Source of the DNA: Taurinivorans muris
GTDB taxonomy: Bacteria; Desulfobacterota; Desulfovibrionia; Desulfovibrionales; Desulfovibrionaceae
Direction: 5' to 3'
DNA: 64,000 nt
Assembly: GCF_025232395.1 (NCBI RefSeq)
Contig: NZ_CP065938.1
Location: 1,860,001-1,924,000, forward strand
Shown: one piece after another, positions 1 to 64,000 of the stretch
Layout of the letters: each line of letters begins with the position of its first letter
Numbering within the stretch: position 1 is the first letter of the stretch
The notes under the pieces: generated by a model
The model's database searches: none
Told to the model about the DNA's origin: nothing
Seen by the model: only the letters and a program-made list of their open reading frames with translations
Program-made: the position numbers and the translations under genes

Positions 1-1251
1 AAAGCTGATTTTTGCGAACATGACCCTGTGTTCTTCGTCGGGGCGTAAACTGCACAGTCCGTTTGAAAGCGTTTCCGGGAGCATCGGTTCGACAGAATGA
101 GGAAAATAATAAGAATTGCCGCGGTGTTTGGCTTCCTTGTCAAGCTTGGAATAGGGGGTGACGTAGCGCGACACATCGGCAATGGCGACAATAAGATTAT
201 AACCTTGGTCCGTTTTTTCAACAAAAACAGCGTCGTCAAAATCGCGGGAATCTTCTCCGTCAATGGTGACAAGACAAATATCCCTTAAATCCGTATCTCC
301 CTCTTCCAAAGGAATACGGAGTGTTCGCCGTTCTTGTTCCGTTTTTAAAAAGCCTTCGGCAAGAGCGATGTTTTCCGCCTCGTTAAGAACGTCGTCAGGA
401 AATTCCGTAGGGATATTGTTGCTGATTTTGGTAATGCTTTCCTGTACGGAAACTTTGTTTTGTCCGCCGAGGAACTTCTGCGGAAAAGCAAGCCAAAGGG
501 GCGTATCAAGACTGGAGGGCAAGCGGTTTTCAATGCGGACTTCCAACAGGTCGCCGTTTTTGAGGATTTGATTGTTCTCTGCCGTGATTTCCTGCAAAAA
601 CTTTTCCGTAAGGGGAATGAGCACGGTAAAATTGAAACGGCTGTCCGTCGGTTTTGCAAGATACGCATGTTCGGCAAGATGTTTGATGTGTTTCAATTGC
701 TGCTTATTCGCGTCTTCTTCAAGGCGGACCGTCAGTGCCGTATGGGTCCTTTCCAAAATTCGGGTGACTTTTCCCTCGCGTCTTTTATTGAAAATTCCGT
801 GCGCGTTCGCTTTCGGGCGGGGCATAAGAATGACTTCAACAATATCGCCGTTCCATGCGTCGCCGAGGTTGTGCTCCGGAATATAAATATCTTCTTTGAT
901 TTGTGGAAATTCTTCTTTGCTGACAGTGACGAAAGCCGCTCCGGAACGCTGCACCGCCAACCGCCCCTTTAAATGGCTGAGGCTGGCGCTGACGCTGTAT
1001 GTCCCGCCTCTTTGACGGGTAATTTTTCCCTTTTCCACAAGTTCGTGCAGCAGGGAAAGGACTTCTTTCTTGGAGCGACGGCTTACTTCCGCGCGCCGTA
1101 AAATATCGTCAAGCCTAAGCGGGTGGGGAGTTTTTTCCAGAATGGAATAAATGAGTTCGGAGGAAAATTCGGATTGTTTTTTGTTTTTTGAATGTTCCTT
1201 TTCCGGATCTTGTCCAAAGTATGTCTTTCTCTTTTTTGATGTTTTTTTCAT
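1..1251 (-). CDS. rnr: Ribonuclease R, 5' part (runs off left edge)
   Basis: This is a 3'-5' exoribonuclease of the RNB family that degrades structured RNA in the cytoplasm. The 417 residues visible show a basic, lysine-rich start, a winged-helix-like segment (about 30-85), cold-shock/OB-like segments (about 90-250), and the beginning of the catalytic RNB domain with the acidic motif DGEDSRDFDDAVF near residue 331-343, whose aspartates bind the catalytic metal. The C-terminal half of RNB and the S1 domain lie outside the window. The ATG at 1251 is used because it opens the continuous frame 12 bases after the lpxK stop, so the gene is probably the third in a GIY-YIG/lpxK/rnr operon. A second, more divergent RNB protein is encoded at 8627-10900; this one has the normal RNase R layout. 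Confidence 0.93.
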   Translation of the reverse strand, partial: MKKTSKKRKTYFGQDPEKEHSKNKKQSEFSSELIYSILEKTPHPLRLDDILRRAEVSRRSKKEVLSLLHELVEKGKITRQRGGTYSVSASLSHLKGRLAVQRSGAAFVTVSKEEFPQIKEDIYIPEHNLGDAWNGDIVEVILMPRPKANAHGIFNKRREGKVTRILERTHTALTVRLEEDANKQQLKHIKHLAEHAYLAKPTDSRFNFTVLIPLTEKFLQEITAENNQILKNGDLLEVRIENRLPSSLDTPLWLAFPQKFLGGQNKVSVQESITKISNNIPTEFPDDVLNEAENIALAEGFLKTEQERRTLRIPLEEGDTDLRDICLVTIDGEDSRDFDDAVFVEKTDQGYNLIVAIADVSRYVTPYSKLDKEAKHRGNSYYFPHSVEPMLPETLSNGLCSLRPDEEHRVMFAKISF

Positions 1252-1263
1252 AATAAATCTCAA

Positions 1264-2349
1264 TTAATTTCCATTGTTAAAATGTGTTAAAATATTTTCG
1301 GCGAACCACGTTTCAAAAGTATGGGGTGTGAACGCGCAAGCATGGAATTGTACGGCTGTTGCAGTGCAATATATTTCTTTTCGTGCCAATTCCGGATGCC
1401 GTTTTAGTTTTACAGCGTCTTTTTCCGTGCAGATGACAGGCATATCAAGGGCTAAAAGTTTTGCGGCATGTTTTTCCATGTCGGCATGGTCGGTTAAAAA
1501 TATGCTTTTCGCACAGGCCTGTCCTAAGAAATTTTGTACACTTTCCTGAAATTGGTAAGGATTGCCGATGCCGGCGATGAGGGCGTACTGCCTGATCGGT
1601 TTTATTTCTTTATGAAAGAGCGGTTCCAAACGTTCGATATTAAGGTTGAATACAAAAAGCGGTTTATGGTAAGGAGCAAGCTTGACAAGGCAATGCTGTT
1701 TGATTTGTTTCCATGCGGAGGGCGGGCATTTCAGAAAGAATGCGCTTGCTCTGTGCAGGGCTTGTTCGGGTTCCCGCCATGAGCCGAGAGGGATAAGAGT
1801 GTTCCAGTTGGATTTTGCATACTCCGCTTTCGGGGTGAGGTCGTCTTTATCAAGCAGAACAAAATTTTCTGTACGGTTCAGGGCAAAATGCTGAAATCCG
1901 TCATCCATGAGCAGGGCTTGGATATGGGGCAGGTTTTTTTCAGCATACAAGGCGCTTTCTGCACGCTTCGGGTTGATAATGATAGTCGTGAAAGGATTTT
2001 TATTAAAAAGCATGCACGGTTCATCGGGAAGCCGACTATCGTTCATAACGGAATTTTTGTCAAGCACAAAAGGGTAATGCGGAAGTTTGACGCCGTAACC
2101 GCGGCTCAGCACCGCACAGTCGATATGTTCCTTATGGAAACGTTTCAGCAGATAATCGATGAGCGGACTTTTGCCTGTTCCTCCCCAAGAAATGTTGCCG
2201 ACGCAGATACAGGGAATTTTCGGGGTATAGGTCTTGAGAATGCCGTGTTTGTAAAGAAAAAAACGCATGCGGGAAATAACGGCGAATAGCCATGAAAAAG
2301 GAAGCAAAACCGGTGCGAGAATGATTTGAAGCCTATGTTTTTGTGCCAT
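1264..2349 (-). CDS. lpxK: Tetraacyldisaccharide 4'-kinase LpxK
   Basis: Phosphorylates the 4' position of the lipid A disaccharide using ATP at the inner face of the cytoplasmic membrane. At 361 residues it has the usual family length. A hydrophobic N-terminal segment (about 8-28) fits membrane association. The P-loop is GNISWGGTGKSP near residues 51-62, where LpxK carries it, followed by an LSRGYG motif near 81-86. The later LLMDDGFQH motif (about 146-154) is also characteristic. The start codon directly abuts the stop of the upstream GIY-YIG gene, suggesting translational coupling, and rnr follows after 12 bases. It supports an LPS-containing outer membrane, together with lptD at 27689. 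Confidence 0.95.
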   Translation of the reverse strand: MAQKHRLQIILAPVLLPFSWLFAVISRMRFFLYKHGILKTYTPKIPCICVGNISWGGTGKSPLIDYLLKRFHKEHIDCAVLSRGYGVKLPHYPFVLDKNSVMNDSRLPDEPCMLFNKNPFTTIIINPKRAESALYAEKNLPHIQALLMDDGFQHFALNRTENFVLLDKDDLTPKAEYAKSNWNTLIPLGSWREPEQALHRASAFFLKCPPSAWKQIKQHCLVKLAPYHKPLFVFNLNIERLEPLFHKEIKPIRQYALIAGIGNPYQFQESVQNFLGQACAKSIFLTDHADMEKHAAKLLALDMPVICTEKDAVKLKRHPELARKEIYCTATAVQFHACAFTPHTFETWFAENILTHFNNGN

Positions 2350-2631
2350 TTATAAAACCCCGTGCAAATTTTGCAGAAAAGCCAGCTTTTGATTTTTAGG
2401 AAGATTTTTTATGGTTATTTCAAGTTTCAATGCCTGGGATTTTTGCATGAGTCCTTGATAGGCAAGAAGAGTGACGGGGCGGCGGCTTTGCGTATATTTC
2501 GCACCGCCCTTTCTTATGCCGTTATGCTGCTGGAATCGTCTGATGAGATTTGCGGTGATACCGCAATAAAGGCTCTTGTCACTGCATTCCGCCAAATAAA
2601 CGTACCAGTTTTGTTCGTGCGCTGTTTTCAT
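2350..2631 (-). CDS. GIY-YIG domain protein (UPF0213/YhbQ-like)
   Basis: A 93-residue single-domain member of the GIY-YIG nuclease superfamily. The degenerate signature appears as WYVYLAEC...LYCGIT near residues 8-26, followed by a conserved RRFQQHN helix and a Lys/Glu-rich C-terminal helix (LEITIKNLP). Small stand-alone versions of this family are proposed DNA-structure nucleases, but the substrate here is unknown. The frame stays open upstream to 2889, but that stretch encodes hydrophobic, low-complexity sequence unlike the family, so the ATG at 2631, giving the normal short length, was chosen. It abuts lpxK with no gap and probably shares its transcript. Confidence 0.85.
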   Translation of the reverse strand: MKTAHEQNWYVYLAECSDKSLYCGITANLIRRFQQHNGIRKGGAKYTQSRRPVTLLAYQGLMQKSQALKLEITIKNLPKNQKLAFLQNLHGVL

Positions 2632-3006
2632 CTTTTTCTTTTTTCGTATTTTTTTATTGAAGATACACAAAAAGGACGCAATAGACAATATGCGGAAAAA
2701 GTGAAAAACAGGATTGTCCGCGCCGGCAGGAATAAATGCATACATCATATATTTTAATGGGTTAAAAACAGAGAAAAATAGGAATGTGACGCCGGTGGAT
2801 CGTGAAGAATATAGCAGGTGATTGATAGGGAATAAAACCGGTTGCAGCATATGGATTATGGGAGTGATTCCCTGCAAAAAAAAACGCATGAAAGAGAAAT
2901 CCGGTTTTGACGGCTGAATTTTTTGTGAAAAAAAGAATAAAAGATATTTTTATGCTAACTAGCTGAATAGACATGATAAGCAGCCATTTTTTTTAGAAAG
3001 TGCGGC
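2632..3006. other. Intergenic region, no gene seen
   Basis: AT-rich DNA between divergently transcribed genes. A minus-strand open frame continues from the GIY-YIG gene to 2889 and another covers 2762-2974, but both translate to biased Phe/Ile/His-rich sequence without family features. It should contain the promoter of the GIY-YIG/lpxK/rnr operon; no convincing match was found. Confidence 0.5.
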
Positions 3007-3035
3007 TTGACGAAAAAATAATTATTATCTACAAT
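3007..3035 (+). promoter_or_regulatory. Sigma-70-type promoter for the permease/binding-protein operon
   Basis: TTGACG at 3007-3012 and TACAAT at 3030-3035 are separated by 17 bases, five of six matches to each consensus element. Transcription would start near 3042, leaving a leader of about 140 bases before the ATG at 3180. The leader contains a Shine-Dalgarno-like AAGGAGAG near 3079-3086 that does not precede an obvious gene. Confidence 0.6.
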
Positions 3036-3179
3036 AAATCCGTTATTGGCATTTATTTTTAATTTTAACAAATTTCTTATAAGGAGAGTTTTTTGTTAAA
3101 CAGCAATTAAGAATAAATTCAATAATAAGTGCATAATTGCGCTTGTAGTGTTGATTTGGTTTTGAGTTGGAGGATTTTA

Positions 3180-4685
3180 ATGAAAGATAACCAATGTCAT
3201 GGGGAGATAAGAACCCAGCTTGAGAAAAACCTCAGCCCGCTGGAAGTGACGGCTTTGGCTCTTGGTGCCATTGTCGGCTGGGGGTGTTTTGTTCTTCCTG
3301 GTATTCGATTCTTGCCTGAAGCGGGTCCGTTCGGAGCTGTTCTCGGCTTTTTGATTGGGGCTGTATTCCAATGTATTGTCGCACTGAATTATAGTGTGCT
3401 GATTCGTCCTTATCCTGTCGCCGGCGGCGCTTTTGCCTATGCGTATGCCGGTTTTGGCTCCAAAGGCGCATTTATTTGCGGGTGGGCGTTAGTTTTAAGC
3501 TATGTATGTGTTATTGCTGCGAATGCGACCGCACTTATCTTGCTTACCCGGTATTTGCTGCCCGGCGTACTTGATGTGGGACACTTGTATTCCATTGCCG
3601 ATTGGGAAGTCAATGCGGGCGAAGTCGGCTTCGTTTCCGCAATTTTGCTCCTTTTGGGGTATATGAACTATAAAGGCGTAAGTGCGGCTTCCGCAGTGCA
3701 GGTATTTTTAGCCATTGCTTTGACACTTGGTATTTTGGTGCTTGCCGGCGGAACTGCCATATCCGAGACAGCAAGTTTCGACAACTTGAAACCGTTTTTC
3801 AATGAAAACCGCGGCGTTTTTGCAAGCATATTAATGGTTCTTGCCCTGACTCCTTGGCTTTTTGTCGGGTTTGACACCATTCCGCAGACCGCCGAAGAAT
3901 TTAATTTTTCTCCTCATAAAGCTCGTGACCTTATGATAATTTCCATTGTCGTGGGTGCCGTTTTATATTCCGCCATGGTGCTTGCCGTTGCGGGATATAT
4001 GCCTTATCCGGAACTGCTGGCGCGTAAATTCGCATGGGACGCAGGCTGGATTGCGGACCAAGTTTTCGGACGTTTCGGCGGAATTGCCCTTTGTATTCCT
4101 GTGCTTGCCGCCATTTTGTCCGGCATGAACGGATTTTTCATGGCAAGCACGCGTTTGCTGTTCAGTATGGGACGAAGCAAATTCCTGCCCGATTGGTTTG
4201 CGGAACTTCATCCGTGTTACGGCACTCCATGGAAAAGCACTCTCTTTATCTTGATTTTCACGCTTATTTGCCCTTGGTTCGGCAGGGAAGCTTTGCTTTG
4301 GATTGTTGATATGTCCGCCATCGGTACGGCGCTCGCTTATCTTTTCACCTGTATGTGCGCATATAAGTATTTGGAACAGCATCCGGAAATAGCCCGGGCT
4401 GCCGTAGGTAAAATCTTAGCGGTCATTGGCTGCATGACTTCCATTATCTGTTTTATTTTGCTTATTTATCCAAGTTCTCCCGCAAGTATCGGCATTCCTT
4501 CCTGGTGCTGCCTTTTCTCATGGGTTATTTTGGGCGGCCTGTTTTATTCCACGAAGCATGCCGAACTTTCTGCAACTCCTCATTCCCGTTTGCGTTATTT
4601 GCTTTTCGGCAAGTCTGACTATCATGTTTTGTTTGATATCGATGAAGATGAAGAACGGGCGAAAGAAGAAGCGTATTCAAATTAG
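3180..4685 (+). CDS. APC superfamily amino acid permease
   Basis: A 501-residue polytopic inner-membrane transporter with about 12 hydrophobic segments. The N-terminal region LSPLEVTALALGAIVGWGCF (about 19-38) is the first helix of the amino acid/polyamine/organocation family, including the unwound glycine-rich substrate site. A later GFDTIPQTAEEF motif (about 233-244) is typical of the family. It is expected to import an amino acid or amine by ion symport or exchange; substrate cannot be read. The ATG at 3180 has a GGAGG nine bases upstream; an earlier in-frame GTG at 3129 lacks a ribosome site. It is the first gene of a three-gene operon with two binding proteins (gaps of 23 and 16 bases), an unusual partnership because APC carriers do not normally need binding proteins. 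Confidence 0.9.
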   Translation: MKDNQCHGEIRTQLEKNLSPLEVTALALGAIVGWGCFVLPGIRFLPEAGPFGAVLGFLIGAVFQCIVALNYSVLIRPYPVAGGAFAYAYAGFGSKGAFICGWALVLSYVCVIAANATALILLTRYLLPGVLDVGHLYSIADWEVNAGEVGFVSAILLLLGYMNYKGVSAASAVQVFLAIALTLGILVLAGGTAISETASFDNLKPFFNENRGVFASILMVLALTPWLFVGFDTIPQTAEEFNFSPHKARDLMIISIVVGAVLYSAMVLAVAGYMPYPELLARKFAWDAGWIADQVFGRFGGIALCIPVLAAILSGMNGFFMASTRLLFSMGRSKFLPDWFAELHPCYGTPWKSTLFILIFTLICPWFGREALLWIVDMSAIGTALAYLFTCMCAYKYLEQHPEIARAAVGKILAVIGCMTSIICFILLIYPSSPASIGIPSWCCLFSWVILGGLFYSTKHAELSATPHSRLRYLLFGKSDYHVLFDIDEDEERAKEEAYSN

Positions 4686-4708
4686 TTTCATACATAAAAG
4701 AGGTTATT

Positions 4709-5803
4709 ATGAGAATAAGATTTTGGTTGAAAACAGTTGTTGTCGCTGTATGTGTTTTAGGTTTGACCATGCCTGCATTTGCTAAAAAAAGCGCCCAAAA
4801 AGACAATTTGGTCGATGTGAAAACCGCTTGGGTCACAGGACAGGAATCTTTCCCGGTTTGGCTCGCCAAAAAACAAGGCTGGGATAAAGAAAAAGGCATG
4901 AACATCATTACGACTGTTTATGGTTCCGGCAATGAAGCATTGGAAGATTTTTCTGTGAACAACTGGGCGATCGGCGGTCTTGGCGCCATTCCTACCTTGA
5001 GAGGCGCTAAAGACGGCAATATGCTCGTTATCGCCCTTGCCAATGACGAATCAGATGCCAATGCTGTCATGGTTCGCCCCGGAAGCCCTATTTTGAACAA
5101 GAAAGGTGTGGCAAGCTCTTATCCCAACGTATACGGTTCTGCCGTGGATATCCGCAGAAAATCATTCATCGTCACCCCTCTCAGTTCCTCCCATTACACG
5201 TTGATTAAATATCTCGAAGTTCTTGGCGTAAGCCCGAGGGAAGTCGATGTCAAATTTATCGACCAAGCGCTCGGACTGCTGAGCTTTGAACATGCGAAAG
5301 CCGATGCTGCTGTTTTTTGGGCTCCATATACGTTCATGGCAAGCGGAAAAGGCTATGTGACGGCAAGCACGGCTTATGATGTCAACGCGCGTTTGCCGAT
5401 TTTCATTGTTGTAAACAAAGCCTATGCGGAACAGTATCCTGAAATCACAAAAAATTTCCTGGCAATCTATATGCGCGGCATCCATTGGCTTTTGAACGCT
5501 CCCCGTGCCGATGTCGTGAAAGAAATGCAAACATATTACAAAGACGTTTTCGGACTTGATTATTCTGAAACCATGCTTGATTTGAATTTCAACGTCTTCA
5601 AGCTCTTTAATTTGGCTAAACAAAAAGAATTGTTCGCAGCCGGCGAAAATGGCGTGAGCAAGGTTCAGGCATGGCAGGAAAGCATTGCGCAGTTCGTGCT
5701 TAATTACGGTTCCGTGCACAAGAGTTTAGAAAAGAATATTATCGGCAGCAAATATGTTGTTCCTACCTTTATCAATATGATTGAAGAAAGTGATTTGAAA
5801 TAG
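4709..5803 (+). CDS. Periplasmic binding protein, NMT1/SsuA-TauA-like
   Basis: A 364-residue exported protein. Residues 1-25 form a signal peptide ending in TMPAFA. The mature part starts with VKTAWVTGQESFPVWLAKKQGWDKE-type features (a beta strand, then a helix with a lysine-rich turn), the ligand-binding lobe typical of NMT1/sulfonate-type binding proteins of ABC importers. A GSAVDIRRKSF stretch and EHAKADAAVFWAPY (about 194-207) fit the second lobe. No ABC permease or ATPase lies next to it. Its neighbours are an APC permease upstream and a membrane-anchored family 3 binding protein downstream. It may work with transporter subunits encoded elsewhere, or serve as a sensor. A sulfonate or amino-acid-like ligand is only a guess from the fold class. 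Confidence 0.82.
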   Translation: MRIRFWLKTVVVAVCVLGLTMPAFAKKSAQKDNLVDVKTAWVTGQESFPVWLAKKQGWDKEKGMNIITTVYGSGNEALEDFSVNNWAIGGLGAIPTLRGAKDGNMLVIALANDESDANAVMVRPGSPILNKKGVASSYPNVYGSAVDIRRKSFIVTPLSSSHYTLIKYLEVLGVSPREVDVKFIDQALGLLSFEHAKADAAVFWAPYTFMASGKGYVTASTAYDVNARLPIFIVVNKAYAEQYPEITKNFLAIYMRGIHWLLNAPRADVVKEMQTYYKDVFGLDYSETMLDLNFNVFKLFNLAKQKELFAAGENGVSKVQAWQESIAQFVLNYGSVHKSLEKNIIGSKYVVPTFINMIEESDLK

Positions 5804-5819
5804 GATAATCGGTGAAACT

Positions 5820-6830
5820 ATGCGTGTTTTAGGTACAGTTATTCTCGGTTTGATAATACTTTGCGTCGAAGTTTATCTTGGCGTGCAAAGTTTTTATCCT
5901 CAAGCGCTGCAGCAGGAACAAGCCGATGTTGTGCAAAGTATTCTTGAAAATAAGAAAACTATTGTTGATGAGCTTTCAGAACAGGAGCTTGCTTGGCTTG
6001 CGCAAAACAAAGTGATTCAGGTTGGGGTTGACGCGAACTTCTATCCTTTGGAAACCTTTAACGAACGTGGGCAATACACCGGTATCGGCGGTGATTATCT
6101 GCGTTTGCTTTCTTCCATGACAGGAATGGATTTTGCTGTGCAGCGTCAGCAAGACTGGGCGACGGTTGAAGAACTTGCCCAATTGAAACGTATTGACCTT
6201 TTTATGGCGCTTGCGAAAACCGAACGCCGTGAAGAGTATTTGTCGTTTGCCGAACCGTATGTGAATTTGCCCGGCATGATCATGGTGCCTCGGACAAATA
6301 CCGCGAGCAATCTGACTTTGGACGATCTGAAAGGCAAAAAGCTCGCTGTTGTGAAGAATTATTACTGGGATGACTATGTCGCCGCAAATTATCCCGATAT
6401 TGTTCTTGTTCCGGCGCGCGATACGATCAGCGCCATGCAGATGGTCACAAACGGCGAAGCTGATGCCGTGATTGACTATGAATTTAACCTGAATGAAAAA
6501 ATTCAGGTCGCAGGTATTTATCAGCTGCACACTGTCGGACAAATTCCGTCTGAATTCGGGCACAGCGTTGCCGTGCGCACTGATTTGCCGGAGTTGTTTT
6601 CAATTGTGGACAAGGCTCTTGCACAAATCACTCCCGAAGAACGGAAAAGCATTGCGGACAGTTGGCTGAATAAGGCGAAACCCGCAGGGAACGAACGCCG
6701 TTTGCAATGGTATTTCTTCTTCTTTACGCAAGCTGTTTTGCTGATACTTCTCCTGATAAGCTTCGTTAAGAGTTTGGCAAGAAAAGCCGCTATCGCAAAG
6801 GCTAAAGAAATACGTGCCCATATGGCATAG
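5820..6830 (+). CDS. Membrane-anchored family 3 solute-binding (EvgS/BvgS VFT-like) protein
   Basis: A 336-residue protein with an N-terminal transmembrane helix (about 3-22), a periplasmic solute-binding domain of family 3 (about 55-285), a second transmembrane helix (about 294-318) and a short basic cytoplasmic tail ending at about 336. The domain shows the usual IQVGVDANFYPLE opening, GIGGDYLRLL, and LDDLKGKKLAVVKNYYWDDY in the hinge region. This is the sensor half of EvgS-like histidine kinases, but no HAMP, kinase or GGDEF domain follows before the TAG stop. A terminator begins 14 bases after the stop, so the short form is probably the real gene end. It could be a signal-relay receptor or a tethered binding protein working with the upstream permease. 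Confidence 0.8.
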   Translation: MRVLGTVILGLIILCVEVYLGVQSFYPQALQQEQADVVQSILENKKTIVDELSEQELAWLAQNKVIQVGVDANFYPLETFNERGQYTGIGGDYLRLLSSMTGMDFAVQRQQDWATVEELAQLKRIDLFMALAKTERREEYLSFAEPYVNLPGMIMVPRTNTASNLTLDDLKGKKLAVVKNYYWDDYVAANYPDIVLVPARDTISAMQMVTNGEADAVIDYEFNLNEKIQVAGIYQLHTVGQIPSEFGHSVAVRTDLPELFSIVDKALAQITPEERKSIADSWLNKAKPAGNERRLQWYFFFFTQAVLLILLLISFVKSLARKAAIAKAKEIRAHMA

Positions 6831-6844
6831 TCTTCCGTATTTTA

Positions 6845-6875
6845 AAAAGTCCTGCTTCGGCAGGGCTTTTTTTTA
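6845..6875 (+). terminator. Intrinsic terminator after the binding-protein operon
   Basis: A stem AAGTCCTGC / GCAGGGCTT closed by a stable TTCG tetraloop and followed by a run of eight T residues. It separates the three-gene transport operon from the metF promoter that follows immediately. Confidence 0.9.
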
Positions 6876-6882
6876 ATTTAAA

Positions 6883-6911
6883 TTGACAATATCAAGATAT
6901 CCTTATATACT
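6883..6911 (+). promoter_or_regulatory. metF promoter with inverted repeat in the spacer
   Basis: TTGACA at 6883-6888 and TATACT at 6906-6911 are separated by 17 bases, one of the best sigma-70 matches in the window. The spacer holds ATATC-AA-GATAT (6890-6901), a short inverted repeat placed where a repressor would block polymerase. Methionine-cycle repressors such as SahR act in Desulfovibrio relatives, but assigning this site to one of them is inference. Confidence 0.75.
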
Positions 6912-6939
6912 ATATTGCATATGATGAAAGGAGCAGGTT

Positions 6940-7821
6940 ATGCATATTGGAGAATTGATAAAAAAGCAAGAGAAACCGTTTTTTTCCGTTGAATTTTTTC
7001 CGCCTAAAGAAAAGGAAAAATGGAATGATTTTTTTCAGGTTGTGGAAAAGATAAAAGCAATCAATCCGTTATTTGCTTCTGTTACCTGCGGTGCAGGAGG
7101 TTCGGGGCAAGATAATACCGTTGAAATCGCAAGCGCCATTAAAAACAATCACGGCATTGAGTGTATGGCGCACTGCACATGCGTACGTTCCGATAAAGCA
7201 AAGATTGATGAATATTTAAGTGAACTCCGTCATGCGAATATTGAAAATATTTTGGCACTGCGCGGAGATAAGCCGAAAAATGCGGAAGGGCTTGTCGATG
7301 AATCGCTCATGAGCCATGATTTTAAATTTGCTTCCGATTTGGTCGGGTATGTAAGAGAGCGGCATAAGGATTTTGATGTTGCCGTTGCCGCTTATCCTGC
7401 TCCGCACCCGGAATCAAAAACATTTTCAGAAGACAGAAAATTTTTAATTGAAAAAATACGCAAAGGGGCGAATTTCGGTATTACGCAGCTTTTTTTTGAT
7501 AGCCGTGAATACCTTGATTTGCAGGAACGTCTGAAAAAAGAAGGAATTGCGGATTGTCCGATTATTCCGGGCATTCTTCCCATTCAAAGCCTTGCTTCGA
7601 TTAAGCATACGCTTTCCTTATGCGGCGCGAATATTCCGGGGAAATTCTTTTTGGCTTTGGAAAAAGCCTATGACGAAGGTGGCAACGAGAAAGTGAAAGA
7701 ACTCGGTTTGAAATACGCTGTCGACCAAATCCGCATTCTTTTGGACAGCGGCGCGAAAGGTATTCATTTATACAGTCTGAACAAAGCGGAGCTTTGCCTG
7801 CAATTGGTGGACATGATATAA
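6940..7821 (+). CDS. metF: 5,10-methylenetetrahydrofolate reductase
   Basis: Reduces 5,10-methylene-THF to 5-methyl-THF with a flavin cofactor, supplying methyl groups for methionine synthesis. The 293-residue protein shows the family opening FFSVEFFPPK (about 14-23), VTCGAGG near 49-55, MAHCTC (about 72-77) and the flavin-site motif ILALRGD (about 96-102). A later GITQLFFD segment (about 176-183) is also typical. The ATG at 6940 follows AAAGGAGCAGGT, a strong ribosome site. It is a single-gene unit flanked by its own promoter and a terminator. The window also encodes an NIL-domain ferredoxin (12223), a family tied to methionine or homocysteine supply in sulfate reducers. Confidence 0.96.
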   Translation: MHIGELIKKQEKPFFSVEFFPPKEKEKWNDFFQVVEKIKAINPLFASVTCGAGGSGQDNTVEIASAIKNNHGIECMAHCTCVRSDKAKIDEYLSELRHANIENILALRGDKPKNAEGLVDESLMSHDFKFASDLVGYVRERHKDFDVAVAAYPAPHPESKTFSEDRKFLIEKIRKGANFGITQLFFDSREYLDLQERLKKEGIADCPIIPGILPIQSLASIKHTLSLCGANIPGKFFLALEKAYDEGGNEKVKELGLKYAVDQIRILLDSGAKGIHLYSLNKAELCLQLVDMI

Positions 7822-7842
7822 TACGGTGTAAAACCGTATATA

Positions 7843-7879
7843 AAAAGAGCCGTGTATTCAAATAAATGGCTCTTTTTTT
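7843..7879 (+). terminator. Intrinsic terminator after metF
   Basis: A stem AAAAGAGCC / GGCTCTTTT with a 16-base loop followed by T residues. A smaller hairpin, ATACGGT / ACCGTAT (7821-7839), lies between it and the metF stop and may assist. Confidence 0.8.
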
Positions 7880-8101
7880 GTCGCTTCAGCATAAAAATAT
7901 CTGTCGGAGCATTTCCATTTGAGATGAGGAATTTTTTATGCGGGGTAAAAACTTTTATCTCTGCTGCCGCTGTCCGTAAAGCTTGCAAGTTTGCTGACAG
8001 CTGAAGCAAGAACTTTCTTCCACTGCGCTCCTTTGCAACACGTTATAATAATTTCCTATATCCCTTTAACATCACATAGCATTATGAATATCATGCGGAA
8101 A

Positions 8102-8445
8102 TGCTGCGTGCAGGCGGAATGAAAAAATTTCGATACGAGATTGTTCTTCTTTGGTATTTTTGTCAGTCAAAACCAAAGGGCGGCAGTCGGCGCTTTCTTC
8201 ATTAAGAATACCGCGGAAAAAGTATCGGGTGTTTTTGCGGACAAACAGGATAAAAACAGTCGAAGGTTAACGTATCCGTATTCATGGGTAGTTGATAACC
8301 ATGAAAATTTAAAAAATATCAATACGGAAACAGGTTTTTTTGCGCAGACCCTATTGGGGTGATACGGTAAACCGAAATAACGGAAGTAATAAAAGCGCAT
8401 AGGTAAAATCAACGAAATGGATACAGGAGAGTATTCGCCCAAATA
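8102..8445 (+). mobile_element. Degraded IS200/IS605-type insertion sequence, copy A
   Basis: A remnant recognised by comparison with two other copies in this window (38923 and 48125). The left part has the same layout: a GCTGC/GCAGGC hairpin, GGCGGAATGAAAAAATTT, then TTCTTTGGT...AACCAAAG forming the second hairpin. The transposase region is broken by stops and an internal deletion, but fragments still read SVFMGS, KKYQYGNRFF and TEVIKAH, matching the conserved SxFMGYLK, KYxYGNRxFW and C-terminal helix of Y1 transposases. No intact gene remains. The rest of the 7880-8626 gap shows no gene on either strand; two small frames at 8141-8442 are chance readings over the relic. Confidence 0.7.
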
Positions 8446-8626
8446 GTACGGTCTGTTTGCGGAAGCTGGGGATATGCAGGCAAAGACAAACTATTTTCAG
8501 CTGGAAGCGGTTTGCGGATAAAATGCATTGGGCGGACGCATTCGTATTTTGACATGCAAAGCGCTGTCATATAGGGCAGGAGAAAATCTGCCCGTTTAGC
8601 GGATTGTCTTCATTTCAATACGAATA

Positions 8627-10900
8627 TCACAATTCCTGTACATTCATGATACTTGCTTCAAAAAGAAGCGGATTGATTTTTCCAAGCCGCACAAGCACCT
8701 CTTGCCCAAGCAGTGCTTTATCCCCGAAAAGCTGTCTTTTCGCGCGCACAAGAATTTGTTCACGCGTCAGGCTTACGGTCACATACATATCATTTTCATC
8801 AGAAATAATGCCATGGAAAGAGCAATTTTCACCTTGGCGCTTTGCCTCTTGCTGTATGAATACAAAACGCCAATAACGGGGTCTGCTGCGTTGGACCTGA
8901 CTTGCAAGCCCGTTATGAATATTGAAATTCATAAGCATGTTTTCCATTTCTTCTTTATTGAAAAGAGGTTCTTGGAAAAAGGTGAAATGCATGATTTGCG
9001 CCTGATTCACCAAATCGGCATAACGGCGCAGGGGAGAAGTGACAGGACTGTATGCTTTCAATCCCAAGCCAGTATGGGGTTTCGCCTCGATTTCCGTAAG
9101 GGCGGGGCTGAGCAGACGGGCGATTTTGGCTATCTCTTCTGGCTTTTTCCAAATTCCTGCCATTTCTTTTGGAATACCGATGTGCTGTGTCCTGAAAAAC
9201 AACGGAATTTCATGGGAAACCGCAAAATCGGCGGCAATGGAATTGGCGATGACCATGAGTTCGGAAACAATAAGCTGCGCCTTGGGGCTTTGTGGCATCG
9301 GTTCCAGATGAACCTGCGTTTTGCTGCCGGTTCCTTCAAGGTATAAATCGTATTCGTCACGTTCGATGATGACAGCCCCGTTTTCAATACGTTTTTGCAT
9401 ATGCGCTTCTGCAAAAAGATAGGCTTTTTCAAGCAGAGCGCCGTATTTTCGCGCTTTGGCAAGAGCGTTTTCATCGGGAGCATACCGTTCTTCGTTCACA
9501 GGATAATGGCAGGAAGACTGCCGCACTGTTTCCTTTGCTTCTTCTATTTGGGAAATAGTTTCAGACAACACGGCTTCGCAGGCAGAATATTGCAGGTTAT
9601 CACAAACGTGCACACGGGAAAAAGAAATGCCGCAGTCGATAAGTTCGTTTTCGGCATTGAAAACAGCCTTAATCAGCATGGAGGGCTTGATTTGATTTTC
9701 AACCAGACTAAAGGAATTGGTGGAGAGCTCCTCCGGGAGCATGTGCAGATTTTTTTCTGGAAGATAAATGCTTGTACAGCGTTTTGCAATGATTTTATCA
9801 AAATCGCTTTGAAACTGCCAGAAAAAAGCGGGACAGGCGAGACTGATATGGATTTCTTTTGTTTGGTCCGCATGTTCTTCAAAAGAAAACGCATCGTCAA
9901 TATCTTTTGTGCTTGCGCTGTCGATACTGATAAATTCCTTTTGCGCTATTGAAGAAAAAATACCGCAAAGTTCCTGCTTTTTGTCCAGAGAACAGTGCAG
10001 GGCGTTTTTATATCGGCTTTGTTCCCGAGGCAAGGGCAAAGGATTGAAATTTTCCTTTTCTGAAAGCTTTTTCGCAAGTTCCTGAATTGCGGCGAGCTCA
10101 TCGGCAAAGGGAAGAGCGAAGTTATCGGTTTCGTCATAATCGATTTTGCTCAGCCAAAAATTATAATGCTCCGGAACAAGCTTCCATGTTACGGCAAGAT
10201 AATAGGCGAGATAGGTTTCATCGGGAATTTGTTTGGTAACTTGTTTCCACAAAAGGTTTTCTTCATGGCTTTCCGTTTCCGCCATATGCTTGAGCAAAAG
10301 CCCTTTCAGCGTGGCTGCGACCGGTTCGGGCGGTTCTTTCGCCTTGTCCTTATCCGTGACATGCTGATGTTTGCAATATAAATCCCAAAGGTGTTTAAAC
10401 CAGTCAGCCCCTCCGGAAACAAGCGCTGTTTTTTCTTTTTGCTGTTTTTCGGCAAGCAGTTTCGCTTCGGCTGTTTCTTGGCTGTAAACTTCAAAAAGCG
10501 GGTTTTGGAATTTAAAGTAATTTTTGCATTCCAAAAGGGCGTGGGCGTATCCTGCCACAATATCGGGATTGATATTGTTTTCCATGAGACCTGCAAAAAA
10601 ATCCGCACTTTCTTCCGTCACTTCGCCTTGTGTCATTTTCCAAAGTTCGGCGATGTCGATATTTTCTTTGGTCTTTTGCCGAAGTTCCTTATGCGCGATT
10701 AAGCCGGAAACAATATCCTCTTTGGCTGTGGCTTGAATGATTGGACCAATCCATGGCAAAAGGCGGGATTGCGTTAAATTTATTTCACGCCTGTTGGCAA
10801 GCAGTAAACGGATTTTTCCTCCCTGCTCATCTAACACACAGCCGAGTGTGGGGGTGTTGTCCTGCATAAATTCAACAAGCAATCCGACTTTGATGGGCAT
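8627..10900 (-). CDS. Divergent RNB-domain ribonuclease (RNase II-like)
   Basis: A 757-residue protein of the RNB exoribonuclease family. The N-terminal 300 residues are divergent, with a Lys/Glu-rich stretch near 155-200. The RNB domain begins near 330 with FISIDSASTKDIDDAF, which keeps the metal-binding aspartates, and continues to a recognisable GLKAYSPVTSPLRRYADLVNQ-type block near residues 645-665 (tyrosine and arginines of the active channel). A C-terminal S1-like domain follows. It differs from RNase R at 1-1251 and lacks that protein's N-terminal layout. It starts 45 bases after the AICAR transformylase stop and is the last gene of the ileS-to-RNB run. Its RNA target is unknown. Confidence 0.85.
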   Translation of the reverse strand: MPIKVGLLVEFMQDNTPTLGCVLDEQGGKIRLLLANRREINLTQSRLLPWIGPIIQATAKEDIVSGLIAHKELRQKTKENIDIAELWKMTQGEVTEESADFFAGLMENNINPDIVAGYAHALLECKNYFKFQNPLFEVYSQETAEAKLLAEKQQKEKTALVSGGADWFKHLWDLYCKHQHVTDKDKAKEPPEPVAATLKGLLLKHMAETESHEENLLWKQVTKQIPDETYLAYYLAVTWKLVPEHYNFWLSKIDYDETDNFALPFADELAAIQELAKKLSEKENFNPLPLPREQSRYKNALHCSLDKKQELCGIFSSIAQKEFISIDSASTKDIDDAFSFEEHADQTKEIHISLACPAFFWQFQSDFDKIIAKRCTSIYLPEKNLHMLPEELSTNSFSLVENQIKPSMLIKAVFNAENELIDCGISFSRVHVCDNLQYSACEAVLSETISQIEEAKETVRQSSCHYPVNEERYAPDENALAKARKYGALLEKAYLFAEAHMQKRIENGAVIIERDEYDLYLEGTGSKTQVHLEPMPQSPKAQLIVSELMVIANSIAADFAVSHEIPLFFRTQHIGIPKEMAGIWKKPEEIAKIARLLSPALTEIEAKPHTGLGLKAYSPVTSPLRRYADLVNQAQIMHFTFFQEPLFNKEEMENMLMNFNIHNGLASQVQRSRPRYWRFVFIQQEAKRQGENCSFHGIISDENDMYVTVSLTREQILVRAKRQLFGDKALLGQEVLVRLGKINPLLFEASIMNVQEL

Positions 10901-10945
10901 ATGTTTCCTTGTTCAAAAGGCGGGAAACCGCCTTCCTGTTTATTA

Positions 10946-12214
10946 TCAGTGTTTGAAAGAACGCTGGCCGGTAAAGAGCATGGCGATGTTTTTTTCGTTG
11001 CAGGCTTCAATCACTTCAAAATCACGCAAAGAGCCTCCGGGCTGCGCAATGGCGCTTATGCCTTGGGCGGCAGCCGTATCGACTCCGTCACGGAACGGGA
11101 AAAATCCGTCAGAAACCATGCGGGTGCCGATGAGTCCGCCTTTTTTTTCGGCGGTTTCCGCCATTACCTCGTCGAGTTCTTCTTTGGCTTTTTTGTCCTT
11201 CAGGGCTAAGAGCTGCCATTCGTAAAGAGATTTTTGGTGACGGTGGTAAATAATGGAATCGGCAAATTTCGTATAGGCTTTATGCACGGTAAGTTCCACA
11301 CAGCCGACTCTGTCCTGTTCGCCGGTGCCGATACCGACTGTTGTTCCGTCTTTTACAAAAATAACGGAGTTGGAAGTGACCCCCGCTTCAACCGCCCAAG
11401 CAAAAAGCAAATCTTCCACTTCTTCGGGGCTTGCCGTTCTGGTCGCATAGGATTTGCCTTCTTTATCCATGGCGGTTGCGGGAATGAAATCTTGGGCGGT
11501 GCGGATACGGTTGACAAACGATTGCTGTAAAATCAAGCCTCCGTCCATCAGGCTTTTAATATCGAGAAAAGGAATACCGCAGTATTCTTCAAGGCGTCCA
11601 AGCTGCGGCAATTCCATAATGCGCAGATTTTTACGGGCTTTTAAAATATCCACGGCGCCTTCTTCAAAGCTTGGAGCGGCGACCACTTCAAAATATTGGG
11701 AAGAAATAAGTTCTGCCGTCGCTTTGTCCAAAGCGCGGTTGACAACGACAGCGCCGCCGAAAGCGGCTATTCTGTCCGCCCAGAATGCTTTGTGCATCGC
11801 TTCTTCAAGGCTGCTTTGCCATGCCGTTCCGCAAGGGTTGTTATGCTTTAAAATAGTGGCTGCCGGTTTTTTTGTGAGGTATTGCAAGATATTGGCGGCA
11901 TTGTCCACATCGGTAAGATTGGTTTTTCCGGGGTGTTTCCCTGCCTGAATCATTTGTTTTTCCGTAAGCATTGAAGAAATGCCGCTTTTTGCTGAACGCC
12001 ATTTTTTATTGCCCAGCGCAAGCTTTCCGCTTTCCATTGCGTAAAGGGCTGCCGGTTGGTCCGGATTTTCGCCATAACGAAGCCCCCGAATTTCTCCGTC
12101 CATATTCCATGTGCGTTTTTTGTAGCAAATTTCATGTTCGCCTAAGGAAATTTTTAATGTTTCGGGAAATTCATCAGCCACGATTTGGCTGTACATTTTT
12201 TTTAAATCGCTCAT
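10946..12214 (-). CDS. Stand-alone AICAR transformylase (PurH C-terminal domain type)
   Basis: Transfers a formyl group from 10-formyl-THF to AICAR in the ninth step of purine synthesis. The 422 residues correspond to the transformylase half of PurH only: the LRYGENPDQPA motif (about 44-54), LTDVDNAANIL (about 99-109), the catalytic KHNNPCG motif (about 123-129), and a C-terminal SDGFFPFRDGVDTAA block (about 366-380). The N-terminal IMP cyclohydrolase (MGS-fold) domain is absent and there is no room for it upstream, since the NIL ferredoxin ends 8 bases before the start. IMP ring closure must be done by another enzyme, such as a PurO-type cyclohydrolase. The gene belongs to the ileS-RNB operon. 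Confidence 0.93.
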   Translation of the reverse strand: MSDLKKMYSQIVADEFPETLKISLGEHEICYKKRTWNMDGEIRGLRYGENPDQPAALYAMESGKLALGNKKWRSAKSGISSMLTEKQMIQAGKHPGKTNLTDVDNAANILQYLTKKPAATILKHNNPCGTAWQSSLEEAMHKAFWADRIAAFGGAVVVNRALDKATAELISSQYFEVVAAPSFEEGAVDILKARKNLRIMELPQLGRLEEYCGIPFLDIKSLMDGGLILQQSFVNRIRTAQDFIPATAMDKEGKSYATRTASPEEVEDLLFAWAVEAGVTSNSVIFVKDGTTVGIGTGEQDRVGCVELTVHKAYTKFADSIIYHRHQKSLYEWQLLALKDKKAKEELDEVMAETAEKKGGLIGTRMVSDGFFPFRDGVDTAAAQGISAIAQPGGSLRDFEVIEACNEKNIAMLFTGQRSFKH

Positions 12215-12222
12215 GTTTTTTC

Positions 12223-12639
12223 CTATTCGTTTACAGAGCCGATATCGGCTTTAATGGCATTGACAGGGCAAAGTTTTATACAGCGTGTGCAGACGACGCA
12301 TTTGTCCACATCAAACGCCAAATGGCGGTTTTTATCCATATATAAAGCGGCGGTGGGGCAAATTGCCGTGCAGGCTCCGCATTCAATGCATATTTTTTCG
12401 TCACGGATAATGCTTTGGGCTAGGTCCGAAACATGAATGCCTTGCTCTTCAAGGTATTTTTTTGCTTGGTTCGCCTGCTCTCTTGAGCAAAGAAGCTCCA
12501 AAATCAGATAGCCTTCGCGGCCGCTGGAAATTTGGGCTTTGGAAATATTGAAATCCAAATCGAATTTTCGGGTTAAATTGCAAACGATAGGTTCCGTGCT
12601 GATATTTTCAGGAAAGCGGAGATGAATGTTGTAGCCCAT
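12223..12639 (-). CDS. NIL-domain 2x[4Fe-4S] ferredoxin
   Basis: A 138-residue protein fusing an N-terminal NIL domain (about 1-77), a small ligand-binding fold also found on methionine importers, to a bacterial ferredoxin. The iron-sulfur clusters are ligated by CIECGACTAICP (Cys 84, 87, 90, 94) and CVVCTRCIKLCP (Cys 114, 117, 120, 124). In sulfate reducers and methanogens such proteins occur with a DUF39 protein in sulfide-dependent homocysteine formation; the partner is not in this window. It sits between cpoB and the AICAR transformylase, with gaps of 20 and 8 bases. Cytoplasmic, with no signal peptide. The specific reaction here is inferred from family knowledge. Confidence 0.9.
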   Translation of the reverse strand: MGYNIHLRFPENISTEPIVCNLTRKFDLDFNISKAQISSGREGYLILELLCSREQANQAKKYLEEQGIHVSDLAQSIIRDEKICIECGACTAICPTAALYMDKNRHLAFDVDKCVVCTRCIKLCPVNAIKADIGSVNE

Positions 12640-12659
12640 GATCAGTCCTTAATTCGTCC

Positions 12660-13508
12660 TTACAGGTTTTTTAAAATTGTTTGTGCCCGTTTCGCTTCCG
12701 CAGCTTTCGGATAAATGGTGATAAGCTCATTGAGGCGTTGTTTGGCGGCATCGTTTTTCTTTAATTCCATAAAACTCATCGCCTGTTTCAAATAACAGGC
12801 AGGAGCCTTGCTGCTGTTGGGAAATTGGGAAATGACTTTTTCGTAAGCAAGCGCCGCCCCGGCATAGTTTTTCAGTTGATATTGACATTCCCCTTGCCAA
12901 AACCACGCATTGGAAACGAGTTTATGATCAGGATAAACAGTGGTGAAATCTTTAAACGCGTTCAGTCCCTTTTGATAATCACGGCTATTGAAGCTGTTGA
13001 TACCGTTATCATAGAGAGCCTGCGCTGTATCTGCGTTCTTTGCGGGGGCATTGGGCTGCGCGGCGGCTGTGTTTTGTTGGGTTTGGGTTGACGGACTTGG
13101 TGTCGTGATCATCGCCGTGTTATTGCTTTCAGTCGGCACGGAGGTTTGACTTTGCATGTCCGCCGGACTGTCCAGCTGCAAATCCATGGCGAGCTGTGTT
13201 TCAATCAAACGCAAGGCTCTGTCATGGCGTGCGATAATATTGCCAAGCTGGGCTGTTCCGCCCAAATGTGCCGTGCTATTTTGCAGGTTGTCGAGCGAAC
13301 CGCGGAGCGCCGCCATTTCCCTGTGCAAGGCTTGAATTTGTGACCAACTGTCCGCCTGAGCGGGCTGTACATTGGAAACTTGCGCCTGAAGCTGGCGGAT
13401 AGCTCTTGTGTTCTCGTTGACTGCATATTGAAGATTATTGCTGCCGGCTGTGCAGGCGCTGCCAAGGAGCAGCACAGGTACTAAAAGAGCGAGGTAAGAT
13501 TTTTTCAT
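12660..13508 (-). CDS. Tol-Pal accessory protein CpoB/YbgF-like lipoprotein
   Basis: A 282-residue envelope protein linking the Tol-Pal system with cell-wall synthesis at division. The start MKKSYLALLVPVLLLGSAC is a lipoprotein signal with the lipobox cysteine at 19. A predicted coiled coil (about 27-75) follows, then a Gln/Thr/Ala-rich linker (about 118-160), then a TPR region (about 163-282) carrying the typical YDNGINSFNSRDY and YPDHKLVSNAWFWQGEC elements. Usual CpoB is soluble; an acylated form occurs in several deltaproteobacteria. Tol and Pal genes are not adjacent; it lies in the ileS operon behind lspA, which encodes the peptidase expected to process this lipoprotein. Confidence 0.88.
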   Translation of the reverse strand: MKKSYLALLVPVLLLGSACTAGSNNLQYAVNENTRAIRQLQAQVSNVQPAQADSWSQIQALHREMAALRGSLDNLQNSTAHLGGTAQLGNIIARHDRALRLIETQLAMDLQLDSPADMQSQTSVPTESNNTAMITTPSPSTQTQQNTAAAQPNAPAKNADTAQALYDNGINSFNSRDYQKGLNAFKDFTTVYPDHKLVSNAWFWQGECQYQLKNYAGAALAYEKVISQFPNSSKAPACYLKQAMSFMELKKNDAAKQRLNELITIYPKAAEAKRAQTILKNL

Positions 13509-13520
13509 ATATTGAACTCC

Positions 13521-13733
13521 TTAGGTATTAATAGGTTTACTGCGTTTCATTCCGAAAACAAGATATGAAATTCCTCCTAAAACCGGGAGGAAAATTCCTG
13601 CCAAAACCCAAAGTACGCGTTCCTTTTCAGTTGGGAACTCATGTTTCATCGCATGCCATATGGCCCAGAGGTTGAGTATGGCGGGCAACATCAAAAGAAA
13701 AAACGTGAAACCGGAAACATCAGAAAAAAACAT
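13521..13733 (-). CDS. Small PLDc_N-domain membrane protein
   Basis: A 70-residue protein with two hydrophobic helices (about 10-27 and 41-62). The second carries WVLAGIFLPVLGGISYLVFG, the signature of the short N-terminal domain seen in cardiolipin synthases and negative regulators such as YxlE. No phospholipase active site is present, so it is only the membrane module and its role is unknown. It lies 3 bases downstream of lspA and 12 bases upstream of cpoB, so it is certainly cotranscribed in the ileS run. Confidence 0.8.
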   Translation of the reverse strand: MFFSDVSGFTFFLLMLPAILNLWAIWHAMKHEFPTEKERVLWVLAGIFLPVLGGISYLVFGMKRSKPINT

Positions 13734-13736
13734 ATG

Positions 13737-14216
13737 CTACCTATCGGGGCTTTTGTAAAAAATGTATGCTACAAGAAACGTTCCGAAGCAAATGGCTATA
13801 TCGGCGATGTTGAAAACGGGCCAATGCCATTCCTTGTAATAAAGGTCTATGAAGTCAATAACATAACGCAAGCGCACCCTGTCGATGAAATTTCCGGCGG
13901 CTCCGCCGAGAATGCAGGCGAAGCCGAAGCTGAGAATTTTTGAATACGGCATTTTACGCATAAAATGCAGAATAATCCCAAGGGCTGCCATGGTTACGAA
14001 AACAAAGAACCAAAATTGCCAGCTTGATTCGGGATTATTCAAAAAACCGAAAGCCGCGCCGTAGTTCCTGACGTGCACGATGTTAAAGAACGGAATAACG
14101 GCAAAGCCGTCATAAAGGGGAATATTGCGGACAATGGCGGCTTTGCTGGCTTGGTCTGCAATAATCCAAAGAACAGCAAAAATAATCAGAATGGGATATC
14201 TATTATCTTTAACCAT
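13737..14216 (-). CDS. lspA: Lipoprotein signal peptidase (signal peptidase II)
   Basis: An aspartyl protease of the inner membrane that removes signal peptides from diacylglyceryl-modified prolipoproteins. The 159 residues contain four hydrophobic segments. The conserved blocks are DQASKAAIV (about 21-29), VRNYGAAFGFL (about 49-59), GNFIDRVRLRYVIDFI (about 111-126) and FNIADIAI (about 138-145); the aspartates of the last two blocks form the catalytic pair. It begins 11 bases after the ileS stop, the classic ileS-lspA pairing. Substrates in this window include the CpoB-like protein, FlgH and the lipoprotein at 40961. Confidence 0.97.
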   Translation of the reverse strand: MVKDNRYPILIIFAVLWIIADQASKAAIVRNIPLYDGFAVIPFFNIVHVRNYGAAFGFLNNPESSWQFWFFVFVTMAALGIILHFMRKMPYSKILSFGFACILGGAAGNFIDRVRLRYVIDFIDLYYKEWHWPVFNIADIAICFGTFLVAYIFYKSPDR

Positions 14217-14227
14217 TTTTCCCGTTC

Positions 14228-17038
14228 TTATTCAAGATTTTTCATCACTTCCGTACAGCGGGGGCAAAGGGTCGGATGATTTGCGTCGGTTCCGAGTTCT
14301 TCAGAGTAAATCCAGCAGCGTTCGCATTTTTCACCCTTGGCTTTCGTTACCGTAATGGCGATACCGTCCGTATCGGCAAAAAACGCATCAACGGGAGCGT
14401 TTTTAATATCTTCGATTTTCAGTTGTGAAATAATGCAAATCGCGCGCAAATCCGCATTGCAGGCTTTGAGGGCGTTTTGCAGTTCTTCTTTCAAATAAAG
14501 CTCGACGGCGGTATCGAGGGAATGCCCGATTTCTCCTGATTTACGCAAGGGCTCGATGGCTTTGGTTATTTCGGAGCGGATAAGGAGCAGTTGTTCCCAG
14601 TTTTTGCGGGCTTCTTCCGAAAGGGTGAAACCGTCGCGATTTAAGTCCTGGGTCGCAAAAATTGTTTTCGCTTCCGGCTTCAGGGCTTCCGGAATGTAGC
14701 GATAACTTTCTTCCGCCGTAAAGCTGAGAATCGGAGCCATATCACGCAATAAAATCATTAAGATATGGTAAAGGGCGGTTTGGGCTGAACGTCTTTCCCT
14801 GCTTTCGGGGTGGGAAGAATACAGTCTGTCCTTTAAGATGTCGAAATAGAATGCGCTGAGTTCCGTCGCGCAAAGTCCGTGCAGGGCATGGTAAACTTTA
14901 TGAAATTCAAAGTTTTCATAAGCGTCTTGGATTTTGTTGTGCGTTTGCATGACGGTATCCAAGGCGAATCTGTCAAGGCTTTCCATTTCTCCCGCGGCAA
15001 CCATGTTCTCTTTGCCGAGGTCGAAAATACTGCCGAGCATATAGCGGATGGTGTTGCGTATGCGGCGGTAAGCGTCCACAAGGCGGCTCATGATTTCGTC
15101 GGAAAAACGGATGTCTTCGCGGTAATCGACACTGGATACCCAAAGACGCAAAAGTTCCGCGCCGTGCTTGTCGATGACTTCCTGCGGGGCGACGACATTG
15201 CCGATGGATTTGGACATTTTTCTGCCGGCGCCGTCCACGACGTAACCATGGGTTAAAACATTCTTATACGGGGCGACGCCGCGGGTTCCGACGGAAGCGA
15301 GCAAGGAGGAATGGAACCAGCCGCGATGCTGGTCGGAGCCTTCCAAGTAAAGGTCGGCGGGAAAGCCGCCTTCAGGGCGTTTTTCCATGACAGCGGCAAA
15401 ACTTGTGCCGGAATCAAACCAAACGTCAAGAATATCTTTTTCCCGTTTAAAGTGCGTTCCGCCGCAGTGCGGGCATTTTATGCCGTTCGGGATGATTTCG
15501 CTGTCTTGCGCTTCATACCAATAGTCACAGCCTGTGGGGTGTTTTGCAAAACGTTCTGCGATTTCACGCATCCATGCGGGATCTTGCCATGCTTCGCCGC
15601 AATCTTGGCAAAGCAGCGCAAGAATTGGGACGCCCCATGTTCTTTGGCGGGAAATGCACCAGTCGGGGCGCTGTTCTATCATATTGTAAATTCTGTCTTC
15701 GCCCCAGCCCGGTATCCATTTCACATCGCTGCGGATGGCATTTAATGCTTTCTGACGCAGGTTATTGGTATCCATGGTAATGAACCATTGGGTCGTTGCG
15801 CGGAAAATGACAGGCTCTTTGCAGCGCCAGCAATGGGGGTAGGAGTGGGAAATTTTAGCTTGCGCAAGCAAATTTCCGACTTCTTCAAGTTTGGCGATAA
15901 CATGGGGATTTGCGTCAAAAACCATCATGTCTGCGAAAAATTCGACAGCAGGCAGAAAACGTCCTTGGTCATCAAGAGGGGAGTAAGCTTCAAGTCCGTA
16001 TTTCAAGCCGACTTCATAGTCTTCCCGTCCGTGGCCCGGAGCGGTGTGCACACAGCCGGTTCCTGCGTCCAATGTCACGTGTTCCCCGAGAATGACAAGA
16101 GATTCCCGTTTATAGAAAGGGTGCAACGCTTTGAGGTTTTCAAAACGTTTGCCTTCAGCTTCCGCAAGAACCGTGTACTCTTCCCAGCCGAAAATTTTCG
16201 CGCAGTTTTCAAGAAGTTCTTTTGCCAGAATATATTGGTCATTGCCTGCCTGCACAAGCACATAGATAAATTCGGGATGCAGGCAGACGGCGAGGTTGTC
16301 GGGCAATGTCCACGGGGTTGTTGTCCAAATGACGATATAGCTGCGGGCGGTATCCGCATTGGGGAAAATATCCTTTAGTTTTTCGTCAGCTAAAGGAAAA
16401 CGCACGTAAACAGAGGGGGAAGTGTGATCATCGTATTCGACTTCAGCTTCCGCAAGGGCGGTCTGGCAGGAATTGCACCAATAAATAGGCTTTTTGGAAC
16501 GGTTTAAATTGCCGTTTTCAGCAAAGTTGGCAAGTTCCGCCGCAGTTACCGCTTCATAGTTCGGGTCCATGGACATATAGGGATTTTCCCAGTTTCCGAG
16601 AACACCGAGGCGTTTAAACTCTTTTCTTTGAATGTCGAGGAATTTTTGCGCATATTTTCTGCAGGCTTTGCGGATAGAGGCTTCGGGCATCTGGGCTTTC
16701 TTTTCTCCGAGTTCTTTTTCCACATTGCGTTCAATGGGCAGTCCGTGGCAGTCCCAGCCGGGAACATAAGGGGTTTTATAACCGGATAAATTTTTTGATT
16801 TGATAATGATGTCTTTCAATATCTTATTTAATGCGGTTCCTAAATGGATGTGTCCGTTTGCATAGGGAGGACCGTCGTGAAAAACATACTTGCCCTTGGA
16901 GCCTGACGCTTCCTGCATCACTTCATACGTATTGTTTTGTTCCCAGAATTTGAGCATTTCAGGTTCTTTGTGGACAAGGTCCGCTTTCATGGGATATGAG
17001 GTTTTCGGTAAATTCAATGTTTTTTTATAGTCAGCCAT
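14228..17038 (-). CDS. ileS: Isoleucyl-tRNA synthetase
   Basis: A class I aminoacyl-tRNA synthetase of 936 residues charging tRNA-Ile, with an editing domain against valine. The HIGH-type ATP motif appears as [13 protein letters not shown] (about 57-69), and the KMSKS loop as [10 protein letters not shown] near 600. The insertion holds an editing segment with [10 protein letters not shown] (about 239-248). The C-terminal zinc finger is CERCW...CPRC near 905-930. Length and order match bacterial type-I IleRS. It is the first gene of a seven-gene minus-strand run, and the upstream larC ends 89 bases away. Confidence 0.98.
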
Positions 17039-17127
17039 TCTTTTTGCCTCCGGAGCGTATAAACCGTTTTATTTTGGTTTATTCTTGTAAAATCGTCAAG
17101 TAAATACAAAGTTTTTTTAAATTTTTT

Positions 17128-17979
17128 TTACAGGCTTGTTCCTAACGCGAAAATACTGCCGTTGGGGGCGTTTTCAAAAATTTTGCCGCCGTAAACAAGA
17201 ACGGTTTTTTCCATTCGCATGCTCGCCCAGTTTTCAAAGTGCGCCTCAAGGGTTTTTAAAAGGGCTATCGCCGTGGGGGTCACGGTTTCGCCTTTGCCTG
17301 CAAAAGGACAAACGGCAGCGCCTTGAAGCAGCGCGAGAACGGCGGGTGCCGGGCTTGGGATAAGCCCGTGCATGCAATGGATTGTGCCGTCCGCCAAAGG
17401 CAGGGGACCGCAGATGAAATTATCGGGAGCAAGTTCCGTGTAAAGGGCGCAGACAAGACAAATATCCAAAATGCTGTCCAATGCGCCTACTTCGTGAAAG
17501 GTCACGGAGTCCGCCTCTTTGCCGTGCACGTTTCCTTCCGCTTCGGCAAGAAGGGTGAAGGTTTTTACGGCTAAATCCTTCGAGTTTTCGTGCATGCCGC
17601 TTTTTTCAATGATTTTTTCGATGTCGGCAAGTGTTCTGTGGGCGTGTTCATGCTCCAAGGTTATATGGGCGCTTTTTCCGCGTATGCCGTTGACAAAACG
17701 GTCTTCTATGCGGACGCGGTCTTCCAGCTGAGGAAAATTTAATGTTTTTATGTGGGAATTGAGCTGTTCTTGGCTGAGTTCAAGCAAAGAAGCCAAACCG
17801 CACAGAAGCATGTCCCCTGACAAGCCCGATTGGGGGCGTATGCAGAGGATTTTTTGCTGTGTTTTGCCATGGGTATTATGCTGATATTCGTGCGTATGCC
17901 CGTGTTCATGATGAGTATGTTCATCCGTATGGGAATGCTGGTGTGAATGCTCGCGGGAGTGTTTGTGGGAGTGTTCCAT
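17128..17979 (-). CDS. larC: LarC-like nickel insertion protein, first domain only
   Basis: Inserts nickel into the pyridinium nickel-pincer cofactor of lactate-racemase-type enzymes. The 283 residues start with a His-rich tract (about 15 His in the first 37 residues), a likely nickel store. The LarC1 domain follows, with QSGLSGDMLLCGL (about 51-63), the VTFHEVGALDSILDI motif (about 158-172), and an end at YGGKIFENAPNGSIFALG, which matches the usual close of LarC1. The second domain, LarC2, needed in the Lactobacillus system and in some species reached by frameshifting, is missing: only 89 bases remain before ileS and no LarC2-like frame is present. It starts 1 base after larB. LarA and LarE are not in the window. 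Confidence 0.85.
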   Translation of the reverse strand: MEHSHKHSREHSHQHSHTDEHTHHEHGHTHEYQHNTHGKTQQKILCIRPQSGLSGDMLLCGLASLLELSQEQLNSHIKTLNFPQLEDRVRIEDRFVNGIRGKSAHITLEHEHAHRTLADIEKIIEKSGMHENSKDLAVKTFTLLAEAEGNVHGKEADSVTFHEVGALDSILDICLVCALYTELAPDNFICGPLPLADGTIHCMHGLIPSPAPAVLALLQGAAVCPFAGKGETVTPTAIALLKTLEAHFENWASMRMEKTVLVYGGKIFENAPNGSIFALGTSL

Positions 17980-17980
17980 A

Positions 17981-18709
17981 TTATTTCTCTTTTATTAACA
18001 TATTCAGAATACGTGCGGTCGCGCAGGCGGCTCCGAAACCGTTGTCGATATTGAAAACGGAAATTCCGGAAGAACAGCTGGCAAGCATGGAGGACAGGGC
18101 CGTTTCTCCGTTTTTCGCCATGCCGTAGCCGACAGACGTAGGCACGGCAAGGATAGGGCTTTTAATAAGTCCGCCTAAAACAGAAACAAGGGCGGCGTCC
18201 AAGCCTGCGACGGCGATAACGATGTCGTATTCCCGGATTTGCGGGAGAGCTTTTTGTATCCGCCAAAGCCCCGCAACGCCGCAATCTTCAAACATGGAAT
18301 GTTCAATGCCCAAATATTCCAAGGTTCTTGCCGCTTCCCAAGCTGTTTTCGCGTCTGCGCTTCCCGCGGAAACAACGGCTACTTTCTTGCTGGCTTTATG
18401 GGGAGGCAGGGCGAAAGCGAAGGCGGTTCGGGACAGTTCATGATAATTGATGTTTTTTTGGATGGTTTCCGGAAAACCGTAAAAAATTTCAGGCGCCAAG
18501 CGTGTAAATAAAATACTTTTTCCTGTGCTTTCATTAAATTCAAGCAGAAGGGATTGTATGATGTCTTTGTTTTTTCCCTCGCAAAAAACAGCTTCAGGCA
18601 GACCGAGACGCTCTTCACGTTCATAGTCGAATTGGACGTGAGCGGTATTTTTTTTGTTTTTCATAGGGGATTGATAGCATTTTTTCAGAAAAGAGTAAAG
18701 GCTAATCAT
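17981..18709 (-). CDS. larB: Nickel-pincer cofactor biosynthesis protein LarB
   Basis: LarB carboxylates and hydrolyses nicotinic acid adenine dinucleotide in the first step of nickel-pincer nucleotide synthesis. The 242-residue protein has the R-E-E-R-x-G-x-P-E motif (REERLGLPEAVFCEGK, about 31-46) and a C-terminal PurE-like domain (about 108-235) including VVSAGSADAKTAWEA, EDCGVAGLWR and AVPTSVGYG. The start is uncertain: neither the ATG at 18709 nor an internal ATG at 18664 has a clear ribosome site. The longer form is kept because the family usually has extra N-terminal residues. Coupled to larC with a one-base gap. Confidence 0.9.
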   Translation of the reverse strand: MISLYSFLKKCYQSPMKNKKNTAHVQFDYEREERLGLPEAVFCEGKNKDIIQSLLLEFNESTGKSILFTRLAPEIFYGFPETIQKNINYHELSRTAFAFALPPHKASKKVAVVSAGSADAKTAWEAARTLEYLGIEHSMFEDCGVAGLWRIQKALPQIREYDIVIAVAGLDAALVSVLGGLIKSPILAVPTSVGYGMAKNGETALSSMLASCSSGISVFNIDNGFGAACATARILNMLIKEK

Positions 18710-19149
18710 GGCTTATGTGGTTTATTGACCTATAAAATACTTTTTTGATGTTTGAAAGTATGCTCGTTGTTTTGACAGGGCATGCTCGAAAAAAATCATG
18801 CGATGTCGGGGATAAATAATATTTTTTTCACAAGAAGCTGTTTTGTTTTTTTTTCTGATGCGTAAAAAAATATAGTATAATTTATTTTTTTTATTGATGA
18901 TTTTTTTAAAAAAACGGAAATTTTCGCTGAAAATTTAAGAAACTTGCAATTTTCAAAGCATGCATTGCAAATTTTAATATGCTGCGGAATTATTTTTGTC
19001 AGGTTTTCCAAAAATATGTGAAAATAAAAACTTTACCGTCATTCCTTATTATTTTAGCTGGTTATGGTCATTTGCCATAAAAAAGACGGAAAAAGAATGG
19101 ACTTTCTTATTTTAATTATGAAATACTTTAGAAAAATATGGAGGTTTTT
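18710..19149. other. Intergenic region, no gene seen
   Basis: AT-rich divergent region between larB (minus) and the sodium:alanine symporter gene (plus). A 71-codon minus-strand frame at 18796-19011 is Lys/Ile/Phe-biased and is not credible. Isolated TATAAT-like words occur near 18881, but no well-spaced promoter pair could be assigned. Confidence 0.5.
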
Positions 19150-20532
19150 ATGGAATTTTTTATGGATTTTTTAAACAGCTTCAGCGGGTTTCTTTGGGGA
19201 CCTGCCATGCTTGTTCTGTTGGTAGGCACCGGTATTTATCTTACGCTTGGTTTGAAATTTTTCACATTTCGTAAAATGCCGCAAGGTTTTGCCGGCATTT
19301 GGAAAGGGCGCAGCAGCAGCGGCGACGGGGAAATCTCTTCTTTCAACGCTTTGATGACAGCCCTTTCTGGAACAATCGGCACAGGCAACATCGCAGGGGT
19401 TGCAACGGCGATTTTCTTGGGCGGTCCCGGCGCGCTTTTTTGGATGTGGATGACCGCCCTTGTCGGCATGGCTACCAAATTTTCTGAAATTTTGCTTGCA
19501 ATGTATTACAGGCAGCGTTCCCCGCAAGGCAACTATGTGGGCGGGGCTATGTATTTTATTGAACGCGGGCTCGGACCGAAATATAAATTTTTAAGTGTGC
19601 TTTTTTCCATTTTCTGCATTTGCGCTTGTTTTGGCACGGGCAACATGATTCAAAGCAACACTGTTGCCGAATCCCTTGCTTCAAATTTCGGCGTGCCGAA
19701 CTGGATAAGCGCTCTCGGTTTATTTGCTGTCGCAGCTGTCGTTATTCTTGGCGGCATTCAGCGTATCGGCAATTTCGCCGGCAAGGTCGTGCCTCTTATG
19801 GCGCTTGTGTATATCCTTGTTTCTTTGACCGTTATCATTATGTATGCGGACAGGGTTGTCGATGTGTTCATCTATGTTGTGGATGACGCATTTACGCCGA
19901 CCGCCGCACAAGGCGGTTTTGCCGGTGCCACCGTGATGATGGCTATCCGTTACGGTATGGCGCGCGGCGTATTTTCCAACGAAGCCGGTCTTGGTACCGC
20001 TCCTATCGCCCATGCCACGGCAACCAATAACTGTTCTGTAAACCAAGCCATGCTCGGTATGCTTGACACGTTCATCGATACGATTATCGTATGCAGCATG
20101 ACAGGTTTCGCCATTTTGGTAACCGATTTGTGGCGCTCCCCCGAAGCATTGAACGGCGTCGCTCTGACTACCGCAGCGTTTGACCTCGCCCTTGGCGGCA
20201 TCGGCGGCAAGCTTGTGACCATTTGCCTGCTTTTCTTTGCATTCACAACAGCTCTCGGCTGGTGCGTGTACGGGGAACGCTGCGCCATTTACCTTTTTGG
20301 TGACAAGGCCCTTATGCCGTTCCGTTTGATTTACACCTTGGCTATTCCCGTCGGGGCATTGGTGCAATTGGATTTGGTATGGCTTATTGCCGACTGTGCC
20401 AACGCATTGATGGCCATTCCCAACCTTATCGGCGTATTGCTCTTGAGTCCGTTGGTATTCAGACTTGTGAAGGAATATAATGCAACCGGCAAGGTCCATA
20501 CCTTTGATGACGAACAAGAACGCAAGAAGTAA
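19150..20532 (+). CDS. Sodium:alanine symporter (AGCS family)
   Basis: A 460-residue inner-membrane sodium-coupled importer for alanine or glycine with about 10-11 hydrophobic segments. The family signature is visible as FNALMTALSGTIGTGNIAGVA (about 67-87), followed by GGPGALFWMW and a later GVFSNEAGLGTAPIAHA block (about 277-293). The ATG at 19150 is chosen because GGAGG lies five bases upstream; an earlier in-frame ATG at 19138 would overlap that ribosome site. A monocistronic unit closed by a terminator. Confidence 0.93.
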   Translation: MEFFMDFLNSFSGFLWGPAMLVLLVGTGIYLTLGLKFFTFRKMPQGFAGIWKGRSSSGDGEISSFNALMTALSGTIGTGNIAGVATAIFLGGPGALFWMWMTALVGMATKFSEILLAMYYRQRSPQGNYVGGAMYFIERGLGPKYKFLSVLFSIFCICACFGTGNMIQSNTVAESLASNFGVPNWISALGLFAVAAVVILGGIQRIGNFAGKVVPLMALVYILVSLTVIIMYADRVVDVFIYVVDDAFTPTAAQGGFAGATVMMAIRYGMARGVFSNEAGLGTAPIAHATATNNCSVNQAMLGMLDTFIDTIIVCSMTGFAILVTDLWRSPEALNGVALTTAAFDLALGGIGGKLVTICLLFFAFTTALGWCVYGERCAIYLFGDKALMPFRLIYTLAIPVGALVQLDLVWLIADCANALMAIPNLIGVLLLSPLVFRLVKEYNATGKVHTFDDEQERKK

Positions 20533-20552
20533 TTTTTGCTGATTTTAGAAAC

Positions 20553-20583
20553 AAAAAAGCCGTTTTTATGAACGGCTTTTTTT
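20553..20583 (+). terminator. Intrinsic terminator after the alanine symporter
   Basis: AAAAAGCCGTT / AACGGCTTTTT with a short loop and seven T residues. Confidence 0.88.
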
Positions 20584-20730
20584 ATGAGCGAACATTTTTT
20601 ATATTTGGGATAGTATATCAACCGCGGCGGCATGTTTGGACAGTTTTTGGGGGAGAAGCCGTCTTATTTTAAAAATATTTTTGGAAAATATCTTCTAAGG
20701 AAAGTCAAAAAAGAAAAAAGGCGATTAAAT

Positions 20731-20753
20731 AAAAAAAGCCCCTAAAAGGCTTT
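20731..20753 (-). terminator. Intrinsic terminator of tRNA-Val
   Basis: On the minus strand AAAGCC-TTTTAGG-GGCTTT followed by a T run, starting 6 bases after the tRNA 3' end. Confidence 0.75.
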
Positions 20754-20758
20754 GAAAC

Positions 20759-20834
20759 TGGTGGATGGTGAGAGGCTCGAACTCCCGACCCTCGGTGTGT
20801 AAAACCGATGCTCTACCAACTGAGCTAACCATCC
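20759..20834 (-). tRNA. tRNA-Val (anticodon TAC)
   Basis: The 76-base cloverleaf reads on the minus strand: acceptor stem GGATGGT / ACCATCC, D arm GCTC-AGTTGGTA-GAGC, anticodon stem TCGGT / ACCGA around loop TTTACAC (anticodon TAC, reading GUA and related valine codons), variable loop GGGTC, T arm GGGAG-TTCGAGC-CTCTC, and an encoded CCA end. All stems pair fully. It has its own promoter and terminator. Confidence 0.97.
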
Positions 20835-20845
20835 GTCGTTTTGTC

Positions 20846-20874
20846 TATATACAGAGAAGCTTTTTTATTGTCAA
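20846..20874 (-). promoter_or_regulatory. Promoter of tRNA-Val
   Basis: On the minus strand TTGACA (20869-20874) and TATATA (20846-20851) are 17 bases apart, a near-consensus sigma-70 promoter. Transcription would start a few bases before the tRNA acceptor stem. Confidence 0.85.
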
Positions 20875-21071
20875 GGAAAATTTTGCAAAAGAGGCAAAAA
20901 AGCTTAAGAACGTTTTCGTTTCGTAAAAGAAGCATGAAAATACGTATGATGAATGAAGAAACACGGAGAAGAAAATAATTGGTTTATAAAGGCGTTAAAA
21001 AAGCTGAGATAAAACGATAAGGCAGGGCAGTCAAAATCAAAACCATATGAAAATCTTGCGTGTGACCGCTA

Positions 21072-21114
21072 AAAAAAGCCCCGTTTAATGGATTTTCCAC
21101 CAAACGGGGCTTTT
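21072..21114 (-). terminator. Intrinsic terminator of the BI-1 gene
   Basis: AAAAGCCCCGTTT / AAACGGGGCTTTT with a loop of about 14 bases. On the minus strand it is followed by a T run, fitting termination of the gene ending at 21142; the symmetrical arms could work in both directions. Confidence 0.85.
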
Positions 21115-21141
21115 GAAAAGCTTAGTTGATTACAAGTCCCG

Positions 21142-21840
21142 TTATTTTCTTTCGCCGAATAATCTGAGCAAATACAGGAAGAGGTTGATAAAATCAAGAT
21201 ACAGGGTCATAGCGCCGAGAAGCGCGCCGCGGCGCATGGCGACAGCGTCGTCAAGGGGAGCGGTTTCGCCCATTTGCTTGAGTTTTTGAGTGTCAAAAGC
21301 GGTAAGCCCTACGAAAACAATGACTCCGACAATGCTGATCACGAAATCCATGGCGGTACTTGCAATGAAAATATTGGCGAGCGTGGCAAGGATAAGTCCC
21401 CAAAGCCCCATGATACAGAAAGAACCGATACTGGTAAGGTCTTTTTGGGTCTTAATACCGTAAATGCTCATTCCTCCAAACATGCCGGCGGTGATGATGA
21501 AGGTTTTTGCAATGGAAGCTTCGGTATAGACAAGGGTGATGGGGGCGAGGAAAACGCCGTTCAGCACCGCATAAAGCATGAACAGGGACGTTGCGACAAC
21601 AGGGGATAATTTATGCATGGCAAAGGAAAGGTAAAGGACAATTCCTAAAATGCCTGCAATAAGCACAATGGGCATATAGCCGGAAAAAGTCGCCATAAGA
21701 ATTGTTTGATTGCTTATTGTGATATAGGCGCTGAGTGCTGTTATGCAAAGAGCCGCCGCCATCCATAAATAGACTTGCTGTAAAAAGACAGTCACGCTGG
21801 AACGGCTTGCCGCCATGCTTTGTGTTTGATTATATTCCAT
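21142..21840 (-). CDS. Bax inhibitor-1/YccA family membrane protein
   Basis: A 232-residue protein with seven hydrophobic segments. The last helices carry the conserved GLTAFDTQKLKQM motif (about 176-188), whose aspartate belongs to the calcium/pH-sensing pair in BsYetJ-like proteins, and the end LYLDFINLFLYLLRLFG is nearly diagnostic. The ATG at 21840 follows GGAGGAAATGAA, an excellent ribosome site; the frame continues upstream without such a site. Bacterial members are proposed pH-gated calcium leak channels or FtsH partners. Monocistronic with its own terminator. Confidence 0.93.
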   Translation of the reverse strand: MEYNQTQSMAASRSSVTVFLQQVYLWMAAALCITALSAYITISNQTILMATFSGYMPIVLIAGILGIVLYLSFAMHKLSPVVATSLFMLYAVLNGVFLAPITLVYTEASIAKTFIITAGMFGGMSIYGIKTQKDLTSIGSFCIMGLWGLILATLANIFIASTAMDFVISIVGVIVFVGLTAFDTQKLKQMGETAPLDDAVAMRRGALLGAMTLYLDFINLFLYLLRLFGERK

Positions 21841-22047
21841 TTCATTTCCTCCAATGGTTGAATGAACATAGTATAAGCACGATTTGCCAAATAGGCAAGG
21901 GCAAAGAGTTCGGGAGCGGTTTTTTCCGGTTTTTTGTGCCGGTATCTTCAATTGGGCTTATTCGGAGTGGTATTGTTCTGCGTCTATTATCCCGTCCGTT
22001 CGGGTACATGTCGTTTTTTTCGGCTTGCGGTCGGTTTCATAAAAAAA

Positions 22048-22076
22048 TTGACAATAAATGTGATACAGCCTATTTT
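22048..22076 (+). promoter_or_regulatory. Probable promoter of the FkbM methyltransferase gene
   Basis: TTGACA at 22048-22053 and TATTTT at 22071-22076, 17 bases apart, ending 35 bases before the ATG at 22112. Confidence 0.55.
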
Positions 22077-22111
22077 TTTATTTAGTTACCAACATAAAAT
22101 GGATTACCGTT

Positions 22112-23251
22112 ATGAATTTGAAAGACCGTGTCAATTCAATACAGCTTCGGCGCTCATGGGACATGCCCGATTTCCGGCTCAATATTTGCTGTATAACCCT
22201 GCGGGAAGATCTTGCTCTTTTGCCGTTGTTTTTAGAGAAATATCCCAAGAGCAAAGTTTGTCTGCTGCTTGTTTTGGATCTTTTGGGCAATAGTCCTGAA
22301 TACATAAGCGTTTCAACCGCCGGCGGCACGATTGCCGTTCCGGTTTGCGGGGTGAAGGACATAAAGCGGATCGCTGAATTGGAAAAAGTGATTTTCTGCA
22401 AGCCCGGAGCTGCCGGTGCCGGCATGGTGGCTGCGGTTTTACGTGAATTGGCTGTTTTGGGCATTCATAGCGTGTACTTGTATGCAGGGCGGAGAGGAAA
22501 ATTCGGTGTGCGGAAAACGTTACCGGATTTCTACCGCCAGAATGAGGCAAGCTTGCAAAAGGTATACGGTCTTTTGGCGGATGATGCCAGCCGTGAGGCG
22601 TATGCCGCGCGGATCAAGGCGCTGATGACAGGAAATGCCGGATATTTGCCGCTTTCCGCGCATGAGGAATATTATCATCCTCTAGTCCGCCCGGAATACG
22701 GGGATATCATGTTGGACGGAGGCGTGTCGGACATGGTGGGCGTTCAGAAGCGATTTGCGCAAAGCGTTGGTGAGAAAGGATGCGTGTTCGGTTTTGAACC
22801 TATTCCGGATATGGCTGCAGTTGCAAGAAAAGAACTGGCGTGTTTTCCCCAGTATCATCTGCAAACCTCCGGACTGGGCAAGACCACGGAAGAGGTCCGT
22901 TTCGCGTATTTGCGGGATTCTTCCCATATGGCAGCCCAAAATTCCGAAGAGGAAAATTCCGTTCTTTGCCAGATGACGAGCATTGATGATTTTGTGCGCA
23001 AGCATTGGCTCGGTCGGGTGAACTGCATAAAACTTGATGTTGAAGGTGCGGAAATGCTCGCTTTGGCGGGAGGCAGGGAAACCATTCTGAAACACCGTCC
23101 GAAATTGATTGTCTGCCTGTACCATAAGCCGTCGGATATGGTTGATGTTCCCCTTTTCATCCATGATCTTGCCGAAGAATACGCATTGTATGTCGCACAT
23201 TCGTCATGTATGTTCACGGATACGATTTTGTATGCTATCCCCCGCTCATAA
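22112..23251 (+). CDS. FkbM family SAM-dependent methyltransferase
   Basis: A 379-residue protein whose C-terminal half (about 190-375) is an FkbM-type methyltransferase. It shows the SAM-binding strand-loop MLDGGVSDMVGVQKRF (about 200-215), FGFEPIPD (about 229-236), and the family motif IKLDVEGAE (about 310-318). The N-terminal 180 residues have nucleotide-binding-like strands (TVSTAGGTIAVP, VYLYAGRRGKFGV) that I do not recognise. FkbM enzymes methylate hydroxyl groups on polyketides, sugars or glycolipids. The gene stands alone behind its own promoter, with no glycan cluster next to it, so the acceptor is unknown. The ribosome site is weak. Confidence 0.85.
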   Translation: MNLKDRVNSIQLRRSWDMPDFRLNICCITLREDLALLPLFLEKYPKSKVCLLLVLDLLGNSPEYISVSTAGGTIAVPVCGVKDIKRIAELEKVIFCKPGAAGAGMVAAVLRELAVLGIHSVYLYAGRRGKFGVRKTLPDFYRQNEASLQKVYGLLADDASREAYAARIKALMTGNAGYLPLSAHEEYYHPLVRPEYGDIMLDGGVSDMVGVQKRFAQSVGEKGCVFGFEPIPDMAAVARKELACFPQYHLQTSGLGKTTEEVRFAYLRDSSHMAAQNSEEENSVLCQMTSIDDFVRKHWLGRVNCIKLDVEGAEMLALAGGRETILKHRPKLIVCLYHKPSDMVDVPLFIHDLAEEYALYVAHSSCMFTDTILYAIPRS

Positions 23252-23496
23252 TTGAATATTGACGGTTAGGCGGCATGAAATTCTTCTTTCTGCTTTGTTT
23301 TAGGCAGTAATTTTGAACTTGCAGCGGCAGCGCCGGTGTTTTTTGTTTTCTTTGTTTTATGTCTGTGTATCAGCGGCATTGTTTTTGATTTAAGCGGTAA
23401 AAATTTAAAAAAAATTGCCGGCAATTTGGTTCCGGTTATTTTTATGATACGGATTGATTGCCGGCTGTGATTTGAAAAAATACGGAGAGCAAGGAC

Positions 23497-24075
23497 TTAG
23501 AGGCAGTTTTTCAGCTCTTTTGCAATGATGCCCGCAATAAGTTTGTTGCCTTGTTCACTCGGGTGGACGCCGTCTTTTAAATCGCCGACAAAATCATTAT
23601 CCAGCAGTTCTTGGAACATATTGATATAATACACTGAATTTTCAGAACAAATTTTTTCTTGTATGCTGATAAGCCTGTTCAGGCGTTCATTTTGTTCAGC
23701 ATTGGCGACAGGGCTCGGACTAATGGCGATGACCTGCCCTTTGCTTTTGGCTGATTGAATGAGTTTCGTATAGTTTTCTTTGCTTTCTTCAAGGCTTAAA
23801 TACGGATTTTCCGTAAATTTCATCGTATCCACGACACCGCACATCAAAAAGAAGACAGGCGTGCTTCCTGCTAAGTTGCGGACGGAAAATTCATTGTCAA
23901 AACGGGCGAGTATTTCTTTGGAAGAGTTTTTGCAAACCCCTAAATTATAAAATTTCGTAGGGGGAAGAGAAAAATTTTTTTGCAGATTGCCGATTATTAG
24001 TTGATAAAAGCTGTCTTTGGGCTGAACATTGACACCCAAGGTGATGGAATCACCGAAAAAATAGAAAATATGCAT
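23497..24075 (-). CDS. SGNH/GDSL-type hydrolase
   Basis: A 192-residue cytoplasmic-looking hydrolase. Block I is FFGDSITLGV (about 6-15) with the nucleophile serine in GDSI. An oxyanion glycine/asparagine region is LMCGVVDTM (about 78-86), where Cys-Gly replaces the usual Gly-x-Asn. Block V is DGVHPSEQG (about 169-177) with the catalytic aspartate and histidine. The family covers esterases, acyltransferases and lipases; substrate unknown. Start ATG at 24075 has AGAGGA seven bases upstream. The 23252-23496 stretch before it (245 bases) shows nothing recognisable. Confidence 0.85.
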   Translation of the reverse strand: MHIFYFFGDSITLGVNVQPKDSFYQLIIGNLQKNFSLPPTKFYNLGVCKNSSKEILARFDNEFSVRNLAGSTPVFFLMCGVVDTMKFTENPYLSLEESKENYTKLIQSAKSKGQVIAISPSPVANAEQNERLNRLISIQEKICSENSVYYINMFQELLDNDFVGDLKDGVHPSEQGNKLIAGIIAKELKNCL

Positions 24076-24093
24076 GGATTTTTCCTCTTAATA

Positions 24094-24138
24094 TGAAAAA
24101 AATCCCCATTTATTGGTTTGTGCCGTCAATAAATGGGG
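24094..24138 (-). terminator. Intrinsic terminator of hppA
   Basis: A 12-bp perfect stem CCCCATTTATTG / CAATAAATGGGG (24104-24115 and 24127-24138). On the minus strand it is followed by ATTTTTTTC, so it ends transcription coming from hppA before the SGNH gene. Confidence 0.85.
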
Positions 24139-24184
24139 AGGGTATTTTTTACAGTTTTTTTTTCTTTATATACGGTATTGCATG

Positions 24185-26263
24185 TTATGCAAGAGCAAGC
24201 AAAAGAAGAAGCGCTGCGATATTGATGATTTTAATCATCGGGTTGATCGCAGGGCCTGCGGTATCTTTATACGGGTCGCCGACGGTGTCGCCGGTTACAG
24301 CCGCTTTGTGCGCGTCTGAACCTTTGCCGCCGAAGTTTCCGTCTTCAATGTATTTTTTTGCGTTATCCCATGCACCGCCGCCGCTTGTCATGGAAATGGC
24401 GACGAAAATACCAGTTACGATAGTGCCCATGAGCATGGCGCCGAGGCTTGCGAATGCCGCGTCCTGTCCGCCGACAAGGGAAATAATTCCATAGAGGACA
24501 ATAGGTGCGAGAACAGGCAGCAAGGAAGGGATGATCATTTCCTTAATTGCCGCTTTTGTAAGCATATCGACAGCAGCATGGTAATCAGGTTTGGCGGTTC
24601 CTTCCATAATTCCCGGAATTTCTTTGAATTGGCGGCGAACTTCCACAACAACGGCGGAACCTGCGCGGCCGACGCTCATCATGCCCATTGCGCCGAAGAG
24701 GTAAGGCAAAAGCCCGCCGAGGAAAAGACCGATGAGAACATAAGGGTCTTGGAGGGAGAAGGTGATTTTGGAAAGCGGGAAGTAGCGGGAAAGGTCTTCC
24801 GTGTATGCCGCAAAAAGAACAAGGGCTGCAAGAGCGGCAGAGCCGATAGCATATCCTTTGGTAACGGCTTTTGTCGTGTTGCCGACAGCGTCAAGGGCGT
24901 CTGTGACTTCACGGACTTCTTCAGGAAGACCGCTCATTTCGGCAATGCCGCCGGCGTTATCGGTAACAGGTCCGTATGCGTCAAGAGCGACAACCATGCC
25001 GGCAAGAGCGAGCATTGTTGTAGCGGCAATGGAAATGCCGAAAAGTCCGGCGTTATGGTAAGCAAACAAGATACCGGCGCAAATGACGATTACAGGCAAT
25101 GCGCAAGCTTCCATGGAAATAGCAAGACCTTGGATGACGTTTGTTCCGTGACCTGTGGTGGAAGCTTTTGCAATGCTTCTGACAGGACGGTAGGCGGTTG
25201 ACGTGTAGTATTCGGTTATCCATACCAAAAGGGCGGTAACGCCAAGACCGGTGAAAGAACACAAAAGGAGGTTGCCGCCGGTGAACGCTTTGCCGTTGAT
25301 AACCATTTCACCGGTATTCCAGAAGAATGCCATGGTGATGAACGTGATAAGGGCTGCGGAAATGACAGCGGTCGCAAGGAAGCCTTTATAAAGGGCTTTC
25401 ATGATTTTCTTATCGTCGGAAAGCTTCACGAAGAAGGTGCCGGCGATAGAAGCCAGGATACAAACGCCGCTGATGAGAAGCGGATAAATGATCATAAGGT
25501 TTTGCAAAGCGCCTTCAAAGTAAATGGAAGCCAAAAGCATGGTGGCGACAATGGTGACGGCATAGGTTTCAAAAAGGTCGGCAGCCATGCCTGCACAGTC
25601 GCCTACGTTGTCGCCTACGTTGTCAGCAATAACGGCAGGGTTGCGAGGGTCGTCTTCAGGAATGCCGGCTTCGACTTTGCCTACAAGGTCAGCGCCTACG
25701 TCAGCGCCTTTGGTGAAAATACCGCCGCCAAGACGGGCGAAAATGGAAATTAAGGAAGCGCCGAAGGAAAGGGCTACCAATGCCTGCATGAGTTCAGCCG
25801 TGTCGACCTGGAACATTTGCAGGATCGCATAGTAGAAAGTAACGCCTAAAAGTCCGAGACCGACAACCAACAAACCTGTGATTGCGCCGGATTGGAAAGC
25901 GATGTTCAATGCAGGGGTAAGACCTTCACGGGCTGCTTCCGCGGTACGCACGTTAGCGCGGACAGAAACGTTCATGCCGATATATCCGGCTACACCGGAC
26001 AAAATGGCACCAATTACGAAACCGAGTGCGACAAGGAAAGAAAGGGAGAAAAGAAGCAGCACCGCAACAATGACGCCCACAATGGCGATAGTGCGGTATT
26101 GGCGGTTTAAATATGCCTGTGCACCTTCTTGAATCGCACCTGCGATACGCTGCATATCTTCATTGCCCGTGCTGGCTGAAAGCACGACTTTAGAGGCTTT
26201 GAACGCGTAATACAGTGCGAATGCCGCGCAAGCAAAGACCAATAATAAGGAAATAGAAGTCAT
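24185..26263 (-). CDS. hppA: Membrane-bound proton-pumping pyrophosphatase
   Basis: Couples hydrolysis of pyrophosphate to ion pumping across the inner membrane. The 692 residues form about 16 helices. The catalytic loop reads [20 protein letters not shown] and continues [22 protein letters not shown], all standard. The residue after GNTT is lysine ([10 protein letters not shown] near 455-464); in this family lysine there marks the potassium-independent, proton-pumping class, alanine the potassium-dependent class. In sulfate reducers the enzyme can recover energy from pyrophosphate made during sulfate or sulfonate-linked activation. Monocistronic, with a terminator. A possible promoter, TTGTTG-N17-TTTAAT, lies in the 130 bases upstream but is weak. 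Confidence 0.96.
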
Positions 26264-26392
26264 ATAAGACCCTCGCTACGTTGAAATGATATGGGAAAAG
26301 CCACGAAGCTCTGTCCAACATATTAGAATTAAAAATCATATATGAAAAAACAACAATAAGCAAGGATAAAGTCAAGGTATGAAAAAATAATT

Positions 26393-27496
26393 TTAAAACC
26401 CTAAAGAAGTGAGCACTTCGTGGGGAACAGTGTTCCACCACGTTGCGAGCATTTCAGGGGTGACGGGATTTTCCTCCCCTCCCAGAACATAAGCATGGTC
26501 GCCTGTTTGGATATTTTTTCCGTCGTAAATGTCAGTGATGTCAATGGCGGTCATTTGCATGGTGATATAGCCGAGCACGGGGCAGTGCCGTCCGAGCAGG
26601 GAAACATGAGGCACAAAATTGCTGTCTTGGCTGAAAACACGGTTGCTGCGGCGGTATCCGTTGGCATAGCCTATGCCTATCCATGCCGCCACGGTGTCGC
26701 GTTCCGCCGTAAAGCTCTGCATGTAGCTTAAGCATTCCCCGCGTTTTAAATGATTTATACTGAGAATTGGGGCGGTAAGAGCGAGGGCGGGCTTCAAATG
26801 AGGGGTCAGCGCCTCTTTTTGGGTGCCGTACAGCGGATTTCCGCCGTAAAAAATTCTTCCGATGCGGGCGATATCTCCCGCATATTCCGGATAGGCGACG
26901 AGAGCCGCGGAATTGGCGAAACTCGTTTTTATGTCAGGAAAGGCGTTTTTTAACGCTGTAACGGCAGGAGCGAGCCGCTCCGCCTGTGTTTGCATGTAGC
27001 CGTTTTCAGAAATAACATCGGCGCTAGCATAGTGCGTCAGCACATATTGCGCTGTTTTGTTGTGTTTTTTGATGGAGTGAATCACTTCACCGATATCTTG
27101 AGGCAAAAATCCGAGGCGTCCCATGCCGGAATTGATTTTTACGGCGATTTTGCTCGAATGGGTCAGTGCTTTGTCCAAGGATTGCCTGTCGTGGGCAAGG
27201 CTGACAATGTTTTCCTCTTCGCCTTTTTTGTATTCTTCGTCGGTCAGCGCTCCCAGCAGCGGGATAATTTCATTTGCGATACCTTTTTCCCTGAGCTCCA
27301 ATGCCTCATAAATCGTGCCGGTGGCAAAATACTTGACGCCCTGTTTTTCAAAAAAACGTGCTATTTCCACGGCGCCATGGGCATACGCATTCGCCTTGAT
27401 GACAGGCATAAGTTCCGGATGGAGATTTTTAACCTGTCTGTAATTGTAAAGAAGCGCATCGAAATCGATTTGTATTCTGCAAAAAGCGTTTTTCAT
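26393..27496 (-). CDS. alr: Alanine racemase
   Basis: PLP-dependent enzyme interconverting L- and D-alanine for peptidoglycan. 367 residues, usual length. The PLP lysine lies in VIKANAYAHG (about 32-41), the catalytic tyrosine in IGIGYANGYRR (about 263-273). INSGMGRLGF (about 120-129) and the SNAALVAYPE-like region (SANSAALVAYPE, about 191-201) are family blocks. The sodium:alanine symporter is 6 kb away, not linked. A promoter TTGTCT-N18-TATTAC lies upstream on the minus strand. Confidence 0.95.
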   Translation of the reverse strand: MKNAFCRIQIDFDALLYNYRQVKNLHPELMPVIKANAYAHGAVEIARFFEKQGVKYFATGTIYEALELREKGIANEIIPLLGALTDEEYKKGEEENIVSLAHDRQSLDKALTHSSKIAVKINSGMGRLGFLPQDIGEVIHSIKKHNKTAQYVLTHYASADVISENGYMQTQAERLAPAVTALKNAFPDIKTSFANSAALVAYPEYAGDIARIGRIFYGGNPLYGTQKEALTPHLKPALALTAPILSINHLKRGECLSYMQSFTAERDTVAAWIGIGYANGYRRSNRVFSQDSNFVPHVSLLGRHCPVLGYITMQMTAIDITDIYDGKNIQTGDHAYVLGGEENPVTPEMLATWWNTVPHEVLTSLGF

Positions 27497-27524
27497 GGTT
27501 CGTCCTTTTTTGTCTTTTTGTATT

Positions 27525-27554
27525 GTAATATGAATTCCATAAAAAGCAAGACAA
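27525..27554 (-). promoter_or_regulatory. Possible promoter of alr
   Basis: On the minus strand TTGTCT (27549-27554) and TATTAC (27525-27530) are 18 bases apart, ending 28 bases before the alr ATG. Both elements are one or two bases from consensus. Confidence 0.4.
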
Positions 27555-27688
27555 GATTTTTACAGTGATTTCAATATGATATATTTATAAAAAAATATTT
27601 TTTTAAAGAATTTATTTGCTTTATTCTTCTGAAAATTTATGTTACAATTTTTGTGATTTTTTATAATATGAATATGTGGAATATGTGA

Positions 27689-30040
27689 ATGCTTTGTTTT
27701 TTTAGATATGTCGTCATAATTTTCGCTTTTTTCTTCGGGGCTGCGGCAAACGCGCAAGCCGTGGAGCTGCCCGATTCCATCGCTTCCGACGGCTCCCTCG
27801 TGACAAAGGATGAATTGCCTTGGAAAATTTATGCGGATTCCCTTGTGAGCGTGAACGACGGAGTCGTGATTGAAGGGCGCGGCAATGTTTTGCTCGTCCG
27901 CGGTGATGATTATTTAAAAGCTGATTTTGCCAGATTATACACAAATACCGAATGGATTTTGCTGCAAGGAAATGTTTATGCGAAACTGGGCACCGATGAA
28001 GTCGAAGCAAAGGAAGCCGAATTTGATTTGACAAACAGCACAGGCTGGCTGAAAGACGCGAAGCTTTTTCTTGCCGGTCCGCACATGTATTTTAAGAGCG
28101 ATGAAATATATAAAAAGGGAGAATCCCGCTATTCCCTTTTAAAGGCTACCGCCACGACCTGCGACGGTTCCGTTCCCCTGTGGAAAATCGAAGCTAAGGA
28201 AGCCGATCTTGAAGTTGACAGTTACGCGCATTTTTTTGATGTCATTTTCAATATAAAGGATAAGGGGGTGGCATACGTTCCTTATTTTGTCGCACCGACC
28301 AAGACGACAAGGCAAAGCGGTTTGCTGCTTCCCAATTATGGTTATAGCTCCACACAAGGTTTTTACTATACCCAGCCTTATTTTCATGTGATTGACCAAA
28401 GCCGGGATTTGACGGTTTACGGAACTGTTCTGACGGAAAAAGGGTTCATGCCGTCCCTCGAATACCGTTCCCACACAAAAGAAAATGAAAAACTGTGGGC
28501 GATGGTCGATTTTTTATATGACGACACGCGGGTTTTGAGTGAAGGACAGGATTCCGTGGACCAAACGGACGGGAAGATCCGTCCGAACAGGACCCGTTAC
28601 TGGCTGAGAGCCATGGGCAGCGGGGATATTTTCGAGAGCCGCTGGAACTATAAATATAATTTGGATTATGTTTCCGACCAAAATTTTATTCGTGAATTCA
28701 GCAACCGTATGACAGGTTTTGATTATACCCGTGACAACAGTTACAGCATGTTCGGACGAAATTTTGCCGAAGCGGATGAGAACAGGGTGACTCAGGGCTT
28801 TGCGTACAGGAATTATGAGAAGTTTTATTTGACGGCAGGAATGAAATATACGCAAGACCCGAGTTTCGGACACGGAAACCTTTCCCATAAATACGATACG
28901 ACGGTTCAGCATCTTCCGGAATTTGGCTTGTATTGGAACAGGGATAAAATCGTTGAAAATTTTCCTTTGGAATGGAACATGCAAGCCAATATGGGCTATT
29001 ATTACCGCCGTTTCGGCACGAAAGGCGCCAAGGCGGAGCTTTATCCGGAGGTGGCGTATCCTGTCAGTTTGGGCTTTGTCCGCGGTGAAGTCGCAGGGCG
29101 CGCCAGAGGAACCGCATATACGGGCATTTCAGGAAAAGACACTTCTTTGCTGAATGATTTGGGCAGCGGGGAACAGCAAGGCAGCGACACACGCTTCATT
29201 CCGGAATTTCGTTCGAGTTTTTACGCCCAAGCTGACCGTATTTGGCAGTTTGAACAGGAAAACGCCCCCGTTCAGGAAAATGTCGGCAAACGGGAAATGG
29301 TTGCGCTGAAGCATACCGTTCAGCCGAGAATCGCTTATGAATGGATAGAGCATGTTGATCAGGAAGGAAATCCCTTTTTCACCATTGAGGACAGACTGCA
29401 GGGCAAAAATGATTTAATAGTCCGTCTGGATAATATTTTGACTGCGAAATACAGTTCCGTTGTCCGGCAGAAAGACGGAATCGGCAATAATTATTCATAC
29501 CGCGATTTCATAAATCTTTCCGTCAGCACCGGCTTTGATTTTAAAGAGGACAGCAGAGAAAAACATGTTGAGGTTTATGAAAGAAGACCATGGCATGATT
29601 TGAGAACCCGTTTGGATTTCAAGCCGCTGAAATGGATCAATTTCCATGGTGATGCTTATTATTCTTTTTATGACGGCAAACTGAACCGTGTGGATGTGGG
29701 TTCGACTTTGTTCCATAACACCTATGGTTCTTTCAGAACAAGTTACAGTCAGCGCGAGCCTAATTACAATTACAGAAGATTTGTGAATTACGACAATGTC
29801 AATGACATAGTTCCCAGCGGAAAAATCAATGTTATCACCAATACGCTGTCGTTGAAAGCTTCTCCCGAACTTTCCCTTTATATAATGGAAAGGACGAATT
29901 TGGATACGGGAAAAAGCTATGAACGTGTCGCCGGAGTCGGGTATAAACATCAGTGTTTATATTTGTACGGGGAATATACGAAAGACCAGATTGAGGAACG
30001 TTTCAGTTTGAATATAGAATTTTTGGGGTTAGGGTTTTAA
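27689..30040 (+). CDS. lptD: LPS-assembly outer-membrane protein LptD
   Basis: Outer-membrane translocon that inserts lipopolysaccharide into the outer leaflet. 783 residues: signal peptide (about 1-24, ending AANAQA), an OstA/LptA-like jellyroll (about 40-180; DSLVSVNDGVVIEGRGNV then repeated strand pairs), then a large beta barrel rich in alternating aromatic strands to the C-terminus. PYFVAPTKTTRQSGLLLPNYG (about 198-218) is the highly conserved LptD barrel-start motif. It ends in an aromatic residue (GLGF), as outer-membrane barrels do. comM follows after 2 bases. A TATAAT at 27662-27667 may belong to its promoter, but no clear -35 element was found. Confidence 0.94.
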   Translation: MLCFFRYVVIIFAFFFGAAANAQAVELPDSIASDGSLVTKDELPWKIYADSLVSVNDGVVIEGRGNVLLVRGDDYLKADFARLYTNTEWILLQGNVYAKLGTDEVEAKEAEFDLTNSTGWLKDAKLFLAGPHMYFKSDEIYKKGESRYSLLKATATTCDGSVPLWKIEAKEADLEVDSYAHFFDVIFNIKDKGVAYVPYFVAPTKTTRQSGLLLPNYGYSSTQGFYYTQPYFHVIDQSRDLTVYGTVLTEKGFMPSLEYRSHTKENEKLWAMVDFLYDDTRVLSEGQDSVDQTDGKIRPNRTRYWLRAMGSGDIFESRWNYKYNLDYVSDQNFIREFSNRMTGFDYTRDNSYSMFGRNFAEADENRVTQGFAYRNYEKFYLTAGMKYTQDPSFGHGNLSHKYDTTVQHLPEFGLYWNRDKIVENFPLEWNMQANMGYYYRRFGTKGAKAELYPEVAYPVSLGFVRGEVAGRARGTAYTGISGKDTSLLNDLGSGEQQGSDTRFIPEFRSSFYAQADRIWQFEQENAPVQENVGKREMVALKHTVQPRIAYEWIEHVDQEGNPFFTIEDRLQGKNDLIVRLDNILTAKYSSVVRQKDGIGNNYSYRDFINLSVSTGFDFKEDSREKHVEVYERRPWHDLRTRLDFKPLKWINFHGDAYYSFYDGKLNRVDVGSTLFHNTYGSFRTSYSQREPNYNYRRFVNYDNVNDIVPSGKINVITNTLSLKASPELSLYIMERTNLDTGKSYERVAGVGYKHQCLYLYGEYTKDQIEERFSLNIEFLGLGF

Positions 30041-30042
30041 TT

Positions 30043-31584
30043 ATGATTGCGAGGCTTGTTTGCGGGGCTTTACAAGGTATAGAAGCGTACAAGGTCGAAC
30101 TTGAAATTGATTACACCAAGGCGGGCATGCCGGCTTTTGTCATGGTCGGTTTGGCGGAAGGCGCCGTTAAGGAAGCGAAAGAACGCGTGTTTACGGCTAT
30201 CCGTGCCTGCGCGTTCAAACTTGCGCCTGCCAAAATCACAGTAAACCTCGCCCCCGCCGACAGGAAAAAAGCGGGCACCGCTTATGATTTGCCTTTGGCT
30301 ATCGGCTTATTGACGGCATCACAAAATATTCATCCTTCTTTAAATACGGAAAAAATTTTTTTTGCCGCAGAACTTTCATTGAATGGGACACTGCGGCCTG
30401 TAAGCGGAATTTTGCCTCTCGCCCTTTTAGCCCGCTCTTTGCATATGGATGCGATGATTGTTGCGCGTGAAAACGCCGGTGAAGCGGGCATTGTTGACGG
30501 GCTGACCGTCTACGGTCTTGATACGCTTATGGATGTGCTTGATTTTATTTGCGAAAAAGCTTGTTTTGAGCCGGTAAGGCATAAGCAGGGTGAAGAATGC
30601 CGAAGTTATGATATGGATTTTTCCGAAGTGAAAGGGCAGGAAGAAGCGAAACTCGCCATAGAGATTGCGGCGGCAGGCGGGCATAACCTCCTTTTCATCG
30701 GTTCGCCGGGCAGCGGCAAGACCATGCTTGCAAAGCGGATACCGACAATTCTGCCGAGTTTGACCTTTGAAGAAGCTTTGGAAGTGACAACCATTTACAG
30801 CGTATCCAATAAATTGACCGCAAAAGGGCTTGTGACGGCAAGACCTTTCCGTTCCCCTCACCATACGGTTTCGGAAATCGCCCTGATCGGCGGAGGAAGT
30901 TATCCCAAACCGGGGGAAGTGAGTCTTGCCCATAGGGGAGTGTTGTTTTTAGATGAATTGCCTGAATTTTCCCGTTCGTCTTTGGAAGTTTTGCGGCAGC
31001 CTTTGGAAGACGGGTTCGTTTCCATTTCCCGTTCCGCCCAAAGCTTGACCTATCCCGCTTCCTGCATGCTCATTGCCGCCATGAACCCTTGCCCCTGCGG
31101 ATATTACGGGGATAAAAAACATGAATGCACATGCTCAAGCCAGCAGTTGGCACGGTATCGGGCTAAACTTTCCGGACCGCTGCTCGATAGGATTGATTTG
31201 CATATCGAGGTTCCTTCCGTACAGTTTGAGGATTTCCATACCGATTTCAAAGGCAAGGATTCCGCAGGCATGAAGCTGCGTGTTGAAAACGCGAGAAAAA
31301 TTCAGAAAGAACGCTATAAGGGTACAGCATGTTTGACCAATGCTGATTTATCAGGAGCCATGCTTGAAAAATACTGCTTTTTAGAGCAGAAGGAAAGGGA
31401 CTTTTTGGGTAAGGCGGTGGACAGGCTCGCTTTGTCCGCGCGTTCGTTCACACGGATTTTAAAGGTTGCGCGCACTGTTGCCGATTTGGAAGAACAAGAA
31501 AAAATTGCGGTTTCACATATCGCTCTTGCCATCCAATGCAGGGCATTGGACAGAACCATGAAAAATCAAGGGGGAATTGCATGA
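30043..31584 (+). CDS. comM: YifB/ComM family Mg-chelatase-like AAA+ ATPase
   Basis: A 513-residue AAA+ protein; ComM promotes branch migration of integrated DNA during transformation. It has an N-terminal ChlI-like domain (about 1-165; VGLAEGAVKEAKERV), Walker A GSPGSGKTMLAKR (about 220-232), Walker B LFLDELPEF (about 303-311), a four-cysteine cluster CPCGYYGDKKHECTC (about 350-364) and a C-terminal lid domain. Two bases separate it from lptD, and its stop overlaps the start of the next gene. No competence genes lie nearby. Confidence 0.93.
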   Translation: MIARLVCGALQGIEAYKVELEIDYTKAGMPAFVMVGLAEGAVKEAKERVFTAIRACAFKLAPAKITVNLAPADRKKAGTAYDLPLAIGLLTASQNIHPSLNTEKIFFAAELSLNGTLRPVSGILPLALLARSLHMDAMIVARENAGEAGIVDGLTVYGLDTLMDVLDFICEKACFEPVRHKQGEECRSYDMDFSEVKGQEEAKLAIEIAAAGGHNLLFIGSPGSGKTMLAKRIPTILPSLTFEEALEVTTIYSVSNKLTAKGLVTARPFRSPHHTVSEIALIGGGSYPKPGEVSLAHRGVLFLDELPEFSRSSLEVLRQPLEDGFVSISRSAQSLTYPASCMLIAAMNPCPCGYYGDKKHECTCSSQQLARYRAKLSGPLLDRIDLHIEVPSVQFEDFHTDFKGKDSAGMKLRVENARKIQKERYKGTACLTNADLSGAMLEKYCFLEQKERDFLGKAVDRLALSARSFTRILKVARTVADLEEQEKIAVSHIALAIQCRALDRTMKNQGGIA

Positions 31585-32534
31585 ATCCTTTGCGACATAA
31601 ATTTTTGCCGATTTCTTTCGTTATTGCTGTGATCGGTTTGTTTTTTTCCGTATATAATATTTTAAGCGTTTTTTTATTTGAAAAAGTCTGTACGGACAAT
31701 TGCAGTGTTTTCGCCAATTTCACTATCATGGGCTTTTCCCTGTGGTGGCTCGGAGCGATATTTTTCGCAGGTATTTTGATTTTATCTTTATTCGGCTGCG
31801 CGTATGTCATACGGATTTTAACCGCCGCCGCGCTTTTTTTCGATATTTTTCTGCTTTTGATCATGGTGAACACCACGCTTTGCATTGTTTGCATCATTGC
31901 GGGGATTTTGCTTGCGTGTTCCTATTATGCCGTCCGTTATGAAAACAGGCGTCCTATCGCTCCGTATCCCAAAACCTTGCTGCTTTCCGTTTGGTGTTTT
32001 TTGTTCGTATTGCTGATTGGTTCCGCAATCAATGCAAATCAGCGCGGGGTGCCTTTTATCGAAATTGAAAATCCAAGCACGAAGATTTTCTTTTCCCCTT
32101 CTTGTACGGCTTGCAAAGATATTCTTGAGAAAGAGCATACGAATAAAAATATCGCATGGTTTCCCGTGGAGGAAAACGGCAACGATATTTGGCGTATCAT
32201 GTATATGTGGGAACGCCTGGAAGCGGGAGACACTTTGTATCAGGCATTGCTGAATTCGGAAAAGAGAAAACCCGAAGAACACGTTGATTTTTTTGATGTG
32301 TTCAGTTTTCGGTATTTCGTAATCCAATACCGGGTTTGGAAAAATACCGCCATTGTCAAGCGCAGAACGTCGTTCATCCCTTATATTGAAGTTTTTGGCG
32401 CACCAAAGGATTTACCCGTGCAAACCGTGCGGCTGGAGCAATCCGCCGTAATGGAAACCGAAACAAATATCAGTGCGTTAATCGGTAAGGAAACGACGCT
32501 TTGCGGTGATGAGGCAAAGCCGTGCGAAGAATGA
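31581..32534 (+). CDS. VKOR-like disulfide-forming membrane protein with thioredoxin-like tail
   Basis: A 317-residue protein with five hydrophobic segments in the first 150 residues. The cysteine layout matches vitamin K epoxide reductase homologues: a loop pair at Cys 37 and Cys 41 after helix 1, then CIVC (Cys 101 and 104) at the head of a later helix, the quinone-facing redox pair. A C-terminal periplasmic domain begins IFFSPSCTACK with Cys 175 and 178, a thioredoxin-like CxxC placed as in VKOR-Trx fusions. The expected role is oxidising periplasmic thiols, replacing DsbA/DsbB. The first loop cysteines are closer than usual. The ATG overlaps the comM stop as ATGA, implying translational coupling. 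Confidence 0.68.
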   Translation: MNPLRHKFLPISFVIAVIGLFFSVYNILSVFLFEKVCTDNCSVFANFTIMGFSLWWLGAIFFAGILILSLFGCAYVIRILTAAALFFDIFLLLIMVNTTLCIVCIIAGILLACSYYAVRYENRRPIAPYPKTLLLSVWCFLFVLLIGSAINANQRGVPFIEIENPSTKIFFSPSCTACKDILEKEHTNKNIAWFPVEENGNDIWRIMYMWERLEAGDTLYQALLNSEKRKPEEHVDFFDVFSFRYFVIQYRVWKNTAIVKRRTSFIPYIEVFGAPKDLPVQTVRLEQSAVMETETNISALIGKETTLCGDEAKPCEE

Positions 32535-32574
32535 CGGCTGCGGAAAAATCGGAAAAGAACGATTGAGAGCCGTC
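32533..32574. repeat. Inverted repeat between convergent genes
   Basis: GACGGCT (32533-32539) and AGCCGTC (32568-32574) flank the junction of two convergent genes. No T run follows on either strand, so it is only a possible terminator or transcript-end hairpin. Confidence 0.4.
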
Positions 32575-32578
32575 CCTC

Positions 32579-34552
32579 CTAATCTTTTATTTCAAGAAAA
32601 ACTTCCTGCACGCGGATAATGGCTTCTTGGGAGCCGAACACATAAACGACATCGTTTTCGAAAAATTCCGTTTCAGCGTTCAGTTCCGTGATATTTTGCG
32701 TTGTTCTGTGTATTGCGGCGACGTTTATCTTATAGATGTTCCTTAAAATTCCGTCGCCTAATTTGGTGCCGATGAGTTTGCAGTTTTTTTCCACTTTTAA
32801 GCTTGCGAACTGCAAATCGGGCAAATTGTCTTTTATCGCCTGCAAATTGCTGCCTAAATCTATGGTGTGCGCACCCGAATAGACTTCTTTGCGGATCTGC
32901 TGGACATATTGTTCGATTTGCTGGCGGGGGATAAGAAAATAATTGAGAACTTTCGCAAAAACTTCGATGGACGTTTCAAATTCTTCCGGAATGACATCAT
33001 CGGCTCCCAGTTCTTTTAAACCGGTTATTTCTGATAAAAATCGGGTCCGTACGACAATATGCAGACCGGGATTGAGTTTTTTGGCGTTGCTAATTATGGC
33101 GCGCGAACCTGTGGGGTCTGAAGTCATAATCGCCAGACAGCGCGCCTTTTTCACGCCCAAATGCTCAAGCACCAAAGGATAGCTTGCGTCACCGTGAAAA
33201 ATGGGCTCGATGTCTTTAAAACGTTTTACCGTATCCGGATTGAGTTCTGAAACAACATAGGGAATTCCGCTTTCCTTGGCTACCTTGGCGAGGCTTTTTC
33301 CTCCGATTCCGAAGCCGATGATAATGATATGCTCATTGAAATCGTTCTGTTTTTCCGGTAACACGTCTTCTTCATGGGCGTATTTTTTAAAATAGCCGCT
33401 GAGTAATTTAGCGGCAAACTGCGGAGCGTTGTTGATGAAATAAGGCGTCAGTGTCATGGTGATGATACTGGCAGCCAAAAAAGTTTGGTATCCGTCATTG
33501 TCCATGAGGTGAAGCGTTAGGGCGTGCCCGGCTAGCACAAAGGAAAATTCTCCGATCTGGGACATGCTGAAAGCCGAAATAATGGCGGTGCGCATGGAAT
33601 ATCCCGTAATTTTCACCACAGGAACAAGCGTAAAAAGTTTTATGGCGAAAATAAGAGCCGCTATGGAAAGAACGATAAAAATATGGGAAATGAAAAAGTC
33701 CAAATTCAATAACATTCCGACAGAAATGAAGAAGATACTTGTGAAGATTTCTTTGAACGGCAGAACATTTTCCATAATGCTGACACTGTATTCCGATTCC
33801 GCAAGAAGCAAACCCGCGATAAACGCTCCCAAGGAAAGGGATAAGCCTATAGAGGCTGTTATCAGGGCTACGGAAAAGCAAAATCCCAGGACTGTCATGA
33901 GCATAAGTTCGCGGGAACGGGTTTTGACGACGGCAAACATGAGGCGGGGTAAAATGAATTTGCCGAACAGGATAACGCCGATAATGACAAGGGAGTTTTC
34001 GCCGAGGGTGATCAGGCTTTCTTGCAGGGATAATTCCAATTTTCCGCTGAGAAGCGGAAAAAGAAGCATGATAGGGACAATGACGAGGTCTTGGAAGATG
34101 AGGATTGCAAGGCAAACCCTGCCATGCGGCGAATCAGACTGGGCTTTTTGCTGGAAAAGGCTCAAAACAATGGCGGTGGAAGAAAGGGTGACCAAACAGC
34201 CGAAGGCGACAGCGTTTTGCCATGGCAATAAGGCGGAAAATATTGCTGTAATCAGTAAGATAGTGAAACTTATCTGTCCGAATCCGCCAATTAAAAGGGG
34301 GCGTTTTATCCGTTTCAAATCTTTTAAGGAAAGTTCCATGCCGATGGTGAAAAGCAAAAGGGCGACGCCGACCTCCGCCATAATGTCGACCGCTTCAATT
34401 TCCGACACAAGTTTCAGCGCGGAAGGACCGCAGATAATGCCGGCGACCAATAACGCGACAATGCTGGGAATTTTGAATTTCGCACAAATAAGGATGACCA
34501 CGATGGAAATCATGAAAACTGCGATAAGTTCCTGTAAAAAATCAAAATGCAT
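32579..34552 (-). CDS. Kef-type CPA2 cation:proton antiporter with RCK domains
   Basis: A 657-residue potassium or sodium/proton antiporter. About 12-13 helices cover residues 5-380, including LLLFTIGMELSLKDL and LSSTAIVLSLFQQK, both CPA2 signatures. A TrkA-N domain (about 400-520) opens with HIIIIGFGIGGKSLA, a Rossmann NAD-binding fold; a TrkA-C domain (about 575-655) follows. The layout matches KefB/KefC/YbaL-type gated efflux. No ancillary KefF/G gene is adjacent, so nucleotide rather than glutathione gating is possible. Convergent with the VKOR-like gene. Confidence 0.92.
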   Translation of the reverse strand: MHFDFLQELIAVFMISIVVILICAKFKIPSIVALLVAGIICGPSALKLVSEIEAVDIMAEVGVALLLFTIGMELSLKDLKRIKRPLLIGGFGQISFTILLITAIFSALLPWQNAVAFGCLVTLSSTAIVLSLFQQKAQSDSPHGRVCLAILIFQDLVIVPIMLLFPLLSGKLELSLQESLITLGENSLVIIGVILFGKFILPRLMFAVVKTRSRELMLMTVLGFCFSVALITASIGLSLSLGAFIAGLLLAESEYSVSIMENVLPFKEIFTSIFFISVGMLLNLDFFISHIFIVLSIAALIFAIKLFTLVPVVKITGYSMRTAIISAFSMSQIGEFSFVLAGHALTLHLMDNDGYQTFLAASIITMTLTPYFINNAPQFAAKLLSGYFKKYAHEEDVLPEKQNDFNEHIIIIGFGIGGKSLAKVAKESGIPYVVSELNPDTVKRFKDIEPIFHGDASYPLVLEHLGVKKARCLAIMTSDPTGSRAIISNAKKLNPGLHIVVRTRFLSEITGLKELGADDVIPEEFETSIEVFAKVLNYFLIPRQQIEQYVQQIRKEVYSGAHTIDLGSNLQAIKDNLPDLQFASLKVEKNCKLIGTKLGDGILRNIYKINVAAIHRTTQNITELNAETEFFENDVVYVFGSQEAIIRVQEVFLEIKD

Positions 34553-34682
34553 AGCCTTACCTTGATTGTTCGGATTAATGGGTTATAATACAACAAGTTA
34601 TAGCGGATAATTTAAATAATGCAAGTATGGAAGAAGACTAAAAATGCATGAAGAAAGAGAAAAAAGCGGAGCATTAATATTA

Positions 34683-34717
34683 AACAACAAAGAGCACCGA
34701 ACAAAAGCTAGGTGCTT
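34683..34717 (-). terminator. Probable terminator after rpsP
   Basis: On the minus strand AGCACC / GGTGCT with a 12-base loop followed by CTTTGTTGTTT. A second hairpin, AAGGGGCTTTTGCCCCTT (34737-34755), lies between it and the rpsP stop. No further gene was seen in 34553-34758. Confidence 0.45.
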
Positions 34718-34758
34718 ATTGCATAAGGAGCATTGCGAAGGGGCAAAAGCCCCTTGAA

Positions 34759-34998
34759 TTATTTATTATTCAATTTCACAATGCTTTTTACGGTGTCAGA
34801 CATTAAAGCGCCTTTATTCACCCATTCCTGAAGTTTTTCCGTGTCGATACTGACTTCAGCAGGGTTTTTGTGAGGATTGTAATATCCTAAAAAGTCCAAA
34901 GGACGTCCGTCACGGCGGGTTTCGCTGTTGATGGCAACAACACGGTAGAAAGGAAGTTTCTTAGAGCCGCTGCGGGTAAGTCTGATTTTTACAGCCAT
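34759..34998 (-). CDS. rpsP: 30S ribosomal protein S16
   Basis: A 79-residue small-subunit protein. The [20 protein letters not shown] start and [12 protein letters not shown] (about 31-42) are diagnostic. The ATG at 34998 follows GAGGAGATTACA. The gene is 28 bases downstream of ffh, a common pairing, but the usual followers (KH protein, rimM, trmD, rplS) are absent; instead two hairpins and then a convergently oriented unrelated gene block follow. Confidence 0.97.
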
Positions 34999-35026
34999 TG
35001 TAATCTCCTCTTTTTTATGGTAGATA

Positions 35027-36526
35027 TTATCTTTTTTTCTTTTTCTTTTTATCTTTGTCACGTTTTTTCTTGGTGGCGGAAGTACCGCGGGAGCCCGGCA
35101 TTCCGGGCAGAGAACCCAAACCGCCAAGTCCGCCCATATTTCCTAAACCGCCGAAACCGCCCATGCCGCCCAGTCTGTTCATGCCGCCCAACTGGTTCAT
35201 ATTGGGCATAGGGGGCATTTTTCCTTTGCCGCCTTTCAGCATGCCGGACATCATTTTGCGCATTTGGTCAAATTGACGCAATAGCTGGTTGACATCTTGG
35301 ACTTTTGTGCCTGAACCGTTCGCAATACGTACTTTTCGTGACGGATTGATGATATCGGGGTTACGGCGTTCTTTCATGGTCATGGAATTGATGATAGCTT
35401 CTGTTTTGGCTATTTCTTTTTCATGTCCTTTCATTTCGCCAAGTTGTTTTGCAATGCCGCCAAGACCCGGAATCATTTTTAAAATGGATTCGAAAGATCC
35501 CATGGAACGCATACGTTTCATTTGCGTGCGGAAGTCTTCAAGGTCGAACTTGGCCTTTTGCATTTTTTTCGCAAGGGCTTCCGCCTCTTCTTGTTCGATG
35601 GTGCTCTGGGCTTTTTCCAACAAGGTCAGCACATCGCCCATGCCAAGAATGCGCCCTGCGATCCTGTCCGGGTGGAATACTTCCATTTCTGAAAGTTTTT
35701 CTCCCATGCCGACAAATTTTACGGGTGCGCCGGTAACGGCTTTAATGGAAAGAGCCGCCCCGCCTCTTGCGTCGCCGTCCATTTTGGTGAGCACGACGCC
35801 TGTAATGCCGATTTGCTGATTGAACGCGTCGGCAACGGTGACGGCATCCTGCCCGGTCATGGCGTCAGCCACAAACAACGTTTCCTGTGGTTTCGCAATA
35901 TCCTTGATTGTTCGGAGCTCTTGCATGAGGGGTTCGTCAATATGCAAACGCCCTGCCGTATCGAGAATAACAACGGTGCATTGTTTTTCTTTCGCATCCA
36001 TGAGAGCGTTTTGCACAATATCGGCGGGTTTCATATCCGCTTTGGAATCGAAGCAGGGAATATCAAGTTGTTTCGCCAAAGTGCGCAGCTGCTCAATAGC
36101 CGCAGGACGGTAAACATCGGCAGGAACAAGGTAAGGCTTCATTTTTTGTTTGCGAAGCAAAAGAGCCAGCTTACCGGATGATGTGGTTTTACCGGACCCC
36201 TGTAATCCTGCCATAAGGATAACAGCGGGCTGCTGCCCCTGCAATTTCAGTTCCGTGCTTTCACCGCCGAGCAGATGCACAAGTTCGTCGTTAACAACCT
36301 TAATGACTTGTTGGGCAGGACTGACTCCTTTCATGACGAGCGTGCCAAGGGCTTTTTCTTTTACCGTGTCCGTAAAATCTTTTACGACTTTAAAGTTGAC
36401 ATCGGCTTCAAGAAGCGCCAAGCGCACTTCACGCATAGCCTCCTGGATGTTTTCTTCCGTAAGCTGCACACGTCCGCCAAGGGAACGGAACACGCCGGAA
36501 AGTCTGTCAGTTAAGCTTTCGAACAT
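35027..36526 (-). CDS. ffh: Signal recognition particle protein Ffh
   Basis: GTPase that binds signal sequences of nascent membrane proteins together with 4.5S RNA and FtsY. 499 residues: N domain (1-90), G domain with [15 protein letters not shown] (about 107-121), [12 protein letters not shown] (about 189-200) and [10 protein letters not shown] (about 247-256), then the M domain (about 300-440) with methionine-rich helices and RNA-binding segment GMKxRRNP-like ([12 protein letters not shown]). The C-terminus is unusual: from about 435 a Met/Gly/Asn-rich repeat ([20 protein letters not shown]) leads into a Lys-only tail. No 4.5S RNA gene was found next to it. A weak promoter, TTGACG-N17-TAACGC, may lie upstream on the minus strand. 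Confidence 0.97.
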
Positions 36527-36730
36527 AGTTATTCCTAAATATTGATGCTCTCAAATAAGATTAGCTCATTAGCGTTACTTGAAAAAGTGTGTTACGTCAA
36601 GAAAAAAGAATGGATTTTAAAAAACGGGCGGGCGAACGGCGGCTGTATAAAAATTTGATACATTCCGCACGGGCTGTACGGAAATTAGACAGGGGAAAAA
36701 CGGGCATGAAAACGTTAAATTCAGTTTAAT

Positions 36731-36871
36731 AAGCTGGTTATGGTATCGGTACGCTTTTTGCAGATAAGAAAGTACCTCTCTAAAATGAAGCATGGCTTAC
36801 CATAACAGGTAACGTACTTCTTCCTATCTCCCCCTATAAAGCCACCTTCCCCTTGGGTGGCTTTTCTTTTT
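36731..36871 (+). ncRNA. Candidate structured small RNA ending at a terminator
   Basis: No protein is encoded here. A perfect 9-bp stem pairs GTTATGGTA (36737-36745) with TACCATAAC (36798-36806), enclosing a second stem GGTAC (36748-36752) / GTACC (36772-36776) and a third loop region. The segment continues for 30 bases into a strong intrinsic terminator at 36839-36871, 63 bases before the YchJ-like gene. The shape suggests an independent transcript or an upstream attenuator. It does not match 4.5S, 6S, tmRNA, TPP, SAM or cyclic-di-GMP consensus features that I know. No clear promoter was found. Confidence 0.35.
36839..36871 (+). terminator. Intrinsic terminator upstream of the YchJ-like gene
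   Basis: AAGCCACC / GGTGGCTT with an 8-base loop followed by TTCTTTTT. It lies upstream of a coding gene on the same strand, with no gene before it on that strand, so it ends an RNA that is not an mRNA of a visible protein. Confidence 0.75.
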
Positions 36872-36880
36872 AAAAAAAAC

Positions 36881-36909
36881 TTGTCAATCAGAAAAAGAAA
36901 GTGCAATAT
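36881..36909 (+). promoter_or_regulatory. Possible promoter of the YchJ-like gene
   Basis: TTGTCA (36881-36886) and CAATAT (36904-36909) with a 17-base spacer, directly after the terminator and 26 bases before the ATG. Confidence 0.45.
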
Positions 36910-36934
36910 ACAAAAAATTTTTAGGAGGAACGCT

Positions 36935-37432
36935 ATGAGTTTATGCCCTTGCGGATCTCAGTTGGAAGATAAGGATTGCTGTTTGCCTGTTCTTGAAGGC
37001 GCAAAAAAGGCTCCTACCGCGGAAGCGCTGATGCGCGCACGATATACAGCCCATGTTTTGAAAAAATACGATTTTTTGGTGGAAAGCGCCCATCCGGAAT
37101 TTCGTGATGATGTCAGCCCCAGTGAAATTGAAGAATGGTCTTCCGTAATGGATTGGAAATCTTTGGAAATTCTTGGAACCAAAGAAGGTCTTGAAAATGA
37201 TGAAACAGGGGAAGTGAGCTTTTGCGCCCATTATTCCGTTCGGGATTTTCCTCAGGAATTGCGGGAAGATGCGTTCTTTAGAAAAGAAAATGACACATGG
37301 TACTATGTTGACGGCACTGTTTACGGCAAAGAGCCGGTGCGCCGCGAAAGTCCGAAAATCGGCAGGAACGATCCCTGCCCCTGCGGAAGCGGCAGAAAAT
37401 ATAAGAAATGCTGCGGAAAAAATGAAGAATAA
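36935..37432 (+). CDS. YchJ-like (UPF0225) SEC-C motif protein
   Basis: A 165-residue protein with a SEC-C zinc motif at each end: CPCG...CC at the N-terminus (about 4-16) and [13 protein letters not shown] at the C-terminus (about 149-161). Between them is the NTF2-like YchJ domain, opening with [22 protein letters not shown] (residues about 25-46). SEC-C motifs bind zinc and, in SecA, SecB and ribosomes. Function of stand-alone YchJ proteins is unknown. The ATG at 36935 has AGGAGGAA seven bases upstream. Monocistronic. Confidence 0.9.
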
Positions 37433-37528
37433 CGCGCCGGAGGGGGTGCCCGTTCGGATTGCGGCTTGCTAAAAAAAGAAGATTAATGTATTTTCAAGAT
37501 ACTGCATACGGCTTTAGAGGAGGAGTAT

Positions 37529-38200
37529 ATGCTTATTCGTGATTGGATGACAAGTTCGGTGATTTCAGCGAAAGAAGACGCATCAATGCTTAAAGTTTCA
37601 AAATTAATGCAAGAACATGGAATAAAACGTATTCCTATCGTCGATGACGAGATGAAACTTATCGGTATTGTTTCCGACAGAGATATTAAGGAAGCTTCAC
37701 CTTCAAAAGCGACTACGTTGGATGTGCATGAACTTTCTTATCTTTTGTCAGAATTGAAAATCAAGGATATTATGACGAAAAACCCCGTTGCTGTCAGCTC
37801 GATGGATACCATCGAACAAGTCGCCCTTATCATGCTGGAGAAGAAGCTGACGGGGCTTCCTGTCGTGGATTGGGAGAAAAAGCTTGTCGGCATTATTACC
37901 GAAGCCGATATTTTTAAAATTTTCACGGAAATTTCAGGGGTTCGCCGCGGCGGTATCCAATTTGCTTTGGAGCTTTCCGAAGACCCCGGAACTTTGCCTC
38001 CCGTCCTTGATTTGATAAGGGAGAACGGCGGCAGAATCGTATCCGTGCTGACCGGCGGGTATAAAGACAATGATACCATGCGTGATGTATACATCCGCAT
38101 ACGTCCTATGGCGGCGGAAGAAGAGAATAATCTCATTGAAAAGATGAGAGCCCATTGCAAAGTTGTGTATTGGGTGAAGGATACAGTGCATATGCTTTGA
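37529..38200 (+). CDS. Tandem CBS domain protein with C-terminal ACT-like domain (AcuB-like)
   Basis: A 223-residue cytoplasmic protein. CBS domain 1 spans about 1-60 (IRDWMTSSVISAKEDASML...GIVSDRDI) and CBS domain 2 about 75-135 (IKDIMTKNPVAVSS...GIITEADIF). CBS pairs bind adenine nucleotides as energy sensors. Residues about 150-223 (LPPVLDLIRENGGRIVSVL) form an ACT-like fold. The layout equals AcuB-type proteins. Target unknown. GGAGGAG precedes the ATG. It lies upstream of dsrC but a hairpin and a separate promoter intervene, so cotranscription is not expected. Confidence 0.9.
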   Translation: MLIRDWMTSSVISAKEDASMLKVSKLMQEHGIKRIPIVDDEMKLIGIVSDRDIKEASPSKATTLDVHELSYLLSELKIKDIMTKNPVAVSSMDTIEQVALIMLEKKLTGLPVVDWEKKLVGIITEADIFKIFTEISGVRRGGIQFALELSEDPGTLPPVLDLIRENGGRIVSVLTGGYKDNDTMRDVYIRIRPMAAEEENNLIEKMRAHCKVVYWVKDTVHML

Positions 38201-38270
38201 TAATGGTTTGTAATTATATGAGTTTTTTGGGTATTGCCCAAAAAAAGTAAAGAAAGTTTGTGAAAAACAC

Positions 38271-38299
38271 TTTACAAAAATCATTTTAATGCATACTAT
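38271..38299 (+). promoter_or_regulatory. Probable promoter of dsrC
   Basis: TTTACA (38271-38276) and TACTAT (38294-38299) separated by 17 bases. Transcription would start near 38306, giving a leader of about 228 bases. Confidence 0.5.
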
Positions 38300-38312
38300 T
38301 ATTTTAATACAA

Positions 38313-38413
38313 AGCTCTTTGCGGGAAGTTTTTAACGGGACTTTTGCCGGAAGAGCTCGGGTCGAAAAAATTTGAATAGTTATCAAAAATACGAACTTGC
38401 TTTTTTTTGATAA
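38313..38413 (+). promoter_or_regulatory. Structured 5' leader of dsrC
   Basis: Two hairpins lie in the predicted leader: AGCTCTT (38313-38319) / AAGAGCT (38351-38357), enclosing a partly complementary GC-rich interior, and TTATCAAAAA (38380-38389) / TTTTTGATAA (38404-38413), whose second arm contains eight T residues. They could stabilise the message or act in regulation. The remaining 120 bases before the ATG show no further strong structure. No gene is encoded in 38201-38533. Confidence 0.4.
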
Positions 38414-38533
38414 TTATGGCAAACAAAGAAAAGGATATTCATCCTGTTCGATTCTGATATCAAACATTGTTTTAGTCTGCATGGATTGAAACGAAAAAAA
38501 CTAAATGTCCATATTGTCCAAGGAGGACCACAC

Positions 38534-38851
38534 ATGGCTGAAGTAACCTACAAAGGTAAATCTTTTGAAGTAGATGAAGACGGTTTCCTTCTTCGTTTTG
38601 ATGACTGGTGCCCAGAATGGTTGGAGTATGTGAAAGACTCTGAAGGTATTTCAGAACTTAACGAAGATCACCAAAAAATTCTTGACTTCCTTCAAGATTA
38701 CTATCGTAAAAATGGTATTGCTCCAATGGTTCGTATTCTTTCCAAAAACACCGGTTACAAATTGAAAGAAGTTTACGAATTGTTCCCATCTGGTCCTGGC
38801 AAAGGAGCTTGCAAAATGGCTGGACTTCCAAAACCAACCGGTTGCGTATAG
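38534..38851 (+). CDS. dsrC: DsrC sulfur-carrier protein of dissimilatory sulfite reduction
   Basis: The physiological partner of DsrAB: it accepts sulfite-derived sulfur as a trisulfide and passes it to the DsrMKJOP membrane complex. 105 residues, typical. The C-terminal arm GPGKGACKMAGLPKPTGCV keeps both catalytic cysteines, the second being the penultimate residue, which separates true DsrC from TusE and RspA-like relatives. The core LNEDHQKILDFLQDYYRKNG (residues about 50-69) is also standard. Ribosome site AAGGAGGA is ideal, fitting a highly expressed gene. The ATG at 38534 was chosen over an upstream in-frame codon for that reason. It stands alone, as usual; dsrAB is elsewhere. This gene fixes the respiratory type of the organism. 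Confidence 0.98.
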   Translation: MAEVTYKGKSFEVDEDGFLLRFDDWCPEWLEYVKDSEGISELNEDHQKILDFLQDYYRKNGIAPMVRILSKNTGYKLKEVYELFPSGPGKGACKMAGLPKPTGCV

Positions 38852-38874
38852 TCTTTAGTCATAAAGAACTTTAA

Positions 38875-38903
38875 GGCAGGAATTTGTGTTCCTGCCTTTT
38901 TTT
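38875..38903 (+). terminator. Intrinsic terminator of dsrC
   Basis: GGCAGGAA / TTCCTGCC with a 6-base loop followed by seven T residues. Confidence 0.92.
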
Positions 38904-38922
38904 GCGGCTTCGGCATAGAAAA

Positions 38923-39410
38923 CACCGCTTTTTAAGCCGGTGGAATGAAAAATTTTAGACACACGCTGTCCTTTTGGGAACGCTTTGATGTGTTTGGCAA
39001 TCAAAACCAAAGAGGAGCGGCGCCGTATGGGCGGCAGCCAAGGTTTTTCCGTACAAAATGGAATTGCGAATATCTGGCTGCGCGAAAATTTCGCCGTTTA
39101 AATATATGCAGAAATAAAAGAGATATCGGAAAATTATCGGGCAATTTTGTAAACGGAACAAGTTGCTTTATATGGAAGAAAATGCTTGTATGGAGCATAT
39201 TCACATGTTGCTGCTCATTTCGCTCCATTTTAGCATACCTTCGCTTGTGGGATAGTTGAAAGGAAAAGAACGTTCCTTGACGTATAATAGTTCAATTCAA
39301 AACGTGAATATGGAACGGGCATTTTGGGTGCGGTGACTGTCATATATGAATACGGCGGGTTGGAATAAAGACGTAATAAAGACAGGTATCCAAAATTGAT
39401 GAAGATAGGA
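38923..39410 (+). mobile_element. Degraded IS200/IS605-type insertion sequence, copy B
   Basis: Begins 20 bases after the dsrC terminator. The left end has a CACCGCTT/AAGCCGGTG hairpin followed by GGTGGAATGAAAAATTTTAG, nearly the same as in copy C. A second subterminal hairpin region holds TTTGATGTGTTTGGCAATC and AACCAAAGAGG. The transposase remnant reads, across shifted frames, TKWNCEY, RRLNICRNKRDIGKLSGNF, CMEHIHMLL (the HUH-type metal/catalytic histidine motif) and MERAFW, each matching a consecutive block of Y1 transposases. Stops and frameshifts make it non-functional. No separate cargo gene is visible. The following 39411-39706 shows no gene. Confidence 0.75.
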
Positions 39411-39706
39411 TGAATAACCAATATCCGCTTGAAGAATAGTATATCTTTTTTATGGTTAACTATGAAAAAATAAAGCAAAGGTCCGTCGGGTCAGGCGTAA
39501 TCGGTAAATGAAACGCTATTGGTGAACTTATTCAAAATGCTTAAAACGTAAACCTGTGTCATGCTCCTCCATTGTTGGAGAAAAGCACGGTCAGTCCATG
39601 GTTTTTATTCAAATGAAGCGGAAACTTCGGGAATTTTTTTGCGGCACTTTTTATAGTTGTTTTTATCTTATTGATATGATAGAATAAAATATCTGGATAT
39701 TACAGT

Positions 39707-39737
39707 TTGACAAAAAAAATAATAAGCGTATTATAAA
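39707..39737 (+). promoter_or_regulatory. Promoter of the VWA-OmpA gene
   Basis: TTGACA at 39707-39712 and TATAAA at 39732-39737 (spacer 19) or TTATAA one base earlier (spacer 18). The leader of about 80 bases has a CCGCA/TGCGG hairpin near 39755-39775 and a GGAGG ribosome site. Confidence 0.6.
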
Positions 39738-39823
39738 ATTATAAGTAAAGCTATTCCGCAGGAAACTGTGCGGAGAGCTGCTTATCATTTATATCGTTTA
39801 TAAAGCACATATGGAGGCTTAAA

Positions 39824-40807
39824 ATGAAATTAAAATCTTTAATTGCAGCATTTGCAATGGTACTTGGTTTAAGCACGGCTGCTTATGCAAACGGCCTTGT
39901 TCGTACTGTCGACAGCTTTGACTACCTCGTAGACTATTCTGGCTCTATGATGATGACCGAACAAGAAATAAAAATGCCTAAAATGGAAATTGCCAAAGAA
40001 GTTTTGAATAAAATCACCAAAGCAATTCCTGATCTCGGCTACAAAGCAAGCATGCACACCTTGGCTCCTGCCCATGAAATTGTCGCTTACGGAGATTTCG
40101 CTCCCGCAGCCATGGAAGAAGCTGTTGGCTCTTTGCAATCCGATTTAGCTATTTACGGAAGAAAAACACCTTTGGGCAACGGCATTAATGCTTTCGCTCC
40201 CCAATATGAACAAATGGCTCGTCCAACCGCTATTATTTTGGTGAGTGACGGCTTGAACAACTTGGGTATCGAACCTGTGAAATCCATTGTTGACAATAAC
40301 ATCGGTGCCTGCTTCCATATCATTTCTTTTGCTGATTCCGCTGAAGGTCAGGCAACTCTCGATGAAATCGCTAAAATCAATGACTGCACAGTCATGGTTA
40401 ACGGTGTTGACCTTTACAAAGACGATGCAGCTTTGAATGACTTCGTGCAAAAAGTTTTCTATGCCGGTCTCGCAAATGACGCTCTCGTGCTTCGCGGCGT
40501 AAACTTCGCTTTTGACTCCGCAGTTCTTACTGACGAAGCTAAAGAAATTTTAGGCGATGTTGCCGTTATCATTAAAGACGCAGCCAACGGTGTTGCTTTG
40601 CAAGGCTGGACTGACAGCGTTGGTACTGAAGCATACAACAAGGCTTTGTCACAACGCCGTGCTGAATCCGTAAAGGCATATTTGGTTCAAGAAGGACTTG
40701 ATGCCGGCAAGATTGAAGCAAAAGGCATGGGCAAATCTTTCAAATATGATAACTCCAATGCTGACGGACGTTATTTGAACCGCCGCGTTGAAGTTCTTGT
40801 AAAGTAG
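39824..40807 (+). CDS. OmpA-family protein with N-terminal VWA-like domain
   Basis: A 327-residue exported protein. Signal peptide about 1-22 (ending AAYA). Residues about 33-195 form a von Willebrand A-like domain: the metal site DYSGSMMMTE (about 37-46) keeps D-x-S-x-S, and IILVSDGLNNLG (about 136-147) supplies the distal aspartate. Residues about 225-327 form an OmpA C-terminal domain binding peptidoglycan, with FAFDSAVLTDEAKEIL, GWTDSVGTEAYNKALSQRRA and NRRVEVLVK. It is probably an abundant wall-anchored periplasmic protein with an adhesive or divalent-metal-binding front. No barrel segment is present, so it is not a classical OmpA porin. A strong promoter, GGAGG site and terminator suggest high expression. 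Confidence 0.9.
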   Translation: MKLKSLIAAFAMVLGLSTAAYANGLVRTVDSFDYLVDYSGSMMMTEQEIKMPKMEIAKEVLNKITKAIPDLGYKASMHTLAPAHEIVAYGDFAPAAMEEAVGSLQSDLAIYGRKTPLGNGINAFAPQYEQMARPTAIILVSDGLNNLGIEPVKSIVDNNIGACFHIISFADSAEGQATLDEIAKINDCTVMVNGVDLYKDDAALNDFVQKVFYAGLANDALVLRGVNFAFDSAVLTDEAKEILGDVAVIIKDAANGVALQGWTDSVGTEAYNKALSQRRAESVKAYLVQEGLDAGKIEAKGMGKSFKYDNSNADGRYLNRRVEVLVK

Positions 40808-40861
40808 TTCAACCGATCAAATTATAAGCAATACTTATAAGATTGATTAAAATAATTTATG

Positions 40862-40898
40862 CAAAGGCTATTTATTAACTATTAATAAATAGCCTTTG
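40862..40898 (+). terminator. Terminator hairpin after the VWA-OmpA gene
   Basis: CAAAGGCTATTTATTA / TAATAAATAGCCTTTG, a 16-bp perfect stem with a 5-base loop. Only a short T-rich stretch follows. Confidence 0.7.
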
Positions 40899-40960
40899 TC
40901 CGATTAAAAAACTAGCACCCTTTGAATTAAAGGTGAAAAGTTTTTATCGGAGTAATTGCT

Positions 40961-41443
40961 ATGAAAAAAATTTTCAGCGTCATTGTCCTTTCATGCTCTT
41001 TGCTGGCTTGTACTTCCGCAAAAGAAGAAAACACCCAAGTATCTTCAGCGGAAAATCAAAATTTTGTTTATGAAAAAGTGGATGTTACCAATTTATCCGA
41101 ACAGGAACAATTTGTGTATGAGCAGCTTAGAACGTTTGCGCATGGGCATATCAGCAAATGCAACGTTCAGATCATTCCCAATAAAAATTCGCCTAAAATT
41201 GAAAAACGCAACAATATGTATGTGGCGAGTTATGTTGAATTTGACCCAGGCAGTTTGAGTATGGAAATTATTTCAACACCCCATAGGAAATATCAGTATT
41301 TGGCAAAAATCAAATATCGTGAAAATCTTTATCAATGCATGGCTGAAACAGAGCAGTCAGCTTTGAAGGGCAAATATAATCTTGTGAGCAAGCGTTTTAT
41401 TACCGAAGTCCCGAAATACCAACAAGGCAAATGGAAATATTAG
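40961..41443 (+). CDS. Hypothetical lipoprotein
   Basis: A 160-residue protein of unknown function. It begins with a lipoprotein signal, MKKIFSVIVLSCSLLAC, lipobox LLAC with Cys 17; the next residues Thr-Ser favour outer-membrane sorting. A Ser/Glu/Asn-rich linker follows to about 40, then an alpha/beta domain with two further cysteines (about 67 and 127) that could form a disulfide. No family recognised. CGGAG precedes the ATG, and a terminator follows directly, so it is monocistronic. Confidence 0.75.
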   Translation: MKKIFSVIVLSCSLLACTSAKEENTQVSSAENQNFVYEKVDVTNLSEQEQFVYEQLRTFAHGHISKCNVQIIPNKNSPKIEKRNNMYVASYVEFDPGSLSMEIISTPHRKYQYLAKIKYRENLYQCMAETEQSALKGKYNLVSKRFITEVPKYQQGKWKY

Positions 41444-41444
41444 G

Positions 41445-41469
41445 AAAAGGGGGTAATTCCCCTTTTTTT
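41445..41469 (+). terminator. Intrinsic terminator of the lipoprotein gene
   Basis: AAAAGGGG / CCCCTTTT with a short loop and seven T residues, lying 2 bases after the stop and 11 bases before the next gene. Confidence 0.85.
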
Positions 41470-41479
41470 AGGAATAATT

Positions 41480-42325
41480 ATGTTGAGTTGTTTGGTTTCC
41501 GCAAATTGCCAAGGTGTTCCCCTTATACGGCAATTATTGGCGTTTCAGCCGTTTGCAAAGAGTTATTCTCCGGAATTTTTTGTCAATTTTAAAAAGGAGA
41601 GCATTCCCCTTGAAAAATTGGCAAGCTGCAATTTGCTTATTTATCAAAAGCTTAATGCGCATTGGGGCGAACTTTCGGAAGATTACCTGCTGAGTCATGT
41701 CAATCCGAAAGCGAAAGTCGTTTGCATGCCGAACATTTATAATCCCGCATTATGGCCTATTTCAAAGGGGACAGGCGATTTGTCCGACCCTTACAATGAA
41801 ACCTATGTTGATGAGCTTATGCGCCGCAGCTTATCGAAAGAAGAAATCCTATATCTGATTAAAAAAGTCGATTTTGCAAAGCATTATGATTTGCAGTCCA
41901 TGTTTGCGGAAGCTATGAAGGTCGAGAGAAATAAAGGGTATGTCCGCTGTGCTGAGTTTTGTGATTTCATTGAAGAAAATTTTTCTAAAACCAAACTGTT
42001 CACGACATTTAATCATCCCTACGGCATTTTATTGAATAAAGTGGCGCAGACCGTGCTTGAGGAAATAGGATACAGGGGCGTTCCTGATCGGCTTATTCCG
42101 GATTTGACGTGTGATGATGAATATTATATGCCTATTCATCCTTCGGTGGCAAAATTTTTTCATTTGTCTTTCATTGACGAAAATACAAAATATCCCGTTT
42201 ACGGCAATATGCTGACCTATTATGAATATGTTGCGGGGTATATTTTCGCGCGGGAAAACAAATTTCCTTTGGCCCATTATTTCAGATGTCTGTCTGAAAG
42301 AAAAAAACAAATTTCCGTCCGTTAG
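41480..42325 (+). CDS. WcbI-like polysaccharide biosynthesis putative acetyltransferase
   Basis: A 281-residue protein resembling WcbI of capsule clusters, a putative acetyltransferase with an SGNH-like fold. The N-terminal SANCQGVPLIRQLL (about 7-20) holds the NCQG motif. A later TTFNHPYGIL (about 174-183) carries the NHP motif. The middle, PNIYNPALWPI, is also family-like. It sits outside any capsule cluster, directly after a terminator, and must be transcribed by read-through or a promoter inside the preceding gene. Acceptor sugar unknown. Confidence 0.7.
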   Translation: MLSCLVSANCQGVPLIRQLLAFQPFAKSYSPEFFVNFKKESIPLEKLASCNLLIYQKLNAHWGELSEDYLLSHVNPKAKVVCMPNIYNPALWPISKGTGDLSDPYNETYVDELMRRSLSKEEILYLIKKVDFAKHYDLQSMFAEAMKVERNKGYVRCAEFCDFIEENFSKTKLFTTFNHPYGILLNKVAQTVLEEIGYRGVPDRLIPDLTCDDEYYMPIHPSVAKFFHLSFIDENTKYPVYGNMLTYYEYVAGYIFARENKFPLAHYFRCLSERKKQISVR

Positions 42326-42385
42326 GCTTGACTTATCTGTTTTGCTCCTTATCTATTATTTGAACAATCGATAAGGAGTTTTTTT

Positions 42386-44362
42386 ATGTCTTCAACCTAT
42401 AAATTCAAAGCGGAAACCCATAAGGTTCTGAATATCCTTACTCACTCTTTGTATACGAACCGTGAGATTTTTTTGCGCGAATTGCTTTCCAATGCTTCCG
42501 ACGCCCTTGATAAACTGCGTTTTAAACAAAATAAAGGGGAAAGCATTCTTGCTCCCGAACTTCCTTTGGAAATTAAAATCAGCACGGATAAAGAAAGCAA
42601 TATCCTGACTGTCCAAGATACCGGCATTGGCATGACCAAACAGGAAATGCAGGATAATTTGGGCATTATTGCAAAGTCAGGATCTGAAAAGTTTTTAAAA
42701 GATATCGGCGATACCTCTTGCGACAGCGGCAAACAAAAAATCGACCCCTATGCCGAAGAAGAAATTGTGGAAAAACAAGAAGGGGCGGGCGCCGACGCCT
42801 CACAAATAATCGGGCGTTTCGGCATCGGTTTTTATTCCGTGTTCATGGTTGCGGATAAGGTGGAGGTGTATTCCGTTCCCGCCATTGAAAGCGTGAAGGA
42901 AGAAAGCGAAGCAAAAGCCCATGTTTGGACTTCCCATGGTTCGGACACGTTCACAATCACGCCTCTTGAGGAGGTTGCAGGGCTTGTCCGCGGTACCATG
43001 ATCAAAATATATTTAAAAGATGACGCAAAAGAATTTATCGAAGAATATCGCCTTGAAAACATCATCCGCCGCCATTCCAATTTCCTGCCGTTTTCCATTT
43101 TGCTGAATGACAAGGTAATCAACACTATTTCCGCGTTATGGCGCGAACCTAAGTTCAATATTAAAAAAGAACAGTATGACGAATTTTATAAGTTCCTTAC
43201 CTATGACACGGAAAATCCTTTTGATGTCATCCACTTGTCTGTTGACGCGCCGGTGCAGTTCAACGCGTTGCTTTTTATCCCTGAAAAAAGCGAAGACTAT
43301 TTTCTGGAACAAAAGGACCAATGGGGGCTTGATTTGTATGTCCGCCGCGTCCTTATCGAGAAAAACAGGCAGGAACTTCTGCCCAACTATTTCGCTTTTG
43401 TGAAAGGTGTTGTGGATACGGAAGATTTGCCTTTGAATATTTCCCGGGAAACATTGCAGGAAAATATCGTTTTAAAGAAAATTTCCCAAACCATCGTGCG
43501 TCAGCTCATGAGTCATTTTGAAAAAATGGCGGCGCAGGATAAGGAAAAGTATAACACTTTTTGGAATAAGCACGGCAAATATTTTAAATTTGCGTTCAAT
43601 GATTTTGTATACCGCGACAGGGTTGCGAAGCTCATGCGTTTTGTTTCTTCCGGCTCCGAAGAGCTTCTCAGCCTTGAAGAATATGTCAGCCGCATGAAAG
43701 CCGGACAAAAGGATATTTGGTATGTGAGCGCTTCTTCCAAAGAAGCCGCTAAGCTCAATCCTCATATGGAACGGTTCACCCGCAAGGGGCTTGAAGTTTT
43801 ATATTTGCTTGAACCGGTCGAAGAAATCGCTCTTGAGAGTTTGCAAAAATTCAATGAGTACACGTTTAAGAATATTGAAACGGCTGATGCCCGTGCTCTT
43901 GATGATTTTGCTGATGTGGAAAAAGCGGAATCCGATTTGCCGAAACTTTCCGACCTTGAAAAGACGGAATTTGAGCAAATGCTTGAACGCATGAAAGAAG
44001 TGCTTGGCGATAAAGTGAAAGACGTGAAAAGCACGGACAGACTGTCAGGCAGTCCTGCCTGCATGGCTTCCCAAGACGGTGTAAGTTCGACCATGGAAAA
44101 ATTGATGCGCTCTTTCCAAAAAGACGACAGCATTCCGCAAAAAGTGCTTGAAGTCAACCCCGACCATGCATTGATCCGTTCTTTGCTGACTATTTACAAG
44201 GACGACAGCCGTTCCGGTCTTTTTGAAGAAATGGTGTGGGGAATTTTTGACAACACTGTTTTGCTTGACGGTTATATGAACGATCCGTTCCTTATGGCGC
44301 AAAGAAGTTTGAAGCTCATGGAAAAAGCGGGTCAATGGTATGCTGATTTAAGAAATAAGTGA
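42386..44362 (+). CDS. htpG: Molecular chaperone HtpG (Hsp90)
   Basis: ATP-driven Hsp90 chaperone of 658 residues, slightly longer than the E. coli protein. The GHKL ATP site is visible as LRELLSNASDALDK (about 29-42), VQDTGIGMTKQEM (about 75-87) and GRFGIGFYSVFMVAD (about 142-156). An acidic insertion (about 112-138; PYAEEEIVEKQEGAG) between these blocks explains the extra length. The middle domain has EDLPLNISRETLQ (about 348-360). AAGGAG precedes the ATG. A TTGACT (near 42327) could belong to a promoter, but the -10 element is unclear. Confidence 0.97.
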   Translation: MSSTYKFKAETHKVLNILTHSLYTNREIFLRELLSNASDALDKLRFKQNKGESILAPELPLEIKISTDKESNILTVQDTGIGMTKQEMQDNLGIIAKSGSEKFLKDIGDTSCDSGKQKIDPYAEEEIVEKQEGAGADASQIIGRFGIGFYSVFMVADKVEVYSVPAIESVKEESEAKAHVWTSHGSDTFTITPLEEVAGLVRGTMIKIYLKDDAKEFIEEYRLENIIRRHSNFLPFSILLNDKVINTISALWREPKFNIKKEQYDEFYKFLTYDTENPFDVIHLSVDAPVQFNALLFIPEKSEDYFLEQKDQWGLDLYVRRVLIEKNRQELLPNYFAFVKGVVDTEDLPLNISRETLQENIVLKKISQTIVRQLMSHFEKMAAQDKEKYNTFWNKHGKYFKFAFNDFVYRDRVAKLMRFVSSGSEELLSLEEYVSRMKAGQKDIWYVSASSKEAAKLNPHMERFTRKGLEVLYLLEPVEEIALESLQKFNEYTFKNIETADARALDDFADVEKAESDLPKLSDLEKTEFEQMLERMKEVLGDKVKDVKSTDRLSGSPACMASQDGVSSTMEKLMRSFQKDDSIPQKVLEVNPDHALIRSLLTIYKDDSRSGLFEEMVWGIFDNTVLLDGYMNDPFLMAQRSLKLMEKAGQWYADLRNK

Positions 44363-44400
44363 TTGTTTGTTTTGGGGGAATTGTTTTCCCCAAGTTTTTT

Positions 44401-44436
44401 GCACGGAATTCTTTTTTGAATTTCGTGCTTTTTTTT
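44401..44436 (+). terminator. Intrinsic terminator of htpG
   Basis: GCACGGAATTC / GAATTTCGTGC with a TTTTTT loop, followed by eight T residues. The remaining 150 bases before the flagellar promoter encode no credible gene. Confidence 0.9.
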
Positions 44437-44592
44437 GGTCTTTATTTTGCATGGGGTTCATATGTCGAAATGGACAAGAGTATTTTTTGTCCGCAGGAAG
44501 AAAAAGGATTGGAGGATATGCCGGGAACAAAAAAGGAAAAAAATTTGAGTTTTTCCTTTGGCACTGACAGAAAACTGCTGCGAAAAATGTTT

Positions 44593-44608
44593 TGGCATGG
44601 TCTTTGCT
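44593..44608 (+). promoter_or_regulatory. Sigma-54-type promoter of the flgFGAH operon
   Basis: TGGCATGGTCTTTGCT: GG at 44594-44595 and GC at 44606-44607 are exactly ten bases apart, with TGGCA and TTGCT around them, close to the RpoN consensus. It lies 77 bases upstream of the flgF ATG. RpoN control of flagellar genes is established in Desulfovibrio relatives. No enhancer-binding site was identified. Confidence 0.75.
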
Positions 44609-44684
44609 TAATAAGGTGTATGAAAAGAAATGAACATCATTTTGTCAGATTTATGACAGCATGTTGTGACGGCAAGGAGTTTAT

Positions 44685-45470
44685 ATGCAAAATTCACTTT
44701 ATACGGGATTATTTGCGTCGTTAACGACTGAACATAGAATGGCCATGATAAGCAACAACTTGGCGAATGTGAACACCGCAGGTTATAAATCCGATGCATT
44801 GGCTTTTAAAGATACGATGATACATTTCGCCCATGATTTTATTCGTGAGCCGTTGGAAAATTTGCGTTCCGAACCTTTATTCCCGGAACAGTGCCTACGG
44901 GCCAGAACCCGTATCGCCACAAAAGAAACGGACTTTTCCCAGGGAAGCATGCAGTTTACGGGCAATCAGCTTGACATAGCCATTGTCGGCGAAGGGTTTT
45001 ACCGCGTGAATGCTCCGCAGGGCGAGTATTTGACACGTTCCAGCGCTTTCACCAAAGGTCCGGACGGTACGATAATGACGAAACAGGGATACCCAGTGCA
45101 GGGTACAGGAGGAAATATCGTTCTTCCGCCGAATGCAAGCAATGTTCATGTTTCCGCGGACGGAGCCGTTTATGCGGACGGTCAGCAAGTGGGACAGCTT
45201 GACGTGGTCACCGTGGAAGACCCGCAGCTTTTAAGAAAGGTCGGCAACAACCTTTATGGTGTTCCTGAAGGTGTCGGTCTGCAAAATGTTTTGGACGGCG
45301 AAAGGACTATGGTCAGCCAAGGTTATACGGAGGCTGCCAATGTCAATGTCGTGTATGAAATGGTCAACATGATTGAAGTGCAAAGGATGTTTGAAGCCCA
45401 GCAAAAAGTCATGTCAACGGCGAATGATGTGGATAAACAAGTGATAACTACTGTTGGTAAAGCACGGTAA
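44685..45470 (+). CDS. flgF: Flagellar basal-body rod protein FlgF
   Basis: A 261-residue proximal rod subunit exported by the flagellar type III system. The N-terminal rod motif is LTTEHRMAMISNNLANVNTA (about 14-33); the middle LDIAIVGEGFYRV (about 95-107) and C-terminal ANVNVVYEMVNMIEVQRMFE (about 218-237) are family hallmarks. No signal peptide, as expected. AAGGAG precedes the ATG. First gene of the operon, 18 bases before flgG. Confidence 0.94.
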   Translation: MQNSLYTGLFASLTTEHRMAMISNNLANVNTAGYKSDALAFKDTMIHFAHDFIREPLENLRSEPLFPEQCLRARTRIATKETDFSQGSMQFTGNQLDIAIVGEGFYRVNAPQGEYLTRSSAFTKGPDGTIMTKQGYPVQGTGGNIVLPPNASNVHVSADGAVYADGQQVGQLDVVTVEDPQLLRKVGNNLYGVPEGVGLQNVLDGERTMVSQGYTEAANVNVVYEMVNMIEVQRMFEAQQKVMSTANDVDKQVITTVGKAR

Positions 45471-45488
45471 TAAAGCGAGGATAACGAT

Positions 45489-46274
45489 ATGATGCGTTCA
45501 TTATGGTCTGCGGCGAGCGGTATGCATGCGCAGCAAATGAATATCGATGTGATTTCAAATAACTTGGCAAACGTGAACACCTCCGGCTTTAAAAAAAGCA
45601 GAGCCGAATTTGAAGATTTGATGTATCAAACCATGAGGGTTGCGGGTTCCCGCGGTCCTGCGGACCAGCAAATTCCTGTCGGCATTCAGGTCGGCTTGGG
45701 GGTTCGTACCGTTTCCGTGCATAAATTTTTCACGGAAGGAAATCTGCAGAATACGGATAACACTTTGGACATCGCCATCGAGGGTGACGGATTTTTCCAG
45801 GTTCAAGTGGGCGAGGAGTTGATGTATACCCGCTCAGGGGCGTTTAAATTAAATTCAGACGGCGTCATCGTTACGGCAAACGGCTATGAATTGCAGCCCC
45901 AGTTCACCGTTCCGTCCGAAACCCGTTCCATTGCCATTTCCGAAGACGGTGAAATCGTTTGCCTTGACGGGCAGTCCAATGAAATTGCAACCGGTGATAT
46001 TCCGTTGTATACTTTTGTCAACAATGCCGGTTTGGATTCCCGCGGCAGAAACCTCTATATGCCGACGGAAGCTTCCGGCGAGGCTGTGCAGGGCGTTCCC
46101 GGAGAAGATAATGTGGGCACATTGGCACAGGGCTTTTTGGAAATGTCAAACGTTGAAATCGTTGAGGAAATGGTTAATATGATTGTCGGACAGCGCGCTT
46201 ATGAAATGAACTCGAAAGCGATTCAGACTTCCGATACCATGCTGCAAACAGCGATTAACGTAAAACGTCAATAA
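45489..46274 (+). CDS. flgG: Flagellar distal rod protein FlgG
   Basis: A 261-residue distal rod protein. It starts MMRSLWSAASGMHAQQMNID, close to the FlgG consensus, followed by VISNNLANVNTSGFKKSRAE (about 22-41). The FlgG-specific stretch near 50-80 and the C-terminal SNVEIVEEMVNMIVGQRAYE (about 222-241) complete the identification. Length matches family norm and is identical to flgF. Confidence 0.96.
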   Translation: MMRSLWSAASGMHAQQMNIDVISNNLANVNTSGFKKSRAEFEDLMYQTMRVAGSRGPADQQIPVGIQVGLGVRTVSVHKFFTEGNLQNTDNTLDIAIEGDGFFQVQVGEELMYTRSGAFKLNSDGVIVTANGYELQPQFTVPSETRSIAISEDGEIVCLDGQSNEIATGDIPLYTFVNNAGLDSRGRNLYMPTEASGEAVQGVPGEDNVGTLAQGFLEMSNVEIVEEMVNMIVGQRAYEMNSKAIQTSDTMLQTAINVKRQ

Positions 46275-46304
46275 AATAAGTGAAATATGGAGAGGGGAAA
46301 AATC

Positions 46305-47363
46305 ATGTTCCGAAAAAATAGGCAAGAATATAGTCATAAAATTGACATGTATTTCTTATGCATGGTTTTTTCTCTCTTTGTCTTGCTTTTTCCAAGCTTG
46401 GCGCAAGCGAATAAAGCCTACGGCGTTGATAAGAAAGTTGAAAGCGCCCGTCATAGCGAGCCGTTGGGACAAGATGTTTGGCGTTTGAAAATTCAGGAAG
46501 CCGCCATTGTGCGGGGCGATAAGGTCTTGTTGGGTGAAATCGCGGAGCCTCTGGGCTCGATTTCCCGGGAAAAATGGCAGGAATTTGCGAAAAAGGAATT
46601 GTGGGATAGCCCGCCGGAACTCGGAAAACCTTATAAGATCAGCAAAGCGAATTTGAAGAATGCGCTGCGTTCCTCTCTTGGCATGTATGCGGATTCTTGC
46701 TTGCTTCCCAATGCCCTTGTTTTGCAAAGAGGCGGGGAAGTCGTGCGGGAAGAAAAACTGCGCCAAATGGCGATGCAGTATTTGACGCCTCAAATGAATA
46801 AACTCGGCGGAAGAAGCGATTTGACAGATTTTCGTCTGCCTGCCTATATTTTTGTGAGCAGCCGTTCGCAAAATTTGGTTTTGGAAAAAACAGCCGTAGA
46901 GCCCGGGCGGATCAATCTTCGTTTTGCAATTCAGGAAATGGACGGAAAAATCATACAGCGTTTTACCGGAACCGCATTTTTGAACGTTTGGGTGGATACG
47001 CCGGCGGCGGCAAGACCTCTTGCAAAGGGTGACACGCTCAATCGGCAGGACATCACTTTTAAAAGTGTGAATCTTGCGTATGAACGCGCGGAACTTTGGG
47101 ACGGAAAGGGCGGTCCGTGGCAGGTGACCCGTCCTTTGGGCGCAATGGAAGTTATCGGCACGGCGGATTTGAAGCCTTTGTCAACCATAAAAAAAGGCGA
47201 TAAGGTAACGCTTGTTTATCAAAAAAACGGCATACATCTTTCTGTGCTTGTGGAAGCTATGGAAGACGGCGCGTTAGGCGATACGGTCTTGGTTCGCAAT
47301 ATTGATTCAAAAAAACAAATTTACGGGAAAGTGCAAGACAACGATACGCTTCTTGCAAAGTAG
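46305..47363 (+). CDS. flgA: Flagellar P-ring assembly protein FlgA
   Basis: A 352-residue periplasmic chaperone for P-ring assembly. An N-terminal membrane/signal segment (about 12-36, ending SLAQA) is followed by a long middle region and a C-terminal SAF/FlgA domain (about 235-350; RPLAKGDTLNRQDITF, then IKKGDKVTLVYQKNGIHLSV and IYGKVQDNDTL). The ATG at 46305 is preferred because GGAGAGGGG lies just upstream; the earlier in-frame ATG at 46287 overlaps that site. It precedes flgH by 6 bases. Longer than enterobacterial FlgA, as in other Desulfovibrio relatives. Confidence 0.88.
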   Translation: MFRKNRQEYSHKIDMYFLCMVFSLFVLLFPSLAQANKAYGVDKKVESARHSEPLGQDVWRLKIQEAAIVRGDKVLLGEIAEPLGSISREKWQEFAKKELWDSPPELGKPYKISKANLKNALRSSLGMYADSCLLPNALVLQRGGEVVREEKLRQMAMQYLTPQMNKLGGRSDLTDFRLPAYIFVSSRSQNLVLEKTAVEPGRINLRFAIQEMDGKIIQRFTGTAFLNVWVDTPAAARPLAKGDTLNRQDITFKSVNLAYERAELWDGKGGPWQVTRPLGAMEVIGTADLKPLSTIKKGDKVTLVYQKNGIHLSVLVEAMEDGALGDTVLVRNIDSKKQIYGKVQDNDTLLAK

Positions 47364-47369
47364 GATGGT

Positions 47370-48062
47370 ATGAAAAAACATATTTTTTGCGTAGCGGCAA
47401 TGGGAATGGTTTTTATGGCAGGCTGTACGGCGTCAAGGGAAGCCCCTGTCGTCACTCAGCCGGTTATGCAGCCGATAACGTATCAGGAACCTGCCCCAGC
47501 CTATGATAATCCCGGAAGCCTGTATAATCCCAATCAATACCGCTCCATTTACGAAGACGGCAGGGCGAGGCGTGTCGGTGACATCGTGACGATCAACGTT
47601 GTCGAGCAGCAGTCGGGTTCACAGGAAGTAACCACTGATGCGACCAGGACGAACACGACGTCCGCGAGCATAGCCGCCCTTGGAAAGAGAAAAAGTTTGT
47701 TCGGTATTCCGATTGGGGCTGAAACTCCGATTTTTGAGGGTTCAAGCTCAAGCGATTTGCAGGGTGACGCGGAGTCCACACGCAACAGTTCCATTACCGC
47801 AACGCTTGCCGCACGTGTGATCAATGTGCTGCCTGACGGAAATTTGCAGATTGAAGCCGTGCGTGAAATAACCTTGAACGATGAAACGCAGTTCATGGTT
47901 GTGACAGGCATTATCCGGGCAAGGGATATTGCCGCCAACAATACTATCGCTTCGACACAAATAGCCAATGCGAAAATAGAGTATTACGGACGGGGAGTAC
48001 TCAGCCAAAAGCAAAAACCGGGATGGCTTTCCCGTTTCCTGGAAATGGTTTCACCGTTCTGA
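47370..48062 (+). CDS. flgH: Flagellar L-ring lipoprotein FlgH
   Basis: A 230-residue outer-membrane ring subunit. Lipoprotein signal MKKHIFCVAAMGMVFMAGC with lipobox MAGC, Cys 19. The L-ring core shows VGDIVTINVVEQQSGSQEV (about 67-85) and the C-terminal VTGIIRARDIAANNTIAST with YYGRGVLSQKQKPGWLSRFL, diagnostic of FlgH. The operon stops here with a terminator, and flgI, which normally follows, is missing. Confidence 0.95.
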   Translation: MKKHIFCVAAMGMVFMAGCTASREAPVVTQPVMQPITYQEPAPAYDNPGSLYNPNQYRSIYEDGRARRVGDIVTINVVEQQSGSQEVTTDATRTNTTSASIAALGKRKSLFGIPIGAETPIFEGSSSSDLQGDAESTRNSSITATLAARVINVLPDGNLQIEAVREITLNDETQFMVVTGIIRARDIAANNTIASTQIANAKIEYYGRGVLSQKQKPGWLSRFLEMVSPF

Positions 48063-48075
48063 TTTGAAAAATATG

Positions 48076-48103
48076 AGACCTGCTGCAAAGCGGGTCTTTT
48101 TTT
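48076..48103 (+). terminator. Intrinsic terminator after flgH
   Basis: AGACCTGC / GCGGGTCT (one G-U pair), 6-base loop, seven T residues, 13 bases after the flgH stop. Confidence 0.82.
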
Positions 48104-48124
48104 GTGCGCTTTAGCTCAAAAAAA

Positions 48125-48640
48125 CCACCAGCTAAGCTGGTGGAATAAAAATCTTTAGATACAAGACTTTCTTTCTTTGGTATATATTTGATGTGTTCGT
48201 CAATCGAAACCAAAGAAGGAAAGTTTTTTATGAATGAGAACCAGAGCTTATCCCATACCAAATGGAGTTACAAGCCTTACATTGTATTCGCACAAAAATT
48301 TCGGCGTAAGGAAATATATTTGAAAATGAAAGATGATAGAGGAAAAATTTTAAGGCAGTGTTGTGACCAAAAAAAGGTACGTTCTTAGAAAAGGTGCTGA
48401 CCGGTCCGTATGCTGGTTATCATTCCCCTTAACCTAAGCGTGTCTGCATTCATGGGATATTTGAAAAAAAAACGCTCTTTGATGATTTGATAGTTATGCC
48501 AATCTGAAATATGAATATGGAAAATGTTGGATGCAGCAGGCATTTTGCTGATACAGCAGGGCGGACTACAGAAGCAATAAAAGCGTATGGTTGAAATCTG
48601 TTTGTGCATGAAATGCGGCAGGCATGAGGCAAGGCAGGAG
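48125..48640 (+). mobile_element. Degraded IS200/IS605-type insertion sequence, copy C (best preserved)
   Basis: The left end has a perfect CCACCAG/CTGGTGG hairpin (48125-48143), then GGAATAAAAATCTTTAGATAC and a second hairpin CTTTCTTTGGT/ACCAAAG-AGGAAAG (48168-48223). A transposase frame starts at ATG 48230 and reads MNENQSLSHTKWSYKPYIVF, FAQKFRRKEIYLK and DRGKILRQCCDQKKV before stopping at 48388 (52 codons). Further blocks persist in other frames: RMLVIIPLNLSVSAFMGYLK (residues of the HIH/MGY region, with the first His of the HUH pair lost), YANLKYEYGK and DYRSNK. It is therefore a pseudogene of an IS200-type Y1 transposase. The right end was not resolved. Confidence 0.8.
48230..48388 (+). 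pseudogene. tnpA remnant (IS200-type Y1 transposase, N-terminal part)
   Basis: The 52-codon readable start of the transposase of copy C. Ends prematurely at TAG; downstream homology continues to about 48600 in two other frames, so at least two frameshifts are needed to restore it. The catalytic tyrosine region near the C-terminus is no longer recognisable. Confidence 0.75.
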
Positions 48641-48662
48641 TTTGGCATGCGCGTTAAATATC

Positions 48663-48691
48663 TTGACAGGCATGTTTTTTGAATATAATAT
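48663..48691 (+). promoter_or_regulatory. Promoter of the NhaC-type antiporter gene
   Basis: TTGACA at 48663-48668; a -10 element is either TAATAT at 48686-48691 (17-base spacer) or the perfect TATAAT at 48684-48689 (15-base spacer). Confidence 0.65.
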
Positions 48692-48693
48692 TA

Positions 48694-48707
48694 AAATGTC
48701 GACATTT
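48694..48707. promoter_or_regulatory. Palindromic operator candidate at the antiporter start site
   Basis: AAATGTCGACATTT, a perfect 14-bp palindrome lying over the predicted transcription start just after the -10 element, a classic repressor position. No matching regulator gene is nearby. Confidence 0.5.
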
Positions 48708-48738
48708 AAAATATATTAAAAATAGCTGGAGGGTTCGC

Positions 48739-50136
48739 ATGGAAGAAAAAAGAAAAGAATTTTTGCCCATGTACGGCGGAATATGGGGAGGCATGGTTCC
48801 TCTTGCAATTCTTATTGTCGGTTTGGTTTGGCTGTCTGTTGCGGAACGCGGCGGGACAAAACCTTTTTGGGCATGCGGCTGGCTTGCGCTTGCAGGCGGT
48901 TTGTTTTTTGCAAAAGATAAAGCCGAATACTGCAAAGCCGCAATGCGGGGTATCGGCAATCAAACAGGCATAGTCATTGTCACGGCATGGCTTTTTGCAG
49001 GTGTGTTTGGAAAAATCATGGCTGCCGGCGGGCTGGTGAACGGTTTATTGTGGTTAGGCATGTCCACCGGAGCGCAGGAAGGCATTTTTACGACCCTTGT
49101 TTTTATAACAGCGATGCTTTTTTCTCTGGGTACGGGAACAAGTACGGGAACATGCCTTTCTTTGACTCCGGTATTGTATCCCGCAGGGATTTTTCTCGGC
49201 TGCGATCCCGTTTTATTGGGAACGGCGATTTTATCGGGAGCCGCTTTTGGCGATAACTTGGCGCCCATTTCCGATACGACCATTGTTTCCGCTTATACGC
49301 AAGGCGCTGAAATGCGCGATGTCGTCCGCAGCCGTTTCCCGCTGGCTATGGCTGCCGCATGTATTTCCGCTGTTGTTTTCTTGTTTTTCGGCGGCGGAGG
49401 AGATGTGAATATTCTGCCTGATTTGAATGCGCAGCTCAATCCAAAAGGGGCGTTTTTGCTGCTTGCGATGGCGGTTGTCGTGGTGAGCGCATTAATGGGA
49501 CGCCACATCATTGAATCCCTCATTTACGGCAATGTTTGCGCCATGCTTATCAGCGTGGCGATCGGAACGTTGCATTTTTCGGATTTCTTCGGCATTCCTG
49601 AAGCCGGGCAAAGCACTGGTCTTATTCAAAGCGGTATTGAAGGTGTTGTAGGGGCGATTATTTTCGCTGTGTTAATTTTGGCTGTGACCCAGATTTTGGT
49701 TGAATGCGGAATTTTGGAAAAAATTCTTGAATTTGCGAACAGGAGCATTGTCGCGACAGTATCGCAAGCCGAATTGTTCATTATCGGCGTAACGGTCGCC
49801 GCTTCCATTCCGATTTCCGCAAACGCGCCGGCATTGCTTCTCGTCGGACCGTCTCTTGTCCGTCCTATGGGTGAAAAATTCAATTTGGCGGCGGCAAGGC
49901 GGGCCAATCTTATGGACTGTGCCGTATGCACGATATTCTTTATTTTACCGTGGCACATCGCTGTTGCCGTTTGGTATGGCGCATTGGTGACGGCTTCGGA
50001 AACATGGGGATTTGAAGCTCCTGCTGTCAGTTCCGCATTAATGAACCCTTATTCTTGGGCTCTGCTTGCGGTTATTCTTTTCTCCGCCCTTACCGGTTGG
50101 AACAGGAAGTTTGAAAACTCCGGGCAGACAACATAA
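48739..50136 (+). CDS. NhaC-type Na+/H+ antiporter family protein
   Basis: A 465-residue membrane protein with 11-12 helices. It shows GTGTSTGTCLSLTPVLYPAG (about 131-150) and SGAAFGDNLAPISDTTIVSA (about 169-188), the paired re-entrant motifs of the NhaC/ArsB-like ion transporter group. NhaC members exchange protons for sodium, malate-lactate or other solutes, so substrate is uncertain. The ATG at 48739 follows CTGGAGGG; an upstream frame to 48679 runs over the promoter. Monocistronic with a terminator. Confidence 0.88.
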   Translation: MEEKRKEFLPMYGGIWGGMVPLAILIVGLVWLSVAERGGTKPFWACGWLALAGGLFFAKDKAEYCKAAMRGIGNQTGIVIVTAWLFAGVFGKIMAAGGLVNGLLWLGMSTGAQEGIFTTLVFITAMLFSLGTGTSTGTCLSLTPVLYPAGIFLGCDPVLLGTAILSGAAFGDNLAPISDTTIVSAYTQGAEMRDVVRSRFPLAMAAACISAVVFLFFGGGGDVNILPDLNAQLNPKGAFLLLAMAVVVVSALMGRHIIESLIYGNVCAMLISVAIGTLHFSDFFGIPEAGQSTGLIQSGIEGVVGAIIFAVLILAVTQILVECGILEKILEFANRSIVATVSQAELFIIGVTVAASIPISANAPALLLVGPSLVRPMGEKFNLAAARRANLMDCAVCTIFFILPWHIAVAVWYGALVTASETWGFEAPAVSSALMNPYSWALLAVILFSALTGWNRKFENSGQTT

Positions 50137-50160
50137 CCGCTGTTTTGGTTCAAATAAATA

Positions 50161-50191
50161 AAAAAGGATTGGAATTGCCCAATCCTTTTTT
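50161..50191. terminator. Bidirectional terminator between the antiporter and glnN
   Basis: AAAAAGGATTGG / CCAATCCTTTTT with a 6-base loop. The flanking A and T runs serve both converging genes. Confidence 0.88.
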
Positions 50192-50230
50192 GTATTTTTT
50201 TCGTTTTTTCTATCTTGTTTCAGCCGTATG

Positions 50231-52405
50231 CTATTTTACGAAAAGCATGTGCTGATAGCTCGGAAACGGCCATAAATCTTCCGCAACCAAGGTTTCCAAG
50301 CTGTCGGCGAGCGTTCTGAGTTCCTGCATGGCGACAAGGATTTTGCTGCGGCAGTGTTCCGCTTCCGTCATTTGGATATTAGGCGCAAGTCCGGGATTTT
50401 TCTGCACATTGATACGTTCTTTTTCGTCCACAGGGTCGAAATCGATTTGAACTTGCAGTTCGCGGATAGCCATGTCAAGTTTGAGTATGAGTTCGCTCAT
50501 TTCTTTGAGGAGCTTATCGGAATTTTCAATACCCAAGCCTGAAAGGACTTTCGCATTTTTGGCAAGTTCCGTCTGATAGCGGATGGCGGCGGGATAAATG
50601 TTCGTGCGGGCCATGCTTAAAGCAAGTTTCGCTTCCGTATGGGTTGTTTTGATATATTGCTCGAAATACACTTCCTGGCGGGAACGCAGTTCTTCACGGC
50701 AAAGCACGTTGTAGCGCGTGCAAAGGTCGATGATTTCCGGACTGGTGAAAACGGGAAGCGCGTCCGGGGTATGGGGGTGAATGGGCAATTTGCGGCGTTC
50801 GGCTTCCTTGTGCCAGACTTTGGAATATCCATCGCCGTTGAATAAAACCGCGCTGTGTTCTTCAACGATAAAAGCCACAAGCTTTTGCACCGCTTCGCCG
50901 AGGGTGCAGTTTTTTTGCAGTTCACGTTCGAGGAAGGTGGCGGAAAAATCAAGGCTTTCGGCAAGCATGGTATTCAAAGCGACTATGGAGCCGGCAGGAT
51001 TTTGGGAAGAGCCGACGGCCCTGAATTCAAAACGGTTGCCCACAAAAGCGAAAGGACTGGTACGGTTTCTGTCGCCCGGGTCGGCGGGAATGGGAGGAAG
51101 CGTATCGACACCGATATTCATGATACGTTTTTTGCGGCTTCCTTTCACTTCTCCAATTCTGAACTGATCCAAAATATCCTGGAGTTGGTCACCGAGGAAA
51201 AGGGACATGATGGCAGGCGGGGCTTCGTGCGCGCCAAGACGGAAATCATTGGAAGCGGAAGCAACCGTTGCGCGCAGGAAAGCGCCGTATTTATGGACGG
51301 CGCGAATGACGGCACAAAGGAAAACCAAGAATTGGGCATTGTCGTGAGGGGTTTCCCCCGGTTCGAAAAGGTTGCCGATTTCCTTATTGCCAATGGAATA
51401 GTTCACGTGTTTTCCGGAACCGTTCAGCCCTTGGAAAGGTTTTTCATGGAGAATGCAGACAAGATTATGTTTTCTCGCCACACGGCGGAGAATGGTCATG
51501 ATCAGTTGGTTGTGGTCGGTGGCGAGGTTTGCGGATTCGTACAGAGGGGCGATTTCATATTGGCTGGGAGCAACTTCGTTATGGCGTGTTTTTACGGGAA
51601 TGCCAAGTTTGTAGAGTTCTTGTTCCACTTCAACCATAAAGGCGAAAACGCGTTCGGGAATAACACCGTAATATTGGTCTTCAAATTCCTGTCCTTTTGG
51701 AGGTTTCGCACCGAAAAGGGTGCGTCCCGCAATGAGCAGATCAGGACGTTTCATGACGTAATCACGGTCGACAAGGAAATATTCCTGTTCCAAACCGCCG
51801 TTTGCCGCAATAGGCAGATTGGTTTCAACGCCGAAAAGTTTTAAAACCCGTTGGGCTTGCTTATTGACAGCTTGGTTGGAGCGCAAAAGAGGTGTTTTTT
51901 TATCAAGAGCCAGACCGGTCCATGAAAGGAAAAGCGTCGGAATGCAAAGAACTATGCCCCCTGCATTTTCCATGACGTAGGCGGGGCTTGTCACGTCCCA
52001 AGCCGTATATCCGCGGGCTTCAAAGGTCGAGCGAAGTCCGCCGGAAGGAAGGCTGGAGCCGTCCGCTTCGCCTTTGACAAGGTTTGAACCGCTAAACTCG
52101 GCGATCGCGCCTCCCTCGTCGTCGGGCGTCAGGAAACTGTCGTGTTTTTCCGCACTGTTGTCCGTAAGAGGATAGAAAACGTGGGTGTAGTGGGTGGCGC
52201 CTTTGCTGACTGCCCAATCTTTAATGGCGGAAGCAACCACATCGGCAATGGCGGGGTCAAGTCTTTCCCCTTTTTCAATTGTCTGTTTCAAAGATTTATA
52301 AACCGTTTTGGGCAAGTGTTGACGCATCGCCTTGTCGTTGAAAACATTTTCACCATAATAATCGGTCGGCAAGGGCTTGCTTGCGCATTCAACATGAGAG
52401 GACAT
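50231..52405 (-). CDS. glnN: Glutamine synthetase type III
   Basis: ATP-dependent glutamine formation from glutamate and ammonium. At 724 residues it belongs to the large GSIII class, not the 470-residue GSI class. It carries the GSIII N-terminal domain ([18 protein letters not shown], about 22-39), [20 protein letters not shown] (about 114-133) and the conserved catalytic core [12 protein letters not shown] (about 201-212), [15 protein letters not shown] (about 270-284) and [12 protein letters not shown] (about 327-338). It ends a four-gene minus-strand run, 11 bases after yitT. No GlnB or GlnK gene lies nearby. Confidence 0.96.
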
Positions 52406-52416
52406 ACTGGCTCCTT

Positions 52417-53271
52417 TTATTTTGATATCCTACGGTATTGACCGCCAACAGCATAGAAGGTGTCTTCCACTGTGAACATGGCATGGGGGTCGTGTCTGAA
52501 AACAAGTTCTTCAAGGAACTTGATCATTGTTTTTGCGGTGATGGTGATCACAATTTCTTTCGCTTCGTGGCTGTATCCGCCATAGGCGGGCAAAAGCGTC
52601 GTTCTTCCGCCGTGTTTTGCGATTTCCCGGCAAAGTTCTTGCCCCTTATTCGTAATGATGACAACCATTTTTCTTTGGTTGAACATGCCCACGACGTAGT
52701 TTGTTACCTGCCCGACAATGAAAATTTGAATAAAGGAAACAATAATTAAATCAGGGCTTATGCTGAAAGCGGAAGCGATGAAAATAACGCTGTTGAACAT
52801 GAATGAGAAACTGCCGAATTGCACGCCCCATTTTTGGTTGACATAGGCTGCGATAAAATCGAGCCCGCCGCTTGAGCCTTTTGTCTTGAGCATGACTCCG
52901 CAGCCGATACCGTATAAGACCCCTGATAAGATGCAGGCGTAAAGGGGGTCTTGAATGGGAATGGTTATTCCGTTTAAAACAACGGTCCATGCGGACATGG
53001 CGAATGTCCCGTAAGTTGTGTAAATGACAAAAGCCCGACTGACATTGAACCAGCTGAAAACCATGAGCGGAATGTTAAAAAGCAGGTTCCATGTCGTCGC
53101 GCTCATGAAATTGCCGAAAATATAGGTGCATAAGAGGCTGACACCCATAATTCCGCCGGTCAGAAAACCATGGGGAGCGGCGACGTTTTGTACGGCGAAC
53201 GTGACAAACCCCGCTCCGACAGTAAGAAGAAATAAATTCCATAAGGTATAATCGTATAAGCGTCTTTTCAT
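52417..53271 (-). CDS. YitT family membrane protein
   Basis: A 284-residue protein with five or six hydrophobic segments (DUF161 region, about 10-195) and a C-terminal soluble DUF2179 domain (about 205-284; [16 protein letters not shown] ... [18 protein letters not shown]). [18 protein letters not shown] (about 133-150) is characteristic. Function is unproven; some members are linked to export of small molecules. The ATG at 53271 is preferred over a TTG at 53283 that overlaps the pcm gene. Confidence 0.88.
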
Positions 53272-53276
53272 AAATT

Positions 53277-54158
53277 TTACCAACCTTGTTTTCCCACAAG
53301 GTCAACAAATGTCGTTGTACCGTGATTTTCTTCTTTGCAGACGTTCCCCGATTTGAAAACCCGGATCAGATTTTGGGACATTCTCTCGCAGCCGACAGGA
53401 ATAAGCATGATTCCGTTTTTCGCCAATTGGTTTTTAAGGGCGTCGGGAATGGTCGGTCCTCCCGCAGCCACGATAATTCTGTCAAAGGGAGCGAAAAGTT
53501 CCAAACCCAGCGTGCCGTCCGACAGAAAAAGCTGTATATCGTAATAGCCCAGTTTTTTTGTTAAGAGGTCTTTTGTTTTCGTATATAGTTCTTGTATGCG
53601 TTCCACGGAAAAAACGTTCAAACCCATTTCACGAAGAACTGCCGCCTGATAGCCGGAGCCTGTGCCGATTTCCAGAACTTTCATACCCCGTTCCGCCATG
53701 AGGAGCTGGCACATGAGCGCGACGGTATAGGGCTGTGAAATGGTTTGTCCGCAGGCAATGGGAAGCGGTCTGTCTTCATAAGCCGTAGGGTGAAGCGCTT
53801 CATTGACAAATAAATGGCGCGGCACGGTTTCCATTGCCCGCAAAACGGCTTGGTCCGTAATTCCGCGTGCGGCAAGCTGTTCTTTCACCATACGCTGGCG
53901 GGAATATTTATAAATATCGGCTTGCCGGCAATCGAAGTTCGGACGGGGATTGGTTTTTTGAGGTCTGTGCAAAAGTTCCGCGGGAGTGATGAGATGCCGG
54001 ATAATTTCTTTGCGGGAAGAGTTTTCAGCTTCTTTTTTGGCATATTCAGCATTTAAACGCAGGACCCGTTCCGTGGGCATTCCCCATGGTTCATAGGTCA
54101 ACCCTTCGATTTTATTATGAGAATTTTTTTGCTGTGCTGTGGTTTTTCTGCTTGACAT
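53277..54158 (-). CDS. pcm: Protein-L-isoaspartate O-methyltransferase
   Basis: SAM-dependent repair enzyme that methylates isoaspartyl residues in damaged proteins. The 293 residues comprise an unusual N-terminal extension (about 1-80, basic and Asn/Arg-rich) and a normal Pcm core: [18 protein letters not shown] (about 110-127), [13 protein letters not shown] (about 134-146), [15 protein letters not shown] (about 159-173) and the end [14 protein letters not shown]. It lies 5 bases ahead of yitT. The extension is not part of the usual family and its role is unknown. Confidence 0.94.
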
Positions 54159-54216
54159 CGTATACCTTCCACGTTTTTAAGTGTAATAAATAAGGTATGC
54201 TTAGTCAAAGCATTTC

Positions 54217-55641
54217 TTAGGCTTGGAGGATTTTTTCAAGATCGCTCAAAACCGCGCTTTTCAAGGAAACAAATTCTTCTTCTGTTTTTGCTTCAAAACG
54301 TACGGTCAATTGCTCGCCTGTCTGGGATGCCCTGACCAAAAACCATGAATTTTCAAAAACGCAGCGTATTCCGTCAATGCAAATGCATTCCGCGCGGTTT
54401 TGGTATTTTTGCGTGAAATGGGCGATGACTCTTTGATTGATGGTTTTTTTCCGTTCTTTTGTGCAGGGAACGGCGATTTCTTCACTTGTGAAAATATGTC
54501 CCCAATTCGGAAGCGCGGTTAAATCAAGATTATTTTTTTCCAGTAAAGAAATGAGCCGGACGGCGGTTAAAATCCCGTCATCGGTTTTATACCAGTTTTC
54601 CGCATGAAAAAAATGTCCGGAAAGTTCGCCGCCAAAATCGGCGCCGGTCTTCAGCATTCCTTTTTTCAGCGTGGAATGTCCTGTGGGCATGAGCTGATAC
54701 TTCGCTCCCAACCTTTTGATTTCATTGATGAGTTCCTGAGAACATTTAACATCGACCAAAAAAAGGGCGTCGGGCTTTTTTTTGATAATTTCGTTGATAA
54801 AAATACTTATCAGCTCGTCGCTTTTTAAAATCCGGCAATTTTTATCCGCAAGCACGACCCTGTCGCCGTCACCGTCAAGGGCGATACCGTATTTCGCTTG
54901 TTTTTCCCGCATTGTTTTTAAAAGCGCCTGTAAATTTTTCGCCCGTGTGGGGTCCGGATTGTGGTTGGGAAAATTTTCTTCTTCTTCGCAAAAAAGTTCA
55001 TGGACATCCGCCCGGGCTTTTCTGAAAATATCGGCGCAAAGTTTTCCTGCCGCCCCGTTTGCTCCGTCAATGACAAGGGAACAGTCAAGAGGCTCGCTGT
55101 TTTCCAAAACTTTTTCGGCATAACTTGGCAGGCAGTTGTAAAAACTGATAAAACCCTTTGCGGAATTTTGTTTCTGCATGGTTTCCATGAGCTCCGGCAC
55201 AGTCTGATTGCTTTTATTCAGCGAGCTGAAAAACTTTTGCATTTCATGGTAAAGACCGCGTATTTTTTCTCCGGAAAGGGTTGTTTCCCCGTTCCATAGT
55301 TTGAAGCCGGAAAACTCGGCGGGATTATGGCTTGCGGTTATTTCTATTCCTGCAAAAATTCCCAGATGGTGGATACTGAAATAAAGGCAGGGCGTCGGCA
55401 CCATTCCCAAGCTGATCACGTGCAGCCCGTGCAGGGAAAAGACTTTCGCCAGAATATCATGGAACAAAGCGGAATTTTTTCTTGTGTCATAACCGATTAA
55501 AATACGCTTGTGCCCTTCTTCCTTATAAAAAGCGGCAAGCACGAAACCAAGGGCGCGGACAAATTCCTCATTGATTTCCGTATCCAGCAATCCGCGGATA
55601 TCATATTCTCTGAAAATATGTTCAAGGTTTTTTACTGGCAT
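54217..55641 (-). CDS. Phosphomannomutase/phosphoglucomutase
   Basis: A 474-residue alpha-D-phosphohexomutase interconverting hexose 1- and 6-phosphates for LPS and nucleotide-sugar supply. The start FREYDIRG (about 10-17) is the standard opening. The phosphoserine lies in ITASHNPAEFSGFK (about 100-113). The metal loop is DGDGDRVVL (about 249-257), the sugar-specificity loop GGELSGHFFHA (about 337-347), and the phosphate-binding loop RASQTGEQLTVRFEA (about 434-448). It leads the pmm-pcm-yitT-glnN run, 58 bases before pcm. The dual ManB/AlgC specificity is inferred from family. Confidence 0.93.
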   Translation of the reverse strand: MPVKNLEHIFREYDIRGLLDTEINEEFVRALGFVLAAFYKEEGHKRILIGYDTRKNSALFHDILAKVFSLHGLHVISLGMVPTPCLYFSIHHLGIFAGIEITASHNPAEFSGFKLWNGETTLSGEKIRGLYHEMQKFFSSLNKSNQTVPELMETMQKQNSAKGFISFYNCLPSYAEKVLENSEPLDCSLVIDGANGAAGKLCADIFRKARADVHELFCEEEENFPNHNPDPTRAKNLQALLKTMREKQAKYGIALDGDGDRVVLADKNCRILKSDELISIFINEIIKKKPDALFLVDVKCSQELINEIKRLGAKYQLMPTGHSTLKKGMLKTGADFGGELSGHFFHAENWYKTDDGILTAVRLISLLEKNNLDLTALPNWGHIFTSEEIAVPCTKERKKTINQRVIAHFTQKYQNRAECICIDGIRCVFENSWFLVRASQTGEQLTVRFEAKTEEEFVSLKSAVLSDLEKILQA

Positions 55642-55726
55642 AAATTTCTTTACTCATTGCGTATTTATAGGTACAAATAAGGACGTTTTCGCCAATGTGT
55701 TAATGAATATAAAGGAAATATGAAAT

Positions 55727-56017
55727 TTGACAAGTGCCCTTATGATTGAAAACATCATCTTTTGCTTCGCTTTCGCCTTGCAAATTTTCGCGTGGGTTTT
55801 GGCGGGAGGAAAATTTGCCTTCCGTCCCCGTTCCATGAAAAATACAGGAAAAAAAGCTTGTTGGAATACCGTTCTTTTCCGCAGGGTCTGTCTTTGCCTG
55901 GGGGCTGCCGCCGTGGCAGGCTATGCATATGGTTCGCATGATTATCTGCTCTTTGCGGGGCAGGCTGTCCTTTTGCCGATACTTTGGTTCAGAACGGGAA
56001 TAGAGAGAACGGAATGA
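55727..56017 (+). CDS. Small membrane protein, possibly LpxB N-terminal-like (LAB_N)
   Basis: About 96 residues with two hydrophobic helices in the N-terminal half and two short ones later. The distant pattern Y-A-x-x-x-x-D-x-x-x-x-x-G-Q-A near residues 66-80, then an Arg-rich end, resembles the lipid-A-disaccharide synthase N-terminal domain found alone next to glycolipid genes; the match is weak. The start is uncertain: TTG at 55727 has AAAGGAA nine bases upstream, whereas ATG at 55742 lacks a site. Its stop overlaps the next gene as ATGA, so the two are coupled. Confidence 0.6.
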   Translation: MTSALMIENIIFCFAFALQIFAWVLAGGKFAFRPRSMKNTGKKACWNTVLFRRVCLCLGAAAVAGYAYGSHDYLLFAGQAVLLPILWFRTGIERTE

Positions 56018-56730
56018 CGCTGATGAACAATGCACGAATTTTTTTTCCGCCGGCATTGAGGGCAGGTTCCCTGTTTTTATTTTGTGCGGTTTTATATCTG
56101 CTTTTCCGGAACGTCGGAGTGGAGTATTCTTCTTTTGCCGTAATTACGGAACACTATATCGGCAGGTTCGGAATGCGGGGGCTGTCCGCGTATTTCCTTT
56201 TGAGCGGAGTTGCCACATTTTTCTTTGTTCCCCGCCAGCTGCTGAGTCTTGTCGCGGGATATTTTTATGGCACGCTGCCTGCCGTTTTCATCGTTTCTTT
56301 GGGTGCGGGGCTCGGTTGTTTGCTTTCCATGGGCTATGGAAATTTTTTGGCAAAAAATTTTTTTCAAAAAAATATGAAAACCCGTATGCAGTGTTTGGAA
56401 CATATTTTTACAAAATCGACTTTTGGAATCGCTCTTGGCATACGCATCATGCCTGTCGGCAGCAATACGTTTCTGAATATGCTTGCGGGAGCGGCGAAAA
56501 TACCTTTTTGGAGTTTTTGGGCGGGTTCCGTGATCGGGTATATTCCGCAAAATTATCTCTTCGCTTTGCTTGGAAATGCAGGAAAAACGGAAAATACCCT
56601 GCCGCTTTTGCAGAGCGTTTTCTTCTATGCCGTTCTTTTCTGCGCGGGATTTTTGATTGTGAAAAAAAATTTGCCCGGGCATATCACCTTGAAGTATTTG
56701 TATGACGGAATAGTCAGAGGAAAAGAATAA
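56014..56730 (+). CDS. TVP38/TMEM64 (VTT domain) family membrane protein
   Basis: A 238-residue inner-membrane protein with five or six helices. The conserved VTT core is seen as FFVPRQLLSLVAGYFYGTLPA (about 64-84) and, later, RIMPVGSNTFLNMLAGAAKIP (about 148-168), with the arginine and glycines typical of DedA/VTT lipid scramblases. Members move phospholipids or undecaprenyl carriers; specificity here is unknown. Starts by ATGA overlap with the preceding gene and ends one base before lysO. Confidence 0.85.
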   Translation: MTLMNNARIFFPPALRAGSLFLFCAVLYLLFRNVGVEYSSFAVITEHYIGRFGMRGLSAYFLLSGVATFFFVPRQLLSLVAGYFYGTLPAVFIVSLGAGLGCLLSMGYGNFLAKNFFQKNMKTRMQCLEHIFTKSTFGIALGIRIMPVGSNTFLNMLAGAAKIPFWSFWAGSVIGYIPQNYLFALLGNAGKTENTLPLLQSVFFYAVLFCAGFLIVKKNLPGHITLKYLYDGIVRGKE

Positions 56731-56731
56731 G

Positions 56732-57682
56732 ATGTTTACGTCGATTTATGTGCTTGCCGGGGGCGTTCCCTTCGGTTTTTTATTCCGCAAATCCGGCTTT
56801 GCGGTGAAATGGACGGATAAGCTCCTGGCGCTTTCTGTTTGGATTTTATTGTTTTTACTGGGGTTCGGGCTTGGCGGCGATAAAAATCTCATGGTGCAAA
56901 TAAAAGATTTGGGCATACAGGCTTTTTGCATTACGTTTTTCGCCGTGCTCGGTTCGCTTGTTTTTGCCTATCTTGTGGCAAAACTTTGGTATAAGGAAGC
57001 CCTCGGCACGCATGGGCATAAAGTCAGCCATAAAAACGACAGGGATATCGCGGAAAGCAAATGGACGGCAATAAAAAGTTCCTGCATTGTCTTATGTTTC
57101 TTTTTGAGCGGAATTTTTTTAGGTTATATGCGGGTTCTGCCTTTTGAAGCGGACAGCGGAACATATACTGTATCGGCTCTGTATGTTTTGCTTTTTTTGG
57201 CAGGAATGAGCGTGGGGTTTGATTTGCATGCCTTTAGGATAATTCAGGAATTAAAAGGCGTCATTCTTGTTGTTCCGCTTGCTGCGGTGCTTGGTACGGT
57301 GCTCGGCTCGATGTTCGCAAGCTTCCTAGTGCCGAATCTCGCCCTTTTGGATGCCGTGGCTGTCGGGGTCGGGCTTGGTTATTACAGTTTGTCGTCCACC
57401 ATCATTTCGCAGGAAGTGGGTCCGGTCTTGGGCTCTGTGGCATTATTGTCGAATATTATGCGGGAAGTCGCCTGCCTTGTTTTTGCGCCGGTAATGGTGC
57501 GCTTTTTTGGTCTGCTCGGACCTGTTTTCGCAGGCGGGGCGACTTCAAATGACAGTTCTTTGCCTATCATTGCAAAATTTTGCGGAGAGCGGTATGCTAT
57601 CATTGCAATATTTACGGGAGTGGTTTTGACGCTTGCCGTACCGTTCTTGGTTCCTTTGGTTTTATATTTACGTTCATTATAG
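56732..57682 (+). CDS. lysO: LysO family lysine exporter (DUF340)
   Basis: A 316-residue protein of the LysO family, which exports L-lysine and thialysine. Two repeated halves of about four helices each are separated by a soluble linker (about 90-105, KVSHKNDRDIAESK). The family motif GGATSNDSSLPII (about 270-282), usually GGATSMDTTLP, and GLGYYSLSSTIISQE (about 211-225) are clear. Substrate is inferred. Coupled to the VTT gene. Confidence 0.88.
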   Translation: MFTSIYVLAGGVPFGFLFRKSGFAVKWTDKLLALSVWILLFLLGFGLGGDKNLMVQIKDLGIQAFCITFFAVLGSLVFAYLVAKLWYKEALGTHGHKVSHKNDRDIAESKWTAIKSSCIVLCFFLSGIFLGYMRVLPFEADSGTYTVSALYVLLFLAGMSVGFDLHAFRIIQELKGVILVVPLAAVLGTVLGSMFASFLVPNLALLDAVAVGVGLGYYSLSSTIISQEVGPVLGSVALLSNIMREVACLVFAPVMVRFFGLLGPVFAGGATSNDSSLPIIAKFCGERYAIIAIFTGVVLTLAVPFLVPLVLYLRSL

Positions 57683-57690
57683 AGGTTTTT

Positions 57691-60159
57691 ATGCAGGCGA
57701 TCAAAGAAGAGATGTTTTTTCCCAAAACCCGTTCCGCTCTTTCGCGGCGGGATTTATTGATATATGAAGAACAGCTTTGTGCTGATTTAAGGTCGTTCAT
57801 CGGTTTTGAAAGCCATGCGCTTTATTTTCCCGTGGAAGACGAACTCAAAGCCTATACGTATGTTCCGGAAGAAAAAAAACTTCTTTTGCCTTTGCGGATA
57901 AAGGATTCTTTGCTTGGTGTCCTGCTTTTGAAAGAGGTGCGGGCAGAAGAGGAAAACTTCGCCCTTTTGCCTTCTTTGGTACGGCTTTGTCTTGAAAAAA
58001 TTCATTTATGCAAGCGGGAACGTCTTGATGAGCGGAGCGGGCTTTTGCGTCCGTGTTTTTTCATGGAAAAATTAAAAAAAGAAGTACAGGCGATCAATGC
58101 ATATTTTCAAACCGCCATGCGGCACGATATGCGAAAGCAGGAAAATGAATTTCCTTTGTCGGGCATGTCCGGTTTTTCTTCAGCCGTGTCTTTTATGCAG
58201 GAAGAGCAGGAACATGCTTTGCCCATGGCGCGTCAAAGCAGTATCGGCTTGATGGTTTTGCCCGTATTGGGGCTTAATGCCGTGCGTTCCGCCATGGGCT
58301 ATTCCGCCGGCGAACAATATTATCCTGCGCTTGCGGAAAAAATACGCACAAGCATTCCGGGCGATGCCTACTGCACGCTGCTTGACGAAGATAATTTCGC
58401 GGTCCTGTTTCCCGGAGCGACCCGGAAAATGATGGATAATCTTGCCCATGATTGTCTTGCTATCGAAGAAACCGTGCAGTTCGACAGGTATAAAAAGCCT
58501 TTTTTGAAAGAAAAACATGCAAAGCTCGGTTTTTGTGCCGGGTATGCCTTATTTCCGCAGGATTGGGACGGAACGTCCGATTCCCGCGCAGTGGAGGAGG
58601 TTCCGCATTTATTGGTGCATAAAGCCAAAATCACGGCAAAACGCCTGCGGGAAGCCATAGAAAAGCAAAGCGCCATGGCTGCGTTGCAAAGTCTTGCTTA
58701 CAGGCAGATTGTTTTGCACGGCGGCACTGTGACGGCTGTTTTGCCCTATGCGCAAATCCGGGTTGATTTGGGACGTGAAAGCGGCGCTTGCGAGGGTATG
58801 TGCTTCAGCGTCGGTTCTGCGGCGGATATGCGCAAAGGGGAAATTGTCCTGCGCAAAGTGTATGCGGATTATGCCGAGGCGGAAGTGCTTATGCTTGAAA
58901 ATCCGACCGAGGGCGTAGGTGTCGGGGACAGGCTTTTTTATGTGGCGGAAAGCTCTTTTGCGACAATGGATATTGATAAGAAAACCCGTTGTTATGCTTA
59001 CAGGGAGTTTACGGATCTCATCAATGAGGACATAGCCAGGGAGCAAAATCCGCAATTCGGTTTGGCTCTTTTGTTTTTGCAGTGGAATGACATGCAGGGA
59101 TACGGCGGGGGAAAACGGCACGGGCATGTCATGAAAACCGTTTTGCAAGCTCTCGCACAATATTTGCAAAAGCATGGACTGAAGAAAAATTGTTATGCGG
59201 AAACGCCGAAATTCGGCAGTTTGAGTTTCAACAGCGTTTTGGTTTATCACAAGAACACGTCTGCGCAGGCTTTGGAAAACTTGTATAAGGACGCTTTGGC
59301 GCATATCCGGAAAAAATTCAACATGCATGGGGCTGTCGGTTTGTGCATGTATCCGTATTTGAATTACAGTCCTGCCGAAATGTGGGAAAATGCGCGGAAA
59401 GCCCTGGATTACGCCTTGCTTTTGCCGGCTCCCCACGTGGGTGTTTTCGACAGTTTGGCGATCAATATCAGTGCGGACAGAAAATTCAGCTTGGGGGATA
59501 CGTTCGGGGCTGTGGAAGAATACCGCATGGCTCTTTTGGCGGATACGGACAATATTTTGGCATGGAATTCCTTGGGGGTTTGCCTTGCGGATTTAGGACG
59601 CCATGCGGAAGCGAAAAATGCTTTTGAAGTGGCTTACAGCAAAAACAATAAGGATTTTTCCACTTGTTACAATCTTGGTACGACCAATCTCGCTTTGGAA
59701 GACAGGAAAGGGGCGAAGGAATTTTTTCTTGCAAGCCTCGCCATAAAACCGGATCATTTGTATGCAAGAATCAGGCTGGGTGAAATTGCGGAAAAAGAAA
59801 AAGATTTTGAAACCGCGAAAGAACAGTATGAGCTTGCTTTGCAGGCGGATGAAGCCAGCTCCGTTCCTTACCGCTGTTTGGCGAAGCTTTTCATGCAAGA
59901 GGGGGATTTTGAAAAAGCCCGTGAATATTTGCAAAAAGCTTTGCAAAAAAACAGCGAGGATGCCGTGAGCCTGCAATTATTGGCGGGGCTTTATCTGGAC
60001 AGTCATGAAGACGCCCGTCTTGCGGAAATGCTCGCAAGGCAAAGCATCGCCCTTTTGCCTTTCAGGCGTTCGGCATGGGCGGAACTTGCCAGGGCTTTGG
60101 ATATGCAGGGAAAAATTACTGAGGCTATGGAAGTTCGCCGCAACAGCATGAGGTTTTAA
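57691..60159 (+). CDS. Large GAF / double degenerate GGDEF / TPR protein
   Basis: An 822-residue cytoplasmic protein without membrane segments. Residues about 15-105 resemble a GAF domain. Residues about 112-325 resemble a GGDEF fold (opening RLDERSGLLRPCFFMEKL; LDEDNFAVLFPG is in place of the active-site strand), but the GG[D/E]EF signature is absent. A beta-rich domain spans about 335-420 (VDLGRESGACEGMCFSVGS). A second GGDEF-like fold at about 435-580 (YREFTDLINEDIAREQNPQF) also lacks the signature. Five or six TPR units fill about 600-815. It is probably a signalling scaffold rather than a diguanylate cyclase. The ATG at 57691 was chosen because the frame upstream overlaps lysO. It abuts a small gene at 60159. 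Confidence 0.75.
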   Translation: MQAIKEEMFFPKTRSALSRRDLLIYEEQLCADLRSFIGFESHALYFPVEDELKAYTYVPEEKKLLLPLRIKDSLLGVLLLKEVRAEEENFALLPSLVRLCLEKIHLCKRERLDERSGLLRPCFFMEKLKKEVQAINAYFQTAMRHDMRKQENEFPLSGMSGFSSAVSFMQEEQEHALPMARQSSIGLMVLPVLGLNAVRSAMGYSAGEQYYPALAEKIRTSIPGDAYCTLLDEDNFAVLFPGATRKMMDNLAHDCLAIEETVQFDRYKKPFLKEKHAKLGFCAGYALFPQDWDGTSDSRAVEEVPHLLVHKAKITAKRLREAIEKQSAMAALQSLAYRQIVLHGGTVTAVLPYAQIRVDLGRESGACEGMCFSVGSAADMRKGEIVLRKVYADYAEAEVLMLENPTEGVGVGDRLFYVAESSFATMDIDKKTRCYAYREFTDLINEDIAREQNPQFGLALLFLQWNDMQGYGGGKRHGHVMKTVLQALAQYLQKHGLKKNCYAETPKFGSLSFNSVLVYHKNTSAQALENLYKDALAHIRKKFNMHGAVGLCMYPYLNYSPAEMWENARKALDYALLLPAPHVGVFDSLAINISADRKFSLGDTFGAVEEYRMALLADTDNILAWNSLGVCLADLGRHAEAKNAFEVAYSKNNKDFSTCYNLGTTNLALEDRKGAKEFFLASLAIKPDHLYARIRLGEIAEKEKDFETAKEQYELALQADEASSVPYRCLAKLFMQEGDFEKAREYLQKALQKNSEDAVSLQLLAGLYLDSHEDARLAEMLARQSIALLPFRRSAWAELARALDMQGKITEAMEVRRNSMRF

Positions 60160-60449
60160 TGACCAAGGAAGAACGAAAAGATCTTGCCCGAAAAATCATG
60201 CAGGAGGAAGAAAAAGGCATAAGCCCTGAAGTGCAAAGCTTGGGACAGCTTGTTCTTTCTGAAGTTTTCCGCCTTGAAAACGAGGGGGATTTTGCGGAAG
60301 CAAAAGCCTTTGAAGCTTTTTTGCCGCTTGATGAGGCGTTTTTGGCTTCTCTGGCACCTTTTCTGGGACAGGAAGAATTTGAGGGAACGCTGGCGGCATA
60401 TAAGGAAGAAAAAATGAAACAACGCTTGAATTATCTTGCATCATTTTGA
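60159..60449 (+). CDS. Small hypothetical protein coupled to the GGDEF-TPR gene
   Basis: A 96-residue acidic, helical protein (Glu, Lys and Leu-rich), unrecognised. Start ATG overlaps the stop of the large GGDEF-TPR gene by one base (TAATG), which suggests translational coupling and joint function. No motif, signal peptide or membrane segment. May be a partner or modulator of the scaffold. Confidence 0.65.
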   Translation: MTKEERKDLARKIMQEEEKGISPEVQSLGQLVLSEVFRLENEGDFAEAKAFEAFLPLDEAFLASLAPFLGQEEFEGTLAAYKEEKMKQRLNYLASF

Positions 60450-60488
60450 TTTTTATTGTTAAAATCGCATGTTACGGACTTTCGTAAC

Positions 60489-60517
60489 TTGACTAAATAA
60501 ATATAGGACGCTATATA
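60489..60517 (+). promoter_or_regulatory. Promoter of tatA
   Basis: TTGACT (60489-60494) and TATATA (60512-60517) with a 17-base spacer, ending 30 bases before the tatA ATG. Confidence 0.7.
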
Positions 60518-60547
60518 TGAAAAAAGTGCAATGTACTGGAGGATTAT

Positions 60548-60742
60548 ATGTTCGGAATTGGTACGCATGAAATACTGGTTGTTTTATTGCTGATTCTTGT
60601 TATTTTTGGAGCGAGGAAACTTCCGGAAATAGGTGCGGGACTCGGCAAAGCGATACGGAATTTTAAACAGGGTGTTTCCCAGCCTGATGAAATCGATATA
60701 ACCCCTAATGCTGATACTAAAAAAGAAAATAAGGAAGGCTAG
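60548..60742 (+). CDS. tatA: Twin-arginine translocase subunit TatA
   Basis: A 64-residue pore subunit of the Tat export system. It shows the N-terminal helix (about 7-24), the [20 protein letters not shown] hinge and amphipathic helix (about 20-39), and a charged tail. TatB/TatC genes are not adjacent. It sits 2 bases before the tandem-ACT gene, an unusual pairing seen in some deltaproteobacteria. GGAGG precedes the ATG. Confidence 0.94.
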
Positions 60743-60744
60743 TT

Positions 60745-61179
60745 ATGATTGTTGAACAATTATCCGTATTCCTTGAAAATAAAGCAGGCCGTTTAATGGA
60801 AGTGACAAAAGCCTTGACGGAAGCCCGTATCAATATCCGCGCCTTGTCTTTGGCTGATACGTCGGATTTCGGCATTTTGCGCCTTATTGTCGATGATATA
60901 GAAAAAGCTCAGAACGTATTGAAAGAAAAGGGCTTTACCGTCGGAAAAACAGGGGTTATCGCTGTCGAGGTAGGAGATCATCCCGGAGGTTTGCAGGCTA
61001 TTTTGCAGGTTTTTGAAACTGCCGGAGTCAATGTTGAATATATGTATGCATTCGTTCAAAAGAACAGTGAAAATGCGACGCTTATTTTCCGTTTGGACAG
61101 AATAGAGTACGCTCTTGAAGAATTGAAAAAAAATAATATTGCCGTGCTGCCCGTTTCAAAGGTTTGCGGTTCGAATTAA
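60745..61179 (+). CDS. Tandem ACT domain protein
   Basis: A 144-residue protein made of two ACT domains (about 2-68 and 70-140). [20 protein letters not shown] and the repeat [20 protein letters not shown] show the paired beta-alpha-beta starts. ACT pairs of this type bind amino acids and often lie next to phenylacetate-CoA ligases or acetolactate synthase regulators; no such gene is adjacent. Ends the tatA operon before a terminator. Confidence 0.88.
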
Positions 61180-61186
61180 GTAAAAA

Positions 61187-61213
61187 AGGCAATGCGCGGG
61201 CATTGCTTTTTTT
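61187..61213 (+). terminator. Intrinsic terminator of the tatA-ACT unit
   Basis: GCAATGC / GCATTGC with a short GCGG loop and seven T residues. Confidence 0.88.
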
Positions 61214-61250
61214 ATGCTGTTTCAACATGTGATATTGCAGGTTTGTTTGT

Positions 61251-62813
61251 ATGGTTCGCGAAAAAACGGTAAAAAAGGTAAGCATTATTGACCTTGGAAG
61301 CAATTCCGTGCGCATGAATATTGTGCAGATCCAGCCCAATGGCGCCGCTTCGCTCATTTTGCAGGAAAAAGAGATGGTTCAGCTCGGGCGGGACGCTTTT
61401 TTGCAAAAAAAATTGCAGGAAAGCGCCATGCAAAGAACCTTGTCGGTTTTGCGGAATTTCGTTGCCCTTTGCAAAAAACATTCTGCGGACGAGTTTTTGG
61501 CCGTTGCGACGGCGGCGGTGCGGGACGCGGAGAACGGCAAAGCCTTTTTAGCGGAAATAACCAAGCAAACGGGCATTGTTTTTTATTCCATTTCCGGTTT
61601 GGAAGAAGCCCGGCTCATTTATAAAGGTGTTTCGCAGGATTTTCCGGTATCGGACACCTTACGGTTTTATTTGGACATCGGCGGGGGCAGTTCGGAATTT
61701 ATCGTGGGGGATTCCTATTCCCACAGGGAACTTGATTCTGTGAAAATCGGCTGTGTGCGTTTGGCTGATATGTTCATGAAAGATAAACACGGAGCGGTGA
61801 GCGAAGAGGAATACGCCCGAATACAGGATTATGTGCGTCTTGAAATAAACCATACCCTCGGGCGTTTGTCCGGTTATGTCTTGGAAGAAATGGCAGCAAG
61901 TTCCGGCACCGCGCGCTGTCTTTTGCAGATAGCGCAGAGTCTGGATGAAGAAAGCCTTTTTCAGAAAAATTTTCTTTCCTATAAGAATATTTGCAAAATC
62001 GCCCGCATGCTTTGCGCGAAAACTGAGGAAGAACGCAAACGGATTATCGGCATGCATCCGAAACGGGTCAATATCATCATTCCGGGGATAGCCATTTTGC
62101 AGACCGTTATGGAGGAACTTGGCTTCAGCGGTTGTTATGTCAGCGATTCCGGTCTTCGCGAGGGAATTTTAAGGGTTTACCTTGAAGAAAAATATCCTCA
62201 CGCGACCGTACATGAGAATACCATCATTCAGGAAAAAAGTGTTTTTAAATTAGCCCGTTCCGTAAAATATGAAGAACAGCATGCAAAGCATGTCGCCCAT
62301 TTGGCTGTACGCTTGTTCGATAGCGCAAAAAGCCTTTCTTTGCATTCTTTTTCGGAATTTAAACGGCAAACGCTCTATTATGCGGGGATTTTGCACGATA
62401 TCGGCATTGTGCTCGCCTTTGCGAAGCATGATGAACATGGTTGGTATATTGCGAAAAATTATTCCAATTTGCTTGGTTTTACAGAAAAAAGGCAGTTGGA
62501 ACTGGCTCTTTTGGTCGGTTCGCACAGAATGAAAGAAAATTCCTGTTTGCAATCCTGTACGGAGATTGCGCCGGAAGAAAAAAAAGATTTGGAATTGCTT
62601 GCAAGTTTTCTCAAGATAGCTGAAGCCTTGGACAGAAACCATGAGCAATATGTGGATGATGTGTATTTTGAGAAAAATGGCGATACGGTAAATATTTGTG
62701 CCGTCAGCTCCGAACCTGATTGCCTGGAGCGGAAAAAACTCACAGAGGGTTTACCTCTTCTCAGACGGACAATTCCGGCTTTGCAAAGTCTTGTTTGGAA
62801 GATTAAGGATTGA
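61251..62813 (+). CDS. Ppx/GppA family exopolyphosphatase with HD domain
   Basis: A 520-residue enzyme that hydrolyses polyphosphate or (p)ppGpp. The N-terminal ASKHA fold has IIDLGSNSVRMNIVQ (about 12-26), ATAAVRDAENG (about 86-96), the SGLEEARLIYKGV (about 115-127) block and the phosphate loop LDIGGGSSEFIVGD (about 141-154). The C-terminal HD-type region (about 330-515) has LHDIGIVLAF near 383-392. Which substrate it prefers cannot be told. Its start lies 37 bases after a terminator and it has no clear promoter. Confidence 0.93.
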   Translation: MVREKTVKKVSIIDLGSNSVRMNIVQIQPNGAASLILQEKEMVQLGRDAFLQKKLQESAMQRTLSVLRNFVALCKKHSADEFLAVATAAVRDAENGKAFLAEITKQTGIVFYSISGLEEARLIYKGVSQDFPVSDTLRFYLDIGGGSSEFIVGDSYSHRELDSVKIGCVRLADMFMKDKHGAVSEEEYARIQDYVRLEINHTLGRLSGYVLEEMAASSGTARCLLQIAQSLDEESLFQKNFLSYKNICKIARMLCAKTEEERKRIIGMHPKRVNIIIPGIAILQTVMEELGFSGCYVSDSGLREGILRVYLEEKYPHATVHENTIIQEKSVFKLARSVKYEEQHAKHVAHLAVRLFDSAKSLSLHSFSEFKRQTLYYAGILHDIGIVLAFAKHDEHGWYIAKNYSNLLGFTEKRQLELALLVGSHRMKENSCLQSCTEIAPEEKKDLELLASFLKIAEALDRNHEQYVDDVYFEKNGDTVNICAVSSEPDCLERKKLTEGLPLLRRTIPALQSLVWKIKD

Positions 62814-62999
62814 GTTTTGTTTTTGCCGTACTTGCCTTATGCCGGGATAGGGTTGTTAAAAATCTCATACGCTTGTTAACGGAGTATTTTTTCGGGAAAA
62901 GCATAGACAAATGTTCTTTTGCCGTTTTGTGAGTACATAATTTCCAGTATTTCGGTTCTGTTTTGTAAAGATAAAAATAAAATTTCTGAAAAAGTAAAG

Positions 63000-63025
63000 G
63001 ACTGCAAATAATTGCGGTCTTTTTT
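63000..63025 (+). terminator. Intrinsic terminator before the iron-box gene
   Basis: GACTGCAA / TTGCGGTC (one G-T pair), a 4-base loop and a T run. It ends transcription from ppx 190 bases after its stop. The 62814-62999 stretch shows no gene. Confidence 0.72.
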
Positions 63026-63044
63026 ATATAATGGAAAAATTTAA

Positions 63045-63073
63045 TTGAAATTGATATTGACTTTCAATTTCAA
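63045..63073 (+). promoter_or_regulatory. Fur-box-like inverted repeat
   Basis: TTGAAATTGA (63045-63054) and TCAATTTCAA (63064-63073) form a perfect inverted repeat with a 9-base centre. Its AT-rich, TTGA-containing arms resemble Fur operators of Desulfovibrio relatives. It overlaps the -35 element of the promoter below, so binding would repress the gene under iron-replete conditions (inference). Confidence 0.5.
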
Positions 63074-63085
63074 TTAAGGCATTAT
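63057..63085 (+). promoter_or_regulatory. Promoter of the STAS-like gene
   Basis: TTGACT (63057-63062) and CATTAT (63080-63085) with a 17-base spacer, inside and just after the inverted repeat. Confidence 0.5.
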
Positions 63086-63134
63086 GTCTTTAACAAACGT
63101 TTGTGTGAATTTCCGGGCTGAGAAAGGAGTGAAT

Positions 63135-63509
63135 ATGGTTTCAGCGGATTATAGAGTTGATTATAGGTGTAGCAATGGCAATATCCATGTGGATGTAAGC
63201 GGTGAATTTAATCGGAATACGGCGGGTGCGGTTTTGGAAATCCTGCAAACCGCTTATACGGGCAGTGGGCGTATTTTTATAGATACCGCACAAATTCAGA
63301 ATGTTGTGGAATGCGGGGCGGAATACTTCAAGACCGCTTTTGCGGCGATTGATGTTCCGACGGCCTGCCTGTTTTTTAAAGGGAAGAAAGGGGAACGTAT
63401 CGGTCCTGACGGTTCAAGATTGCTTTTAATGAAAGAAAGGGAAAAGAAATGTTGTGGAAATTGTAAGAATTGCTCTTGCAAAAATCATAAATCTTACCAA
63501 GGGGAATGA
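63135..63509 (+). CDS. STAS-like protein with Cys-rich tail
   Basis: A 124-residue protein of unknown function. Residues about 12-95 read like a STAS fold: IHVDVSGEFNRNTAGAVLEI (about 16-35) and RIFIDTAQIQNVVECGAEYF (about 46-65). The C-terminal tail CCGNCKNCSCKNH (about 106-118) holds five cysteines and a histidine, a likely metal or Fe-S site. The ATG at 63135 follows AAAGGAGTG. Its stop overlaps a further ATG (ATGA), the remains of a flavodoxin start, so it was probably translated with flavodoxin. Iron control is suggested by the inverted repeat upstream. Confidence 0.65.
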   Translation: MVSADYRVDYRCSNGNIHVDVSGEFNRNTAGAVLEILQTAYTGSGRIFIDTAQIQNVVECGAEYFKTAFAAIDVPTACLFFKGKKGERIGPDGSRLLLMKEREKKCCGNCKNCSCKNHKSYQGE

Positions 63510-63582
63510 TACGGCTGCCGTTGGCATAGTGTGTGGTTCCGAAAACGGAAACACGAAATCCGTTGCTGATGAAATTGCCTGA
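63506..63582 (+). pseudogene. Flavodoxin remnant
   Basis: ATG at 63506 overlaps the preceding stop. One base after it is lost; the shifted frame then reads TAAVGIVCGSENGNTKSVAD and EIA before TGA at 63580. GSENGNTKSVA is the FMN-phosphate loop of flavodoxins (usual GSTTGNTxxxA). The remaining 110 residues of a flavodoxin are absent; sequence to 63672 does not match. It seems to be a decayed, formerly coupled flavodoxin gene. Confidence 0.5.
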
Positions 63583-63700
63583 AGTTTGGAACGGATAGAG
63601 AAAAAGAAAATTAAATATCGGCAACATAAAAATACCTTAACGAAAAATTTTATCTGCCATAGCCGTTCATAATTCATCGCAACATTATGCAACTGCCTCC

Positions 63701-63738
63701 ACACAAAAAACGGGTTATTGATAACCCGTTTTTTGTGT
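63701..63738. terminator. Bidirectional terminator
   Basis: An 18-bp perfect inverted repeat ACACAAAAAACGGGTTAT / ATAACCCGTTTTTTGTGT with a 2-base centre. Each arm carries a run of six A or T residues and serves transcripts from both sides. Confidence 0.85.
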
Positions 63739-63776
63739 GTGTGTGATGTCGGAATTTTTTGCTTGATTTAGTTAAA

Positions 63777-64000
63777 TCATACAGTTTTTCCTGCTGTGTC
63801 AAGCTTGTATTTTGCATAGGCGCGCACGAGGATTTCATGCATTTGCTCGCGGCTGATACAGTCTTTCGTGTCAAAGGCATAGGCGATATAATTTTTTTGC
63901 TGTTTCGTAATGCTTGTGTGAATGCCCGAAAAAAGTTTTTCAACTTCCTTTTTTTCCGCCCTTTCGTCCGGCAGTTCATTGTTTTGCGGGTCCTTATAGT
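63777..64000 (-). CDS. Unidentified protein, C-terminal part (runs off right edge)
   Basis: The last 73 residues of a gene that starts outside the window. It reads YKDPQNNELPDERAEKK, then KLFSGIHTSITKQQKNY, DTKDCISREQMHEILVRAY and ends DTAGKTV. It is charged and helical, with no recognised motif. The stop is at 63777-63779, shortly before the bidirectional terminator. Confidence 0.65.
   Translation of the reverse strand, partial: YKDPQNNELPDERAEKKEVEKLFSGIHTSITKQQKNYIAYAFDTKDCISREQMHEILVRAYAKYKLDTAGKTV

Follow-up and report, generated by a model that had tools for sequence, protein, structure and literature searches.

A cysteine-tailed STAS-like protein next to a decayed flavodoxin gene, a probable member of the Fur iron-starvation regulon in Taurinivorans muris and relatives

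Sulfate reducers rely on iron-rich electron carriers and have to ration iron when it is scarce. Which part could be played in this by a small, unnamed gene of Taurinivorans muris that stands behind an iron-box-like palindrome and in front of the remains of a flavodoxin gene? This question was addressed for a stretch of 64,000 nucleotides (the window), which belongs to the genome of a sulfate-reducer-type bacterium (a single contig, 2.17 Mb, 99% complete). The gene in question, which encodes a STAS-like protein with a cysteine-rich tail, follows a Ppx/GppA-type gene at 61251–62813, and the features of the locus are compiled in Table 1.

Table 1 Features of the STAS-like locus, in positions of the window, and the evidence for each.
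Feature	Position	Strand	Evidence
Palindrome of 37 bp with 14-bp perfect arms	63041..63077	.	self-inverse match, pattern search; includes 63045–63073
Two putative overlapping 17-bp Fur-type boxes (63051–63067 and 63057–63073, 6-bp shift)	63051..63073	.	pattern, profile, published arrangement
Promoter-like hexamers TTGACT-17-CATTAT	63057..63085	+	under and past the box; weak, 5 such pairs found, 3.0 expected
Ribosome-binding-like AAAGGAG	63123..63129	+	sequence
STAS-like protein with Cys tail, 124 aa	63135..63509	+	homologues, fold; start by sequence and relatives
Tail motif CCGNCKNCSC, residues 106–115	63450..63479	+	sequence, homologue alignment
Flavodoxin remnant, residues 2–39, with in-frame TGA at 63580–63582; start codon and rest lost	63514..63630	+	profile match, E 4.5e-6
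Possible terminator, inverted repeat with T-rich flank after the flavodoxin remnant	63700..63739	.	self-inverse match, 95% over 40 bp; absent from the terminator listing

The open reading frame of the STAS-like gene extends from 63084 to 63509. A start at 63084 was rejected, as this first ATG overlaps a −10-like hexamer; the ATG at 63135, which gives 124 residues, is the likely start, since it is preceded by AAAGGAG and agrees with the start of the relatives. Named matches to the protein came from a metagenome-assembled genome (MAG) labelled Desulfovibrio sp. (identical) and from an uncultured Mailhella MAG (70%). The window protein matched no Pfam family and gave one chance match only in NCBIfam (E 0.11). 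Among 29 homologues, Pfam matches were obtained to STAS_2 in ten (best E 0.00047) and to STAS in two, the tabulated scores being below the respective cut-offs (12.3–16.3 vs 29.2 for STAS_2 and 12.7 vs 22.6 for STAS), so that the cut-off for a STAS domain (PF01740 / PF13466) was reached neither by the window protein nor by the tabulated homologues. A sequence search of the PDB with the family profile ended with a STAS protein as best match (E 0.26). The structure model, which was built from three sequences, has a pLDDT of 62.6 and a tail of low confidence, and its strands and helices follow each other as beta-beta-alpha-beta-alpha-beta. With this model Foldseek ranked RsbV first (E 2.6e-4), and SpoIIAA and other antagonists were among the top rows; a second fold comparison of the same low-confidence model yielded Z values of 8–10, with non-STAS chains ranking equally high. 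The predicted fold is likely STAS-like, though unproven.

Behind the gene, the first-pass annotation had recognised a flavodoxin remnant whose start was said to be overlapped by the stop of the STAS-like gene. The remnant is real and longer than assumed, as it reaches 63630. The overlap does not exist: it belongs to a mechanical 42-aa open reading frame (63454–63582), which starts within the STAS-like gene, though out of its frame, and was discarded as a gene, whereas the homology begins just past the stop at 63509. About three quarters of the flavodoxin gene are gone. No intact full-length short-chain flavodoxin (TIGR01753) was found in the window's genome, which holds only residues 2–39 with one stop, and a genome search detected no flavodoxin copy besides the remnant; the sole Flavodoxin_1 (PF00258) match of the genome sits in a 415-aa frame. 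A sequencing error was considered and is unlikely, since the same remnant occurs in a MAG (locus L004) which agrees with the window at 1193 of 1202 positions here; the genome G129 of the same species carries it too, and its coordinates suggest that it is probably the same assembly as that of L004.

Six genomes of the genus were surveyed for both genes. An intact flavodoxin directly follows the STAS-like gene in G001, G002 and G003, i.e. in each of the three congeners that have retained it, and the downstream flavodoxin at locus L005 passes TIGR01753 (135.2 vs 123 bits). The window's genome (G000) and G129, which represent one species, contain the STAS-like gene plus the flavodoxin remnant. The remaining genome, G004 (98% complete), contains neither gene.

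A perfect inverted repeat over the promoter had been claimed for the STAS-like gene, and this observation was confirmed: TTGAAATTGA-N9-TCAATTTCAA is exact at 63045–63073 and its arms are perfect even out to 14 bp (63041–63054 and 63064–63077). With up to three mismatches allowed, the pattern search found no second match in the window, while shuffled windows contained 0.04 matches on average and at least one match in 3 of 100 shuffles. According to excerpts of Rodionov et al. 2004 (PMC545781), the delta-proteobacterial Fur box reads WTGAAAATNATTTTCAW, two overlapping boxes with a 6-bp shift are a Desulfovibrio feature, and feoAB and flavodoxin are under Fur. The site at 63051–63073 fits this published 17-bp box and, at 63051/63057, also the Desulfovibrio-type arrangement, being the only 6-bp-shifted pair among 31 genome-wide pattern matches. 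In a profile of 39 published Fur sites, whose own median is 17.3 bits, the second box scored 21.0 bits and the pair 40.4. The loose pattern itself was weakly specific genome-wide (31 sites vs 5 with a reversed control); 22 of the 29 sites outside the STAS-like locus lay within script-picked open reading frames and 7 between them. Promoter-like hexamers under the box correspond to the placement a repressor site would need, although chance hexamers are common. From the sequence we infer that a Fur-family protein would bind at this site and that the gene would be induced on loss of iron. An Rfam search of 62700–64000 returned 0 matches, and the inverted repeat behind the flavodoxin remnant is probably a terminator common to the convergent gene.

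Searches detected the STAS-like gene in 31 of the 199 family genomes, in 78 of 348 genomes and 11 of 59 genera of the order and, tail-less copies included, in 36 of 395 genomes of a draw from the phylum. From the 78 order genomes 40 regions, chosen by us, were read, and neighbours were counted up to 5.5 kb from the gene if they shared its strand. Flavodoxin was a neighbour in 13 loci and feoA/feoB in 5; a further 13 loci had a porin but neither of these (one together with DUF2325), and 1 had DUF2325 alone. None of them was present at 8 loci, three of which lie on contigs ending less than 650 bases downstream. The flavodoxin-adjoining copies belong to the genera g1, g2, g13, g51 and g23. The genus g51 contributed 17 of the 40 loci, 3 with flavodoxin, 2 with none and 12 (L117–L127 and L145) in which a Desulfovibrio-type porin follows the STAS-like gene. 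This porin passes NCBIfam DESULF_POR1 and may be part of the same iron response.

Outside the order, where 25 genomes had a match, 20 regions from 19 of these were read, and 5 of the regions had either flavodoxin (3) or feo genes (2) nearby. The two genes thus stand together in relatives, as would be expected from the operon proposed in the first-pass annotation, in 3 of 3 same-genus genomes, 13 of 40 order loci and 3 of 20 regions outside the order. Outside the order, copies with at least three tail cysteines were near flavodoxin or feo in 5 of 8 cases, vs 0 of 12 for the others (Fisher p 0.0036). The contrast does not hold within the order, where the counts are 16 of 38 with tail and 2 of 2 without, and over all 60 regions 21 of 46 copies with tail compare with 2 of 14 without (p 0.058). 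The tail-less copies outside the order (L177–L182, L184–L188) stand away from flavodoxin and feo, some of them beside open reading frames that we labelled response-regulator-like. Furthermore, a DUF2325 gene, confirmed as PF10087 at L014, recurs next to the STAS-like gene (L130, L137–L142, L146, L171, L173, L176). In the f5 loci it is located between the STAS-like gene and flavodoxin, and at L137, L139, L140 and L141 a second STAS-like copy lies about 2.2–2.4 kb upstream of the first; in the two translated cases (L016, L017) this second f5 copy has no Cys tail.

Upstream regions of the homologues were then scored with the Fur profile, for which L115 and L142 were left out of the 40 loci on account of too little upstream sequence (n = 38); in the first scoring L042 and L043 were void, their contigs ending before the upstream region. 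A box of at least 15 bits precedes 28 of the 38 homologues and a shifted pair of at least 25 bits 23 of them, vs 15 and 11, respectively, of 183 control genes from these regions, with cut-offs that were chosen after the first profile scores had been seen and with copies of one genus that are not independent. The ten homologues without a 15-bit box are those of G091 (beside feoAB), G025, G230, G241 and G308, where flavodoxin follows and DUF2325 precedes the STAS-like gene, and the five scored f5 copies, which reached 9.5–13.6 bits and mostly show a similar but weaker palindrome. A Fur-type box also precedes the feoA-feoA-feoB operon of the window's own genome (G000:C1 around 1019400–1022215; L064, L065). 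Two FUR-family proteins are encoded in the window's genome, either of which might be the one to bind, and we counted this against the regulon reading. A further Fur-type box (G000:C1:943943–943959; L060) is situated 31 bp ahead of a FUR-family gene, an arrangement suggestive of self-control by that regulator. In the same genome feoB is followed by a 41-aa FeoB-associated Cys-rich open reading frame (PF12669, E 1.7e-6). For FeoC (PF09012), 22 of 199 genomes of the family gave matches, all of them weak, with E values no better than 1.6e-5 and frames of 162–730 aa, and the window's genome gave none.

Taken together, the STAS-like protein probably belongs, hitherto unrecognised, to the Fur iron-starvation regulon, in a setting that would be broader than one flavodoxin operon. 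The earlier proposal of an iron-sparing operon member that was retained after the loss of flavodoxin holds insofar as it is supported by the co-location with flavodoxin and by the boxes; its setting had been drawn too narrowly, since many copies stand beside feo genes, a porin or none of these. Ancestrally, the gene would have headed an operon of two genes, the second encoding a short-chain flavodoxin. An iron-loaded Fur-family protein would occupy the box and block the promoter, and when iron runs short the STAS-like protein would be made, formerly together with flavodoxin. In T. muris the flavodoxin has decayed, as its start codon and most of its length are missing and a stop has arisen, while the STAS-like gene remains together with its start signals and the box. 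From the survival of the gene there, and from the copies that occur elsewhere without flavodoxin, it would seem that the STAS-like protein has an independent part in iron handling.

As to what this action might be, the five tail cysteines noticed in the first pass could be assigned to residues 106, 107, 110, 113 and 115. Cys110 and Cys113 are present in 29 of 29 homologues, Cys106 in 28, Cys115 in 27 and Cys107 in 11, and several homologues have His-rich ends. We infer that the tail would bind iron, zinc or an Fe-S cluster. The protein could be a FeoC-like accessory that binds FeoB or FeoA, senses iron or a cluster with its tail and adjusts ferrous uptake. The element C-x-G-x-C-x-x-C of the tail indeed resembles the FeoC motif CxxGxCKxCPx4-7C as quoted in an excerpt of PMC8749426, feoA/feoB lie beside the gene in 5 of 40 order loci, 2 of the 20 regions beyond the order also have feo genes, no FeoC was found in the window's genome, and 6 of 29 homologues match FeoB_associated (PF12669) in the tail (best E 0.031). 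We nevertheless consider this role unlikely: the tabulated PF12669 scores are 13.0–13.6 vs a cut-off of 27 and the window protein has no such match, the FeoC profile matches 0 of 29 homologues, 35 of 40 order copies are not near feo, the genome already has the FeoB-associated open reading frame after feoB, and FeoC adjoins the STAS-like gene in G025. On the latter two grounds a plain substitute for FeoC was rejected. Alternatively, the Cys-rich and in some species His-rich tail may act as a metallothionein-like sink, trapping zinc or copper that enters along with iron uptake. This is rather doubtful to us, too; it would account for the four tail positions conserved in 27–29 of 29 homologues and for the His-rich ends, but not for the conservation of the STAS-like domain with its KG..G loop.

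Attention can also be turned to the domain instead of the tail. With RsbV and SpoIIAA as the closest folds, a switch of the anti-sigma-antagonist type is conceivable, by which iron status is passed to a kinase/sigma-factor cascade. A common fold does not show a common function, however, and the column which we take, from the alignment, to be the phosphorylated serine of anti-sigma antagonists holds Ser in 9 of 29 homologues and Cys in the window protein; a conserved phosphorylatable serine was thus not found among the 29, and we regard such a switch as very improbable. Finally, the STAS-like gene could be a relic which is being lost in the wake of flavodoxin. The branch of T. muris carries 19–20 unique residue changes vs 5 and 10 on the branches of two relatives, which together with the lack of both genes in G004 would speak for decay. 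Three neighbouring genes gave branch changes of 86:51:31, 14:3:2 and 8:12:6, i.e. this branch is also long in two of the three, and there is no sign of special decay in the STAS-like sequence. The gene compares with those of the two nearest species at pN 0.18–0.20 and pS 0.67–0.76, values that we counted in favour of the regulon reading. Moreover, frame, tail cysteines, start signals and box are intact, and other genomes keep the gene without an adjoining flavodoxin, which makes a relic quite improbable.

Returning to the membership in an iron-starvation regulon, the biochemical role of the protein is a guess: the STAS-like domain might dock to a partner, itself guessed, and the Cys tail might serve as sensor or carrier by binding Fe(II), Zn or an Fe-S cluster. 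Feo is our guess for one candidate partner, owing to the feo neighbours and to the resemblance of the tail to the excerpted FeoC motif (PMC8749426). A more far-reaching idea, which we offer with considerable doubt, is that the STAS-Cys protein serves Desulfobacterota-type bacteria as a conserved iron-sensing adaptor: its tail would be loaded with Fe(II) or a cluster and its domain would signal this state to the ferrous importer and the adjoining electron carriers, making it an analogue of FeoC on another scaffold. A conserved, unnamed iron-starvation protein would offer a direct handle on how sulfate reducers sense and share iron, and the decayed flavodoxin reveals which of two operon genes was dispensable. 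No description of the STAS-Cys protein was found in searches of open-access papers, and it may be described elsewhere. Excerpts of PMC10913485 and PMC5686591 contain nothing on the gene; in an excerpt of PMC5701242 flavodoxin and FeoA genes drop together in nitrate, with locus tags that could not be linked to the STAS-like gene.

Compared with known systems, the protein would share its predicted order of strands and helices with the STAS proteins (RsbV, SpoIIAA, MlaB), and its best fold matches, which non-STAS chains equalled in the second comparison, are of this kind; it differs from them by scores below the Pfam cut-offs, by the serine site, which is not conserved, and by the Cys tail, which replaces the last helix in the low-confidence model. 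FeoC is likewise small, linked to iron uptake and equipped with a C-terminal Cys motif, whereas the STAS-like protein has no FeoC match, another predicted fold and a position usually outside the feo locus. The FeoB-associated proteins (PF12669) have a similar Cys spacing in the tail, with matches below threshold, but the STAS-like protein carries a soluble domain instead of a membrane helix, and the genome holds a separate PF12669 open reading frame. The short-chain flavodoxin (TIGR01753) is encoded directly downstream in relatives and is reduced to residues 2–39 and a stop in T. muris. As far as excerpts of PMC545781 go, the locus shares the box consensus, the 6-bp-shifted boxes and the company of flavodoxin and feoAB under Fur with the delta-proteobacterial Fur regulon, in whose iron section a STAS-like gene before fld is not named. 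Fur control of flavodoxin in Desulfovibrio has been published already, and what is probably new is the STAS-Cys protein as a putative member.
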